From Gemmatimonadota bacterium (GTDB taxonomy: Bacteria > Gemmatimonadota > Gemmatimonadetes > Gemmatimonadales > Gemmatimonadaceae): a DNA stretch of 46,606 nucleotides. The DNA lies in NCBI GenBank assembly GCA_016871855.1, contig VHBQ01000015.1, forward strand, positions 1-46,606, written 5' to 3'. Both the position numbers and the translations under genes were made by a program. A model generated the notes under the pieces. The model was not told where the DNA came from and searched no databases. It was given only the letters and a program-made list of their open reading frames with translations. Below are positions 1 through 46,606 of this stretch, in pieces (the first letter of the stretch is position 1; every line of letters starts with the position of its first letter).

Positions 1-1021
1 CCTCCGGGCGCGGTGGGCGCGCGTCGGGCCGTGCGTCGGGCCGCGCGTCGGGCCGCGCGTCGGGCCGCACACCGCCGCGTTCGGGGCGCCCAGCGGCTCG
101 ACGGGTCTCGAAGGCGTCTGCGGAGCGTTCTTCAGGCTCCTCCGTCTCCTCGTCGGCTTCGCGCGGCTCGTCGTCGAGTGGCACGCCGCCGCCGCCGAGC
201 TCGCGCTTGAACTGGGCCAGCGGAATGGTGCGCAGTTCACCGCCGGGATTCCGCAGGGTGACAAGGTCGCGGAAGATGTCGGTGTTCTCGACCTTCTCCT
301 CGCCCTCCGCCGTCTGCACGATCTTCCCCTGCTTGGGGAAGCGCTTGCGCGCCTGCACGTAGAACTCGTGCTCATAGCGCAGACAGCACATCAGGCGGCC
401 GCAGGCGCCGGAAATCTGCGTGGGGGTGATGGTCGACAGTCGCTGTTCCTTGGCCAGCGACGTCTTCACGGGGAGCAGCTCGGGCAGCCACGCCGCCGAG
501 CAGAGCTGTCGGCCGCAGTGGCCGACGCCGTCGAGTCGCTTGGCCTCGTCGCGCGGCCCGATATGCCACATCTGCACGCGCGCGCCGAAATGTCCCTCGA
601 GCTGGCGGACGAGCGCGCGAAAATCGACGCGCTCTTCGGCGGTGAAGAAGAAGGTCAGGCGCCGGCGATCCCATTGCCACTCGGCGTCGGAGACCTTCAT
701 CTGCAGGTTCAGCGCGCGAGCCTTCTGAACGGCCACGCGGCGCGCGGTCTCCTCCTCGACGCGCAAGGCCTCGGCGCGGGCCGCGTCGTCGGCGGTGGCG
801 ATGCGCAACGCGGCGCGCAGCGGCTCGCGCTGCTCCCGGCCATGCGTGGTGCCCGCCTTGCGGCGCTCGGCGAGTTCGCCGGTCGCGTGCACGCGCCCGA
901 GATCCTCCCCGCGCTCAACCTCCACGATGATCGGGGCCTTCACCGGGGGCGGCGCCTCGAACGACCAGCGGAAGAACTCGCGGCGGTTCCCCTTAAAGGC
1001 GACTTCGATGAGATGCTCCAC
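1..1021 (-). CDS. RicT/YaaT-like PSP1-domain protein (partial, C-terminus off window)
   Basis: I read this frame directly from the minus strand; it has no stop before the left edge, so the C-terminus is missing. It begins with GTG one base after the accA stop, which suggests co-transcription. The PSP1 signature is clear: a GHCGRQLC motif (Cys169, Cys174) followed by GACGRLMCCLRYE (Cys207, Cys212, Cys213). In Bacillus RicT (YaaT) the same region carries cysteines linked to Fe-S binding, and the protein works with RicA and RicF in RNA processing by RNase Y. Here one position of the first motif is Cys-Ser where Bacillus has Cys-Cys. The visible C-terminal tail is acidic and then becomes a Pro/Arg/Asp-rich low-complexity segment with four RPDA repeats. 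The family assignment is secure; the RNA-processing role is inferred from Bacillus. Confidence 0.85.
   Translation of the reverse strand, partial: MEHLIEVAFKGNRREFFRWSFEAPPPVKAPIIVEVERGEDLGRVHATGELAERRKAGTTHGREQREPLRAALRIATADDAARAEALRVEEETARRVAVQKARALNLQMKVSDAEWQWDRRRLTFFFTAEERVDFRALVRQLEGHFGARVQMWHIGPRDEAKRLDGVGHCGRQLCSAAWLPELLPVKTSLAKEQRLSTITPTQISGACGRLMCCLRYEHEFYVQARKRFPKQGKIVQTAEGEEKVENTDIFRDLVTLRNPGGELRTIPLAQFKRELGGGGVPLDDEPREADEETEEPEERSADAFETRRAAGRPERGGVRPDARPDARPDARPDARPPRPE
21..68. repeat. Four tandem 12-bp units inside the PSP1 gene
   Basis: Four consecutive copies of a 12-mer (GCGTCGGGCCGC, the first with a final T) lie in frame in the minus-strand gene and encode Arg-Pro-Asp-Ala four times. 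Because the unit is a multiple of three, copy-number change would lengthen or shorten the tail without a frameshift. Confidence 0.9.
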
Positions 1022-1022
1022 C

Positions 1023-1988
1023 CTACTCCCCGTACTGGCCCATCTTCAGGTACTTCTCGCGCCGCCGGCGAACGAGCTTCTCCGGCTTGAGCTTGCGCAG
1101 GTCCTCGAGATGTTCGAGGAGGCGCTCCTTGAGCGTGGCGGCAGCGGCGGCGTGGTTGGCGTGCGCGCCACCCTCCGGCTCGGGGAGAATCTCGTCGATC
1201 ACGCCGAGCTCCAGCAGGTCGGGCGCGGTGATGCGCAGGGCGCTCGCCGCCCGTTCGCGCATCTCGGGGCTCTTGCCGTCCTTCCACAGAATGGCGGCAC
1301 ACCCTTCGACGGTGATGACTGAGTAGACGGAGTGCTCGAACATCAGGACGCGGTCAACGACGCCTAGCGCGAGCGCTCCGCCCGAGCCGCCCTCGCCGAT
1401 CACGGTGCCGATGATTGGCACCTTCAGCTCGGACATCACGAGCAGGTTGCGTGCGATCGCCTCGCTCTGCCCGCGCTCCTCAGCACCCAGGCCGGCCCAC
1501 GCGCCGGGCGTGTCGATGAAGGTGAGGACCGGCACGTGGAACTTCTCGGCGCTCCGCATCAACCGCAGCGCCTTGCGGTAGCCCTCGGGGTGGGGCATTC
1601 CGAAGTTTCGGTGGATGTTCTCCTTGGTGTCCCGGCCGCGCTGGTGGCCGATGATCATCACCGTCTCGCCATCGAGGCGAGCCCAGCCGCCGACGATGGC
1701 GGCATCGTCGCGGAAGGCGCGGTCGCCGTGGAGCTCGATGAAGTCGGTGAAGCAGAGCTTGATGTAATCCAGGGTGAACGGGCGGCGCGAGTTGCGGGCC
1801 ACCTGCACCTTCTGCACCGGCGTCAGGTTGCGATACACCGCACGGCGCAGCTCGACCAGCCGGTGCTCCAGCGGCGCGAGCTCGGCGGTGATGTCGATGC
1901 TCTTCTCGGTGGAACTGCGGCGCATCTCCTCGATCTGCCGTTCCAGCTCGAGAATGGGCTTCTCGAATTCCAGCGCTGCACTGCCCAT
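1023..1988 (-). CDS. accA: Acetyl-CoA carboxylase carboxyltransferase subunit alpha
   Basis: This 321-residue protein matches AccA in length and sequence throughout. AccA and AccD form the carboxyltransferase that moves CO2 from carboxybiotin to acetyl-CoA, giving malonyl-CoA for fatty-acid synthesis in the cytoplasm. The N-terminus has the helical segment typical of AccA (LELERQIEEM), followed by the crotonase-like core with GDRAFRDDAAIVGG, VPVLTFIDTPGA and IGEGGSGGALALG, the last forming the acyl-CoA oxyanion region. The ATG start is one base after the dnaE stop, so translation is probably coupled to dnaE. The dnaE-accA neighbourhood is also seen in other bacteria. No accD is present in the window. 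Confidence 0.97.
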   Translation of the reverse strand: MGSAALEFEKPILELERQIEEMRRSSTEKSIDITAELAPLEHRLVELRRAVYRNLTPVQKVQVARNSRRPFTLDYIKLCFTDFIELHGDRAFRDDAAIVGGWARLDGETVMIIGHQRGRDTKENIHRNFGMPHPEGYRKALRLMRSAEKFHVPVLTFIDTPGAWAGLGAEERGQSEAIARNLLVMSELKVPIIGTVIGEGGSGGALALGVVDRVLMFEHSVYSVITVEGCAAILWKDGKSPEMRERAASALRITAPDLLELGVIDEILPEPEGGAHANHAAAAATLKERLLEHLEDLRKLKPEKLVRRRREKYLKMGQYGE

Positions 1989-1989
1989 G

Positions 1990-4900
1990 TCAGCTCCCGC
2001 GCACCAGGCGCACGCGCTCCTCCCCGAGAAGCGCCCGAAGTTCGAGCAACGAAGGACCCGCCGGGGACATGCTCAGCGACGACGACCGGAACCGCGTCGT
2101 CGCGCCGTCCGCACCCCGCCAATGCAACTCCACTGGCGCGGCGCCGGGGTGCGACTCGACGACGGCCCGCACGTCCCGCATCACCGCGCCGGCCAGATCG
2201 CTGCCGGCGGCCAGTTCGATGGCCACCGCAATCTGGCCCGTCGTGCGCAGTTCGGCGAGTCGGGTGACCCCCTCGACGATGAAGGTGGGGTTCTCCACCC
2301 CCTGATCGCGCCGGGAGTAGCCTCCCCGCACCAGCACCGGGACGTCGGTCTGCACCTTGTCGTGCATCGCGGCCCACGCCTCGGGAAAGACGAGCACCTC
2401 GCCCGAGCCAGTGAAGTCCTCGACGACAAGGCGCGCGAACTCCGCGCCCGACTTCTTGCTCACCTGCCGTCGGACGGCGGTGACCACGCACCCCACCGAG
2501 ACGGGCTGCTCCGTCCAATGCCCGAGGTCGGCGATGCGGTGCGAGGCGAGCAGTTCGCACTCGGCGCGGTACGGTTCCAGCGGATGCCCGGAGATGTAGA
2601 AGCCGAGGATCGCCTTCTCGTGCTGCAGGCGCTCGCTCTCCGACATCGGCTTGATGGCCGGGAGCGCGGGGGCAATCTGGTGGGCGTGCTCCGCCTGGCC
2701 CGCGCCCGCGTCACCGAAGAGGGAGCCCTGACCGGAGGACCGTTCCTGCTGGACCAGCGACGCCGACTGCATGGCGCCGTCGAGCGCCGCGGCCAATTGG
2801 GCGCGGTGGCCGAGTCCGTCGAGCGCCCCGGCGAAGATGAGCGCCTCGAGGACGCGCTTGTTGCAGCTGCGAAGGTCCACTCGCTCGCAGAGCTCGTAGA
2901 GCGACGCGATCGGCCGCTCCTGACGCGCGGCGATGATCGAGTCGATCGCCGAGCGACCGACGTTGCGCACGGCGCCGAGGCCGAAGCGGATGCGGTCGTC
3001 GCCGACGACGGTGAACTTGTAGCCCGACTCGTTGACGTCGGGCGGGAGGATCTGCAGGCCCAGGTCGCGCGCCTCGTTGATGTACTTCACCACGTTATCG
3101 GTGTCGCCGATGTTGGCCGACAGCAACGACGCCATGAACTCGGCGGGGAAGTGCGCCTTCAAGTACGCCGTCTGGAACGACAGGACGGAGTAGGCGACGG
3201 AGTGCGACTTGTTGAAGCCGTAGCGTCCGAAGGTCTCGATCTGGCTGGCGAGGTCGTCGATGATCCGCTTGTCGTAGCCCCGGGCGCCGGCCTTCTCGAC
3301 GAACTTGCCGAGTTCCTTGCGAATGAGCTCGTCGTCCTTCTTGCCCATCGCCTTGCGCAGGACGTCGGCCTCGGCGAGCGAGATGCCGGCGAGCCGCTGC
3401 GCGATGCGCATCACCTGTTCCTGATAGGTGATGACGCCGTAGGTGGGAGCGAGGATTTCCTGCAGCTCGGGGAGCGCGTAGCTGACGGGCTCCTCACCCT
3501 TCTTGCGGCGGCAGTAGACCTTGTGCATCCCCGCGTCGAGCGGGCCGGGGCGCAGCAGCGCGTTGGAGGCGACGAGGTCATCGAACCGGTCGGCGTGCAT
3601 GCTGCGCACCATGTCGGTGGCCAGCGGCGATTCGAACTGGAAGACGCCGCCGGTGCGCCCGAGGCGTAGCATGCGATACGTCTGGTCGTCGTCGTACGGG
3701 ATGGCGTCGAGGTCGATCGCCACGCCGCGCCGCGCCTTGATGGCGACGAGCGCGTCGCGAATGACGGTGAGCGTCGTCAGGCCGAGGAAGTCCATCTTCA
3801 GCATCCCGGCCTTCTCGAGCTGGTTCATGTCATACTGCGTGACCACGACGCGCTCGTCGTCGCCGGCGCCCGAGCCCTTGGACTCCTGCGTGCAGACGGG
3901 GATGTACTCGTCGAGCGGTCCCGGGGCGATGACGATGCCGGCGGCATGGATGCCGGCGTGGCGCGACAGCCCTTCGAGCGCGATGGCGAAGTCGAAGAGC
4001 TGCTGGTGCCGTTCGTCCTGCTCATAGAGCCGCCGGACGTCGGGCACCTTGGTGATCGCCTCCTGCACGGTCAGCGAGTAGTTCGGCGCGTTCGGGATGA
4101 GCTTGGCGATGGCGTCGGTCTCGCCTGGCGTGAAGCCGAGCACGCGGCCGACGTCCTTGATGGCGGCGCGGGACTTAAGCGTTCCGAAGGTGATGATCTG
4201 CCCCACCGAGTCGCGCCCGTACTTCTCGCGCACGTAGTCGATGACCTCGCCGCGGCGCTCTTCGCAGAAGTCCACGTCGATGTCAGGCATCGACACGCGT
4301 TCGGGATTGAGGAAGCGCTCAAAGAGCAAGTCGTACTTGAGCGGGCAGACGTCGGTGATGCGCAGGGCGTAGGCGACGATGGAGCCGGCGGCCGAGCCGC
4401 GCCCGGGGCCCACGGGGATGCCGCGGTCGCGCGCCGCCTTGATGAAGTCGGCGACGATGAGGAAGTAGCCGGCGTACCCCGTCTTGGTGATGACCTCGAG
4501 CTCGTAGTCGAGCCGCTCCTTGACGTGCGGCGGGACGGGCGTGCCGTAGCGCTCCTTGATGCCCGCCGTGGCAAGCTTGATGAGCAGGTCGTTCTCCGTT
4601 TTCACGCCCTTGGGGAGCGGGAACGACGGGACGTGGTATTTCTTGCCGAACCGCACGTCCACCTGCTCGGAAATGGCGAGCGTGTTCTCGAGGACGTCGG
4701 CGCGATGCGGGAAGAACTCGCGCACCTCGGGCGCGCTCTTGAAGTAGAGCCCGCGGTCGTAGCGCATCCGGTCGGCGTCGGTGCGGTCTTTCTTCAGCCC
4801 GATGCAGAGCAGGATATCGTGGGCGTCGTGATCCTCGGCGCGCAAGAAATGCGAGTCATTGGTGGCGACCACCGGGAGACTGAGCTCGGCGGCCAGCGCG

Positions 4901-5472
4901 AGGACGCGCTCGTTGAGAAGGTGCTGATCGCCCGAGTTGTGGGCCTGCACCTCGAGGTAGTAGCGGTCCTTGAAAACATCCGCATACCACTCGGCGGTGC
5001 GGCGCGCGTCGTCGTGGCGGTCGTGCAGGAGGTGCGTGGCCAGTTCGCCGGCCATGCACGCCGAAGAGACGATGATCCCCTCGTTATACTTCGCGAGGAT
5101 CTCGCGGTCCACGCGCGGCTTGCCGTAGAAACCCTCGGTGTAAGCCAGCGAGGAGAGCTTCACCAGATTGCGGTACCCGGCGAGGTCGCGGGCGAGCAGG
5201 ATCAGGTGGTAATACGAGCGTTCGCCGGCGCTGCCACGCGTGCGCGCGCGGCGGTCGCCGGTCGCGACATACGCCTCCATGCCGATGATGGGGCGGAGGT
5301 TGGCCTTACGGGCCTTCTCCTGGAACTCCCAGGCGGCATGCAGGTTACCGTGATCGGTAATGGCGAGTGCCGGCTGCTCGAACTCCAGGGCCCGCTCGAT
5401 CAGGTCGTCGATCCGGTTCGCGCCGTCGAGCAGCGAGTATTCGGAGTGGCAGTGCAGGTGGACGAACGACAT
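1990..5472 (-). CDS. dnaE: DNA polymerase III subunit alpha
   Basis: Replicative DNA polymerase catalytic subunit, 1160 residues from the start chosen here. The N-terminal PHP domain opens with HLHCHSEYSLLDG. The family C polymerase active site is visible as MPDIDVDF, with the third carboxylate in the later KMDFLGL motif. A helix-hairpin-helix region with GRYGFNKSHSVAYS follows, then an OB-fold near the C-terminus (VVTAVRRQVSKKSGAEFARL). Three starts are possible. A promoter with its -10 at 5483-5488 predicts a transcript beginning near 5476, so the ATG at 5472 fits best as an almost leaderless start; the ATG at 5481 would lie upstream of transcription. It reads into accA and the RicT-like gene. 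Identity is certain; the start is inferred. Confidence 0.97.
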   Translation of the reverse strand: MSFVHLHCHSEYSLLDGANRIDDLIERALEFEQPALAITDHGNLHAAWEFQEKARKANLRPIIGMEAYVATGDRRARTRGSAGERSYYHLILLARDLAGYRNLVKLSSLAYTEGFYGKPRVDREILAKYNEGIIVSSACMAGELATHLLHDRHDDARRTAEWYADVFKDRYYLEVQAHNSGDQHLLNERVLALAAELSLPVVATNDSHFLRAEDHDAHDILLCIGLKKDRTDADRMRYDRGLYFKSAPEVREFFPHRADVLENTLAISEQVDVRFGKKYHVPSFPLPKGVKTENDLLIKLATAGIKERYGTPVPPHVKERLDYELEVITKTGYAGYFLIVADFIKAARDRGIPVGPGRGSAAGSIVAYALRITDVCPLKYDLLFERFLNPERVSMPDIDVDFCEERRGEVIDYVREKYGRDSVGQIITFGTLKSRAAIKDVGRVLGFTPGETDAIAKLIPNAPNYSLTVQEAITKVPDVRRLYEQDERHQQLFDFAIALEGLSRHAGIHAAGIVIAPGPLDEYIPVCTQESKGSGAGDDERVVVTQYDMNQLEKAGMLKMDFLGLTTLTVIRDALVAIKARRGVAIDLDAIPYDDDQTYRMLRLGRTGGVFQFESPLATDMVRSMHADRFDDLVASNALLRPGPLDAGMHKVYCRRKKGEEPVSYALPELQEILAPTYGVITYQEQVMRIAQRLAGISLAEADVLRKAMGKKDDELIRKELGKFVEKAGARGYDKRIIDDLASQIETFGRYGFNKSHSVAYSVLSFQTAYLKAHFPAEFMASLLSANIGDTDNVVKYINEARDLGLQILPPDVNESGYKFTVVGDDRIRFGLGAVRNVGRSAIDSIIAARQERPIASLYELCERVDLRSCNKRVLEALIFAGALDGLGHRAQLAAALDGAMQSASLVQQERSSGQGSLFGDAGAGQAEHAHQIAPALPAIKPMSESERLQHEKAILGFYISGHPLEPYRAECELLASHRIADLGHWTEQPVSVGCVVTAVRRQVSKKSGAEFARLVVEDFTGSGEVLVFPEAWAAMHDKVQTDVPVLVRGGYSRRDQGVENPTFIVEGVTRLAELRTTGQIAVAIELAAGSDLAGAVMRDVRAVVESHPGAAPVELHWRGADGATTRFRSSSLSMSPAGPSLLELRALLGEERVRLVRGS

Positions 5473-5482
5473 AGAATTCATA

Positions 5483-5511
5483 AGGATAGCGCGTGCCCGT
5501 CCCCCCGTCAA
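5483..5511 (-). promoter_or_regulatory. Sigma70-type promoter for dnaE-accA
   Basis: On the minus strand TTGACG (5511-5506) and TATCCT (5488-5483) are separated by exactly 17 bases. Initiation about seven bases beyond the -10 falls 3-4 bases before the ATG at 5472, which implies an almost leaderless dnaE message. Confidence 0.65.
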
Positions 5512-5546
5512 AGCGCCAGCGCGGATTTCGGCGCCTTCCTAAGCGG

Positions 5547-7793
5547 TTGTCTGTGAAGAACTTAGCGTCTCGCACTGCCCGTTTGGTTCTCGTGTGCGTG
5601 GGAGGCATCCTCTCATCCGGATGCGCGAATGAGCGCATCTTGGCTGCGGGACGTTCGTACAGCCTTCGCGTGGTGGGCGGCGATGCGCAGTCGGCGCCGG
5701 CCGGTGGGCTCCTGCCCAATGCGCTTCGGGTCGAGGTGCGGGATGTCGCGGGGGTTCCGGTCAAGGCTGCCGTCGTGGTCTTCCGCGTGGCGCTGGGGTC
5801 GGCGGACGGGGCAGTCTTCGTGGATTCGATGTCTGTCACCGCTGCCGACGGGATTGCCGCCGCGGAGCTTCAGTTGGGGGCGGGGGCGGGACGCGTGGAG
5901 GTACTGGCGTTTCCACTGGGTGCACCGGACCGCGCGGCTCGCTTCACCGCGACCGCGACGGCGGGCCCGACGCTCACTGGCCTCCTGCCGGTGAACGTTG
6001 GGCCGGGCGACACGCTGCGGCTCGCGGGAGGCGCCCTCGGCGGCCTCGCGGCGGTGGTGGAGATCGGACCCGCGCGACTGCGTCCGGTGGGCGGGACGGA
6101 GAGCGAGCTGCGGGTGGTGGTGCCGGACTGCTTACCGGCCGGGGCGCTGGCGGTGCGCGTGCTGACGGGTGGCGCCTCCACGCTATCGCGCGCCGTGACG
6201 TACGCGCCGCGGCGGCGCCCGCTGGCACTTCCGCCGTATGCGGCGATGACTATCGGCGCGTCGGAGGTGGGGAGCTGCATCGCGCTCGCGGCCGACGCGG
6301 CCACCGAGTATGTGCTGGTGCCGCAGCTGGCGAGTCAGGCGCCGTCGCTGGTGGCGATCACGGCGCGCGTGACAGCGGGCGGGGCGACTGGCCTGACCAA
6401 TCTCGTCGCGTTGTTCAGTGAGCCGGCGCGTGGCCTGACCCCCGCACGCCTGTCGGCGCAGGCGGAACTCGACGTCAGCCTGCGGGAGGAGGAACGCCGG
6501 CTCGCGGCGCTCGTGCGCGACGCGCCGCCACCGGCGACGCCACTGGCGCCGCCGATGCTCGCCCTCACGCTGGGCAGCCTGCGCAGCTTCCACGTGATCA
6601 GCAACCGGGAGGGGACGGCGTTCACCCGCGCGACGGGGCGCCTGCGGTTCCTCGGTGAGCACATCGCGATCTACGTGGACACGACGGCCTGGTACGGCTA
6701 CCGAGACGATGAACTAGCCAGCCTTGGGCGGCACTTCGACCAAGAGATCTACCCGACGGTAACGTCCGCGTTCGGCCCGGAGCCGGACATGGACAAGAAC
6801 GGGCGCGTCGTCGTCTTCATGACGCCGCGCGTCAATGCGCTGACGCCGGCGCAGGACTGCGCGCTTCGCGGCTTCGTGACGGGCTTCTTCTTCGGGCGCG
6901 ACCTGCTGCCAACCGCGTCATACTCCAATGCCGGTGAGGTGTACTACGCGCTCGTCCCGGATCCCTTCGGTGAGTACAGCTGCGCCCACGCGAAGGCGGA
7001 CGCGACGCGCCTGACCACCGGCGTCTTCGCGCACGAACTGCAGCACCTGATCTCGTTCTTTCATCACGTCGTGGCGCGCGGCGGCGAGCCGGAGGAGCTC
7101 TGGCTCAACGAGGGGCTGAGTCATGTGGCGGAGGAACTGATGTCGAAGCGCTACGAGGCGCGCTATCCGCCGCCGCTGGGCCGCCTCACGGCCCAGCAGA
7201 TCTTCCCCGATTCGTCACAGCCGTTCATCACGCCGCAGCTGCTCAACGCGTACGTGTACCTGAATGCCACGCCGGGGCACTCGGTCACGACGTTCGCGGG
7301 AACCGGCTCGCCGCAGGAGCGCGGCGCGGCATGGCTGTTCCTGAGATGGCTCGGCGACCAGAAGGGCGAGTCCATTTACGCGCGCCTCGTGCAGACTGGG
7401 CAGCGTGGCACCGCGAATATCGCGGCGCGCGCGGGCGAGCCGTTCGCCTCGCTCTTCGGCGACTTCAGCGCGGCGCTCTGGGCCGACAGCCTGATCGGTG
7501 TGCCGCGTGATGCGGTCTCGCCGCGGCATCGGTTCCATTCGCGCAACCTCCGGCAGTTGATGGCGCGCCAGGCAACGATTGCGGGCTTCCCCGACCCGTT
7601 CCCGGTGAAACCGGTGCGGATTCCGGTCGGCGGGTGGGCCGAGGGCGGGCTGGTTCCGGGGACGATGGCATTCACATCGCTCGGTCCGTTCTCCCCGGGG
7701 CAGCCGCCGGTGGTGCTGGGGTTCACGCGGACAGATGGCAGTCTGTTTGGGGCGGGTCAGGGGGCGCAGGTGACGGTTATACGGGTGAAATAG
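5547..7793 (+). CDS. Secreted M30-like zinc metalloprotease lipoprotein with Ig-like and IPT/TIG domains
   Basis: A 748-residue exported protein. The signal peptide ends in the lipobox LSSGC, so it is probably a lipoprotein. A bacterial Ig-like (Big_1-like) domain covers roughly residues 25-140 and an IPT/TIG-like domain follows to about 230. The catalytic part contains HELQH (His496, Glu497, His500) and, 22 residues on, LWLNEGLSH with Glu522 as the likely third zinc ligand. This spacing and the flanking residues resemble peptidase M30 (hyicolysin type). The reading frame is open back to a GTG at 5493. I prefer the TTG at 5547, or GTG at 5553, because it gives a normal short signal peptide. 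It is transcribed divergently from dnaE. Proteolytic activity is inferred from the motif; the substrate is unknown. Confidence 0.75.
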   Translation: MSVKNLASRTARLVLVCVGGILSSGCANERILAAGRSYSLRVVGGDAQSAPAGGLLPNALRVEVRDVAGVPVKAAVVVFRVALGSADGAVFVDSMSVTAADGIAAAELQLGAGAGRVEVLAFPLGAPDRAARFTATATAGPTLTGLLPVNVGPGDTLRLAGGALGGLAAVVEIGPARLRPVGGTESELRVVVPDCLPAGALAVRVLTGGASTLSRAVTYAPRRRPLALPPYAAMTIGASEVGSCIALAADAATEYVLVPQLASQAPSLVAITARVTAGGATGLTNLVALFSEPARGLTPARLSAQAELDVSLREEERRLAALVRDAPPPATPLAPPMLALTLGSLRSFHVISNREGTAFTRATGRLRFLGEHIAIYVDTTAWYGYRDDELASLGRHFDQEIYPTVTSAFGPEPDMDKNGRVVVFMTPRVNALTPAQDCALRGFVTGFFFGRDLLPTASYSNAGEVYYALVPDPFGEYSCAHAKADATRLTTGVFAHELQHLISFFHHVVARGGEPEELWLNEGLSHVAEELMSKRYEARYPPPLGRLTAQQIFPDSSQPFITPQLLNAYVYLNATPGHSVTTFAGTGSPQERGAAWLFLRWLGDQKGESIYARLVQTGQRGTANIAARAGEPFASLFGDFSAALWADSLIGVPRDAVSPRHRFHSRNLRQLMARQATIAGFPDPFPVKPVRIPVGGWAEGGLVPGTMAFTSLGPFSPGQPPVVLGFTRTDGSLFGAGQGAQVTVIRVK

Positions 7794-7880
7794 GGGTGCA
7801 GGGAACAGGGAGCAGGGTGGGGTGCGGGGGAAGGGAAAGAGTGGGGTGCAGGGGAAGGGAGAGGGGGGTACGGGCGGGTG
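7794..7880 (+). repeat. G-rich tandem repeat, family C (copy 1)
   Basis: This is a degenerate tandem array of a unit close to GGGGTGCAGGGAACAGGGAG plus a short tail, starting directly after the stop codon at 7793. The plus strand carries many runs of three or more G and could form G-quadruplexes. Related arrays lie at 9934, 29826 and 39166. Confidence 0.8.
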
Positions 7881-7921
7881 GTGACTGTTGCAGGCGATGC
7901 GGCGGGGGCATTTTCACTTCG

Positions 7922-8881
7922 ATGACACGGCGCGCTCACTCCTTCCTCTTGCTGATCGGCCTGTTGGCCGGATCGTCGGCTTCGGCGCAGACCTCGATGG
8001 TCGTGCTGACGTTGCCGGCTGGCGCGCGCGCGGCTGGGGGCGGCGATGCGGCACCGTTTGCGACGGACGCGAGCGCGCTGTTTTACGGGGCGCAGCGCCT
8101 GCCGCGCACGCGCGCCGTCGCGGCGAGCGCGGGGACCTGGCTTGGCGACGCCCAGTTGGCGAGCGTCGCGTTCGCGACGCCGGTCGCGTGGCAGCGGCGC
8201 GCGCAGACGGTGATGGCGCTCGGCGTGCAATCGCTGGACTACGGCAGCGTGGACGAGATCGTGCCCGATCCGCTTACGGGCGGCACGCGGGGCACGCCGA
8301 CGGGGAATCGGGTCGGCGGAAACGAACTGGCCGTCACGCTGGGGTTGTCGCAGAACGTCGGTCGGCAACGCATCGGAGCCGCGCTCACCTACATGCGGCA
8401 GGCCGTCGCTGACCTCAGCGCGTCGGCCGTGACGATGAGCGCGGCGACCGGCCTGACCGTGCGCGGCTGGGACGTGGATTTCTCTGGTGAGCACGCTACC
8501 ACCTCGCGGCGCGATCCCTCGCGACGAACGCTTTCGATTCCGACGACGCAGCGGCTGAGTGCGGCGACGCCGGATTGGGGCCGGCAATCCGCGCGGTGGC
8601 GCGGGGTGGTCGAGGCGCGGCGCGTTTCGGGGGAGGGGACGACGCTGCTCGCGGGCGGAGAGGCGGAGTTCCGCTCAGCGTCCAAGTGGATCGTGCAGGC
8701 GCGAGCGGCGGCGCTCACGTACTCAGAGGAGACGGCGCGCGCGCCGTGGACGGTGGGCGGCAGCGCGGCGCGCGGCGCGTGGACGCTGGATTACGGGTAT
8801 CAGGGGTTCGGCGCGCTCGGCGCCGTGCATCGCATGGGGGTGACGTGGCGCGCGATTCACGCTGGCACGCGCTCCCGCTGA
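7922..8881 (+). CDS. Exported protein, probable PorV/PorQ-like outer-membrane barrel
   Basis: A 319-residue protein with a clear Sec signal peptide (MTRRAHSFLLLIGLLAGSS, then ASA-Q). After the signal the sequence resembles the start of PorV/PorQ-type FadL-like barrels: a glycine-rich ARAAGGGDAAPFATDASALF segment, although the usual NPAG is replaced by YGAQ. The rest alternates hydrophobic and polar residues and is rich in Gly, Ser and Thr, as expected for beta strands. The frame extends upstream to 7634, but that part overlaps the previous gene in another frame and has no signal peptide, so I start at ATG 7922. It lies 11 bases before the aminopeptidase gene and is probably co-transcribed with it. 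Barrel topology is inferred; the cargo or role is unknown. Confidence 0.55.
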   Translation: MTRRAHSFLLLIGLLAGSSASAQTSMVVLTLPAGARAAGGGDAAPFATDASALFYGAQRLPRTRAVAASAGTWLGDAQLASVAFATPVAWQRRAQTVMALGVQSLDYGSVDEIVPDPLTGGTRGTPTGNRVGGNELAVTLGLSQNVGRQRIGAALTYMRQAVADLSASAVTMSAATGLTVRGWDVDFSGEHATTSRRDPSRRTLSIPTTQRLSAATPDWGRQSARWRGVVEARRVSGEGTTLLAGGEAEFRSASKWIVQARAAALTYSEETARAPWTVGGSAARGAWTLDYGYQGFGALGAVHRMGVTWRAIHAGTRSR

Positions 8882-8892
8882 GGGGGGCGGCG

Positions 8893-9930
8893 ATGGGGAG
8901 GCGCTGGGGGAGCGTAGGGGCGGCGCTGCTAATCGCCTGCGGAGGCGTGGCACTGCTGACCGCGGGCACCCGCACGGGTCGCTATCTCGTGCGCGCGGCG
9001 TGGGAGGAGGGGAAGATCCTGCGCGGGCGACGCTCCATCAGCGCGCTCGTGCGCGACCCGGCGACGGACGCGGTGACCCGCGGCAAGCTGCAACTCGTCC
9101 TCGAGGTGCGCGCGTTCGCTGTGGACTCGCTTGGGCTCCCGGCCAAGGACGCGTTCACGCAGTTCACTCAGCTCGCTTCAGACACGCTGGTACTTGTCCT
9201 GAGCGGCGCGGCGCGCGACACGCTGGCGCCTGTGACGTGGTGGTTCCCGGTGGTTGGACGCGTGCCCTACAAGGGGTTCTTCAGGGTCGCCGAGGCACAG
9301 CGCGAGGAGCGGCGGCTGACGGGGCGAGGGTTCGACGCGTACCTACGCCCCGCCCCGGCCTTCAGCACGCTCGGGTTCTTCAACGATCCGCTCCTGTCGA
9401 CGACACTCAGCGCCGACTCGGCCGATGTGGCGAACACCGTGGTCCACGAGCTGACGCACAACCTGTACTACGCGGCCGGTGCGGCCGACTTCAACGAGAG
9501 CTTCGCGAGTTTCGCGGGGGCGCGCGGCGCGACGGCGTTCTTCCGCGCACGCGGTGACACGGCCAACGCGTCGCGCAGCGAGCGCCGCTGGGAGGACCAG
9601 AAGCGGCTCGGCGCATTCTGGACGCGGCTAACGGACTCGCTCGAGGCGGCCTACGCCGCGCATCCGGGCGCCGCCGGTCGCGCGGCGCGGCTGACCGCGC
9701 GCGACAGCGTGTACGCGTGGGCGCGCCGGCATCTGGTGGACAGCGTCGGACCTCAACTCACCACGTATCCGGCGTGGTACGCTTCACGCGTGAAGCTCGA
9801 CAACGCGGCGCTGCTCGCGCGGCGGGTGTACATGACCGACCTCGCGCGCTACGACTCGGTGTGGGTCGCCGAAGGAAAGGACCTGCGGCGGGCGATGGCG
9901 CGGTTGGTGGCCGAGCACAAGACGCGGTAG
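8893..9930 (+). CDS. PF10023-type putative aminopeptidase
   Basis: A 345-residue protein whose pattern matches the putative aminopeptidase family PF10023. Visible landmarks are a membrane anchor or signal near residues 8-25, then SISALVRDP, VRAFAVDSLGLPA, WWFPVVGRVPYKGFF, STLGFFNDPLLS, the zinc motif HELTH and, shortly after it, FNESFASF, whose Glu is the likely third ligand. The family is predicted to be a membrane-anchored gluzincin facing the periplasm; its substrate is not established. The ATG at 8893 is preferred because the frame further upstream to 8575 lies inside the previous gene. It is the last gene before a family C repeat and a convergent helicase gene. Confidence 0.8.
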   Translation: MGRRWGSVGAALLIACGGVALLTAGTRTGRYLVRAAWEEGKILRGRRSISALVRDPATDAVTRGKLQLVLEVRAFAVDSLGLPAKDAFTQFTQLASDTLVLVLSGAARDTLAPVTWWFPVVGRVPYKGFFRVAEAQREERRLTGRGFDAYLRPAPAFSTLGFFNDPLLSTTLSADSADVANTVVHELTHNLYYAAGAADFNESFASFAGARGATAFFRARGDTANASRSERRWEDQKRLGAFWTRLTDSLEAAYAAHPGAAGRAARLTARDSVYAWARRHLVDSVGPQLTTYPAWYASRVKLDNAALLARRVYMTDLARYDSVWVAEGKDLRRAMARLVAEHKTR

Positions 9931-9933
9931 ATG

Positions 9934-10017
9934 CGGGGTGCAGGGAACAGGGAGCAGGGTGTGGTGCAGGGGGCGGAGAGCAGGGTGTGGTGCGGGGGGC
10001 AGGGTGCGGGGGGCGCT
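9934..10017 (+). repeat. G-rich tandem repeat, family C (copy 2)
   Basis: A degenerate G-rich array with repeated GGGTGCAGGG and GGAGCAGGGTG elements fills almost the whole gap between two convergent genes. It begins about three bases after the aminopeptidase stop and ends a few bases before the helicase stop. No other terminator is visible in this gap. Confidence 0.8.
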
Positions 10018-10021
10018 GCGG

Positions 10022-12106
10022 CTAATTGCCACCGAACTTGCCGCGTAGCAGGGCGCGCAGGTCGACCACGGGCGCGGCCTTCTCCTCCGGGGCGGGCAAC
10101 TCCGCGGCGGGAGGTTCGGCGACGACGCGCTGCATCGTGGTGCGCACGCCGCGGTCGAGGAAGCGCGACACTTGATCGAGCGTGTAGTCGGCGCCGCGGC
10201 GCGTGTCGTACACGTTGAGCGGATAGCTCACGGCGAGGTGATTGCGCGCGCGGGTGAGCGCGACGTACATCAAGCGCCGCTCCTCATCCACCTGCTCCTC
10301 ATTCCCTAGCGCGCGCGACAGCGGGAAGTAGCCGTCTACCGCCCAGATCACGAACACGGCGTCCCATTCGCGTCCCTTCGCGCTGTGCGCGGTGGAGAGC
10401 ACGAGGATGTCATCCTCGGCGTCCGCGCCGAAGCCGAGGTCCTGCGTCCCCTGCGGCGGTTCGAGGGCGAGCGCGCTGAGGAAGGCGGTGCGACTGGGAT
10501 AGCCGCCGGCGATGGTCTGCAGCTGGTCGAGATCGGCGAGGCGCGGGTCGGGGCGGTCGTACTTCTCGCGCAGGATGTCGTCGTACAGCACGCGCACGCG
10601 GGCGATCTCGCGGGCTACGGCCCCGTCCTCGTCGAGCGTGCCGGCGCGCAAGCCGTCGAGCAGGGCCACGAGCGCTTGATGCGCCGCGCGGGCGCGCGGC
10701 GGCGGCGAGAACTTGCCGAATGCGCTGTGCTGCCAGGCATGCTCGGCCATCAGCTCCATCGCATGCCGGGCCGTGACCTCACCGATGCCGGGCATCAGCA
10801 AGAGGAGGCGATACCAACTCACTTCGTCCCGCGGGTTCTCCAGCACCCGCAGGAAGGCGAGCACGTCTTTCACGTGCGCGGCCTCGAGGAACTTGAGTCC
10901 GCCCCACTTGTCGAACGGGATGTTGCGCGCCGTCAGCTCGATCTCGAGGTCGGCGCTGTGATAGCCGGCGCGGAAGAGCACGGCCATCTCGCGCAGGGGG
11001 ACGCCCTCCTCGTGCAGTTCGAGGATGCGGTCCACGACGAAGCGCGTCTGTGTGGGCTCGTCCTGGGCGGTCACCAGCCACGGACGGTCCCCGCCCGTGC
11101 GATGCGTGTAGAGGTCCTTGGTGTAGCGCTCGCCGGCGCGCGAGATGAGGAGATTGGACGTGTCGAGAATCGGCTGCGTAGAGCGGTAGTTCTCCTCGAG
11201 CGTCACGACGGCGGCGCCGGGGAACTCGCGAGGGAAATCGAGGATGTTGCGGATGGTGGCGCCGCGGAACGAGTAGATGCTCTGCGCGTCGTCGCCGACG
11301 ACCGTCAGGTTACGGTGCGTGCGGCACATCCCCTTCAGGATTCGGGCTTGCAGGAGGTTCGTGTCCTGGTACTCGTCCACGAGGAGATGGTCGTACAGCC
11401 CCGCGATCCTGTCGGCGATCGCCGGCACCTGTTCGAGCAGCATCGCCCAGAAGAGCAGGAGGTCGTCGTAGTCGACGAGGTTCCGCTCCTGCTTCCGCTG
11501 CGTGTAGTCGGCGTACACCTTGGCGATGTCGTCCTCGAACTCGACGAAGCGCGGATACTCCTCGCGCAGCAGCGCGCCAACGGGGATGTCGGTGTTGACG
11601 TGGCGCGAGTAGACGTGGTGCAGCGTCTCCTTCTTGGGAAACCGCTTCTTCTTGTCGCCGAAGCCAAGCCGCGCGCGCGAGAACTGCATCAGGTCCTCGG
11701 CGTCCGACTGGTCCATGATGGTGAAGTCGGGGCGGAGGCCGCCCTGCTCACCGAAGCGGCGCAGCAGACGATGCGCGGTGGCGTGGAAGGTGCCGCCGTG
11801 CACGTGACGGCTGGCGCTGCCCACCAGCCGTTCAGCGCGGGCGAGCATCTCCTGGGCCGAGCGGCGCGTGAAGGTGAGGAGGAGGACGCGCTCTGGGCGC
11901 ACGCCGCGCTCGATGAGCACGCCGACCCGGTGGACCAGCGTGCGCGTCTTGCCCGTTCCGGCGCCGGCGACGATAAGGAGCGGCCCGTCGCCGTGAGTGG
12001 CGGCGTGGCGCTGGGCGTCGTTCAGGCCGTCAGCGGCGCTGCCGCCCTCGCGGCGCGGGGCGACCTCGCGCTCACGCGCGCCGTACAGTTTGGGGTCGGA
12101 GGACAC
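10022..12106 (-). CDS. UvrD/PcrA-like superfamily 1A DNA helicase
   Basis: A 694-residue 3'-5' DNA helicase of the UvrD/Rep/PcrA type. All the main motifs can be read: Q-motif region LNDAQRHAA, Walker A GAGTGKT, motif Ia TFTRRSAQEM, motif II DEYQDTN, motif III VGDDAQSIYSFRGA, motif IV ENYRSTQPIL, motif V TAHSAKGREWD and motif VI MYVALTRARN. The chain is slightly shorter than typical UvrD, and the last part is proline- and alanine-rich rather than carrying the usual C-terminal tudor-like segment. Such enzymes unwind DNA in repair or restart of replication; which partner it uses cannot be told here. The GTG start at 12106 lies seven bases from a TATATT element, so the message may be leaderless. 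Confidence 0.92.
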   Translation of the reverse strand: MSSDPKLYGAREREVAPRREGGSAADGLNDAQRHAATHGDGPLLIVAGAGTGKTRTLVHRVGVLIERGVRPERVLLLTFTRRSAQEMLARAERLVGSASRHVHGGTFHATAHRLLRRFGEQGGLRPDFTIMDQSDAEDLMQFSRARLGFGDKKKRFPKKETLHHVYSRHVNTDIPVGALLREEYPRFVEFEDDIAKVYADYTQRKQERNLVDYDDLLLFWAMLLEQVPAIADRIAGLYDHLLVDEYQDTNLLQARILKGMCRTHRNLTVVGDDAQSIYSFRGATIRNILDFPREFPGAAVVTLEENYRSTQPILDTSNLLISRAGERYTKDLYTHRTGGDRPWLVTAQDEPTQTRFVVDRILELHEEGVPLREMAVLFRAGYHSADLEIELTARNIPFDKWGGLKFLEAAHVKDVLAFLRVLENPRDEVSWYRLLLLMPGIGEVTARHAMELMAEHAWQHSAFGKFSPPPRARAAHQALVALLDGLRAGTLDEDGAVAREIARVRVLYDDILREKYDRPDPRLADLDQLQTIAGGYPSRTAFLSALALEPPQGTQDLGFGADAEDDILVLSTAHSAKGREWDAVFVIWAVDGYFPLSRALGNEEQVDEERRLMYVALTRARNHLAVSYPLNVYDTRRGADYTLDQVSRFLDRGVRTTMQRVVAEPPAAELPAPEEKAAPVVDLRALLRGKFGGN

Positions 12107-12113
12107 GGGACCA

Positions 12114-12119
12114 AATATA
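12114..12119 (-). promoter_or_regulatory. Probable -10 element of the helicase gene
   Basis: TATATT on the minus strand lies seven bases before the GTG start, which places transcription start at or next to the start codon. No good -35 match is seen; that region falls in a family A repeat. Confidence 0.4.
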
Positions 12120-12128
12120 CACCGAAGC

Positions 12129-12163
12129 CGGTGGACGGTGGAGGGTAGACGGGGGACGGGGAG
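12129..12163. repeat. Heptamer repeat, family A (copy 1, degenerate)
   Basis: Degenerate units of GACGGTG/GACGGTA and GACGGGG lie upstream of the helicase gene and of the divergent TonB-plug gene. No inverted arm is seen here. Confidence 0.6.
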
Positions 12164-12248
12164 GACTGGCGCCTCGCGTCCTTGTGCGGCGCTGTTTCAG
12201 GCGCAAGCGTTGGAAGGGTGCCCGATGCCCCCCTTCGAGGAGCCCCTG

Positions 12249-12878
12249 ATGACGCGCGCGCTGGCCGCACTCCTGCTGTTTGCTCCCCTCCTGCCGGCGC
12301 AGGAGCCAGCGTCGCGTGCTGCCGCTCCCGATTCCACGGGCCGCCTCAACGAGTTCTGGGCACGTCGCGCCACGGGCGTCGGCGTCTTCTTCACCCGCGC
12401 CGACATCGAGCGTCGGCAGCCGCAGCGGACGGTTGACCTGTTTCGCGGCGTCTCCGGCGTGCGGGTCATGGCGGGCGAGGGGATCACCCGGCTCGTGTCG
12501 AGCCGCGGCGCGTCGTCGCTGCGGGCCGGGACCGGCGGGCGCTCCGGCGTCTGCATCATGCAGGTCTTCCTCGACGGACTGAAGGCCTCGACGACCGCCT
12601 TCTCGGTGGACGAGCTCACGCCGGAGATGATCGAGGCGATCGAGATCTATCGGGGCGCCTCGGAAGTGCCGGCGCGCTTCAACACGCTCGAGACCGCGTG
12701 CGGAGTGGTCATCTTCTGGACGCGCGAGCCGCCGGCGCCGAGCGAGACGCGTCCGCCGCCGATCGAGGGGACTTACCTGCGGTCGCCGCGGAAGCGATAC
12801 AACCTCCGGCTGCCGGTTCAGCTGCGACCGTGGCATTGTGTTCGAGCGCGACCGTGTACGGCCAGGGCGGACATCTGA
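12249..12878 (+). CDS. TonB-receptor plug-domain protein without a barrel
   Basis: A 209-residue exported protein. The ATG at 12249 is preceded by a good ribosome site (GAGGAG, six bases upstream) and opens a signal peptide (MTRALAALLLFAPLLPAQ). The body resembles the plug domain of TonB-dependent receptors: RRATGVGVFFTRADIERR, then VDLFRGVSGVRV, a cysteine-containing VFLDGLKA segment and IEAIEIYRGASEVPARF. Full receptors continue for hundreds of residues as a 22-strand barrel, but this protein stops after the plug and a Pro-rich tail. No barrel gene follows. It could act as a free plug, a periplasmic binding protein or a receptor remnant; the intact frame and ribosome site argue for a working gene. 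Confidence 0.65.
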   Translation: MTRALAALLLFAPLLPAQEPASRAAAPDSTGRLNEFWARRATGVGVFFTRADIERRQPQRTVDLFRGVSGVRVMAGEGITRLVSSRGASSLRAGTGGRSGVCIMQVFLDGLKASTTAFSVDELTPEMIEAIEIYRGASEVPARFNTLETACGVVIFWTREPPAPSETRPPPIEGTYLRSPRKRYNLRLPVQLRPWHCVRARPCTARADI

Positions 12879-13016
12879 GGTGCGTTACATGGCGTACTAG
12901 GGCTGCTCTGCGAGAGTGCGTAGATTCCATTCTGGACGGTTAACGTGTCGGCAAGTCAGCCCCGCGATTCAGCTCCCGCAGGGGAGAGTTCTGGTGAGCG
13001 CACCGTCGGAGGACTC

Positions 13017-13517
13017 ATGGGACGACCAGGAGGGATCGTACTCGGATTACTGCTTGCGTTGGTCGGTGCCGTGGCCGGATGTGCACGAGAGGTGTTTGAG
13101 CCTCGCGGGCTGGAAAAGGCCTCGTTGCGGTCGGGAGACCGCCACTTGGCGTGTCCGAACCAGAACTGGGAGAACTGCTGGGCTACACTGCGGGCGCCGA
13201 CCGCGTCTCAAGATGAGAAGATCTGGAACGAGATCATGCAGATTAGTACGCACTCGTCCGAATGCCAGAACCTTAGGAATGCGGCCCTCGACACTTACTT
13301 CGACTTCTCCATCTCCTTCTACGATGCCAGTGCGGCTCCTCCGACACTAGCCGGCGACATTCACCTCGACTTGCTTGCGGTCCATATCTCGGATATCGGG
13401 GACGCAACAAACGGCTATCCGGATTTCACCTTTTCGCACGAGGCGGCTCATACTATCGGGTATGGTGATGGCCCATATAACAACGCCGCTCAGCTAGTCG
13501 GCCGTTGCCTCGGATAA
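13017..13517 (+). CDS. Small lipoprotein with a HExxHxxGxxD zinc-protease motif
   Basis: A 166-residue predicted lipoprotein: hydrophobic stretch GGIVLGLLLALVGAVAGC with Cys22 as the lipid-bearing residue. The ATG at 13017 has a GGAGG site just upstream; the frame is open back to 12945 but the longer form would bury the signal. Near the C-terminus HEAAHTIGYGD gives His141, Glu142, His145, Gly148 and Asp151. HExxHxxGxxD is the signature of the small snapalysin (M7) metzincins, where Asp replaces the usual third His. Four further cysteines (46, 54, 83, 164) could pair. The base composition is visibly less GC-rich than the flanks. No other similarity to M7 is recognised, so protease function is a hypothesis. 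Confidence 0.6.
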   Translation: MGRPGGIVLGLLLALVGAVAGCAREVFEPRGLEKASLRSGDRHLACPNQNWENCWATLRAPTASQDEKIWNEIMQISTHSSECQNLRNAALDTYFDFSISFYDASAAPPTLAGDIHLDLLAVHISDIGDATNGYPDFTFSHEAAHTIGYGDGPYNNAAQLVGRCLG

Positions 13518-13526
13518 GGAGGTCAC

Positions 13527-14000
13527 ATGCGTACAGGGTTGCTCATCGGGGCCGCCGTGCTCTCTCTGCTCGCCAAGCCTGATACGGTTTCTGGACAGGC
13601 GGACGATTCCCTGCGCAGCATCCTCCGGCTGTCGCTGTCGGCAGTGACGGCTCGCGTAGGTATCCCAGGGTTTATCAGCGCTCCGCTCGAGCCGTCAGAT
13701 GTTATCCCCCCGCCGTGGCAGCGCGCCCTCGAGGGCGTGTCCGTCGACGCCGGTCTCACTCTGAAGAGATGTTCGAACGCACAGTCACCCGGATTCGGCA
13801 CGACCTGTCCGTGTGAGCCCGCGCGCGCAGCGTACGAGGTGACGAAACCCACCATCGAGGGCGTGTCGGCCTCGGTTGTATGGACAGCGCACTTTCGCTC
13901 GGAAGGAGGCGTGCTCAACGGGAACAGCTACCTCGTCCACCTCAAACGCGAGAAGGGGCGATGGGAGGTCACCGCAGTCACGCTCGTCTGGGCCACGTAG
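13527..14000 (+). CDS. Exported protein of unknown function
   Basis: A 157-residue protein that I do not recognise. It starts nine bases after the stop of the mini-metalloprotease gene and has the best ribosome site in the region (AAGGAGG), so the two are almost certainly one operon. The N-terminus is a Sec signal peptide (MRTGLLIGAAVLSLLA, cleavage near VSG-QA). The mature part contains two nearby cysteines in TTCPCEP and one in KRCSN. Its C-terminal half (VVWTAHFRSE to KREKGRWEVTAVTLVW) has the look of an NTF2-like or beta-sandwich domain with a Trp-rich final strand. Tight coupling suggests a partner, substrate or inhibitor of the upstream protein; that is inference. Confidence 0.7.
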   Translation: MRTGLLIGAAVLSLLAKPDTVSGQADDSLRSILRLSLSAVTARVGIPGFISAPLEPSDVIPPPWQRALEGVSVDAGLTLKRCSNAQSPGFGTTCPCEPARAAYEVTKPTIEGVSASVVWTAHFRSEGGVLNGNSYLVHLKREKGRWEVTAVTLVWAT

Positions 14001-14028
14001 TCGGGGCTGGTGCTCCTGCGGTCGACGG

Positions 14029-14060
14029 CCTGAGGGCCCGACGATGGTCGGGCCCTCAGG
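14029..14060 (+). terminator. Perfect 14-bp hairpin terminator
   Basis: CCTGAGGGCCCGAC pairs perfectly with GTCGGGCCCTCAGG around a GATG loop, 28 bases after the stop of the exported-protein gene. It is followed by a pyrimidine stretch (CTCTCTC) rather than a clean T run. Confidence 0.75.
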
Positions 14061-14356
14061 CTCTCTCGCAACCGGCTACGGAGAAGCAACTATGGCGAGT
14101 GAACCGCCGCGACCTGCGCGTGCGTCCTGCCAGAGCGGTGCCGTCGGAAACGCGTTTGATGGCGCTTGAGCGTCAATCGCGAAACAACTGGGCTTTCGGA
14201 TTGTTTCCATGGCGCGACGACAACCTACGCGAGAGGCCACGATTCACGGACGAGGATTAGCCCGAATCCAAGAGAAGGGAAGCGGGAATCGGTGAAACGG
14301 CCGGAGGCCGACGCAGATTGCGTGAACAGCCATGGTGACGCCGCCGCGCCAGCTCG
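14061..14356. other. Gene-free gap of about 300 bases
   Basis: Composition is mixed and lower in GC than the flanks. Only short frames are present; the longest plausible start (ATG 14159) would give 33 residues with no ribosome site or recognisable motif. It may hold a decayed gene, but nothing can be assigned. Confidence 0.4.
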
Positions 14357-15496
14357 CTACCGGCGGTCTCCCCGAAACCGGTAGAATGTGAGGCCGTCCT
14401 TGGTGGATAGCAGCAACCGGCGTTTCGAGGCGGGCTTGCCGTCGCTGAGCAGAAGCGACAGGTCGGACAGGAACGCATCGTTGCCGAACAGCGTGTGCCC
14501 CAGCACGTCCGCGGTCGCACGCGAGGCATCGATGGTGTCCATCCCGTCGATCACGACGATCGAGTCGCCGCCGAGTCCGAGCCGGCCGATGCCGTTGACG
14601 AGGCGCGAGGCCCGCAGCGCGTCGTCGTCGCTTGACGCGTAGAGCGTGATGCGCGCGCTGTGCGGCGCGAGCCGCGGCAGGATCTCGCGGCGGAAGACGC
14701 GGGTGTCCACGTCAGGGGCGGCCAGGACCACTTCATCGAGGCGCGGCGTGCTGTCCGTGGGGCTGGTGAGCGTCATCGCCTTGCCGATGACCTCGACGCC
14801 CATCGAGTGGCCGAGTAGGTGGAGGCGATCGGGCTGGGCCGCGCGCGCGTGGTTGCGCAGGACACGCAGCAACTGGTAGCCGGCGTTGCGCGCCGCCTGC
14901 TGGTCGCGCACGTACGCGGCGACCGACGCGGCCGATGGCCAGGAGAAGAGCAGGACCGTGCCGTCGAAGTCGAGGTCGGCGGCCACCTGCGCCGCGCGCA
15001 CGGCGGCGTCCTCAAACGACACGTTGTAGCCGTGCACGAACACCATCAGGCTGCGCGACTGCGACAGCGCGAGATCCGCCGAGAGCCGCTGCACGAACCG
15101 CGCGCTGTCCACCGGGATGGTGGAGGTCACGAAGAAGTCGCGCTGGGGGTCGGGGCGATAGGCGAGGGCGTTGTCGCGCAGCGTGCCTGGTCGCGGCAGG
15201 TCGCCCGTGCCGCGCGCGCGATAGCTCGGCACGTTGACGCTCACCGCGGCGAACTGCAGGGAGTCGCCGTCCTCGGGGCCGTAGCGCCGGCCCGGCCGAT
15301 CGCTGTTGACCGAGCGGCGCGTGGTGGCGAGGAGCAGCGTGACGCGTGCAGATCCGGTATCGAGCGCGGCGTATGACCGCGGAGCGGCGGCGCGAGGCAA
15401 CGCGGCGGGCGGCGGTTCCGGCGCCGGCGGCGGTGCGGGCGTCGCGCCTCCACCGCACGCGGCGGCGAGCAGCAGCGGGAGAATCAGGCGTCGCAT
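14357..15496 (-). CDS. DUF900-family alpha/beta hydrolase lipoprotein
   Basis: A 379-residue protein with a short signal ending in a lipobox (LLLAAACGGG), then a Pro/Ala-rich linker and an alpha/beta hydrolase fold of the DUF900 type. Diagnostic segments are LMVFVHGYNVSFEDAAVRAA, LLFSWPS and the nucleophile elbow HLLGHSMG, whose Ser is the expected catalytic residue; an Asp in VVLAAPDVDTRVF is the likely acid. DUF900 enzymes are esterase/lipase-like, but natural substrates are unknown. Its ATG overlaps the lipB stop (TGATG), so it is probably translated together with lipB. Whether it has any link to lipoate or acyl-chain metabolism is open. Confidence 0.8.
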   Translation of the reverse strand: MRRLILPLLLAAACGGGATPAPPPAPEPPPAALPRAAAPRSYAALDTGSARVTLLLATTRRSVNSDRPGRRYGPEDGDSLQFAAVSVNVPSYRARGTGDLPRPGTLRDNALAYRPDPQRDFFVTSTIPVDSARFVQRLSADLALSQSRSLMVFVHGYNVSFEDAAVRAAQVAADLDFDGTVLLFSWPSAASVAAYVRDQQAARNAGYQLLRVLRNHARAAQPDRLHLLGHSMGVEVIGKAMTLTSPTDSTPRLDEVVLAAPDVDTRVFRREILPRLAPHSARITLYASSDDDALRASRLVNGIGRLGLGGDSIVVIDGMDTIDASRATADVLGHTLFGNDAFLSDLSLLLSDGKPASKRRLLLSTKDGLTFYRFRGDRR

Positions 15497-16218
15497 CAGG
15501 ACGAGAGCGAAGCGACGAGCGCGGTCGCGTCCGTCGCTTCGGGGGTGAGGGTAAACTGTCGGCCAAAGGCGGCGACGGTGCGTTCGCGGGCGTCATCCCA
15601 GAGCGCCGGAGACGGCGCCAAACAGGCGCCGTCCGCGGCGTCGAGCAGCTCGCGCTCGACGCTCGTCATCACCACGTCCTGAATGCCGCACGGCACCATC
15701 AGATCGAAGTACGACAGGTCGGTGCTGACGTTGAGGGCGAAGCCGTGCCACGTGACCCACTGCCGCGCGTGCACGCCGATGGAGGCGATCTTGCGTCCGC
15801 CGACCCAGACGCCGGTCTTGCCGGGAGTGCGGCCTCCGGTGATGCCGAACGCGCCGAGCGCCTGGATCAGCACCTCCTCGAGCTGGCGCAGGTACCAGTG
15901 CAGGTCGCGCGTATGCTGCTCGAGATTCACGATCGGATACCCGACGAGCTGGCCGGGACCGTGGAAGGTCACGTCGCCGCCGCGTTCGACCTCGAAGAGC
16001 TCGACGCCGCGCGCGGCGAGCAGCTCGCCGGTGGCGAGCAGGTTGCCGTCCTTCGTGGACCGGCCGAGCGTGATGACCGGCGGATGCTGCACGAGCAGGA
16101 GCAGATCGTGAGGAAGCTCGCCCGAGAGGCGCGCGCGCGCCGCCTCTCGCTGGAGCGCGAGAGCGTCGGCGTAGGGCATGGTGCCGAGGTCAGCGACGAG
16201 GAGGCGGCGGTCGGTCAC
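15496..16218 (-). CDS. lipB: Lipoyl(octanoyl) transferase
   Basis: LipB moves the octanoyl group from acyl carrier protein to the lipoyl-domain lysine of E2 and GcvH proteins, the first step of de novo lipoate assembly. This 240-residue copy has the family signature RGGDVTFHGPGQLVGYPI, the catalytic pair Lys143 (GGRKIASIGVH) and Cys177 (MVPCGI), and QHPPVITLGR near the N-terminus. Its target proteins and the sulfur-inserting partner lipA lie in the same window (lipA 24622-25530, pdhC, gcvH). It shares an overlapping stop/start with the DUF900 hydrolase downstream. Confidence 0.96.
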   Translation of the reverse strand: MTDRRLLVADLGTMPYADALALQREAARARLSGELPHDLLLLVQHPPVITLGRSTKDGNLLATGELLAARGVELFEVERGGDVTFHGPGQLVGYPIVNLEQHTRDLHWYLRQLEEVLIQALGAFGITGGRTPGKTGVWVGGRKIASIGVHARQWVTWHGFALNVSTDLSYFDLMVPCGIQDVVMTSVERELLDAADGACLAPSPALWDDARERTVAAFGRQFTLTPEATDATALVASLSS

Positions 16219-16260
16219 GCCGGAAATCTAGCGGCGCCGCCTAGTCTGAGGGGCCGCGCC

Positions 16261-16288
16261 GACGCGTGGCGGCTGACGCGTGGCGGCC
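16261..16288. repeat. Two tandem 14-bp units
   Basis: GACGCGTGGCGGCT and GACGCGTGGCGGCC lie side by side in the short gap between the lipoprotein gene and lipB. The remainder of the gap shows no gene. Confidence 0.7.
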
Positions 16289-16323
16289 GACACACGGGAC
16301 CGCGGCCCGCCTGGGCCACGGAC

Positions 16324-17283
16324 CTAGCCGGTCTTGAAGACGAAGAGATTGGCGCCGGCCACGAGCGACGGGTCGCAGACGATGTTGTGGCCGTTGATCG
16401 GCGGGTTGAGCACCGTGCGCTCGAGCGTCCACGTGCGTCCCGCGTCGAGCGAGCGATACGCGGTGATGCCGCCCTTGCACACGTACAAGCGCACCGCGCC
16501 GTCCGGGGCGCGGGCGAGTTCGGGGACGCCCCCGTAGTTCAACGTCTGCTCGCGGGTGAACGTCAGGCCGTCGGCGGAGCGGGCAATGATGGTGTTCTGC
16601 CCTGACGAGATGGCCATGAGCCACGTGCCGTCGGCGAGGGCCAGCAACGACGGATCGGTGAGCATCTCAGTCGCGCCAAAAGGAAAGGCCGTCCCCTTCA
16701 TCGTGAAGTTGATGCCGTCGCTCGACTCGGCGATGCACATCGCGCGCGCTGTGTTCGCGCCGGGCGGACCGAAGCCCCAGAAGAAGGCGAGCCGGATGCG
16801 GCCGTCGGCGAGGAGGACTGCGTCGGGGTCCACCACACCGATGGGATTGGGCGCGCCGTCAATCGAGATCTGGCCGAGCACTCGCGCGCTGTCTCCCTCG
16901 AGCCGCGCGACCCAGGTGTAGCCCTTGGCGCCGTTCACGTAGTAGACGAGCACCGAGCCGTCAGCGCGGCGCACGCCGTCGGGGACCGAGGCGTGGTCGA
17001 TGACTTGGCGCGTGCCCGTCATCGTGAGGCCGTCGGTAGTCTGCGCGACGACCACCTGGTGGTAGTACGGACCCGAGGGGTCGTTGACGGGGACGCCGGG
17101 GCCGCCGTTCGAGATGACACATGTGGGCGCGCCGGCTGGGCTCGTGGGCGAGGTCGGCGCGGCAGGTTTGGCCGCGCGATCGTCGGCGCCTGCACACGCT
17201 GCCGTGAGGGCGAACGCGGGCAGCAACAGCACCGTCGCGGTGACGCGCGTATTCTTCAGGGGAACCCTTCGCGAGCCTGCCAT
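16324..17283 (-). CDS. Lipoprotein with sialidase/glycosidase-like beta-propeller
   Basis: A 319-residue predicted lipoprotein (LLPAFALTAACAG lipobox). The body shows repeated propeller-type segments: SVPDGVRRADGSVLVYYV, DPDAVLLADGRIRLAF, DPSLLALADGTWLMAI, PELARAPDGAVRLYVC and a BNR-like SLDAGRTWTLER. This is typical of five-bladed glycosidase-like or sialidase-like propellers, but no catalytic residues can be assigned from sequence alone. The frame is open upstream to 17475; I choose the ATG at 17283 because it gives the signal peptide. That ATG is the complement of the start codon of the divergent gene (see 17282). A role in carbohydrate binding or cleavage at the cell surface is possible. 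Confidence 0.65.
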   Translation of the reverse strand: MAGSRRVPLKNTRVTATVLLLPAFALTAACAGADDRAAKPAAPTSPTSPAGAPTCVISNGGPGVPVNDPSGPYYHQVVVAQTTDGLTMTGTRQVIDHASVPDGVRRADGSVLVYYVNGAKGYTWVARLEGDSARVLGQISIDGAPNPIGVVDPDAVLLADGRIRLAFFWGFGPPGANTARAMCIAESSDGINFTMKGTAFPFGATEMLTDPSLLALADGTWLMAISSGQNTIIARSADGLTFTREQTLNYGGVPELARAPDGAVRLYVCKGGITAYRSLDAGRTWTLERTVLNPPINGHNIVCDPSLVAGANLFVFKTG

Positions 17284-18061
17284 GCTTAAGATGATACGCC
17301 TTGTCGTTTGCTGCGCCACCGTCCTTGCGGCCGCCTCGGCGGCCGCGCAGCCCACGCCACCGGCCACGGGCCGCGATGTGCTGGCGCGTATGCGCGCGAA
17401 GTACGCCGGCGACTGGTACAAGACGCTGATGTTTACGCAGATCACGACGATCCGCCGCCCCGACGGACGCGACACGGTGCAAACGTGGTACGAGACGCTG
17501 CGCTACACGCCGGAGCACGGCACGCAGTTGCGCATTGACGTCGCGCCGCTCTCCAACGGCAACGGATCAATCTCCACGTGGGACTCCACGTGGGTACTGC
17601 GCGCGGACACGCTGGCCGCGGTCCGCGCGGGAGGCAATCCGTTCGTGAATCTGATCGAGGGCGTCTACGTGCAGTCGGTCGAGGAGAGCGTGCGGCAGTT
17701 GGCGCCGCTCGGCGTAGATCTGTCGAAACTCCGCTCGGCGCACTGGAACGGCATGGCGGTCTGGGTTGTCGGCTCGAGCGATCCCGCCGACACCACGTCG
17801 TCACAGTTCTGGGTCGAGGACCAGCACCTGATGGTGGTGCGCATGGTCATCAACAACGGGAGCGGTCGGCCGCCGCTGGACGTGCACCTCGGCGCGCTCG
17901 AGCGGTGCGGCAAAGGGTGGCTGGCGACGCGGGTGGACATCCTCTCCGGCGGCCAGCGGCGTCAGCTCGAGGAGTACCGCGACTGGAAGTGCGACGTGCC
18001 AATTGACGCCCAGTTATTCAACCCGATGGCGGGGAAGAGCGCGAAGCATTGGGCGAGGTGA
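17282..18061 (+). CDS. Exported LolA-like protein of unknown function
   Basis: A 259-residue protein with a Sec signal peptide (MLKMIRLVVCCATVLAAASA, cut after AAA-Q). The mature sequence has the style of outer-membrane lipoprotein-sorting (LolA-like) folds: a short helix with VLARMRAKYAGDWYKTL, many amphipathic strands, and FWVEDQHLMVVRM where such proteins list the read-out strand. No catalytic motif is visible. Start choice is uncertain: ATG 17282 shares a CATG palindrome with the start of the divergent gene, and ATG 17291 is an alternative that still keeps the signal. It ends just before a family B inverted repeat. Confidence 0.55.
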   Translation: MLKMIRLVVCCATVLAAASAAAQPTPPATGRDVLARMRAKYAGDWYKTLMFTQITTIRRPDGRDTVQTWYETLRYTPEHGTQLRIDVAPLSNGNGSISTWDSTWVLRADTLAAVRAGGNPFVNLIEGVYVQSVEESVRQLAPLGVDLSKLRSAHWNGMAVWVVGSSDPADTTSSQFWVEDQHLMVVRMVINNGSGRPPLDVHLGALERCGKGWLATRVDILSGGQRRQLEEYRDWKCDVPIDAQLFNPMAGKSAKHWAR

Positions 18062-18063
18062 AA

Positions 18064-18176
18064 GACAGAGAGACAACAGAGAAACAACAGAGAGACAACA
18101 GAGAGTGACGCGGAGTTCCGTCGCGTTCTGTTGTCTCTCGGTTGTCTTTCTGTGGTCTGTCTGTTGTCTCTCTGCC
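18064..18176. repeat. Family B 11-bp repeats as a long inverted repeat between convergent genes
   Basis: The left arm has tandem GAGAGACAACA-type units and the right arm carries their complement (TGTTGTCTCTC-type). The centre has ACGCG and CGCGT flanking a short loop. The element fills the entire gap between two convergent genes and probably acts as a two-way terminator. Confidence 0.8.
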
Positions 18177-18177
18177 G

Positions 18178-19491
18178 TTATGGGGCTTGTCCGAACTCCC
18201 TGACCACCGCGCTTGCCGGTTCCGCGCCGCGGCGCAGGGTCATCAGCACGGGCGCGCCGACGCGCAACCAGCGGTGGCCGCCGCGCTCGCTGAGCATCGC
18301 CGGCGCGGGGTGCATGAAGAGCCCCTCGGCGTTCACGGTGTCCAAGGCTACGACCTCGTCGAGGTCGCCGATCTCGCGGACGCGCGCGGCCCCCGGGCGG
18401 AGTGGCTCGTCGTAGTTGAACGAGAGATCCACGCGCACCGGTGGCTGCCCTGGAATGGCGAGCATCGCGCCTTTCACCACCACGTCCACCGCGGCCGAAC
18501 TGTTCACTGGCAGCGACATGTACGTGTCGGCTGACTCGTCGGCGTAGGAGCCCGTCGCGATGGCGTCGAGCGCGGAGAGGATGGCGATGACGTTGGCGCG
18601 CCGCAGTCCCTGCTTCTCCGGATCCTCCGCGAGCCCTCCGCTCTCGATCAGTACGGTGCTGGTGCCCCACGCCTGCATCAGGTCGCCGAAGGCGCGCGGA
18701 TTGAAGGTGTCGTCGTAGCGGGCGATGCGTCCTGGGATCTCCGGCTCGAGGACGCGCCGGATGCGCGCGGCGACCAGCCGCGCCCGCGCCCGGGCCGGGC
18801 CAAAGTCGTTGGTGGCCTCGGCGGCGGGGGCGAGCAGGGCGATGGCGACGCGCTGGTTGCCCGGGCGGCCCGTGGTGCGCGCATTCTGATCGTGCAGGTT
18901 GAACCCGAAGTCGGGCTTGATCGAGTCTCGGAGTGCCTTCAGCGTGCGCCCCTCCGCCGTGGACAGGCGCCGGACGTCGCGGTTGATGTCCACACCCACG
19001 GCGTTCTCGCGCTGGAACAGCTCGGCGCCGTCCGGATTGAGCATGGGGAGCATCACCACGGTGAGCCGCTCTGCGAGACGGTCGCGCACCGCGTCGCGTT
19101 CGCGGTCGGCGCGCGCGAACCAGGCCATCAGGTCGGCGAGCGACATGGTGGCGGTGGATTCGTCGCCGTGCATCTGCGACCAGAGGAAGACCGTCGTGGG
19201 CCCCGCGCCGAACGTGATGGCGCGCAGCGGCCGCCCGTGCGTGGACGTCCCGACCGGCGTGACGCGCAGCGCGTTGGACGCGAGCGACGGTTCGATGGCC
19301 GCCCAGTACTGCTGCTGGGTGAAGCGGCGCGCGGTGATGGCGGCGACGCGATCGTCGGTGGCGACGCGGCGGCCGAGGTCGAGGCAGCAGCCCGGGCCCG
19401 GGGCGGCGGACGGTTTGCCGGCTGGCGTGGCGGAAGCAAAACAGGCGGCCGTGCCCAGGCAGAGGGCGAGTGCGATTCGTGAGGACGACAT
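18178..19491 (-). CDS. Zinc carboxypeptidase, M14 family, exported
   Basis: A 437-residue exported protein with an N-terminal signal (RIALALCLGTAACFAS; a weak lipobox may make it a lipoprotein). The M14 zinc site is visible as MHGDEST (His and Glu ligands) and FNLHDQNARTT (third His). LNPDGAELFQREN and GVDINRD match the substrate-binding region, and VLIESGG carries the catalytic Glu. The domain occupies about residues 50-330; the remaining C-terminal part is probably a beta-rich accessory domain. M14 enzymes remove C-terminal residues from peptides or act on peptidoglycan peptides. With the other exported peptidases and peptide importers here, peptide scavenging is the likelier role. Confidence 0.85.
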   Translation of the reverse strand: MSSSRIALALCLGTAACFASATPAGKPSAAPGPGCCLDLGRRVATDDRVAAITARRFTQQQYWAAIEPSLASNALRVTPVGTSTHGRPLRAITFGAGPTTVFLWSQMHGDESTATMSLADLMAWFARADRERDAVRDRLAERLTVVMLPMLNPDGAELFQRENAVGVDINRDVRRLSTAEGRTLKALRDSIKPDFGFNLHDQNARTTGRPGNQRVAIALLAPAAEATNDFGPARARARLVAARIRRVLEPEIPGRIARYDDTFNPRAFGDLMQAWGTSTVLIESGGLAEDPEKQGLRRANVIAILSALDAIATGSYADESADTYMSLPVNSSAAVDVVVKGAMLAIPGQPPVRVDLSFNYDEPLRPGAARVREIGDLDEVVALDTVNAEGLFMHPAPAMLSERGGHRWLRVGAPVLMTLRRGAEPASAVVREFGQAP

Positions 19492-19547
19492 GGCGGAGTC
19501 CAGAGGGTTGGCGACTGACGCGGCAGCCTAGAACTGAACACACAAAA

Positions 19548-19571
19548 GGGGCGGCCGCAAACGGCCGCCCC
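19548..19571 (-). terminator. Terminator of the lipA-pdh-lpdA operon
   Basis: GGGGCGGCCG pairs perfectly with CGGCCGCCCC around a four-base loop. Read on the minus strand it is followed by TTTTGTGTG, a normal intrinsic-terminator tail, 43 bases after the lpdA stop. Confidence 0.85.
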
Positions 19572-19611
19572 CCTGTTGTTTCTCTGTTGTTTCTCTGTTG
19601 TTTGTCTGCGG
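19572..19611. repeat. Family B repeat, single arm
   Basis: Three to four units of CTGTTGTTTCT lie between the lpdA stop and its terminator hairpin. Unlike the other family B sites there is no matching opposite arm. Confidence 0.7.
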
Positions 19612-19613
19612 TT

Positions 19614-21017
19614 CTAGGCGTGAATCATCTTCCCCATCGAATCCAGCACCGCCTCGGCCACAGCCTCGCTGAGCGTCGGATGCGCGTGGATAGCAAGGTC
19701 GACTTCCTCCACCGTGTACTCGTTCTCGCGGGCCACGAGCAGTTCGTGGATCATCTCGGTGACGTGCGGGCCCACGAGGTGCGCGCCGAGGATCTCGCCG
19801 TACTTGGCGCCGCGAATGATCTTCACGAAGCCCTCGGTCTCGCCCGCCGTGCGCGCGCGGCCGTTGGCGCTGAACGGGAACTTGCCGACCTTGTAGTCGA
19901 GCTTCTTCTCCTTGCACTGCGCCTCGGTGAGGCCGATCGACGCCACCTCGGGATGGCAGTAGGTGCAGTTGGGGATGTTGCCGTAGTTGATCGGGTGGTG
20001 ATGCTGCCCGGCCACGATCTCGGCGACGATCACGCCTTCGCGCTCGCCCTTGTGGGCGAGCATCGGCGGGCCGGCGACGTCGCCGATGGCGTAGACGCCC
20101 TTGGCCGTCGTCTCGAGCTTGTCGTTGACCTTGATGAAGCCGCGGTCGGTGAGCTGCACCCCGGCCTCCTTGAGGCCGATGTTCTCGACGTTCGGCGCGC
20201 GGCCGGCGGCGACGAGCACCTTCTCGACGGTGATCTCCTCCTTCTTGCCGCCCGCCTCGACGGTCAGCGTCACGCTGTCCTTGCCGGTCTTCGCGCCCGA
20301 GATCTTGGCGCCGGCGAGGACGTCAATCCCGCGCTTCTTGAACGAGCGCGCGACCTCGGCGGAGCTGTCCTCATCCTCGAGCGGGAGGATGCGGGGGAGC
20401 ACCTCGATGACCGTCACCTTGGTGCCGAAGGCGTTGAAGACATCGGCGAACTCGCACCCGACGGCGCCGGCGCCGACGACGGCCAGCGTCTTCGGCGCCT
20501 TTTCGAGCACCAGCGCTTCATCCGATGAGATCACCGTCGTCTTGTTGAGCTCGAGCCCCGCCTGCGGCAGCCCCTTCACCCGCGAGCCGGTGCCGATGAT
20601 GAGCGCCTTGGTCGCGGTGTGCGTCTCGGTCTTGCCGTCGCCCGTCGTGACCTTGACGGTCTTGCCCGCGCCGATGACCCCCGTCCCCTTGATCCAGGTG
20701 ATCTTGTTCTTCTTGAAGAGGAACTCGACGCCCTTGGAGTTCTTGGTGGAAACGTCGCGCGAGCGCTTCATCGCCACGCCGTAGTCGAGCGTGATGTCGC
20801 CCACCTTCACGCCGAACTCAGCGGCGTGCTTGAGGCGATTGGCGATGTGTGACGACTCGAGCAGGGCTTTGGCGGGGATGCACCCCCACAGCACGCAGGT
20901 GCCGCCCAGCCCCTCGCGCTCGATGACGCCGACGGTGAGGCCAAGCTGGGCCGCGCGGATGGCGCCGACGTAGCCGGCGGGGCCGCCGCCGAGGAAGATC
21001 ACATCGAAGTTTGCCAT
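19614..21017 (-). CDS. lpdA: Dihydrolipoyl dehydrogenase (E3)
   Basis: A 467-residue flavoprotein that re-oxidises dihydrolipoyl groups of 2-oxoacid dehydrogenase complexes and glycine cleavage H protein, passing electrons to NAD+. The FAD-binding fingerprint GGGPAGYVGAIRAAQLG lies at the N-terminus, and the redox-active pair is Cys41 and Cys46 in GGTCVLWGCIPAK. An NAD-binding GAGAVGCEFADVF follows, and the C-terminal interface has HAHPTLSEA with the catalytic His-Glu. The frame is open upstream, but that part only translates a family A repeat, so I start at ATG 21017 (MANFDVIFLGG). It is the last gene of the lipA-pdhABC operon. Confidence 0.97.
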   Translation of the reverse strand: MANFDVIFLGGGPAGYVGAIRAAQLGLTVGVIEREGLGGTCVLWGCIPAKALLESSHIANRLKHAAEFGVKVGDITLDYGVAMKRSRDVSTKNSKGVEFLFKKNKITWIKGTGVIGAGKTVKVTTGDGKTETHTATKALIIGTGSRVKGLPQAGLELNKTTVISSDEALVLEKAPKTLAVVGAGAVGCEFADVFNAFGTKVTVIEVLPRILPLEDEDSSAEVARSFKKRGIDVLAGAKISGAKTGKDSVTLTVEAGGKKEEITVEKVLVAAGRAPNVENIGLKEAGVQLTDRGFIKVNDKLETTAKGVYAIGDVAGPPMLAHKGEREGVIVAEIVAGQHHHPINYGNIPNCTYCHPEVASIGLTEAQCKEKKLDYKVGKFPFSANGRARTAGETEGFVKIIRGAKYGEILGAHLVGPHVTEMIHELLVARENEYTVEEVDLAIHAHPTLSEAVAEAVLDSMGKMIHA

Positions 21018-21026
21018 GGGGAAAGT

Positions 21027-21113
21027 GACGGTAGACGGTGGACGGTGGACGGTGGAGAACGGCGGACGGTGATCGGTCTCATCGACCGTCAACCGTCAAC
21101 TGTCAACCGTCCA
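21027..21113. repeat. Family A heptamer inverted repeat in the pdhC-lpdA gap
   Basis: The left arm has TGACGGTAGACGGTGGACGG-type units and the right arm CGACCGTCAACCGTCAACTG-type units, so the two can fold into an imperfect hairpin. The element fills nearly all of the 96-base gap. Confidence 0.85.
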
Positions 21114-22379
21114 TTAGAAGACCAGCATCAACGGGTTCTCGAGCATCCTTCTCAGATCCTGCAGAAAGCGCGCACCGACGGCTCCGTCGATCACCCGATG
21201 GTCGCAGCTCATCGTGACGCGCATGCGCTTGCGCACGGTGACCGCGCCATCGACGACCACGGGTTTGTCCTCGACCGCGCCGATGGCGAGGATGCCCACC
21301 TCGGGCGGGTTGATGATCGCGGTGAACTGGTCGATCTGCATCATCCCGAGGTTCGACACAGAGAACGTCGAGCCGGTGTATTGCTCGGGCGTGAGCTTGC
21401 GCTCCCGCGCCTTCCCGGCAAGCACGCGTGACTCCTGCGCGATTTCCCGCAGCCCCTTCCGGTCGGCGTCGAAGATCACCGGCACGATGAGCCCATCGTC
21501 GGTGGCGACGGCCATGCCGAGGTGGACGCGGTTGAAGAAGCGGATCCGATCGCCGAGCCAGTGCGCGTTGACGTCGGGGTGCGCGGCCAGCGCGGTGGCG
21601 ACGGCCTTCAGCACGATGTCATTGACCGACACCTTGAAATCGTCGCCAAGCGCCGCGGCCTGCGCGCGCATGTCGACGGCCCGCGTCATGTCGAACTCCG
21701 CGGTGAGATAGAACGTCGGGATCGGGCCGATGGACTCGCCGAGGCGCTTGGCGATGGTCTTGCGGATCTGGGTGAGGGGCTGGTCGGTGAAGTCGCCGAC
21801 GGTGGACGGTGGACGGTGGACGGTGGATGAGGCGGACGCGACACCACCCGCGACCGCTGCCTCCACGTCGCGCTTGATCACGCGGCCGCCGGGGCCGGAG
21901 CCGGGGACGGCGGCGATGTTGATGCCGCTCTCCTTGGCCATGCGGCGCGCGAGCGGCGATGACTTGGTCGGGCCGGACGCGGGGACCGCGGCGGACAACG
22001 CAGGCGCTGTCGGCGCAGTGGGCGCGGGCGCCGCAGTCGGTGCGGCGGTTGCCGCGGGCGCGGGCGTAGCCGCGGGCGCAGTCGCGGGTGCACTCGATGG
22101 CGCGGCGGAGGCGCCGCCAACCAGCGCGGCAATGTCTTCGTCAGCGCCGGCAATGATTCCCACGAGCGAGCCCACCGGCGCCGTGGTTCCTTCCGGCACC
22201 ATCTGCTTGCGCAGGACGCCGTCGCCGCGCGCGACCAGCTCCATCACGGCCTTGTCGGTCTCGACTTCGGCGAGCACGTCGCCCGACTTCACGGCGGCGC
22301 CCTCCGGCTTGTTCCATTTGACGAGGCGGCCTTCCTCCATCGTGGGAGAGAGGGCCTCCATGAAGATCTTCGTAGCCAT
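21114..22379 (-). CDS. pdhC: Dihydrolipoyl acetyltransferase, pyruvate dehydrogenase E2
   Basis: A 421-residue E2 core protein. One lipoyl domain spans residues 1-80, with the modified Lys43 in VETDKAVM. A long Ala/Pro linker follows, then a peripheral-subunit binding domain with KSSPLARRMAKESGI and GSGPGGRVIKRDV at about 140-175, and a catalytic domain to the C-terminus with DHRVIDG (His394, Asp398). E2 takes the acetyl group from E1 and gives it to CoA. The second linker, residues about 185-194, is encoded by a family A heptamer repeat and reads STVHRPPSTV; it separates binding and catalytic domains without breaking the frame. It sits between pdhB and lpdA. Confidence 0.96.
   Translation of the reverse strand: MATKIFMEALSPTMEEGRLVKWNKPEGAAVKSGDVLAEVETDKAVMELVARGDGVLRKQMVPEGTTAPVGSLVGIIAGADEDIAALVGGASAAPSSAPATAPAATPAPAATAAPTAAPAPTAPTAPALSAAVPASGPTKSSPLARRMAKESGINIAAVPGSGPGGRVIKRDVEAAVAGGVASASSTVHRPPSTVGDFTDQPLTQIRKTIAKRLGESIGPIPTFYLTAEFDMTRAVDMRAQAAALGDDFKVSVNDIVLKAVATALAAHPDVNAHWLGDRIRFFNRVHLGMAVATDDGLIVPVIFDADRKGLREIAQESRVLAGKARERKLTPEQYTGSTFSVSNLGMMQIDQFTAIINPPEVGILAIGAVEDKPVVVDGAVTVRKRMRVTMSCDHRVIDGAVGARFLQDLRRMLENPLMLVF
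21798..21827. repeat. Family A heptamer repeat inside the pdhC coding sequence
   Basis: Four perfect GACGGTG units plus GA (30 bases, a multiple of three) are read in frame on the minus strand as part of the E2 linker. There is no opposite arm here. Confidence 0.9.
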
Positions 22380-22398
22380 AGAACCGGGTGGTTCGAGA

Positions 22399-22493
22399 GT
22401 GACGGTGGACGGTGGACGGTGGACGACGGATGGTGGACGGGAGCGGTGGACGCGTGGAGGAGTCCACCGTCTACCGTCTACTGTCCACCGTCA
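22399..22493. repeat. Family A heptamer inverted repeat in the pdhB-pdhC gap
   Basis: The left arm has GTGACGGTGGACGGTGGACG and more units, and the right arm has GTCCACCGTCTACCGTCTAC and more. The outermost minus-strand TGA of the right arm is the stop codon of pdhB. Confidence 0.85.
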
Positions 22494-23471
22494 GCTCCTA
22501 TACATCACCTGCTTCACCGCCGCGATGGTCTTCGCGACGTCGGGCTTGGCGAGCTTTTCGAGCGTCTTGGCGTACGGCATGGGGACGTCGGTCTGGTGCA
22601 CACGCAGGACGGGGGCGTCGAGGTGGTCGAAGCAGTCGCGCTGGATGAAGTCCACCACCTGCGCGCCGATGCCGCACAGCTCCCACCCCTCCTCGAGCAC
22701 CACGGCGCGCTGCGTCTTGCGCACCGACGTGTAGATGGCCTCGGTGTCCATCGGCCGGATGGTGCGGAGGTCCACGACGTCCACGTGGATGTCCTCCTTG
22801 GCCAGCTGGTCGGCCACCTGCATCGCAACGAGCACCATCTTGCCGCTCGTGATGATCGAGCAGTCACCGCCCTCGCGCTTCAGCTCGGCGACGCCGATCG
22901 GGACCAGCACCTCGCCGTCCGGCACCTCGCCCTTGGTGTTGTAGAGCATCTCGCCCTCGAGCATCACCACCGGGTTGTCGTCGCGGATGGCGCTCTTGAG
23001 GAGCCCCTTGGCGTCGTACGGCGTGCCAGGCACCACGACCTTGATGCCGGGGATATGCGCGAGCCAGCTCTCGAAGGCCTGCGAGTGCTGCGCGGCGAGC
23101 TGCAGCGCGGCGCCGTTGGGGCCGCGGAAGACGATCGGCACGTTGTACTGGCCGCCCGACATGTACAGCATCTTTGCCGCCGAGTTGACCACCTGGTCGA
23201 TGGCGAGCAGGGCGAAGTTCCACGTCATGAACTCGATGACCGGGCGCAGGCCAACCATCGCCGCGCCGACGCCCACGCCGGAAAAGCCGAGTTCGGCGAT
23301 CGGGCTGTCCACGACGCGGTTCTCGCCGAACTCCTCGAGCAGGCCCTTCGAGACCTTGTAGGCGCCGTTGTACTGACCGACTTCCTCGCCCATGAGGAAG
23401 ACGCGGTCGTCGCGGGCCATTTCTTCGCGCAGCGCTTGGTTTAGAGCTTCGCGATAGGTGATTATCGGCAT
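22491..23471 (-). CDS. pdhB: Pyruvate dehydrogenase E1 component, beta subunit
   Basis: A 326-residue E1 beta subunit. It pairs with E1 alpha to decarboxylate pyruvate with thiamine diphosphate and reductively acetylate the lipoyl group on E2. Family landmarks are ITYREALNQALREEMARD, VFLMGEEVGQYNGAYKVSKG, RVVDSPIAELGFSGVGVGAA and the transketolase C-terminal EGWELCGIGAQVVDFI. The frame extends upstream to 23615 but that part is a translated repeat; ATG 23471 gives the normal N-terminus. The TGA stop lies within a family A repeat. Confidence 0.96.
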   Translation of the reverse strand: MPIITYREALNQALREEMARDDRVFLMGEEVGQYNGAYKVSKGLLEEFGENRVVDSPIAELGFSGVGVGAAMVGLRPVIEFMTWNFALLAIDQVVNSAAKMLYMSGGQYNVPIVFRGPNGAALQLAAQHSQAFESWLAHIPGIKVVVPGTPYDAKGLLKSAIRDDNPVVMLEGEMLYNTKGEVPDGEVLVPIGVAELKREGGDCSIITSGKMVLVAMQVADQLAKEDIHVDVVDLRTIRPMDTEAIYTSVRKTQRAVVLEEGWELCGIGAQVVDFIQRDCFDHLDAPVLRVHQTDVPMPYAKTLEKLAKPDVAKTIAAVKQVMYRS

Positions 23472-23493
23472 GAGAAGATTGGTGTTCAGGCGA

Positions 23494-23553
23494 GTGACGG
23501 TGGACGGTGGACGGTGGACGGTTGATCGACCGTCGACCGTCCACCGTCGGTCA
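23494..23553. repeat. Family A heptamer inverted repeat in the pdhA-pdhB gap
   Basis: TGACGGTGGACGGTGGACGG and further units are followed almost at once by GACCGTCGACCGTCCACCGT, so the arms can form a compact hairpin. The minus-strand TGA at the far end is the pdhA stop codon. Confidence 0.85.
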
Positions 23554-24606
23554 GCTAGTGGTGTCGACCAACACGTCCTCAAACAGCGCCCCCGCCGGCG
23601 GCTCGGGGCTGGCATCGGCGAAGTCCCACGAGTCCTGCACGATCGCGGCGATCTCCTTCTCCATCTCGTCCCACTCCGTCTGGGTCAGCGTCCCGGCGGC
23701 GAGCATCGCGTCGCGCAGGGAGAAGACGGGGTCGAGGCGCGTGTACTCGTCGAGTTCGTCCTTGCTGCGATAGGTGCCGCTCACCGCGTCCGACATCGAG
23801 TGGCCGCGGAAGCGGTACGTCTGCACCTCGAGCAGCGACGGCAGCGACTCCTCGCGCGCGCGCTTGATCGCCTTGGCCGACTCCTCGCGCACGGCGTGCA
23901 CGTCCATGCCGTCAATCAGGATGCCGTCGAGGCCGCGATACGCGTCCGCGCGCCGGTGGAGGTCGTCCACCGCCGCGGCCCGCTCCACCGCCGTCCCCAT
24001 GCCGTAGCGGTTGTTCTCGATCACGAACAGCACGGGGAGCTTCCAGAGCGCCGCCATGTTGAGCGCCTCGTGGAAGGCGCCGATGTTCACGACCGAGTCG
24101 CCCATGAAGCAGACGCAGACCTGGTCGCCGCCGCGGTACTTGATGGCGAAGCCAACGCCGGCGGCCAACGGCACGTGCGAGCCGACGATGCCGTGCCCGC
24201 CGAGGAAGTTGGTGTGGCGGTCGAAGAGGTGCATCGAGCCGCCCTTGCCGCGCGAGCAGCCGTCAATGCGGCCGAACAGCTCGGCCATCACCGCGCGCGG
24301 CGTGATGCCGCGCACCAGCGCCTGCCCGTGATCGCGGTACGTGCCGATCACATAGTCGTCGGGGCGGAGCTGGGAGATGATGCCCGTCGAGCAGGCTTCC
24401 TGCCCGATGTACAGGTGACAGAAGCCGCCGATCTTGCCGAGCGCGTACGCCTCGCCGGTCTTCTCCTCGAAGCGGCGCTGGAGGAGCATCGAGTGCAGCA
24501 GCTCACGGTCGAGCGTCGGGTCGCCCGCGGTACGCACGGTGCTGCGCGCGGTGCTGCGTGCGGCGCGCGGTTCACCCTTGGCGTCAGTCTTCTTCTTGGA
24601 GGCCAT
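23551..24606 (-). CDS. pdhA: Pyruvate dehydrogenase E1 component, alpha subunit
   Basis: A 351-residue E1 alpha subunit. The first 30 residues are a Lys/Ala/Arg-rich, probably flexible tail (RSTARSTVRT). The core starts at LLHSMLLQRRFEEKTGEAY. Cofactor-site segments include VIGTYRDHGQALVRG, GKGGSMHLFD and the thiamine-diphosphate/Mg motif beginning GDSVVNIGAFHEALNMAALW and ending in ENNRYGMGT. The usual GDG is GDS here. The phosphorylation-loop-like segment FRGHSMSDAVSGTYRSKDE is also typical. It lies 15 bases downstream of lipA and is followed by a family A repeat that starts at its stop codon. Confidence 0.96.
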   Translation of the reverse strand: MASKKKTDAKGEPRAARSTARSTVRTAGDPTLDRELLHSMLLQRRFEEKTGEAYALGKIGGFCHLYIGQEACSTGIISQLRPDDYVIGTYRDHGQALVRGITPRAVMAELFGRIDGCSRGKGGSMHLFDRHTNFLGGHGIVGSHVPLAAGVGFAIKYRGGDQVCVCFMGDSVVNIGAFHEALNMAALWKLPVLFVIENNRYGMGTAVERAAAVDDLHRRADAYRGLDGILIDGMDVHAVREESAKAIKRAREESLPSLLEVQTYRFRGHSMSDAVSGTYRSKDELDEYTRLDPVFSLRDAMLAAGTLTQTEWDEMEKEIAAIVQDSWDFADASPEPPAGALFEDVLVDTTS

Positions 24607-24621
24607 GTCGGTGGGGGAGGG

Positions 24622-25530
<909 letters not shown>

Positions 25531-25617
25531 GGGCCTGCTGTGCGAGTGGGAATCAGGGGTTGGATCGTGGAGCCGGAAGTCTGAACCTAGCGGCGCGCGC
25601 AGCGCGGCACCAGCAAG

Positions 25618-25649
25618 AGTAACCAGTAAAAGTCTCTAGAAGGGTTACT
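25618..25649. promoter_or_regulatory. Inverted repeat upstream of lipA
   Basis: AGTAACC and GGTTACT are perfect inverted copies separated by 18 AT-richer bases, about 90 bases upstream of lipA and 170 upstream of the divergent small gene. It could be an operator; no regulator is identified. Confidence 0.35.
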
Positions 25650-25720
25650 ACGTGGTGGTGGCCTCGATCGATGGTAGCGGGTGGCCACGGAGCCGCCCCG
25701 AGCGGGGGGACCGACTCGCT

Positions 25721-25743
25721 GGCAGGACGGCCGGTCCGCTGCC
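25721..25743 (+). other. GC-rich hairpin in the leader of the small membrane gene
   Basis: GGCAG-GAC pairs with GTC-CG-CTGCC around a GGCCG loop, with a two-base bulge. Several other GC-rich segments nearby could pair. I cannot match this to a known riboswitch or small RNA. Confidence 0.3.
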
Positions 25744-25815
25744 GACGGGACCCTCGCCGAAACCTCGGAGGGGGTGGTAGCGTATGTGAGTCAGAACCTG
25801 CCTAGAGGATTCTCC

Positions 25816-26031
25816 ATGCTGCGCACCATCTTCGGTATCGGCCTGCTCGCCCTGATCGGACTGTTCGTCCTGAAGGTCTTCTTCGGGCTCTTCGGGTTCC
25901 TCTTCGCACTGCTTTGGGTGTTGCTGGGCTGGGCGATTCGCATCGCGATCGTCGGCGGCATCATCTACCTGATCCTGCGGATCTTCCTGCCGGATACGGC
26001 GAAGAAGATTGAGGAGCAGTTCAATAAGTGA
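25816..26031 (+). CDS. Small two-helix membrane protein
   Basis: A 71-residue, strongly hydrophobic protein. One membrane helix covers about residues 4-25 (IFGIGLLALIGLFVLKVFFG) and a second, probably split, about 27-56 (LLWVLLGWAIRIAIVGGIIY). The C-terminus is short and charged (DTAKKIEEQFNK). The ATG at 25816 is preceded by AGAGGA. The longer frame from 25681 translates the GC-rich leader and is unlikely. I cannot assign a function. It is transcribed alone, divergently from lipA, and ends before a strong terminator. Confidence 0.7.
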   Translation: MLRTIFGIGLLALIGLFVLKVFFGLFGFLFALLWVLLGWAIRIAIVGGIIYLILRIFLPDTAKKIEEQFNK

Positions 26032-26054
26032 GGCTGGGGTCGCTTCCGGGCGGG

Positions 26055-26090
26055 TGACGGTGGACGGTAGACGGTAGACGGTAGACGGAA
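26055..26090. repeat. Family A heptamer repeat next to a terminator
   Basis: About five units of GACGGTG/GACGGTA follow TGACGG, directly before the hairpin at 26092. Confidence 0.8.
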
Positions 26091-26091
26091 G

Positions 26092-26123
26092 ATGGGGCGG
26101 GATCCTATGGGATCCCGCCCCAT
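26092..26123. terminator. Bidirectional hairpin terminator
   Basis: A perfect 14-bp stem (ATGGGGCGGGATCC with GGATCCCGCCCCAT) around a TATG loop lies between convergent genes. T-rich tails are short on both sides. Confidence 0.8.
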
Positions 26124-26149
26124 TCTTGCGTCCGTTCATGCTGCGCTGT

Positions 26150-27103
26150 TCAGCCGAGCGCGTCCACCACGGCCCAGGTGAGGAGGGGGAGCATCAACTC
26201 GTGGTGGCCGGTGAGTTCGTAGCCGGCGCCGCCGGCCAATGTGGGGCGCTGGACCACGTTGACGTGCGGCCGGTAGTGGCGCTGCATGTCAATGTCGCAG
26301 GTGACGAAGCCGGTGGGATGCCCACCGTTCAGGTTGCGGGCCACCGTCAGCGCCTTGAGGAAAACCTCGGGCATGATCACAGCGCTGCCGCAGTTGAGAA
26401 CGACGCCGCCGTCGTGCAGCCGCTCAATGCTCGCGGCGAGGCGGCGGAAATCGCGGTGGCTGGTGTCGCCAATGGCGGCCCCGTCGGCGGCAGGGTGCTG
26501 GTGGATGATCTCCGCGCCGAGCGCTGCGTGCACGGTGACGCCGACGCCGAGGGCGTGGGCCTGGCGGATGACACTGAGCTCTGGATGGACGAGGGTTGGC
26601 TCGTCGGCGATGGCGCGCGCGACGCTCTCTCCCATCCCCCAGCCTTCCTTCATCCCGCGCGTGAAGGCCGCGTTCAGCCCGCGGCCGGTCTCGTCGGCCA
26701 TGCCGAACGTGCCGTCGCGCAGGCCGGCGGCGACATCCTCGCTCGTCGCGCCGAAGCGGGCGATCTCGTAGTCGTGAATGGCCGCCGAGCCGTTCATCGC
26801 GATGTCGGTGATGACGCCGCGACGCATGAGGTCCACGAGGAGCGGGCCGATGCCGGTCTTCACGACATGCCCGCCGAGCATCACGATGACCGCCCGCCGC
26901 GCGCGGTGCGCGCCGACGATGGCGTCCACCACTTTGCGGAAGTCGGCGGCCTTGAGCACGTCGGGGAGTGCGCGCAGGAAGGCGCCGATGGAGCGGTCCG
27001 CGCCGGGCGGCGCGGCGAACTCGCTGGCGCTCACCTTATTCGGGCGGCCCGCCACCGGAATGGTGCGCACCTTGGACAGGTCGGCCTCGCGGGGGGTGCT
27101 CAC
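26150..27103 (-). CDS. Conserved protein, possibly deoxyhypusine-synthase-like
   Basis: A 317-residue cytoplasmic protein. Conserved-looking blocks are AVIVMLGGHVVKTGIGP, DIAMNGSAAIHDYEIARFG, DGTFGMADETGRG, LGVGVTVHAALGAEIIHQHP and LNCGSAVIMPEVFLKAL. The glycine-rich loops separated by short hydrophobic strands suggest a nucleotide-binding Rossmann-type fold. Resemblance to deoxyhypusine synthase-like proteins is suggested by the AMNGSAAIHDYEIA and GSAVIMPEVF regions but is not conclusive. The GTG start overlaps the stop of the DUF3108 gene by four bases (GTGA), so the two are translationally coupled. Function is unknown; the glycosyltransferase neighbour does not settle it. Confidence 0.6.
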   Translation of the reverse strand: MSTPREADLSKVRTIPVAGRPNKVSASEFAAPPGADRSIGAFLRALPDVLKAADFRKVVDAIVGAHRARRAVIVMLGGHVVKTGIGPLLVDLMRRGVITDIAMNGSAAIHDYEIARFGATSEDVAAGLRDGTFGMADETGRGLNAAFTRGMKEGWGMGESVARAIADEPTLVHPELSVIRQAHALGVGVTVHAALGAEIIHQHPAADGAAIGDTSHRDFRRLAASIERLHDGGVVLNCGSAVIMPEVFLKALTVARNLNGGHPTGFVTCDIDMQRHYRPHVNVVQRPTLAGGAGYELTGHHELMLPLLTWAVVDALG

Positions 27104-27921
27104 TTGGAACGCTCCGGGGCGAGTGGGACGGACGCGGATCGCAGGTACAGGTTGAGCGAGCCGAACGGGAGCTTGCTCTTCATCTGCACCATGATGCGAC
27201 GGTCGTCGGCGGTCAGCCAGATCTCCGCCTGGCCGTTTTCGGAGAAGATGCCCTTCGTCTTGATGATCGGCTGCAGGACGATGCAGTCGAAGGTCCCCGC
27301 GGGCACCTGCACGCGCTCCTGCCGTAGGACGCGAATCCGCACCGGATTGCGGTCGGGAATGAAGTACCGGTTGAACTCGTAGGTCTGGCCGACCTCGAGC
27401 GGGACGGTGCGGATGAAATACAGGAATGATCCGTCGTCGAGCGGGTCCGCCACCGAGGGCCGCTCGGGCTTGCCGGCCTGCTGGTAGACCTGTCGTTCGG
27501 GGAAGATCTCGTACAGCCGCCGGCGCTCGCGGCCGATCTCCTTGAAGTCCTGCTCAAAGCGCAGCGACGAGAGCGTGACGGCGTCCATCCAGGTTTCGAG
27601 CACGTCGTCGACGCGGAGCGCGAGATATCCACCGCGCACCGTGAAGCGACCGTGCCAGACGGGGCGCCCGCGCACGAGCTCGATGCCGCGCAGGGTCATC
27701 TCTGCGGTGCCGGCCTTGATGAAACCGAAGCGCACATCGTACGTGAGGCGCTCGCCGAGGCTCCACGGAACCTTGGCCGCGTTCTCGGGGAGCGAGATGC
27801 TGTCCTGGGCGGGGAGCGCCAGCGCGGTGGCTCCCGCCGCGATCGCGAGGGACGCGAATCGCGCCGCGACCCCGCGCCAGGCCAACCGCGCTGGGGTGAC
27901 GAGTGGCGCCAGCGACGTCAC
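27100..27921 (-). CDS. DUF3108-domain exported protein
   Basis: A 273-residue protein with an N-terminal hydrophobic signal (LASLAIAAGATALALPAQ). The body matches the DUF3108 pattern: VPWSLGERLTYDVRFGFIKAG, VDDVLETWMDAVTLSSLRF, DDGSFLYFIRTVPLEVGQTY, VQVPAGTFDCIVLQP and EIWLTADDRRIMVQMKSKL. DUF3108 proteins are periplasmic or exported beta-rich proteins of unknown role. The GTG start at 27921 overlaps the glycosyltransferase stop (GTGA), and its own stop overlaps the next start the same way. The frame continues upstream to 28260, but that lies within the glycosyltransferase gene. Confidence 0.8.
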   Translation of the reverse strand: MTSLAPLVTPARLAWRGVAARFASLAIAAGATALALPAQDSISLPENAAKVPWSLGERLTYDVRFGFIKAGTAEMTLRGIELVRGRPVWHGRFTVRGGYLALRVDDVLETWMDAVTLSSLRFEQDFKEIGRERRRLYEIFPERQVYQQAGKPERPSVADPLDDGSFLYFIRTVPLEVGQTYEFNRYFIPDRNPVRIRVLRQERVQVPAGTFDCIVLQPIIKTKGIFSENGQAEIWLTADDRRIMVQMKSKLPFGSLNLYLRSASVPLAPERSK

Positions 27922-28679
27922 GCCGCGGCGGCGCCGCGCCGCTTCCGGGCCGCCCATCCGGCGCGGAGGATGGCCTTGAGGTCTGGCCAAAGCTGCACAC
28001 GCGTCTCCCTCGGACGGACGTCGTAGCGCGGCTCGACCGCCACGCACTCCACGCGCCGGGCGAGCGCGACAGCGCGCCGCAACAGCTCGAGGTTCGCCAC
28101 CCGCACGGGTCCATCCGCCACCGGTCGGTCGCCCGCGGCGCGCACCAAGTCGCGGACCACGGTAATGCGCAGGATGCGATACGTGCCGAACGGGTCGGAC
28201 ACGCCGGCGACGCTGAGGTGCGGCCGCACCGGCCAGAGCCGGGCCGCGCGCCGGGTCCACGTGGCGAGCGACCGCACCGCACCCGGCGCAGTGGCGACTG
28301 CCGCCGACTCGGCGACGACGATGTCCGCGCCGCCCTCGAACCGCTTCACGAGCTCGGGGAGCTGCTCGGGCTGGTCGGTGAAGTCGGCCTGCATCACGAC
28401 GACGGCATCGCGACGCGGGTAGCGCGTGCGCTGAGCCGCCGCCCGCAGCAGCGCGTCTACGGCGCGCGCGTAGCCGACCCGCCGCTCGCCGCGGATGACC
28501 GTCAGCGGCAGCACCTTGTGGTACGGCTCGAGCACGGCGGCCGTCTCGTCGGTGCTCGCGTCGTCGTAGACCAGGATCTCATACTCGCGCGAGAACTCCC
28601 GGAAGACCTTCCGGATGCGCCACAGCAGGACGCCGATGGTTGGCGCCTCGTTGTGCGACGGGATGCAGACGTAGAGCAC
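27918..28679 (-). CDS. Family 2 glycosyltransferase
   Basis: A 253-residue GT2 enzyme. The N-terminal GT-A fold begins with MLYVCIPSHNEAPTIGVLLW, followed by EILVYDDASTDETAAVL, where the paired Asp residues bind the nucleotide, and VVVMQADFTDQPEQLPELV, which supplies the metal-binding acidic segment in a form seen in dolichol-phosphate-mannose-synthase-like enzymes. No membrane helix is obvious. It probably transfers a sugar to a lipid carrier or surface glycan. It is the first of three genes joined by four-base stop/start overlaps. Confidence 0.88.
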   Translation of the reverse strand: MLYVCIPSHNEAPTIGVLLWRIRKVFREFSREYEILVYDDASTDETAAVLEPYHKVLPLTVIRGERRVGYARAVDALLRAAAQRTRYPRRDAVVVMQADFTDQPEQLPELVKRFEGGADIVVAESAAVATAPGAVRSLATWTRRAARLWPVRPHLSVAGVSDPFGTYRILRITVVRDLVRAAGDRPVADGPVRVANLELLRRAVALARRVECVAVEPRYDVRPRETRVQLWPDLKAILRAGWAARKRRGAAAA

Positions 28680-28742
28680 TATGCCCGATGACGGTTGCGG
28701 AGGAGGGAACCTAGCAAAATACCGGAGCGCCGTGGCGGTCGT

Positions 28743-29816
28743 CTACGGGGTAAGCACCGCGGCAGCGGCCCGACTGGCGAGCAGTTCCTCGTACACCGCG
28801 GCCGTGCCGTTGACCATGCGTTCCACGCCGAACTGCGCGGCCCGCTCCCTCCCGCCGGCGGCAAGCGTGCTTCGGAGGGACTCCTCAGCCGCCAGACGTC
28901 CAGCCGCCGCGGCGAAGGCCGCCACGTCGCCCGGGGGGGCCAGCAAGCCCGACCGCCCCGCCTCGACAAGTTCGGCGAGGCCGCCCGTAGCGAAGGCGAC
29001 CGGCGGCACGCCGAGCGCCATCGCATCGATGACAGCGGTGCCGAGCCCTTCTGCGCCCGACGGGTGCCAGAGCATGTCGAGCCCGGCCATGGCGTCGTGG
29101 ATGGCATCCACGAATCCCGCACGGTACGCGGGAATGCCGCCGAACTCGTCAGCGCCCACCGCCGAGCCGCCGAGCAACACGAGCCGCAGCCGCGCGCGCT
29201 GCGCGGGGTCGAGGTGTTCGGCGATCTGGCGGAGCAGCGCCACGCCCTTCTCGGCGGTCATCGCCCCGACGATGCCGCAGAGCAGGACGTCCTCAGGCCA
29301 ACCCGCTTCGCGCCGCCAATCGCGCGGTGCGGTCACGGCCGGCGTGGGCACGCCCGAGTAGACGAGCGTCCAGCGCCCAGCGGAAACGCCGCCTTGCTGC
29401 AGCGCGTCGCCGACGGCGCGGCTGATGGCGATGAAGTGCGCGACGCGCGCGCCATACTTGAGGCGTCCCTTCGGCACGAATGGGACTCGTCGGGTCACGA
29501 CCAACGGCGTGCGCGCGCCCATCAGGGCGCCGAGCGCGATAGCGTGCGCCCGGGCGTCGTGCGCATGCACCACGTCGGGACGCCACTGGGACACGAGGCG
29601 ATGCACACGACGCATCGCGAGGACGTCGAAGTCGGCGCGCATCGCCACGGCGGCGCAGGCGAGGCCCTGCGTCTTCAGCCGCCCAGCGAGCGGCGAGTGC
29701 GGTGCCGCCACAACGAGCGGCTCCGCACCGCGGTCGCGCTGGCCGGCCGCGAGCAGGAGAACCTGTCGCTGACCGCCGCGCCAATGGCGGCCGGAATCGA
29801 GGTGGAGGATGCGCAC
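28743..29816 (-). CDS. Family 4 glycosyltransferase
   Basis: A 357-residue GT-B enzyme of the GT4 type. The N-terminal domain has HWRGGQRQVLLLAAG and DVVHAHDARAHAIALG. The donor-binding C-terminal domain has CGIVGAMTAEKGVALL and HPSGAEGLGTAVIDAMALGV, the E-x7-E signature. Such enzymes build lipopolysaccharide, exopolysaccharide or glycolipids. The GTG start at 29816 has a CATTAT-like -10 six bases upstream, so the message may be leaderless. It lies 63 bases before the GT2 gene on the same strand, and both probably serve one glycan pathway. Confidence 0.88.
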   Translation of the reverse strand: MRILHLDSGRHWRGGQRQVLLLAAGQRDRGAEPLVVAAPHSPLAGRLKTQGLACAAVAMRADFDVLAMRRVHRLVSQWRPDVVHAHDARAHAIALGALMGARTPLVVTRRVPFVPKGRLKYGARVAHFIAISRAVGDALQQGGVSAGRWTLVYSGVPTPAVTAPRDWRREAGWPEDVLLCGIVGAMTAEKGVALLRQIAEHLDPAQRARLRLVLLGGSAVGADEFGGIPAYRAGFVDAIHDAMAGLDMLWHPSGAEGLGTAVIDAMALGVPPVAFATGGLAELVEAGRSGLLAPPGDVAAFAAAAGRLAAEESLRSTLAAGGRERAAQFGVERMVNGTAAVYEELLASRAAAAVLTP

Positions 29817-29825
29817 TTCTGAATA

Positions 29826-29930
29826 ATGGTGCAGGGAACAGGGAGCAGAGTGGGGTGCAGGGAACAGGGAGCAGAGTGGGGTGCGGGGGACAGGGAGCAG
29901 AGTGGGGTGCGGGGGAAGGGGAAGGGGCCT
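29826..29930 (+). repeat. G-rich tandem repeat, family C (copy 3)
   Basis: The best-preserved family C array: successive copies of a 26-base unit starting GGGGTGCAGGGAACAGGGAG and ending CAGAGT. The last copies decay to GGGGGAAGGGGAAGGGG. It sits between two minus-strand genes, immediately upstream of the GT4 start. Confidence 0.88.
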
Positions 29931-29939
29931 ACCTGCGCG

Positions 29940-30668
29940 TCATCCCCGGCAGGCGGTCGCGAAGGCGGCGAAGAGGGCGCGGTCCCAGGGCTCCGTGGTG
30001 TCGATCAACTCCTCCGGATGCCACTGGACGCCGAGGACCCACCAGTTCTCATCCACGCTTTCGGCGGCCTCGATCACGTCGTCGGGGGCGAGGGCGGTGA
30101 CATGCAGTGCGGGGGCGATGCGATCCACCGCCTGATGATGGAGCGTGTTGACGCGAATCACGCTGCCGCCGACGGCGCGCGCGAGTCGAGTGTTCGCCGT
30201 GATCGTCACCTCGTGCACGCGGTCTCGCCGCGCGTGCTCGTGGGCGTGGAGCAGTTCGCTGGGGCGCTGGATGTTCAGGTCCTGCACCAGGGTGCCCCCG
30301 AGGGCGACGTTGAGCAGCTGCAGGCCGCGGCAGATGGCGAATACGGGGAGTCGCCGATCTCGCGCCGCGCCGACGAGGGCAAGTTCCGTGGCGTCGCGCA
30401 GGGCGTGGGATTTCTGGGTGGCGGGGTGCCGGTCGGCGCCGTAGCGCGACGGATCGACGTCCTCGCCACCCGTGAGGAGCAGGCCATCCACGCGCGCGAT
30501 CACCGAGCGCGCCTCGTCGGTGCTGAGCGACGGGGGCACGACCAGCGGCGTGAGCCCCGCCTGCTGGACGGCGCGGACGTAGGCCTCGTTGAGTCGCACG
30601 CGCGCGTACTTCGCCGGTGTGGCGGCGGTCTTGGACGACGCGCTCAGTGCGACCACTGGTTGGGGCAT
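29940..30668 (-). CDS. Gamma-glutamyl-gamma-aminobutyrate hydrolase family protein (peptidase C26)
   Basis: A 242-residue class I glutamine amidotransferase-like hydrolase of the peptidase C26 (PuuD-like) family. The nucleophile is Cys113 in FAICRGLQLLNVALGG, and His217 with the adjacent Glu in VQWHPEEL completes the triad. LLLTGGEDVDPSRYG is the family's oxyanion-side loop. The best known member, PuuD, hydrolyses gamma-glutamyl-GABA in putrescine breakdown; no other putrescine genes are present, so the substrate is uncertain. TAACTT lies six bases before the ATG, suggesting a leaderless message. Confidence 0.88.
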   Translation of the reverse strand: MPQPVVALSASSKTAATPAKYARVRLNEAYVRAVQQAGLTPLVVPPSLSTDEARSVIARVDGLLLTGGEDVDPSRYGADRHPATQKSHALRDATELALVGAARDRRLPVFAICRGLQLLNVALGGTLVQDLNIQRPSELLHAHEHARRDRVHEVTITANTRLARAVGGSVIRVNTLHHQAVDRIAPALHVTALAPDDVIEAAESVDENWWVLGVQWHPEELIDTTEPWDRALFAAFATACRG

Positions 30669-30674
30669 ACGAGA

Positions 30675-30680
30675 AAGTTA
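30675..30680 (-). promoter_or_regulatory. Probable -10 element of the peptidase C26 gene
   Basis: TAACTT on the minus strand is separated from the ATG by only six bases. The -35 region is weak. Confidence 0.3.
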
Positions 30681-30820
30681 CGAGGTCCCGGTGGCCGGTG
30701 CTGGTCCGGAAGCGAACATGGGGCATTGGGCGCAACCCCGTCGCGGCAGTATCGTAGTGTGCACGGAGGCGCGGCCGAGTGCCGGTCGCGCGGGCCGTAT
30801 GCCGGGGAGGTAACCGACGC

Positions 30821-31399
30821 GTGTTTGAATCGCTGAAGACGACCATCGCCGACCTGCTGGGCGGGCGTGTGCACCCCGCCGACCGCCGCGCCGTCATTGC
30901 CGACATGAAGCGTGCCCTCGTCTCGGCGAAGCTGGGCGTGGAGGATCTCGAGCAGGGCGTGGAGGTGACGCGCCGCAAGCTCGACGTCGAGCGGCAAGGG
31001 CTGGAGACGGTGACGCGCCGCAAGGCGCTGGCCGCCGGGATCAATGACGCGGAGACGGTGGCCATCGCCGAGAAGTACGAGGGGCAGCACACCGAACGCA
31101 TCGCGGTGCTCGAGCGAAAGCTCGAGGCGCAGGAGGCCGAGGCCGCGTTGGCGCGCCGCGATTACGACGAGATGCTCACCCAACTCAAGGCGGCGTCGGC
31201 GGGGGCGGGGAGCGTCGGGGCGGGCGGGGGGCCGGCTGGCGCGGGGCAGATGCCCAGCGATGAGGAGCTGGGGCTCCGCGATGACGCGCCGCTGAACGCC
31301 GAACTGGACGCCTTGAAGCGCCGGGCGGCGCGGGAGGCCCGCGACGCCGACGCCGACGCGCGGCTGGAGGAGCTGAAACGGCGGATGGGACCGTCGTGA
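30821..31399 (+). CDS. Coiled-coil protein of unknown function
   Basis: A 192-residue cytoplasmic protein with no signal or membrane segment. Residues about 20-115 are charged and helical with heptad character (DRRAVIADMKRALVSAKLGV, VAIAEKYEGQHTERIAVLER, LEAQEAEAALARRDYDEML), so a coiled coil is likely. A Gly/Ala linker follows, then a second helix with LDALKRRAAREARDADADAR. The GTG at 30821 follows GGGGAGG at ten bases; the longer frame from 30779 is unlikely. I do not recognise the family. The composition is loosely like PspA or other membrane-remodelling scaffolds, without signature motifs. Confidence 0.65.
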   Translation: MFESLKTTIADLLGGRVHPADRRAVIADMKRALVSAKLGVEDLEQGVEVTRRKLDVERQGLETVTRRKALAAGINDAETVAIAEKYEGQHTERIAVLERKLEAQEAEAALARRDYDEMLTQLKAASAGAGSVGAGGGPAGAGQMPSDEELGLRDDAPLNAELDALKRRAAREARDADADARLEELKRRMGPS

Positions 31400-31403
31400 C
31401 GTC

Positions 31404-31428
31404 GCGCGCCGTTTGACGAACGGCGCGC
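31404..31428 (+). terminator. Hairpin after the coiled-coil gene
   Basis: GCGCGCCGTT pairs perfectly with AACGGCGCGC around a five-base loop, right after the stop. There is no T run, so termination is uncertain. Confidence 0.45.
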
Positions 31429-31513
31429 CAACGGCTACATCAATCCATCCGTCGGAGCGCGCTCCGGCGGCCCTTCGTTGATTACGCCCTTCCCCTATCG
31501 GTGGAGAAGACGC

Positions 31514-33025
31514 ATGAGCGGTGCAGCCGAATCGAACCGGGACGGCACGACGCTTCCCGCGTTCAAGCAGATGATGGGGCATCCGCAGCCCCTGTGGATG
31601 CTGTTCATGTCGGAGTTCTGGGAGCGCTTCGCGTTCTACGGCATTCGCTGGGCGCTGGTGCTCTACATCGTGGCGCAGTTCCACAACGGATCGCCCACGG
31701 GGCAGGCCCCGGCCAACCTGACGTACGGGTCGTACCTCGCCTTGGTGTACGCGGTGGCGATCTTCGGCGGGTACATCGCCGACAAGGTGATCGGCTACCA
31801 GCGCTCGATCCTCACGGGCGCGGTGTTCATGGCGGCCGGCCTGTTCATGATCGCGATCCCAAACCAGCTGATCTTCGACCTGGGGCTCTCGACGATCGTG
31901 GTCGGCAACGGGCTCTTCAAGCCGAACATCTCGACGATCGTGGGCAAGTGCTACGCGGCGGGTGACGAGCGCCGCGACTCGGGCTTCACGATCTTCTACA
32001 TGGGCATCAACGCCGGCGCGTTCCTGTCGCCGCTGCTGACCAGCTGGCTGGCGGATTCCGTGTTCGGTTCGGCGGGGATGCCGGCGTACAAGGTGGTCTT
32101 CCTGACGGCCGGCATCGGCATGCTCATCAGCCTCGTCTGGTTCTACCTGGGCCGCCGCCAACTGCAGGGCATCGGCGCGCCGTTGCCGGACCAGCAGAAC
32201 CGGATGCGCGTGGTCTACGTGGCGATCGGGGGCATCCTCGCCGTACCGGTCATCTACTCGCTGCTCGCCGTCGGCGGCAAGAACCTGCAGTGGGTGCTCT
32301 CGGCGATGTTCCTCGGCTTGTCGGCGATGCTGTTGATCGAGGGGATCCGCGAGGGGGCGGTGGCGCGCGACAAGACCATCGCGATGCTGCTGATCTTCGT
32401 GTTCAACATCACGTTCTGGATGTTCTTCGAGCAGGCGGGCAGCTCGTTCACCTTCCTCGCCGACCAGATCGTCAACCGGCAGTTCGGCGATTGGGTCTTC
32501 CCGACGGGATGGTTCCAGAGCGTGAACGCGGTGGCGATCATCATCTTCGCCCCGATGGTCGCGTGGGTGTGGGTGGCGCTCGCCAAGATCAATGCGAATC
32601 CGTCGATCCCGCGAAAGTTCGGCCTCGGCCTGATCTTCAACGGTCTCGCCTTCCTGCTGCTGATGTTCGCGCTGTCGAGCCTGCTCAACCCGGCGACGAA
32701 CCTGATCCCGTTCTGGACGCTCGTGGCCGTGTATCTCATTCAGTCCATCGGCGAGCTCTGCCTGTCACCGATCGGCCTGTCGATGGTGACGAAGCTGGCG
32801 CCGGTGCGCCTCGTCGGACTCGGGATGGGCGGCTGGTTCCTGTCCACGGGCATCGGCAACAACCTGTCGGGCATCTTCGCCTCGGAAGTGAGCGGCGAGA
32901 CGGGGATGACGGTGCAGTCGGCGCTGGGCGGCTACACGTTCGGCTTCTGGGCGCTGACCGTCGCCGGAGTGATCCTGCTGATCGCGGCGCCGCGGGTGCA
33001 GAAGCTGATGCATGGGGTCAAATAG
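31514..33025 (+). CDS. POT/PTR-family peptide:H+ symporter
   Basis: A 503-residue inner-membrane transporter of the proton-dependent oligopeptide family (DtpT type), importing di- and tripeptides. The signature SEFWERFAFYGIRWALVLY lies in the first helix and contains the ExxER-type proton-coupling motif. FKPNISTIVGKCY and FTIFYMGINAGAFLSPLL match the conserved helix 4-5 region. About 12-14 hydrophobic segments can be counted. The ATG at 31514 has GGAGAAG upstream. It ends before a good terminator and faces the peptide ABC operon on the other strand. Confidence 0.93.
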   Translation: MSGAAESNRDGTTLPAFKQMMGHPQPLWMLFMSEFWERFAFYGIRWALVLYIVAQFHNGSPTGQAPANLTYGSYLALVYAVAIFGGYIADKVIGYQRSILTGAVFMAAGLFMIAIPNQLIFDLGLSTIVVGNGLFKPNISTIVGKCYAAGDERRDSGFTIFYMGINAGAFLSPLLTSWLADSVFGSAGMPAYKVVFLTAGIGMLISLVWFYLGRRQLQGIGAPLPDQQNRMRVVYVAIGGILAVPVIYSLLAVGGKNLQWVLSAMFLGLSAMLLIEGIREGAVARDKTIAMLLIFVFNITFWMFFEQAGSSFTFLADQIVNRQFGDWVFPTGWFQSVNAVAIIIFAPMVAWVWVALAKINANPSIPRKFGLGLIFNGLAFLLLMFALSSLLNPATNLIPFWTLVAVYLIQSIGELCLSPIGLSMVTKLAPVRLVGLGMGGWFLSTGIGNNLSGIFASEVSGETGMTVQSALGGYTFGFWALTVAGVILLIAAPRVQKLMHGVK

Positions 33026-33028
33026 CAG

Positions 33029-33057
33029 ACGGTGGACGGAAGACGGTAGACGGTAGA
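33029..33057. repeat. Family A heptamer repeat next to a terminator
   Basis: Four units of GACGGTG, GACGGAA and GACGGTA lie between the symporter stop and its terminator hairpin, the same arrangement as at 26055. Confidence 0.75.
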
Positions 33058-33060
33058 ACG

Positions 33061-33094
33061 CGAACGGCGGCCGGTGGCCGCCGTTCGTTTTCTT
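33061..33094 (+). terminator. Intrinsic terminator of the peptide symporter gene
   Basis: CGAACGGCGGCC pairs perfectly with GGCCGCCGTTCG around a GGT loop and is followed by TTTTCTT. It separates the symporter from the convergent ABC operon. Confidence 0.9.
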
Positions 33095-33117
33095 GGTACT
33101 GTGCGCTTTAGAAGGGC

Positions 33118-33888
33118 CTACCAGTCGATGCGCGGGATGGCGGCGAGGAGGGCCTGCGTCACGGGGGCCTGTGGCGCGCGGAAGAGCTCGGCGGTTGGCG
33201 CGCACTCGACGACCCGCCCCTGGTGCATGACGGCCACGCGCGTGGCGATGCGCTCGACCACGGCGAGGTCGTGGGCGATGAAGAGATAGGTCAGGCCGCG
33301 CGCGGCCTGCAGGCGCGCGAGCAGGTCCAGCACCTGGGCGCGGACGAGCAGGTCGAGTGCGGAGACGGCTTCGTCCAGCACGAGAAACTCCGGCTCCACG
33401 GCCAGCGCCCGCGCGATGGCGATACGCTGACGCTCGCCGCCGGAGAACTCGTGCGGATGCCGTGAGGCGTCGGACGGAGTGAGGCCGACCTCCTCCAGCA
33501 GGCGAGCCACGCGCAACTCAGCCTGTTCGGGGGAGGCGAGCGCGTGGATCTCGATCCCCTCGCGCACGATGTCACCCACGCGCATCCGCGGGTCAAGCGA
33601 CGCGTTGGGGTCCTGGAAGACCACCTGCGCGCGGCGACGAAAGGCACGCAGAGCGTCCTCTCGAAGCGCGAGCACGTCGCTGCCGTCAAAGCGCACAGTG
33701 CCGGACGTCGTGGGCACAAGGCGCAGGACCGCACGCCCGAGGCTGGTCTTGCCGCTGCCTGACTCCCCAACGAGGGCGAGCGTCTCGCCGCGCGCGACAT
33801 CGAGGGACACTTGGTCCACGGCGTGCGTGACGCCCGCGGCCGATCGGTAGGCCACCACGAGATCGCGCAGCTCGAGCAGGGGGGTCAC
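33118..33888 (-). CDS. Peptide ABC transporter, ATP-binding protein (OppF/DppF type)
   Basis: A 256-residue ATPase, last gene of the importer operon. Walker A is GESGSGKT, the ABC signature is HEFSGGERQRIAIARAL and Walker B is EFLVLDEAVSALD, with the His switch in FIAHDLAVV. The GTG at 33888 overlaps the stop of the previous ATPase gene by four bases (GTGA). The frame runs upstream to 34020 but that part lies inside the neighbour. It pairs with the 33885-34676 ATPase to power peptide uptake. Confidence 0.92.
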   Translation of the reverse strand: MTPLLELRDLVVAYRSAAGVTHAVDQVSLDVARGETLALVGESGSGKTSLGRAVLRLVPTTSGTVRFDGSDVLALREDALRAFRRRAQVVFQDPNASLDPRMRVGDIVREGIEIHALASPEQAELRVARLLEEVGLTPSDASRHPHEFSGGERQRIAIARALAVEPEFLVLDEAVSALDLLVRAQVLDLLARLQAARGLTYLFIAHDLAVVERIATRVAVMHQGRVVECAPTAELFRAPQAPVTQALLAAIPRIDW

Positions 33889-34676
33889 GCCGGCCGCTCC
33901 ATGCGGCGAACGGCCGCCACGATCGCCCGCGTGAACGGATGCGCCGGGGTCTCGAGGAGCTGGCGCGTCGGCGCGTCCTCGACGAGCCGTCCCTCGTGCA
34001 GGACGAGCACGCGCGAGCACAGGACGGCGAGCACGCCGAGGTCGTGGCTCACCATGAGCAGGGACATCCCGCGCTCCCGCTGTTGCGCGCGCAGGACCTG
34101 CAGCACCTGCGCCTGCACGGTCACGTCGAGCGCGGATGTCGGCTCGTCGGCGATGAGCAGGGCGGGCTCGAGCAGCAGCGCCATGGCGAGGAGGACGCGC
34201 TGGCGCTCACCACCGGACAGTTCGTGCGGCAGACGGGCCGCCTGCGCGGCGGCGTTGGCGAGCCCCACGCGCTCCATCATCTGCACGGCGGCATCGCGGG
34301 CGCGCCGCCCGTCACGCTCGCCGTGGGCGAGCGCCACTTCGGCCACCTGATCGACCACGCGCATCCGCGGGTTGAGCGCGGTGAGCGGCTCCTGAAACAC
34401 GATGCTGCACCGACGGCCTCGCACAGCGCGGCGTGCGCCGCGCGACGCGGAGAGCACCTCGTGTCCCTCAAAATGCACGCTGCCGCGTGCGACGAGCGTT
34501 GGCGGGAGCAGGCCCAGCATCGCGAGCGCGAGCGTGGTCTTGCCGCTGCCGCTCGCGCCGAGCACGCCCACGGCCTCACCCGACGAGAGCGAGAACGAGA
34601 CGTCCTCGAGGATCCGGACGCCCGCGCCGCGCGCGACGTCGACGCGCAACGCTTCGACGGAGAGCAGGGGGGTCAT
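33885..34676 (-). CDS. Peptide ABC transporter, ATP-binding protein (OppD/DppD type)
   Basis: A 263-residue ATPase with Walker A GASGSGKT, signature HELSGGERQRVLLAMAL, Walker B ALLIADEPTSALD and switch His in MVSHDLGVL. Its ATG overlaps the stop of the OppC-type permease gene (ATGA), so translation is coupled. OppD-type subunits often carry a C-terminal Fe-S cysteine cluster; none is visible here, as the protein ends soon after the ATPase core (ETPAHPFTRAIVAAV). Confidence 0.92.
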   Translation of the reverse strand: MTPLLSVEALRVDVARGAGVRILEDVSFSLSSGEAVGVLGASGSGKTTLALAMLGLLPPTLVARGSVHFEGHEVLSASRGARRAVRGRRCSIVFQEPLTALNPRMRVVDQVAEVALAHGERDGRRARDAAVQMMERVGLANAAAQAARLPHELSGGERQRVLLAMALLLEPALLIADEPTSALDVTVQAQVLQVLRAQQRERGMSLLMVSHDLGVLAVLCSRVLVLHEGRLVEDAPTRQLLETPAHPFTRAIVAAVRRMERPA

Positions 34677-35518
34677 GCCTCGCGCTCCTCATCGGCGATC
34701 GCCGCGCGCAGGCGGTCGGCCAGCACCAGTGCCGCGCCGACCGTGCCACTTACGGCCGCGACCGGGGCGAGGACCAGCCACCACGCAGTCGTCAGGTAGT
34801 CCGTGCCGTCGAGCAGGATGTTTCCCCAGCTGGGCAGCGGCGGCTGGATGCCAAGGCCGACGAAGCTCAGCGCCGCCTCGAGCGGAATGACCGCGGCAAA
34901 GGCGAGCGCCGCCGCCACGGCCACCTGCGGGGCAACGGCAGGCAGCAGGTGACGCCAGACGATACGCCAGCGCGTGGCGCCGAGGGCGCGCGCGGCGAGG
35001 ACGTACTCGCGTTGGAGGTGATCGCGGAACTCCGCGCGCACGATGCGCGCGGTCGTGAGCCAGCCGCTCCCGCCGATGAGCGCGACGAGCCACCACGGGG
35101 AGAGCGTGCCAAACGTCGCGACGAGCGCAATGACGACCAGCAGGCGCGGCATCGCAATCAGGACGTCCACCAGCCCGCCAATAGCCGCATCGACCCAGCC
35201 GCCGACGACGGCGGCCAGCGCGCCAAGCGCCGCCCCGAGCGTGACGGAAAGCAGCATCGCACCTGCGGCGACACCGAGCGAGACGCGCGCGCCGTGCAGC
35301 ACGCGGCTGAGGACGTCGCGCGAGAACGGATCCGTGCCAAAGAGGTGGGCCCACGACGGCGAGAGGAGCCGCAGCGCCACGGGGTCGGGCTGTGCCGTGG
35401 GATCGAACGGCGAGAGCCACGGCGCGAGGAGGGCGGCCGCCGCGACCGCGCCGAGGACGAACGCGGCCCCGCGGGCGGCGCCATCGTGGCGCAGGCGATG
35501 CCAGGTGCTGGCGGCCAT
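34673..35518 (-). CDS. Peptide ABC transporter, permease (OppC/DppC type)
   Basis: A 281-residue permease with about six membrane helices. LLSPSWAHLFGTDPFSRDVLS is the OppC N-terminal signature, and the cytoplasmic loop that contacts the ATPase is YVLAARALGATRWRIVWRHL. The ATG at 35518 shares its last base with the stop of the OppB-type gene (TGATG). The frame continues upstream within that neighbour and is not used. Confidence 0.92.
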   Translation of the reverse strand: MAASTWHRLRHDGAARGAAFVLGAVAAAALLAPWLSPFDPTAQPDPVALRLLSPSWAHLFGTDPFSRDVLSRVLHGARVSLGVAAGAMLLSVTLGAALGALAAVVGGWVDAAIGGLVDVLIAMPRLLVVIALVATFGTLSPWWLVALIGGSGWLTTARIVRAEFRDHLQREYVLAARALGATRWRIVWRHLLPAVAPQVAVAAALAFAAVIPLEAALSFVGLGIQPPLPSWGNILLDGTDYLTTAWWLVLAPVAAVSGTVGAALVLADRLRAAIADEEREA

Positions 35519-36492
35519 CACGTTGCCTGCGGCCGGCGCGGCGCCACCACGTCGGCGATGAACTCGGTGAGCGTGCGCGCGACGACGGCGAACACGGTCG
35601 CCAGGAGCACGGCGGCGAGCACCAGCGGGTAATCCCGCGCCAGCAGCGCCTCGAACAGCGTGAGCCCCATCCCCGGCCAGCCGAAGACGCGCTCGATGAG
35701 GACGGCGCCACCGACAAGCGACGGCAGCGCGAGGCCGAGCAGTGCGATGACCGGGCCGATCGCGTTCGGCAGCGCGTGGCGTCGGATCACCTGCCATTCG
35801 CCCAGCCCCTTGGCGCGGGCGGTGCGCACGTAGTCCTCACGCATCACGCTGAGCAGCGCGGCACGCTGGTGACGGGCCACGCGAGAGGCGACAGCGAGGG
35901 AAAGCACGCTGGCGGGGAGTGCGAGATGCCACAGAAAGTCGACCGCGCGCAGCCAGAGCGGCCACGCCGCGGCGTCGCCCAGACTCCCCACCCCCGCGAC
36001 CGGGAAGAGGCCCCAGCGCGCGCCGAGCCAGGTCATCGCCAAGAGCGCGAGCAGGAACTCCGGCAGTGCGACGCCAGCGAGTGTGACCATCGAGAAGGCG
36101 CGATCAGGCCAGCGGCGATGATGCCGGGTCTGCACAAGGGCGATCCAGACACCAGCGGCGAAGCCGAGGACGAGCGCGGTGCCCACGAGCACGAGCGTGC
36201 GCGGGAAGGCCTCGGACACGACGGCGGCCACCGGCTGGCGCCGCGAGGTGGAGTAGCCGAAATCGCCGCGCGCCAGCGCGCCGGCCCATCGCACGAACTG
36301 CGCCGCCGGTGGCTGATCAAGACCGTACCTCGCGCGCCACTCCGCGCGAACGGCCGCCGGGACATCCGCGCCCTCCAGTGCGAGGGCGAAGGGGTCACCG
36401 GGCGCGGACTGGAGCAGCGCGAAGACGGCGACGGCGACCACCGCGCAGACGGCGGCGGCGTGGGTCAGGCGGGACAGCAGCCGGCCGAACAC
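35518..36492 (-). CDS. Peptide ABC transporter, permease (OppB/DppB type)
   Basis: A 324-residue permease. The N-terminal helix and SAPGDPFALALEGADV are typical of OppB, as is YGLDQPPAAQFVRWAGALA. The coupling loop is YVRTARAKGLGEWQVIRRHA, followed by ALPSLVGGAVLIERVFGWPG. GTG 36492 lies three bases after the stop of the substrate-binding protein gene. With the OppC-type partner it forms the membrane channel of the importer. Confidence 0.92.
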   Translation of the reverse strand: MFGRLLSRLTHAAAVCAVVAVAVFALLQSAPGDPFALALEGADVPAAVRAEWRARYGLDQPPAAQFVRWAGALARGDFGYSTSRRQPVAAVVSEAFPRTLVLVGTALVLGFAAGVWIALVQTRHHRRWPDRAFSMVTLAGVALPEFLLALLAMTWLGARWGLFPVAGVGSLGDAAAWPLWLRAVDFLWHLALPASVLSLAVASRVARHQRAALLSVMREDYVRTARAKGLGEWQVIRRHALPNAIGPVIALLGLALPSLVGGAVLIERVFGWPGMGLTLFEALLARDYPLVLAAVLLATVFAVVARTLTEFIADVVAPRRPQAT

Positions 36493-36495
36493 GCC

Positions 36496-38160
36496 TCAGG
36501 GCGCGCGGGGGACGCGTCGGTCGCGTGGCAGTCGCTGCGCCGGATCGATGGACCAGGTGGAGATCCCGGACCACCACGCGTCGGGACGCAACGGCGCGAC
36601 CTTCACTCTCCGATGTACGCCCGCGAACAACCGCGGCTCATACAGCCAGATCGCCGGGGCGTCGTCGATGGCGGCCTGATAGGCCGCGCGAAAATGCGCG
36701 CGCACGGCAGTGATGTTGGAGGCGGCGAGCGCGCTGTCCACCTGCGCGTCGAAGACGGCGTTGCTCCACTTTCCCCAGTTCTGCCTGCCGCGTCCCGGCC
36801 CGGGCGAGCCCCACAACTCGCGTACGCCACGCGGGCTGGGACTGGTGCGCACGCCGCCGATGAGCGCGTCGAATGCGCCGCGCTGGGCTCGGTCGAGGAA
36901 CGCGTTGAAGTCAGCCTGCTCAATGTCCACCAGCACGCCGACCTCGCGCCACTGCGCCTGCAGCAGCACGGCTGCCGCTTGCCGCGTGCGGCTCGAGGCG
37001 GGCACGAGAAGCGAGAAGCGCAGCGGCTTTCCGGCGCGCTCCCGCAGGCCGTTGCGGTCATCGTCGCGCCAGCCGAGCGAGTCGAGGAGCCGGGTCGCGC
37101 CGCTGGGATCATGGCGGATGCCGCTCAGCATGGAGTCGGCCGTCCACTGCGTGCGCGAAAACGGACCGATGGCCGGGCGGGCGAGCGTGTCGAAGATGTT
37201 GCGCACCAGGGCCTGGCGATTCGTGGCCATAGTCAACGCGCGGCGCAGCGCCGCGTCGCTGAAGATCGCGTGCGGACGCGCGAGCGGCCCGCCCTCCTGC
37301 AGGTTGAACTGCACGAAGGCGTAGTCGAATCCGCCGTAGGACACGGCGCGCACGCGGCCGTCGGAGGGAAGCTGGGCGAAGTCAGGCGGGGACAGCTGCT
37401 CGAGGAAGTCGGCCTCCCCGGCAAGCAGTCGAGCCGCCACGGTCGCCCCCTGCGCCGCCACGACGAAAACGACGCCGTCGAGTCCGGGGCGTCCGAGGTA
37501 ATACGCGGGGTTGGAGGCCAGTTCGAGGCGGGCGCGCGGCGTCCACGACACGAAGCGGAACGGCCCGCTGCCAACGGGCGCGCGCAGTTCCGAGGAGTTC
37601 TGTAGCGCGGAGTCGGCGATGCCGGCCAGACGATGCCGGGGGAGCGGCATCAGCGTGTAAACCAGCGCGTAGAACTGCTCGGGCGTCCGCTCGCGGAAGT
37701 GCACGCGCGCGGTCAGCGAATCGGGCGCGCTGATGGAGTCCACGCCGGCGAGCGCCTGGCGCTGCACCGCGCCCACGGTGCTGTCCGTCCAGACTCGGAA
37801 CGCGTACTGCACGTCGGCTGCGATGACCGGACGCCCGTCGTGCCAGCGCGCCCTGGGGTCGAGCCGGAACGTGATCGTGAGCGAGTCGGCGGACCAACTC
37901 CACGAGCGCGCGAGTTTGGGCGCGAACCCGACGTCGCCGATCGTGTTGAGCGACGGCCCGATCTCGGCGAGCTTGTCGTAGAGCAGCTCGGTGACCGCGC
38001 GCGATTGGGTGCCCACGGCCAGCGGCGGGAAGAGCGTCTCGGCGTCGGCGCCGACCGAGACGACGAGAATGCCCCCGGAAACGGCGGCGTCGGGAGCGCG
38101 GCACGAAGCGCCAAGGGCGGCGCACGCGAGGATGAGCCAACGGGAGGGCAGGAGTCGCAT
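36496..38160 (-). CDS. Peptide ABC transporter, substrate-binding lipoprotein (family 5)
   Basis: A 554-residue lipoprotein (ILACAALGASC lipobox) of the SBP_bac_5 family, the peptide-capturing component of the importer. Landmarks are GGILVVSVGADAETLFPP, LARSWSWSADSLTITFRL, WHDGRPVIAADVQYAF and HAIFSDAALRRALTMATNR. It is the first of the five transport genes; a TAACGT element ten bases upstream of the ATG may be its -10. The substrate could be peptides or other solutes handled by this family, such as nickel or oligosaccharides, but the whole set is most like Opp/Dpp. Confidence 0.9.
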   Translation of the reverse strand: MRLLPSRWLILACAALGASCRAPDAAVSGGILVVSVGADAETLFPPLAVGTQSRAVTELLYDKLAEIGPSLNTIGDVGFAPKLARSWSWSADSLTITFRLDPRARWHDGRPVIAADVQYAFRVWTDSTVGAVQRQALAGVDSISAPDSLTARVHFRERTPEQFYALVYTLMPLPRHRLAGIADSALQNSSELRAPVGSGPFRFVSWTPRARLELASNPAYYLGRPGLDGVVFVVAAQGATVAARLLAGEADFLEQLSPPDFAQLPSDGRVRAVSYGGFDYAFVQFNLQEGGPLARPHAIFSDAALRRALTMATNRQALVRNIFDTLARPAIGPFSRTQWTADSMLSGIRHDPSGATRLLDSLGWRDDDRNGLRERAGKPLRFSLLVPASSRTRQAAAVLLQAQWREVGVLVDIEQADFNAFLDRAQRGAFDALIGGVRTSPSPRGVRELWGSPGPGRGRQNWGKWSNAVFDAQVDSALAASNITAVRAHFRAAYQAAIDDAPAIWLYEPRLFAGVHRRVKVAPLRPDAWWSGISTWSIDPAQRLPRDRRVPRAP

Positions 38161-38187
38161 GGCGCTGGAAACGTTACGACGCAGCGC

Positions 38188-38973
38188 CTAGCGGCGCCAC
38201 GTCCACGCCGGATCCCGAAATTGCCCGAGGGCGGCGTGGAACGCCGCCGCATCGTCGAGCGCGTCCTCGAGCCGAAGCCGCAGGTCGTCCGTGCTGGCTG
38301 CGCCGGACTCCTCGGCGGCCGCGCGCATCAGCGCGTCGCGCACGGTCTCGTAACGCGCGTCCTCGCCCAGCGACTCACGCAGCGCGGCCGCGGGAGCGGA
38401 CGCGCGGTAGTCGCCCACCGCGAACCCGGCGATGCGGTGCTGGTCATCCGCCAGCAGGATGGATCCATGCTGCAGCAGCGCGCCCCGGTCCCGCACCTGC
38501 GCGCTGCCGACGAGCTTGCGCCCGTGCAGCGTCAGTTCGCCGGCGCTGGGCTCGGCGAAGCAGGCGGCCCCTTCGGGGCGCATCGCGCGTGTGTCCTCGG
38601 CCTCCACCACCGGCACGCCAAGTCCGCGCAGCGCGCGCAGGAGCAGCTGATTGAAGCGGAAGACGCTCGCCGGGAGCGACTCGCCCTCGATGATGGGCGC
38701 GGTGATGGAGTACGTGACCTCACGGTCGTGCAGCAGCGCCCGGCCTCCGGTCGGACGGCGCACGAGGGCGATGCCGGCGGCGGCGAGCGCCGCTGCGTCA
38801 TAGTGCGCGCGCGCCGCCTCGTGCCGGCCAAACGAGAGCGTGGGCTGATCCCACGCGTAGATGCGCAGCACCGCGTCGCCGGTCCGCTGCGCGCGCGCGA
38901 GCAGCGCGACGTCGCACGCCATATTCCAGGCGCCGTCGCGGGCCCCGGTGTCGAGCAGATGCCAGCGGGTCAC
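38188..38973 (-). CDS. Lipoate-protein ligase A family protein
   Basis: A 261-residue member of the BPL/LplA/LipB fold. Family signatures are VRRPTGGRALLHDREVTYSI (lipoate/ATP-binding loop), PEGAACFAEPSAGELTLHGR, RKLVGSAQVRDRGALLQHGS with the active-site Lys, and ILLADD. It lacks the small C-terminal domain of E. coli LplA, so it may be a LplA-like ligase needing a partner or a LipM-type octanoyltransferase. The Cys in AACFAEPS sits where LipM-type enzymes have their nucleophile. Its GTG lies one base after the stop of a 51-residue membrane protein gene. With lipB also present, it gives a second route to lipoyl proteins. Confidence 0.85.
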   Translation of the reverse strand: MTRWHLLDTGARDGAWNMACDVALLARAQRTGDAVLRIYAWDQPTLSFGRHEAARAHYDAAALAAAGIALVRRPTGGRALLHDREVTYSITAPIIEGESLPASVFRFNQLLLRALRGLGVPVVEAEDTRAMRPEGAACFAEPSAGELTLHGRKLVGSAQVRDRGALLQHGSILLADDQHRIAGFAVGDYRASAPAAALRESLGEDARYETVRDALMRAAAEESGAASTDDLRLRLEDALDDAAAFHAALGQFRDPAWTWRR

Positions 38974-38974
38974 G

Positions 38975-39130
38975 TCAGCGCGTCAGCGCGTAATAGACGA
39001 CGTAGATCCACGAGAGCACGCCGTGCAGGATGGCCCAGAGGATGGACTTGTTGGCGCTCCACGAGATGGCAATGGCCAGCGCCGAGCCGAAGCTGATGCC
39101 GGCGCGGGTGGCTTCCTGGCGGGCGGACAT
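38975..39130 (-). CDS. Small single-helix membrane protein, 51 residues
   Basis: A short gene lying tail-to-start with the LplA-like gene, one base apart. The protein is MSARQEATRAG, then a hydrophobic ISFGSALAIAISWSANKSIL and a second hydrophobic segment LHGVLSWIYVVYYAL. The ATG at 39130 has CGGAG upstream. Much longer readings of the frame enter gcvP on the other strand and are shadows. The tight spacing to the LplA-like gene suggests one operon. No family is recognised. Confidence 0.65.
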   Translation of the reverse strand: MSARQEATRAGISFGSALAIAISWSANKSILWAILHGVLSWIYVVYYALTR

Positions 39131-39165
39131 GAGCGGAACTCCGCGTGAGGGATGCTCAAAACTAC

Positions 39166-39241
39166 GGGGTGCAGGGGAAGGGTACAGAGTGGGGTGCAGG
39201 GGAAGGGTACAGAGTGGGGTGCAGGGGTGCAGGGTAAGGGG
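39166..39241 (+). repeat. G-rich tandem repeat, family C (copy 4)
   Basis: Two perfect 25-base units (GGGGTGCAGGGGAAGGGTAC plus AGAGT) and a shortened third unit lie between the divergent small membrane gene and gcvP. The rest of the 270-base gap has no gene; a glycine riboswitch was sought and not seen. Confidence 0.88.
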
Positions 39242-39400
39242 AGTACCGTGTGGTGATCCACCTTGCGTGTCTTCCGGAAAAACCCTTCGCATGTGATGTC
39301 CCAACGAAAGGCGCCGCTGGTTAGTTTTATTGATGTCGCGCGCCGCGAAGCACCCGCGTCGGGAGCGCCGCAGGCGCGCCACACTGGAGATGCGCGCACC

Positions 39401-42250
39401 GTGACTTCGTCGATGATTCCGCAGCCGGACGTCTTCACGTCCCGGCACATTGGCCCGTCCGACGCCGACGTCGGGGCCATGCTCAAGGTCCTCGGTTACC
39501 CGTCGCTCGACGCCCTGATCAAGGCGACGATTCCCGCCAACATCCGCATGAAGGGCGCACTCAAGTTGCCGCCCGCGATGTCGGAGCACGACGCCATCGC
39601 GGCGTTCAAGCAGCTCGTCGCGCCGAATCAGGTGTGGCGCAGCTTCATCGGTCAGGGCTACTACGGCACCCACACGCCGGCGGTGATCCAGCGCAACATC
39701 CTCGAGAATCCGGGCTGGTACACGGCGTACACGCCCTATCAGGCGGAGATCGCGCAGGGGCGTCTCGAGGCGCTGCTCAACTTCCAGACCACGGTCATCG
39801 ACCTGACGGGCCTGCCGGTGGCGAGCGCGTCGCTGCTCGACGAAGGCACGGCGGCGGCGGAAGCGATGCAGATGGTGCACGCGGCGAAGAGCGGGCGCGA
39901 CGTGTTCCTCGTCGCCGACGACTGCCATCCGCAGACGATCGACGTCGTCAAGACGCGCGGCGCGGCCCGCGGCATCACCGTGAAGGTGCAGCCGGCCGCC
40001 GCGTTCACGCTCGACGCGACGGTCTGCGGCGTGCTGATCCAGTACCCGAACACCTTCGGCGCCATTGAGGACCTGCGGGCGCTCGTCGAGCGCGCGCACG
40101 GAGCGGGCGTGCTCGTGGTCGCCGCGACCGACCTGCTGGCCCTCACGCTGATTGCGCCGCCGGGCGAGTGGGGCGCGGACATCTGCGTGGGTAGCGCGCA
40201 GCGCTTCGGCGTCCCCTATGGCTACGGCGGGCCGCACGCGGGCTTCCTCACCACGAAGGAGGACCTGAAGCGCCTGATGCCGGGTCGCATCATCGGCGTC
40301 TCGCGCGACAGCCATGGCGCGCCGGCGCTGCGCATGGCGCTCGGCACGCGCGAGCAGCACATCCGCCGCGAGAAGGCGACGAGCAACATCTGCACCGCGC
40401 AGGTCCTGCTGGCCGTGATGAGCGGCATGTACGCCGTGTGGCACGGTCCCGCGGGGCTGCGGCGCATTGCCGAGCGCGTACATCACCGCGCCGAGTCATT
40501 CGCCGCTGGCGTACGCGCGCTGGGGCACGCCGTGCTGCACGACGACTTCTTCGACACGGTCCGCGTCTCGCCCAAGGGAGGGGCGGCCGCGGTGAAGGCG
40601 GCGGCCGAGAAGCAGCAGATCAACTTCCGCTACTTCGCGGACGGCACGATCGGCATCTCGATGGGCGAGACCACGACGGTCGAGGACATTGCCGACCTGC
40701 TCGCCGCGTTCGGGGCATCCGGCGCTGCGCCGGCGACCGTGGACGCGCGCTTCGACGAGCGCTTCGCGCGCACGAGCGACTTCCTCACGCATCCGGTTTT
40801 CAACACGCACCACTCGGAGACGGGCTTCCAGCGCTACGTGCGCTCGCTCGAGGCCAAGGACGTGTCGCTGGTGCACTCGATGATCGCGCTCGGCTCGTGC
40901 ACGATGAAGCTCAACGCGGCGATCGAGATGTTCCCGGTGACGTGGCCGGAGATCGGCAACATCCATCCGTTCGCCCCCTTGGCGCAGGCGCAGGGATATC
41001 GCGCGCTGTTCGAGAAGCTCGAGGCGGCGCTCGCCGAGATCACCGGCTTCCACGCCGTGTCGCTCCAGCCGAACGCGGGGTCGCAGGGCGAGTACACGGG
41101 GCTGCTGGTGATCCAGGCGTACCACCAGGCGCGCGGCGAGGGACACCGCAACATCTGCCTGATTCCGCAGTCGGCCCACGGCACCAACCCGGCCAGCGCG
41201 GCGATGGCCGGACTCGACGTCGTGGTCGTGAAGACCGACCCGGTTGGCAACATCGACGTGGCTGACCTCAAGGCAAAGGCCGAGCAGCACAAGGCCAAGC
41301 TGTCGTCGCTGATGATCACCTACCCGAGCACGCACGGCGTCTTCGAGGAAGCGGTCACCGAGGTCACGCGGATCATCCACGAGAACGGCGGGCAGGTGTA
41401 CGTCGACGGCGCGAACATGAACGCGATGGTCGGCCTCTGCCGGCCGGGCGACATCGGCGGCGACGTCTGCCACCTGAACTTGCACAAGACGTTCGCCATT
41501 CCGCACGGCGGCGGCGGCCCGGGCGTCGGGCCGATCGGCGTGGCCGAGCACCTCACGCCGTTCCTGCCGGGGCACGTGGCGGTGAAGGTGGGCGGCGCGC
41601 AGGCGATCGGCGCGGTGTCGGCGGCGCCGTGGGGCAGCGCCAGCGTGGTGCCGATCTCGATGATGTACATCATGCTTCTCGGCGGCGAAGGGCTGACGAT
41701 GGCGACCAAGGTCGCAATCCTCAACGCCAACTACATCGCCAAGCGGCTCGAGGGGACGTTCGACGTGCTGTACAAGGGCGCGAACGGCCTCATCGCGCAC
41801 GAGTGCATCGTCGATCCGCGCTTCCTGAAGGCCGCGGCCAACGTGGACGAGATGGACATCGCGAAGCGCCTGATCGACTACGGCTTCCACGCGCCGACGG
41901 TGAGCTTCCCGGTGGCCGGCACCCTGATGATCGAGCCGACGGAGAGCGAGCCCAAGGCCGAGCTCGACCACTTCGTGGAGGCGCTCATCGCCATCCGCGC
42001 CGAGGCGGCGAAGGTGGAGCGCGGCGAGTGGCCGAAGGATGACAACCCGCTGGTGAACTCGCCGCACACGCTGGCGCACGTAACGGCCGACGCGTGGACG
42101 CACGCCTACGGGCGCGAAACGGCGGCGTTCCCGCTGCCGTGGGTGCGCGGGCACAAGTGGTGGCCGAGCGTCGGGCGCGTGGACAACGCGTTTGGCGACC
42201 GCAATCTCGTTTGTGCGTGCCCGCCGGTTGACGCGTACGCGTCAACCTAG
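39401..42250 (+). CDS. gcvP: Glycine dehydrogenase (decarboxylating), P protein
   Basis: A single-chain P protein of 949 residues. It decarboxylates glycine with pyridoxal phosphate and passes the aminomethyl group to lipoyl-GcvH. N-terminal landmarks are [20 protein letters not shown] and [20 protein letters not shown]; the PLP lysine is Lys696 in [18 protein letters not shown], followed by the C-terminal half with [19 protein letters not shown]. The frame runs upstream to 39263. I start at GTG 39401, just before [15 protein letters not shown] 39413 is an alternative. It is convergent with gcvH, not in an operon with it, and gcvT is not in the window. Confidence 0.96.
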
Positions 42251-42361
42251 AGAGACAACAGAGAGACAACAGAGAGACAACAGAGAAACAACAGACAGAG
42301 GTCCGGAGCCTGAGCCCCGGACCTCTGTTGTCTTTCTGTTGTCTCTCTGTTGTCTCTCTGC
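42251..42361. repeat. Family B long inverted repeat with terminator core between gcvP and gcvH
   Basis: The core CAGAGGTCCGG (42296-42306) pairs perfectly with CCGGACCTCTG (42317-42327) around a ten-base loop. Outward, about four left units of GAGAGACAACA pair with about three right complementary units with only two mismatches over 33 bases. Total stem length approaches 45 bp. It ends one or two bases from both convergent stop codons and probably terminates both genes. Confidence 0.9.
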
Positions 42362-42363
42362 GC

Positions 42364-42765
42364 TTAATGCGCTCCACCACCCGCCGCCAGATGGGCCTCG
42401 TACGCGGCCGCGTCCAGGAGCTTCGCGGCGTCGGCGGGGTTGATCTTGAGCTTGATCATCCACCCCTCGCCGTACGGGTCGCTGTTCACCAGCGACGGCT
42501 CGCCTTCAAGGCGGGGGTTCACGTCGACCACTTCGCCAGCCACCGGCGTGTAGATGTCGGAGACCGCCTTCACCGCCTCGATCGTGCCGAACGAGTCGTG
42601 CGCGCCGTAGGTGGCGCCGGGCTTCGGCAGGTCGAGGTACACCACATCGCCCAGTTCACCCTGCGCGAAATCGGTGACGCCGACGGAGAAGACGGTCGGG
42701 TCGGCGGTGGGCTTCAGGTACTCGTGGCTTTCCGTATAGCGAATGTCAGCAGGAATCGAGGACAC
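42364..42765 (-). CDS. gcvH: Glycine cleavage system H protein
   Basis: A 133-residue lipoyl carrier that shuttles the aminomethyl group between P, T and L proteins. Lys66 in SFGTIEAVKAVSDIYTPVAG is the lipoylated residue. The N-terminal RYTESHEYLK and SLVNSDPYGEGWMIKLK are typical. The longer frame starts at TTG 42786; I prefer GTG 42765 because GGAG lies seven bases upstream and the N-terminus then matches the family. A strong promoter lies just upstream. Confidence 0.96.
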   Translation of the reverse strand: MSSIPADIRYTESHEYLKPTADPTVFSVGVTDFAQGELGDVVYLDLPKPGATYGAHDSFGTIEAVKAVSDIYTPVAGEVVDVNPRLEGEPSLVNSDPYGEGWMIKLKINPADAAKLLDAAAYEAHLAAGGGAH

Positions 42766-42798
42766 AGACCGCTCCAAGTGTGTCAAAGGTGTACTGGA

Positions 42799-42827
42799 AT
42801 TCTACCGTTCGCCGACGGCGGGTTCAA
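42799..42827 (-). promoter_or_regulatory. Promoter of gcvH
   Basis: TTGAAC (42827-42822) and TAGAAT (42804-42799) are spaced by 17 bases on the minus strand. The -35 overlaps the stop codon of coaE, and the predicted leader is about 27 bases. Confidence 0.65.
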
Positions 42828-43432
42828 GTTGACGCGGCGCGCGCAGCGATGGCGTCGAAGACCGCGCGGGCGCGCGCCTCGAGCGCGGCCATGGGGCCGT
42901 CGTTCTCGATGATCCAGTCCGCGGCCGCGCGCTTGCGGTCCGCGGGCCACTGCGCGCCCATCATGGCATCGGCCTCATCGCCGCTGAGCCCGCGGTCGCG
43001 GATGAGGCGCCGTCGGCGCTCGTCGACGGGCGCGTCCACGAGGACGATCGCGTCCACGGCGCCGGTGAGGCCCGCCTCGAAGAGCAGGGGGATGTCGCAG
43101 ACCACCAGCCGTTCGCCGTGGGCCTGCGCCGCCGCGATGGCGGCGTCGCGGCGGCGGGCGACCTCGGGATGGACGATGGCGTCAAGCGCCGCGCGCGCCG
43201 CCGGGTCCCCGAAGACCACCGTCCGGAGGGCCGCGCGGTCGAGCGAGCCGTCCGGCGCGAGCACGGCCGATCCCCACCGGTCGGCGATGGCGCGCAGGGC
43301 GGGCGTGCCCGGGGCGACCGCCTCACGGGCGAGGACGTCGGCGTCCACGACGGTGGCGCCCCAGGCGGCGAACAGGCGGGCCACGGTGGACTTCCCCGCG
43401 GCGATGTTGCCGGTCAGTCCGATGACGAGCAT
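42824..43432 (-). CDS. coaE: Dephospho-CoA kinase
   Basis: A 202-residue kinase for the last step of CoA synthesis, phosphorylating the ribose 3'-hydroxyl of dephospho-CoA. The P-loop is GLTGNIAAGKST at residues 5-16. VVDADVLAREAVAPG, ALDAIVHPEVARRR and VVCDIPLLFEAGL are family blocks, the last marking the substrate-binding region. ATG 43432 is chosen over 43450, since MLVIGLTG is the usual N-terminus. It starts eight bases from the divergent pseudopilin gene. Confidence 0.95.
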   Translation of the reverse strand: MLVIGLTGNIAAGKSTVARLFAAWGATVVDADVLAREAVAPGTPALRAIADRWGSAVLAPDGSLDRAALRTVVFGDPAARAALDAIVHPEVARRRDAAIAAAQAHGERLVVCDIPLLFEAGLTGAVDAIVLVDAPVDERRRRLIRDRGLSGDEADAMMGAQWPADRKRAAADWIIENDGPMAALEARARAVFDAIAARAAST

Positions 43433-43440
43433 CCCACAAG

Positions 43441-44031
43441 ATGGCGCCACACCGCCGCCGCGTACAACTTTCCGGCGTGAATGGCCGCCGCGGATACACG
43501 ATCATCGAACTGATGCTGGTGGTCGCCCTGATCGCCATCATGGCGTCGCTGGCGCTCCCGAAGGTGTCCTTCCTGCGCTACCGCCAGGACGCCAACGGGC
43601 GGCTCGTTCAGCGCACGCTCATCCTGGCGCAGCAGCGGTCGCTGCAGAAGACCACGAACGTCCTGTTCGTGATGGACTACGCGGCGTCGCGGATGCGCGT
43701 GGTCGAGGACACCAACTCCAATGGCGCGGCCGACGGGTCAGAGCGCTGGGAGTCCTGGCGGCTGGGCGAGGGGGCGCGCTTCGCGATCCCCACGACGACT
43801 GTAGACGGCGCGACGTCGTTCTACGCGACCGGCCCGGGCATCACCACGACGGCGAACGGGCCCACGATCACGTTCTACCCGAACGGCTCGGCGAGCGGCG
43901 ACGCGTTCCTGTACGTCGGCGTCTCGACCGGGCGGAGCGATGCCCTGCGCGCCATCGAGTTCACGGGTGCCACGGGGCGCACGCGCCTCTGGCGATATCT
44001 CGGCGGCGCGTGGCGGCGAGACTCGACCTAG
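43441..44031 (+). CDS. GspH/FimT-like pseudopilin
   Basis: A 196-residue prepilin-like protein. The class III signal is RRGYTIIELMLVVALIAIMAS: cleavage after Gly, with Glu at position 5 of the mature form and a long hydrophobic helix. The C-terminal domain is beta-rich, with YATGPGITTTANGPTITFYP and a Gly/Ser-rich GSASGDAFLYVGVSTGRS, as in GspH/FimT minor pilins. Minor pilins prime assembly of type IV pili or type II secretion pseudopili. The ATG at 43441 gives a long 18-residue leader; GTG 43477 is an alternative. It is followed by a minus-strand tna module and then a second, broken pseudopilin gene on the same strand at 46341. Confidence 0.8.
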   Translation: MAPHRRRVQLSGVNGRRGYTIIELMLVVALIAIMASLALPKVSFLRYRQDANGRLVQRTLILAQQRSLQKTTNVLFVMDYAASRMRVVEDTNSNGAADGSERWESWRLGEGARFAIPTTTVDGATSFYATGPGITTTANGPTITFYPNGSASGDAFLYVGVSTGRSDALRAIEFTGATGRTRLWRYLGGAWRRDST

Positions 44032-44037
44032 GCGCGG

Positions 44038-45426
44038 CTAGGCGATGACGCCGGGAACGAGCGGGGCGAACTTCGCCGTGAAGTGCCGCAGGGCCGGCGG
44101 TTGCTCGACGATGCGCACGCCGCGGATCCGTGAGGCCAGCGTGTTCACGTGGGCGAGCACCTCGCAGACGTAGTCCATGTGGCTCTGCGTGTACACGCGC
44201 CGCGGGAAGGCCAGTCGCACCAGTTCCAGGTCGGCGGGCTTCTCCGTGCCGTCCGGCCGCTGGCCAAACATCACCGAGCCGATCTCGACGGCGCGGATGC
44301 CCCCCTCGAGATACAGGACCAGCGAGAGCGCCCAGCCCGGATACTCCGATGGCGGGATGTGCGGGAGCCAGCGCTTGGCGTCGAGATACAGCGCGTGCCC
44401 GCCGGCGGGGCGCACCGTCGGGATGCCGGCGGCGGCCATCTTCTCGGCCATGTACTCGACCATCCGGATGCGGTATCGGAGGTAGTCCGGATCGAGCGCC
44501 TCGTAGAGGCCCACGGCGATCGCCTCGAGGTCGTAGCCCGCGAGGCCGCCGTAGGTCGGAAAGCCCTCCGTGAGGATGAGCGTGTTCCGACAGCGGGCGG
44601 CGACCGCGTCGTCGTTCATCGCGAGGAATCCGCCGATGTTCGCCATCCCGTCCTTCTTGGCGCTCATCGTACAGCCGTCGGCGAGCGCGAACATCTCACG
44701 GGCGATGGCGATCGGCTCGCGGTCGGCGTAGCCGTCCTCGCGGGTGCGGACGAACCAGGCGTTCTCGGCGAACCGGCAGGCGTCGATGAAGAACGGCACG
44801 CCATGCCGGCGGGCGATCGCCGCGGCGCCGCGGACATTCTCAAGGCTGACCGGCTGGCCGCCCCCCGAGTTGTTGGTCACGGTGATCATGACCAGCGGCA
44901 CGCGCCCCGGGTTCTCGCGGAGCACGCGCTCGAGGGCCTCGAGGTCCATGTTCCCCTTGAAGGGATGCAGGGCCTGGGGGTCGAGACCTTCGGCGACGGG
45001 CAGGTCGAGCGCGGTCGCACGCCGGTGTTCGACGTTGGCGCGCGTCGTGTCGAAGTGGCGGTTGTTCGGGACGATGTCCCCGGGCTTCAGCAGGGCGCCG
45101 GTGAGGATGTGCTCGGCGGCGCGCCCCTGGTGCGTGGGGATCACGTGGCGGAAGCCCGTGATGTCGCGCACCGCGGACTCGAAGGCGTAGAAGGAGCGCG
45201 CGCCGGCGTACGTCTCGTCGCCGCGCATCATCCCCGCCCACTGGTAGACGGACATCGCCCCGGTCCCCGAGTCGGTGAGCAGGTCGATGAGGACGTCGTT
45301 CGCGTGCAGGAGGAAGACGTTGTAATGGGCGGCGTGGAGCGCCACGGCGCGCTCCGCCTCGGTGGTCTGCCGGATCGGCTCGACGGTCTTGATCCGGAAC
45401 GGCTCGATGATGGTCTTGTACTTCAC
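44038..45426 (-). CDS. tnaA: Tryptophanase
   Basis: A 462-residue PLP-dependent beta-eliminating lyase. The PLP lysine is Lys258 in GCTMSAKKDGMANIGG. It resembles both tryptophanase and tyrosine phenol-lyase. Two discriminating sites favour tryptophanase: RAVEIGS, where tyrosine phenol-lyase has an Arg in RSMERG, and His448 in LRHFTAK, where tyrosine phenol-lyase has Phe. The product would be indole, pyruvate and ammonia from tryptophan. GTG 45426 overlaps the stop of the upstream regulator gene (GTGA). No tnaB permease or leader peptide is seen. It ends seven bases from the stop of the convergent GspH-like pseudopilin gene. Confidence 0.88.
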   Translation of the reverse strand: MKYKTIIEPFRIKTVEPIRQTTEAERAVALHAAHYNVFLLHANDVLIDLLTDSGTGAMSVYQWAGMMRGDETYAGARSFYAFESAVRDITGFRHVIPTHQGRAAEHILTGALLKPGDIVPNNRHFDTTRANVEHRRATALDLPVAEGLDPQALHPFKGNMDLEALERVLRENPGRVPLVMITVTNNSGGGQPVSLENVRGAAAIARRHGVPFFIDACRFAENAWFVRTREDGYADREPIAIAREMFALADGCTMSAKKDGMANIGGFLAMNDDAVAARCRNTLILTEGFPTYGGLAGYDLEAIAVGLYEALDPDYLRYRIRMVEYMAEKMAAAGIPTVRPAGGHALYLDAKRWLPHIPPSEYPGWALSLVLYLEGGIRAVEIGSVMFGQRPDGTEKPADLELVRLAFPRRVYTQSHMDYVCEVLAHVNTLASRIRGVRIVEQPPALRHFTAKFAPLVPGVIA

Positions 45427-46226
45427 GCGGTGGCTGGGCCCTCAAGCCCTTCGGCCAGCTGCGGTCGGCCGATGAAGCGCAGGAACTGCGCGGTCACGAA
45501 GCGCGCCCCGCCGCGCTCACGGATCTCGAGCGGCGTGGCGCCGACGTATCGCTGGCACATGTTCCGGAATGCCGACCCCGACGGAAAATCCAGCGCGCGC
45601 GCGATGCCGTCGGCGCTGCGCCTCGGGTCGTCGAGCATCTGACCGGCGACGATCAGCCGCCCCCAGCCGATGAGCTTCTGTGGGGCAGGGAGGCCTTCCC
45701 GCCGCAGGCGGTCGAGCAGGGTGGACTTGGTGATGGACAACATCTCCAAGAGGCGGTGCGACGTGAGGCGCACGTGGGCGCGCGTGACGACAATGAGGAT
45801 TGCGTCGCGCGCCACGACGTCCATCGCCGACAACCGATGGCGCAGGAGCGCGGCGACGCCGCGCGCCTCCGCCTGCTCGACCACCGCGCGCACCGCCTGG
45901 GGCGAGTCGTCGAGGTCCACGAGCAGGAGGCCGTCGAGTCCGGCGCGTCCCGCGTCGAACAGGTCGCGCGCGCGCTGCGGCGTCGCCACGACATAGGCGA
46001 CGAGGGTCAGGCGGGGGAAGCGCGTACGCAGCTGGCGGATGCGCTCGAAGCTGGCGGCGCCGTCAGCGAACAGGTCGACCACGGCCAGGTGCACCGGCTC
46101 CGTGGCGCACGCCGTCGTCAGTTCATCCCAACTGCGGCACGGGGACACCGTGTGCTGGCCCCGCACGGCGCCGTGGACGCGCTGCAGGCAGCGCTCGAGG
46201 GGAAGCAGGGTGGCAATGACGCCCAT
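45423..46226 (-). CDS. AraC-like regulator with receiver-like N-terminal domain
   Basis: A 267-residue protein directly upstream of and translationally coupled to tnaA. The C-terminal region has an AraC-type helix-turn-helix: SADGIARALDFPSGSAFRNM followed by CQRYVGATPLEIRERG. The N-terminal 110 residues have receiver-like architecture, with HLAVVDLFADGAASFERIRQ placing an Asp where response regulators are phosphorylated; the usual acidic pair near residue 10 and the conserved Lys are not evident, so phosphorylation is doubtful. ATG 46226 is used; the frame is open to 46328. It probably controls tnaA and itself. Confidence 0.7.
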   Translation of the reverse strand: MGVIATLLPLERCLQRVHGAVRGQHTVSPCRSWDELTTACATEPVHLAVVDLFADGAASFERIRQLRTRFPRLTLVAYVVATPQRARDLFDAGRAGLDGLLLVDLDDSPQAVRAVVEQAEARGVAALLRHRLSAMDVVARDAILIVVTRAHVRLTSHRLLEMLSITKSTLLDRLRREGLPAPQKLIGWGRLIVAGQMLDDPRRSADGIARALDFPSGSAFRNMCQRYVGATPLEIRERGGARFVTAQFLRFIGRPQLAEGLEGPATA

Positions 46227-46265
46227 GGGGAGTGGGGTGCGGGCCGCCGCCGTGGCGACGGAAGA

Positions 46266-46295
46266 AAGGTACCATCCGGCAGGCTCCGGCGGCAA
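46266..46295 (-). promoter_or_regulatory. Possible promoter of the regulator-tnaA operon
   Basis: TTGCCG (46295-46290) and TACCTT (46271-46266) are spaced by 18 bases on the minus strand, about 40 bases before the ATG at 46226. Confidence 0.35.
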
Positions 46296-46340
46296 AAGGA
46301 CTGGCGTGAGCGCGCCCACAGAGGGCACATTCCGAGCGAG

Positions 46341-46502
46341 ATGCCGACCCGGACCTCCGCCAGCGTGCCGTCGCGCCGATCGGGCATGACGCTCATCGAG
46401 GTCATCATCGCCGTGGTGATCCTGAGCGGCGTGCTGATCGGCCTCTCGAACTTCACGCGCCGGTTCCAGCGGCTAACCATGAACGGCCGGGAACATAGGT
46501 AA
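46341..46502 (+). pseudogene. Pseudopilin gene (GspI/PilV-like) truncated by an insertion sequence
   Basis: Only 53 residues remain. The class III prepilin signal is complete: RRSGMTLIEVIIAVVILSG, with cleavage after Gly and Glu at mature position 5. The helix then runs into NFTRRFQRLTM and the frame enters NGREHR-stop, which is encoded by the end of an insertion element beginning about 46487. A normal pseudopilin of this kind would continue for 80-120 residues. It is on the same strand as the GspH-like gene at 43441. Confidence 0.75.
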
Positions 46503-46606
46503 CACAGGAGTCCGGCAACATAGGTAACACTGTTCTCAGCCGGTGATGATGTAATCGCGTTCGTCGAAGGTCGCCAGCAGGACGGTGTTGAACCAGAGGG
46601 ACCAGA
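46487..46606 (-). mobile_element. End of an insertion sequence, continuing beyond the window
   Basis: Two near-identical 19-base direct copies, CCGGGAACATAGGTAACAC at 46487-46505 and CCGGCAACATAGGTAACAC at 46512-46530, mark the element's end and are probable transposase-binding sites. The C-terminus of a transposase gene follows at once on the minus strand. The other end, and so the exact target duplication, is not visible. Confidence 0.7.
46536..46606 (-). CDS. Transposase C-terminus (IS481-like, partial)
   Basis: Only the last 22 residues are in the window, ending VLLATFDERDYIITG before TGA. This resembles the C-terminal tail of DDE integrase-core transposases such as the IS481 group. Its position directly inside the repeated element end supports the reading, but the family cannot be fixed from so short a piece. 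Confidence 0.5.
   Translation of the reverse strand, partial: WSLWFNTVLLATFDERDYIITG

Follow-up and report, generated by a model that had tools for sequence, protein, structure and literature searches.

Four-unit heptamer arms at gene borders of a Gemmatimonadaceae genome and its sister species: candidate sites for a multimeric DNA-binding factor

The window—the whole analysed stretch of 46,606 nt from a Gemmatimonadaceae MAG, here G000—contains the genes of pyruvate dehydrogenase (Table 1). As a sequence-only reading had described, all three gaps between these genes feature GACGGTN repeats on one side and their complement on the other; the gap lengths were confirmed. The partner arm in the pdhA–pdhB gap reaches position 23555 if a degenerate fourth unit is included, and in the pdhB–pdhC gap the TGA stop codon of pdhB is completed by the first GA of the partner arm. 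The predicted RNA folds of the gaps have energies of −40.2, −47.9, and −40.0 kcal/mol, corresponding in the same gap order to z-scores of −6.57, −5.08, and −3.75 against dinucleotide shuffles, with 0, 0, and 1 of 200 shuffles as stable; the claim that each gap can form a hairpin thus stands. The four-unit rule, the arm within pdhC, the two arms elsewhere in the window, and the genome- and genus-wide extent had escaped that reading. The arm within pdhC falls in the stretch for the linker that joins the E3-binding domain of E2 to the catalytic one, and an arm lies at the same codons in seven of nine sister E2 genes. One single arm is found 3′ of a gene called at 25681–26031 and another follows a gene called at 31514–33025; five sister species carry arms at the position equivalent to the latter. 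Read by eye, the former arm is followed by a GC-rich hairpin with a short T-rich tail, and beyond the latter lie a GC-rich hairpin and a T-tract. In the window, no Rfam RNA family matched above its gathering score, and a known RNA family as the identity of the arrays was rejected.

Table 1. Genes, gaps, and heptamer arms located in the window
Feature	Position	Strand	Detail
pdhA (E1 alpha)	23551..24606	-	Pfam E1_dh 7e-84
pdhB (E1 beta)	22491..23471	-	Pfam Transket_pyr/Transketolase_C
pdhC (E2)	21114..22379	-	Pfam 2-oxoacid_dh, E3_binding, Biotin_lipoyl
lpdA (E3, lipoamide dehydrogenase)	19614..21017	-	Pfam Pyr_redox_2, Pyr_redox_dim
pdhA-pdhB gap	23472-23550		exactly 79 nt
pdhB-pdhC gap	22380-22490		exactly 111 nt
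pdhC-lpdA gap	21018-21113		exactly 96 nt
Four-heptamer arm, pdhA-pdhB gap	23496..23522	+	GACGGTG x3, GACGGT; pdhB start-codon side
Inverted partner arm, pdhA-pdhB gap	23529..23548	-	adjoins pdhA stop; 3 intact heptamers
Arm, pdhB-pdhC gap	22401..22441	+	pdhC start side; 3 intact heptamers, then degenerate units
Inverted partner arm, pdhB-pdhC gap	22466..22492	-	
Four-heptamer arm, pdhC-lpdA gap	21027..21053	+	lpdA start side
Inverted partner arm, pdhC-lpdA gap	21085..21111	-	adjoins pdhC stop
Single four-heptamer arm	21798..21824	+	within pdhC coding region
Single arm	26056..26082	+	GACGGTG, GACGGTA, GACGGTA, GACGGT, then GACGGAA
Single arm	33028..33054	+	2 nt 3′ of called gene

Across 841,717 b of G000, the arm is a discrete element of the form RNW(GACGGTN)4GAT, and its consensus edges are sharp across 57 four-unit arms. 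Four heptamers are the mode, with 60 of 92 strict arrays in this sample. Once one-mismatch units are admitted, none of the 25 perfect two-unit runs remains at two units and 20 become exactly four; 8 of 16 exact three-unit runs likewise turn out to have four. A mechanical period-7 scan of 398,672 b yielded 65 segments, 59 of them with the consensus GACGGTN, and the seventh base in these 59 is G in 45, A in 8, T in 5, and C in 1. The arm scans, with thresholds of 16, 17, or 18 of 20 depending on the analysis, require GACGGT or GAYGG and leave base 7 unconstrained, so that the contrast between base 7 and the remaining positions relies on the period-7 scan, which is unbiased, and on neighbour identity; statistics on base 3 are biased. 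The 2.99-Mb assembly contains the pattern GACGGTGGACGGTG 321 times, split 160/161 between the strands, and the reversed pattern nowhere, which excludes a feature unique to pdh. Exact 14-mers number 321 in G000 vs 0–24 in ten sisters: The GACGGTG type took over in the G000 lineage. Arm density amounts to 12.0 per 100 kb in G000 and 4.0–15.3 in the sisters, where the stretches are partly biased; multiplication of arms in the G000 lineage was rejected since the heptamer type spread and arm density did not. Several heptamer types are present within one genome.

The placement of the arms relative to genes, called with our own codon-model script as checked on the pdh genes, shows a polarity. In 68 of 81 intergenic arms, GACGGT points away from whichever gene is nearer, as it does in 28 of 35 solo arms. 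Gene 3′ and 5′ ends carry 42 and 39 arms, respectively, and 17 of the 42 at 3′ ends begin within the stop codon, by 1–2 nt. All inverted pairs converge (25/25 in G000): The orientations are 25 "+-", 3 "++", and 0 "-+" in G000, and 31 "+-", 1 "++", 1 "--", and 0 "-+" in the sisters. Single arms make up 38 of 64 elements by the strict count, and 48 of 100 arms are unpaired in the relaxed scan. The G000 sample includes 12 in-gene elements. The earlier proposal of a role specific to the levels of E1, E2, and E3 finds no support in arms that occur genome-wide, are often single, and in some cases lie inside coding sequence.

Ten sister genomes provide a natural experiment, in which site and unit number are largely kept and the heptamer changes. 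For gaps with an arm in G000, a sister carries one as well in 35 of 55 comparisons; for gaps lacking one in G000, the count is 2 of 262. These comparisons are not independent, as the set contains the pdh operon many times, and several of the sister stretches, in G001, G002, G003, G004, G007, G009, and G010, come from contigs picked with a GACGGT hit or the pdh genes already known. The arms of four genes, out of the 12 in-gene elements and with E2 chosen for lying in the window, recur at matching codons in 30 of the 35 orthologs from sisters, and 29 of these 30 beat all 200 codon shuffles. More than one heptamer type, defined by T, C, or G at base 6, occurs at 16 of 18 orthologous arms. Change at base 6 is mostly concerted: It is uniform in 34 of 47 sister arms at orthologous sites and mixed in 13, mixed arms amount to 11 of 30 among those in genes, and neighbouring units in sisters share the base in 555 of 748 cases (0.74 vs 0.46 when dealt anew). 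The arms of G004 are mixed as a whole (0.22 vs 0.33 expected). Base 7 is nearly free, with 406 of 748 neighbours alike (0.54 vs 0.46), a slight excess that none of 300 shuffles attains, either for G000 or for the sisters taken together. The E2 arms of G003 and G006 have T and C, respectively, at base 6 of every one of the four units and the identical series A, G, T, A at base 7. The two arms of a pair share their heptamer type in 25 of 31 sister pairs (16.1 expected) and switch it together in 8 of 12 cases. In all eight sisters for which the pdhA–pdhB gap could be inspected, it measures −1 to 4 nt and lacks an array; the pdh operon can thus do without one. The sequence-only reading had named, as joint evidence against itself, ordinary short gaps in sister genomes and an array confined to this locus: The former was found for pdhA–pdhB, but the array is far from confined.

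The sister comparison speaks for a reader of boxes or a copying process. We tentatively favour the former, in which the arm consists of four contiguous heptad sites for a candidate multimeric DNA-binding factor. The arm would be a cis-acting recognition site of four contiguous 7-bp boxes GAYGGNR (GACGGTN in G000) read as a unit, and the putative reader a homomultimeric, sequence-specific DNA-binding factor placing one protomer or dimer on each heptad, with four in a row as the cooperative unit. Base 6 would act as the specificity base, such that a shift in the specificity of an arm changes all four boxes together, and base 7 as an unread spacer. The arms lie along gene borders and point away from the gene, and some coding regions tolerate them; if the genes on both sides bear one, the pair is also a potential mRNA hairpin that separates cistrons in place of a Shine–Dalgarno (SD) site. 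The reader would be a protein that binds double-stranded DNA—the balance between strands and between 3′ and 5′ ends favours this over a reader of sense RNA—and its binding may serve a border, insulator, or nucleoid function or control read-through. The arms resemble the parS sites of plasmid pSM19035, where each dimer of the ribbon–helix–helix (RHH) protein ParB/omega occupies a single non-palindromic 7-bp repeat and, as described in PMC9499535, full ParA activation needs at least four contiguous heptads; direct and inverted arrangements are common to both, and the arms likewise consist of contiguous non-palindromic 7-bp sites, at least four in number. parS differs in belonging to a single plasmid system with an AT-rich heptad, WATCACW, in 7–10 repeats (PMC9499535). 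The omega family PF07764 matched in 0 of 11 genus genomes, an uninformative result as control genomes also lacked matches; RHH_1 (PF01402) matched in 7 of 11, and neither family led to a factor. The presence of several heptamer types in one genome would call for more than one factor or for a relaxed one. Against such a factor stand the incomplete concert at base 6 and the slight neighbour likeness at base 7. Should a reader exist, many operon borders in these bacteria would be under a control not yet annotated; the arms supply concrete bait sequences.

Alternatively, though this appears unlikely, the arms are self-spreading or homogenising repeat DNA, copied between sites by ectopic conversion, template switching, or a mobiliser, whereby orthologous arms would change type by overwriting and gene borders and protein linkers would be the places where copies survive. 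The takeover by the GACGGTG type, albeit not accompanied by multiplication of the arms, speaks for copying, as do the shared type within pairs and the slight likeness at base 7; the missing pdhA–pdhB element in the eight sisters and the gaps with an arm only in G000 (n = 20; median 80 vs 13 nt; at least 7 are pdhA–pdhB itself) point to gain or expansion. However, homogenisation at base 7 falls far short of that at base 6, and the base 7 pattern of the E2 arm survives the type switch. Pair spacers are mostly unrelated: Among 19 spacers of at least 20 nt the best local scores are 15, 14, 13, and 13, compared with no more than 12 across three shuffles, so that a few could be related; a mobile unit with a fixed spacer was rejected. 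Unpaired arms show no greater decay than paired arms (0.74 vs 0.72 mismatches of 24, with limited power because arms with more than four mismatches are invisible to the scan). A Y1 transposase (Y1_Tnp) was found in only 2 of 11 genus genomes, some of them incomplete MAGs; the G000 copy has an internal TAG, lies on a contig without arms, and presumably resembles an ordinary IS200 TnpA.

Paired arms could instead act as mRNA hairpins between cistrons, which block exonucleases, cause termination or attenuation, and replace the SD site such that the next gene is translated less; we consider this improbable. In its favour are the stable folds and the arms of a pair, which share and switch their type together—the behaviour expected of a paired structure. 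Ribosome sites are displaced, as the sequence-only reading had proposed, in a statistical sense: Of the 33 genes with an arm at most 40 nt upstream, 2 are preceded by an SD-like 4-mer, vs 245 of 695 other genes (Fisher p = 2e-4; 123 of 728 in shuffled upstreams). Among gaps of at least 60 nt, divergent ones are under-represented (Fisher p = 6e-4), with p = 0.22 over all neighbouring gene pairs. On the other side, most elements are single by the strict count, lone arms within genes persist from species to species, and inspection by eye shows a separate terminator-like hairpin in at least four gaps with arms, either in the spacer or directly behind the arm. Complementarity of the stem at base 7 is not kept (34/84 vs 0.377 shuffled, p = 0.26; p = 0.50 in the other register), so selection for the hairpin at this base was rejected.

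The sister comparison speaks against three-tetrad G-quadruplexes and slippage. G-quadruplex sites, in which four units supply the four G-tracts needed, were proposed for the Xanthomonas and Nostoc heptamers and would suit the four-unit mode and the G-rich strand; some sisters have G-type arms (GATGGGA) that contain GGG, and GG tracts might allow two-tetrad forms. Nevertheless, base 6 is T in 420 and G in 30 of 526 G000 units, so the tracts are mostly GG, and four-unit arms occur for the T and C types too. Since most arms lack GGG tracts, the three-tetrad form cannot explain the number four and was rejected as its cause; G-quadruplexes altogether are very unlikely. A functionless simple sequence repeat from polymerase slippage is hardly credible and was rejected: Among long simple repeats, heptanucleotides are the commonest class in most of the genomes surveyed (Mrazek 2007, as cited in PMC4679880), but unit number peaks sharply at four with no true two-unit runs, copies within an array vary at base 7 more than elsewhere, and four units are kept at orthologous sites across several heptamer types.

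Four-unit heptamer arrays are known in few bacteria and have been left unexplained, with slippage, G-quadruplexes, and global regulators under discussion. The geometry of the arms matches the GGGAATC repeats of Xanthomonas and Nostoc. As described in PMC4692102, these heptamers (GGGAATC or GGGGA(C/T)T) have conserved and free positions and vary in length and sequence; the majority in Xanthomonas have four units, with convergent inverted pairs. They lie near a gene if the G-rich strand reads away from it, overlap with the stop codon included, are few between divergent genes, and have the same gene context in two species in 83% of cases. Conserved and free positions, four-unit mode, convergent pairs, polarity, stop overlap, scarcity between divergent genes, and kept context are thus shared. 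The differences are another phylum, another heptamer, arms mostly without GGG and, relative to the description in PMC4692102, a heptamer sequence that itself switches, both at orthologous sites and at positions conserved within coding sequence. In other Gemmatimonadota, these pdh gaps are likewise occupied by heptamer arrays, but of quite unlike sequence; this is easier to reconcile with a general process than with a single factor. More hesitantly than the four-box site itself, we suggest that such sites are read genome-wide by a fast-changing trans-acting code and that the same architecture elsewhere marks one unrecognised class of gene-border element. The sites would stay put across species, even in conserved coding sequence, and the specificity base would be rewritten in four boxes and both arms as if readers and sites co-evolve; the unrelated heptamers of other Gemmatimonadota, Xanthomonas, Nostoc, and perhaps Geobacter would share the architecture. 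A literature search on Gemmatimonadota repeats and later work on the GGGAATC repeats returned nothing useful.

Further systems resemble the arms in part. REP/REPIN sequences (PMC3116915) are likewise short, dispersed, mostly extragenic, and form inverted doublets able to fold into hairpins. In contrast to them, and to the REP analogy drawn in the sequence-only reading, the arms are not palindromic (consensus GACGGTN x4), are not more decayed when unpaired, and have no RAYT link; REPINs with a RAYT were rejected on the scarcity of Y1_Tnp, the location of the G000 copy on a contig without arms, and the singlets, which are no more decayed than doublets. In Geobacter metallireducens, "H4" consists of four tandem GGACCGG heptamers in 49 copies within and between genes, and class 1–3 sites are paired on opposite strands at variable distance (PMC2700814); unit number, location within and between genes, and, in the other classes, pairing are as in the arms, but the sequence is unrelated. 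The TAACTGA heptamers of Beggiatoaceae, as reported in PMC4679880, are similar in that they form direct repeats close to start codons, in most cases where no ribosome site can be recognised.

The genes pdhA, pdhB, pdhC, and lpdA (identity by Pfam) lie on the minus strand, separated by gaps of 79, 111, and 96 nt, the lengths stated by the sequence-only reading. All three gaps carry GACGGTN repeats with their inverted complement and can form hairpins, the RNA folds beating shuffles with z −6.57, −5.08, and −3.75. The suggestion built on this, that the hairpins could set the E1, E2, and E3 levels, was right in its pdh-gap observation but too narrow in its frame: arms, i.e. arrays of typically four GACGGTN heptamers, occur genome-wide. 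A genome-wide search for heptamer units, as the reading proposed, yields 321 matches of GACGGTGGACGGTG in G000, the genome of the window (reversed control, 0); the arrays are not pdh-specific. Ordinary short gaps in sister species together with an array unique to the locus were to count against the reading; the pdhA–pdhB gap is indeed −1 to 4 nt in 8/8 sisters with the gap in view, but the array is not unique. Given the short gap in these sisters, the element there would most simply be a gain in the G000 lineage.

The arm is a four-unit structure. A mechanical scan of 398,672 b found 65 segments with period-7 self-similarity, 59 of them GACGGTN; other periods from 4 to 13 gave at most 8 segments each, and period 14, the double of 7, gave 42. 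Among 92 strict arrays in 841,717 b of G000, 60 have four units (three, 14; five, 8; six, 5; eight, 3; nine, 2). When one-mismatch units were added to 25 perfect two-unit runs, 20 reached exactly four and none remained at two. The consensus of 57 aligned four-unit arms is RNW GACGGTN GACGGTN GACGGTN GACGGTN GAT. Neighboring strict arms at most 150 nt apart (n = 28) are convergent in 25 cases, codirectional in 3, and divergent in none, with spacers of 6–93 nt within pairs that mostly lack mutual resemblance; two spacers contain a terminator-like hairpin as judged by eye (C1 31651 and C2 31423). In total, this G000 sample holds 64 elements: 23 convergent pairs, two of the form ++−, one ++, and 38 single arms.

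These elements occupy codirectional gaps (40), convergent gaps (8), divergent gaps (4), and called genes (12). Intergenic arms point away from the nearer gene in 40/46 paired and 28/35 solo cases (p 5e-4 for the solo arms, 4e-10 for both groups together). Of the arms at 3′ ends of genes, 29/42 have their outer edge between −2 and +9 relative to the stop codon, and in 17 of those 29 the first GA or G of the arm completes the stop codon (TGA or TAG). At 5′ ends, 16/39 arms lie 5–10 nt ahead of the start codon. The missing ribosome sites noted from the sequence were borne out: an SD-like motif precedes 2/33 genes with an arm at most 40 nt upstream, against 245/695. Being almost devoid of SD motifs, these 33 genes probably start translation by another route. 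By eye, GC-rich hairpins with T-rich tails lie directly inside the single arms of the window (26083–26130 and 33056–33095); the one behind the arm at 33028 is seen again in several sisters, where the arm itself changes.

Conserved pairs of neighboring genes gave 317 comparisons over 177 distinct G000 gaps; an arm is present in both species in 35, in G000 only in 20, in the sister only in 2, and in neither in 260 (shuffled control regions, 1/634). For 18 arms, one or more sisters offered a comparison at that site and on that side; base 6, the base defining the heptamer type (T, C, or G), differs between species in 16 of them. The 47 sister arms involved comprise 34 whose four units all agree at base 6 and 13 of mixed type. 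Where both arms of a pair could be followed (n = 12), 8 pairs co-switched to an identical type, one switched to different types, one switched in one arm only, and 2 were unswitched. Inside four followed genes, the arm (threshold, at least 16/20) sits at the same codons in 30/35 sister genes, and 29 of the 30 exceed 200/200 codon shuffles of the stretch, the remaining one 199/200. The protein sequence differs among species, with the 4 × 7 pattern retained. Base 6 is uniform in 19/30 (E2, 7/7; molybdopterin dehydrogenase, 4/10; cysteine-rich, 6/9; fourth gene, 2/4). Overall, the element is a discrete box of four heptads that often stays where it is and has its units rewritten in concert.

Arms in the window and in followed genes, and heptamers in pdh gaps of other Gemmatimonadota loci (L numbers)
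Feature	Place	Description
Weak degenerate array	12127–12160	GCCGGTG GACGGTG GAGGGTA GACGGGG GACGGG; between divergent genes
Arm	21798–21824	within pdhC coding region
Single arm	26056–26082	
Single arm	33028–33054	
In-gene arm	E2 (Pfam name)	same codons in 7/9 sister genes
In-gene arm	molybdopterin dehydrogenase (Pfam name)	same codons in 10/10
In-gene arm	cysteine-rich-domain protein (Pfam name)	same codons in 9/10
In-gene arm	fourth gene, no family name	same codons in 4/6
pdh-gap heptamer	L158	CTAGNGN (by eye)
pdh-gap heptamer	L160	CGGTGAT-like (by eye)
pdh-gap heptamer	L179	GGAACGC (by eye)
pdh-gap heptamers	L184	GCGGTGA, GGGAGTC (by eye)
pdh-gap heptamer	L188	GTAAGCG (by eye)

The favored, still tentative reading is a putative multimeric DNA-binding protein that reads the arms. 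Neighboring units in the sisters agree at base 6 in 0.74 (0.46 expected), at base 3 in 0.70 (0.55 expected, biased by the scan), and at base 7, the variable last base, in 0.54 (0.46 expected). None of 300 shuffles attains any of these values, so base 7 is nearly, not wholly, free. Paired arms share base 6 in 25/31 cases (16.1 expected) and base 3 in 30/31 (21.9 expected); neighboring arms separated by over 150 nt have a common base 6 in 22/52. Arms of mixed base 6 type speak against a strict reader. Repeats that spread themselves or overwrite one another rank second and are rather unlikely. The E2 arm reads GACGGTA GACGGTG GACGGTT GACGGTA in the sister G003 and GACGGCA GACGGCG GACGGCT GACGGCA in G006, i.e. 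base 6 differs in 4/4 units and base 7 in 0/4, a switch that neither slippage nor copying from another arm would easily produce. Two observations speak against such in-place change: 11/30 in-gene arms have a mixed base 6 type, and base 7 mostly differs among species in the cysteine-rich-domain gene. Hairpins acting in the mRNA rank third and are improbable despite the folds. Base 7 complementarity across the hairpin is not maintained in G000 (34/84 against 0.377 in shuffles, p 0.26; other register, p 0.50), which tells against this view.

The window groups with Gemmatimonadaceae MAGs by pdhB similarity, and G000 is a 2.99-Mb MAG of 159 contigs, 85.6% complete. Nine of the ten same-genus sisters sampled carry a close pdhB (89–92% identity), G002 only distant relatives. 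GACGGTGGACGGTG occurs 0–24 times per sister and 0–2 times per genome in 49 others searched. GAYGGNR x3 is found in 57/295 genomes of the class, with 411 places in G000 and 78–271 in the six sisters drawn; it is sporadic in the family (e.g. 181 in G185, 0 in many) and rare outside, and its reversed control is not clean: arrays of the GATGGCA type can be read as either pattern, which gives the control matches in several genomes. Arm density in G000 (12.0 per 100 kb) lies within that of sister stretches (4.0–15.3, some stretches picked for a known match); its peculiarity is therefore one dominant heptamer, not arm number.

No account of these elements in Gemmatimonadota was found in the open-licence literature searched. 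The closest known kind is the GGGAATC family of Xanthomonas with its Nostoc counterpart: mostly four units, convergent pairs, 83% retained between two species, and identical gene placement (PMC4692102). G-quadruplexes were proposed there; unlike those repeats, the Gemmatimonadaceae arms have mostly GG tracts and four units in T, C, and G types alike, so three-tetrad quadruplexes are rejected as the cause of four. In Geobacter metallireducens, a family with 49 members is built of four GGACCGG heptamers (PMC2700814). Functionally, the best parallel to an array of four contiguous heptads is ParB/omega of pSM19035 (PMC9499535). The same pdh gaps of other Gemmatimonadota hold arrays of other heptamers, mostly inverted pairs by eye, and in many are short and array-free; arrays at L158, L160, L179, L184, L187, and L188 are of unrelated sequence. 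In L169, the pdhC–lpdA gap measures 250 nt and contains several times ATTCCCGCGAAAGCGGGAAT, a palindromic repeat different in kind. A fragment of an IS200-type transposase, interrupted by a single internal TAG, lies at 489–845 of the 3.6-kb G000 contig C122, which has no arms.
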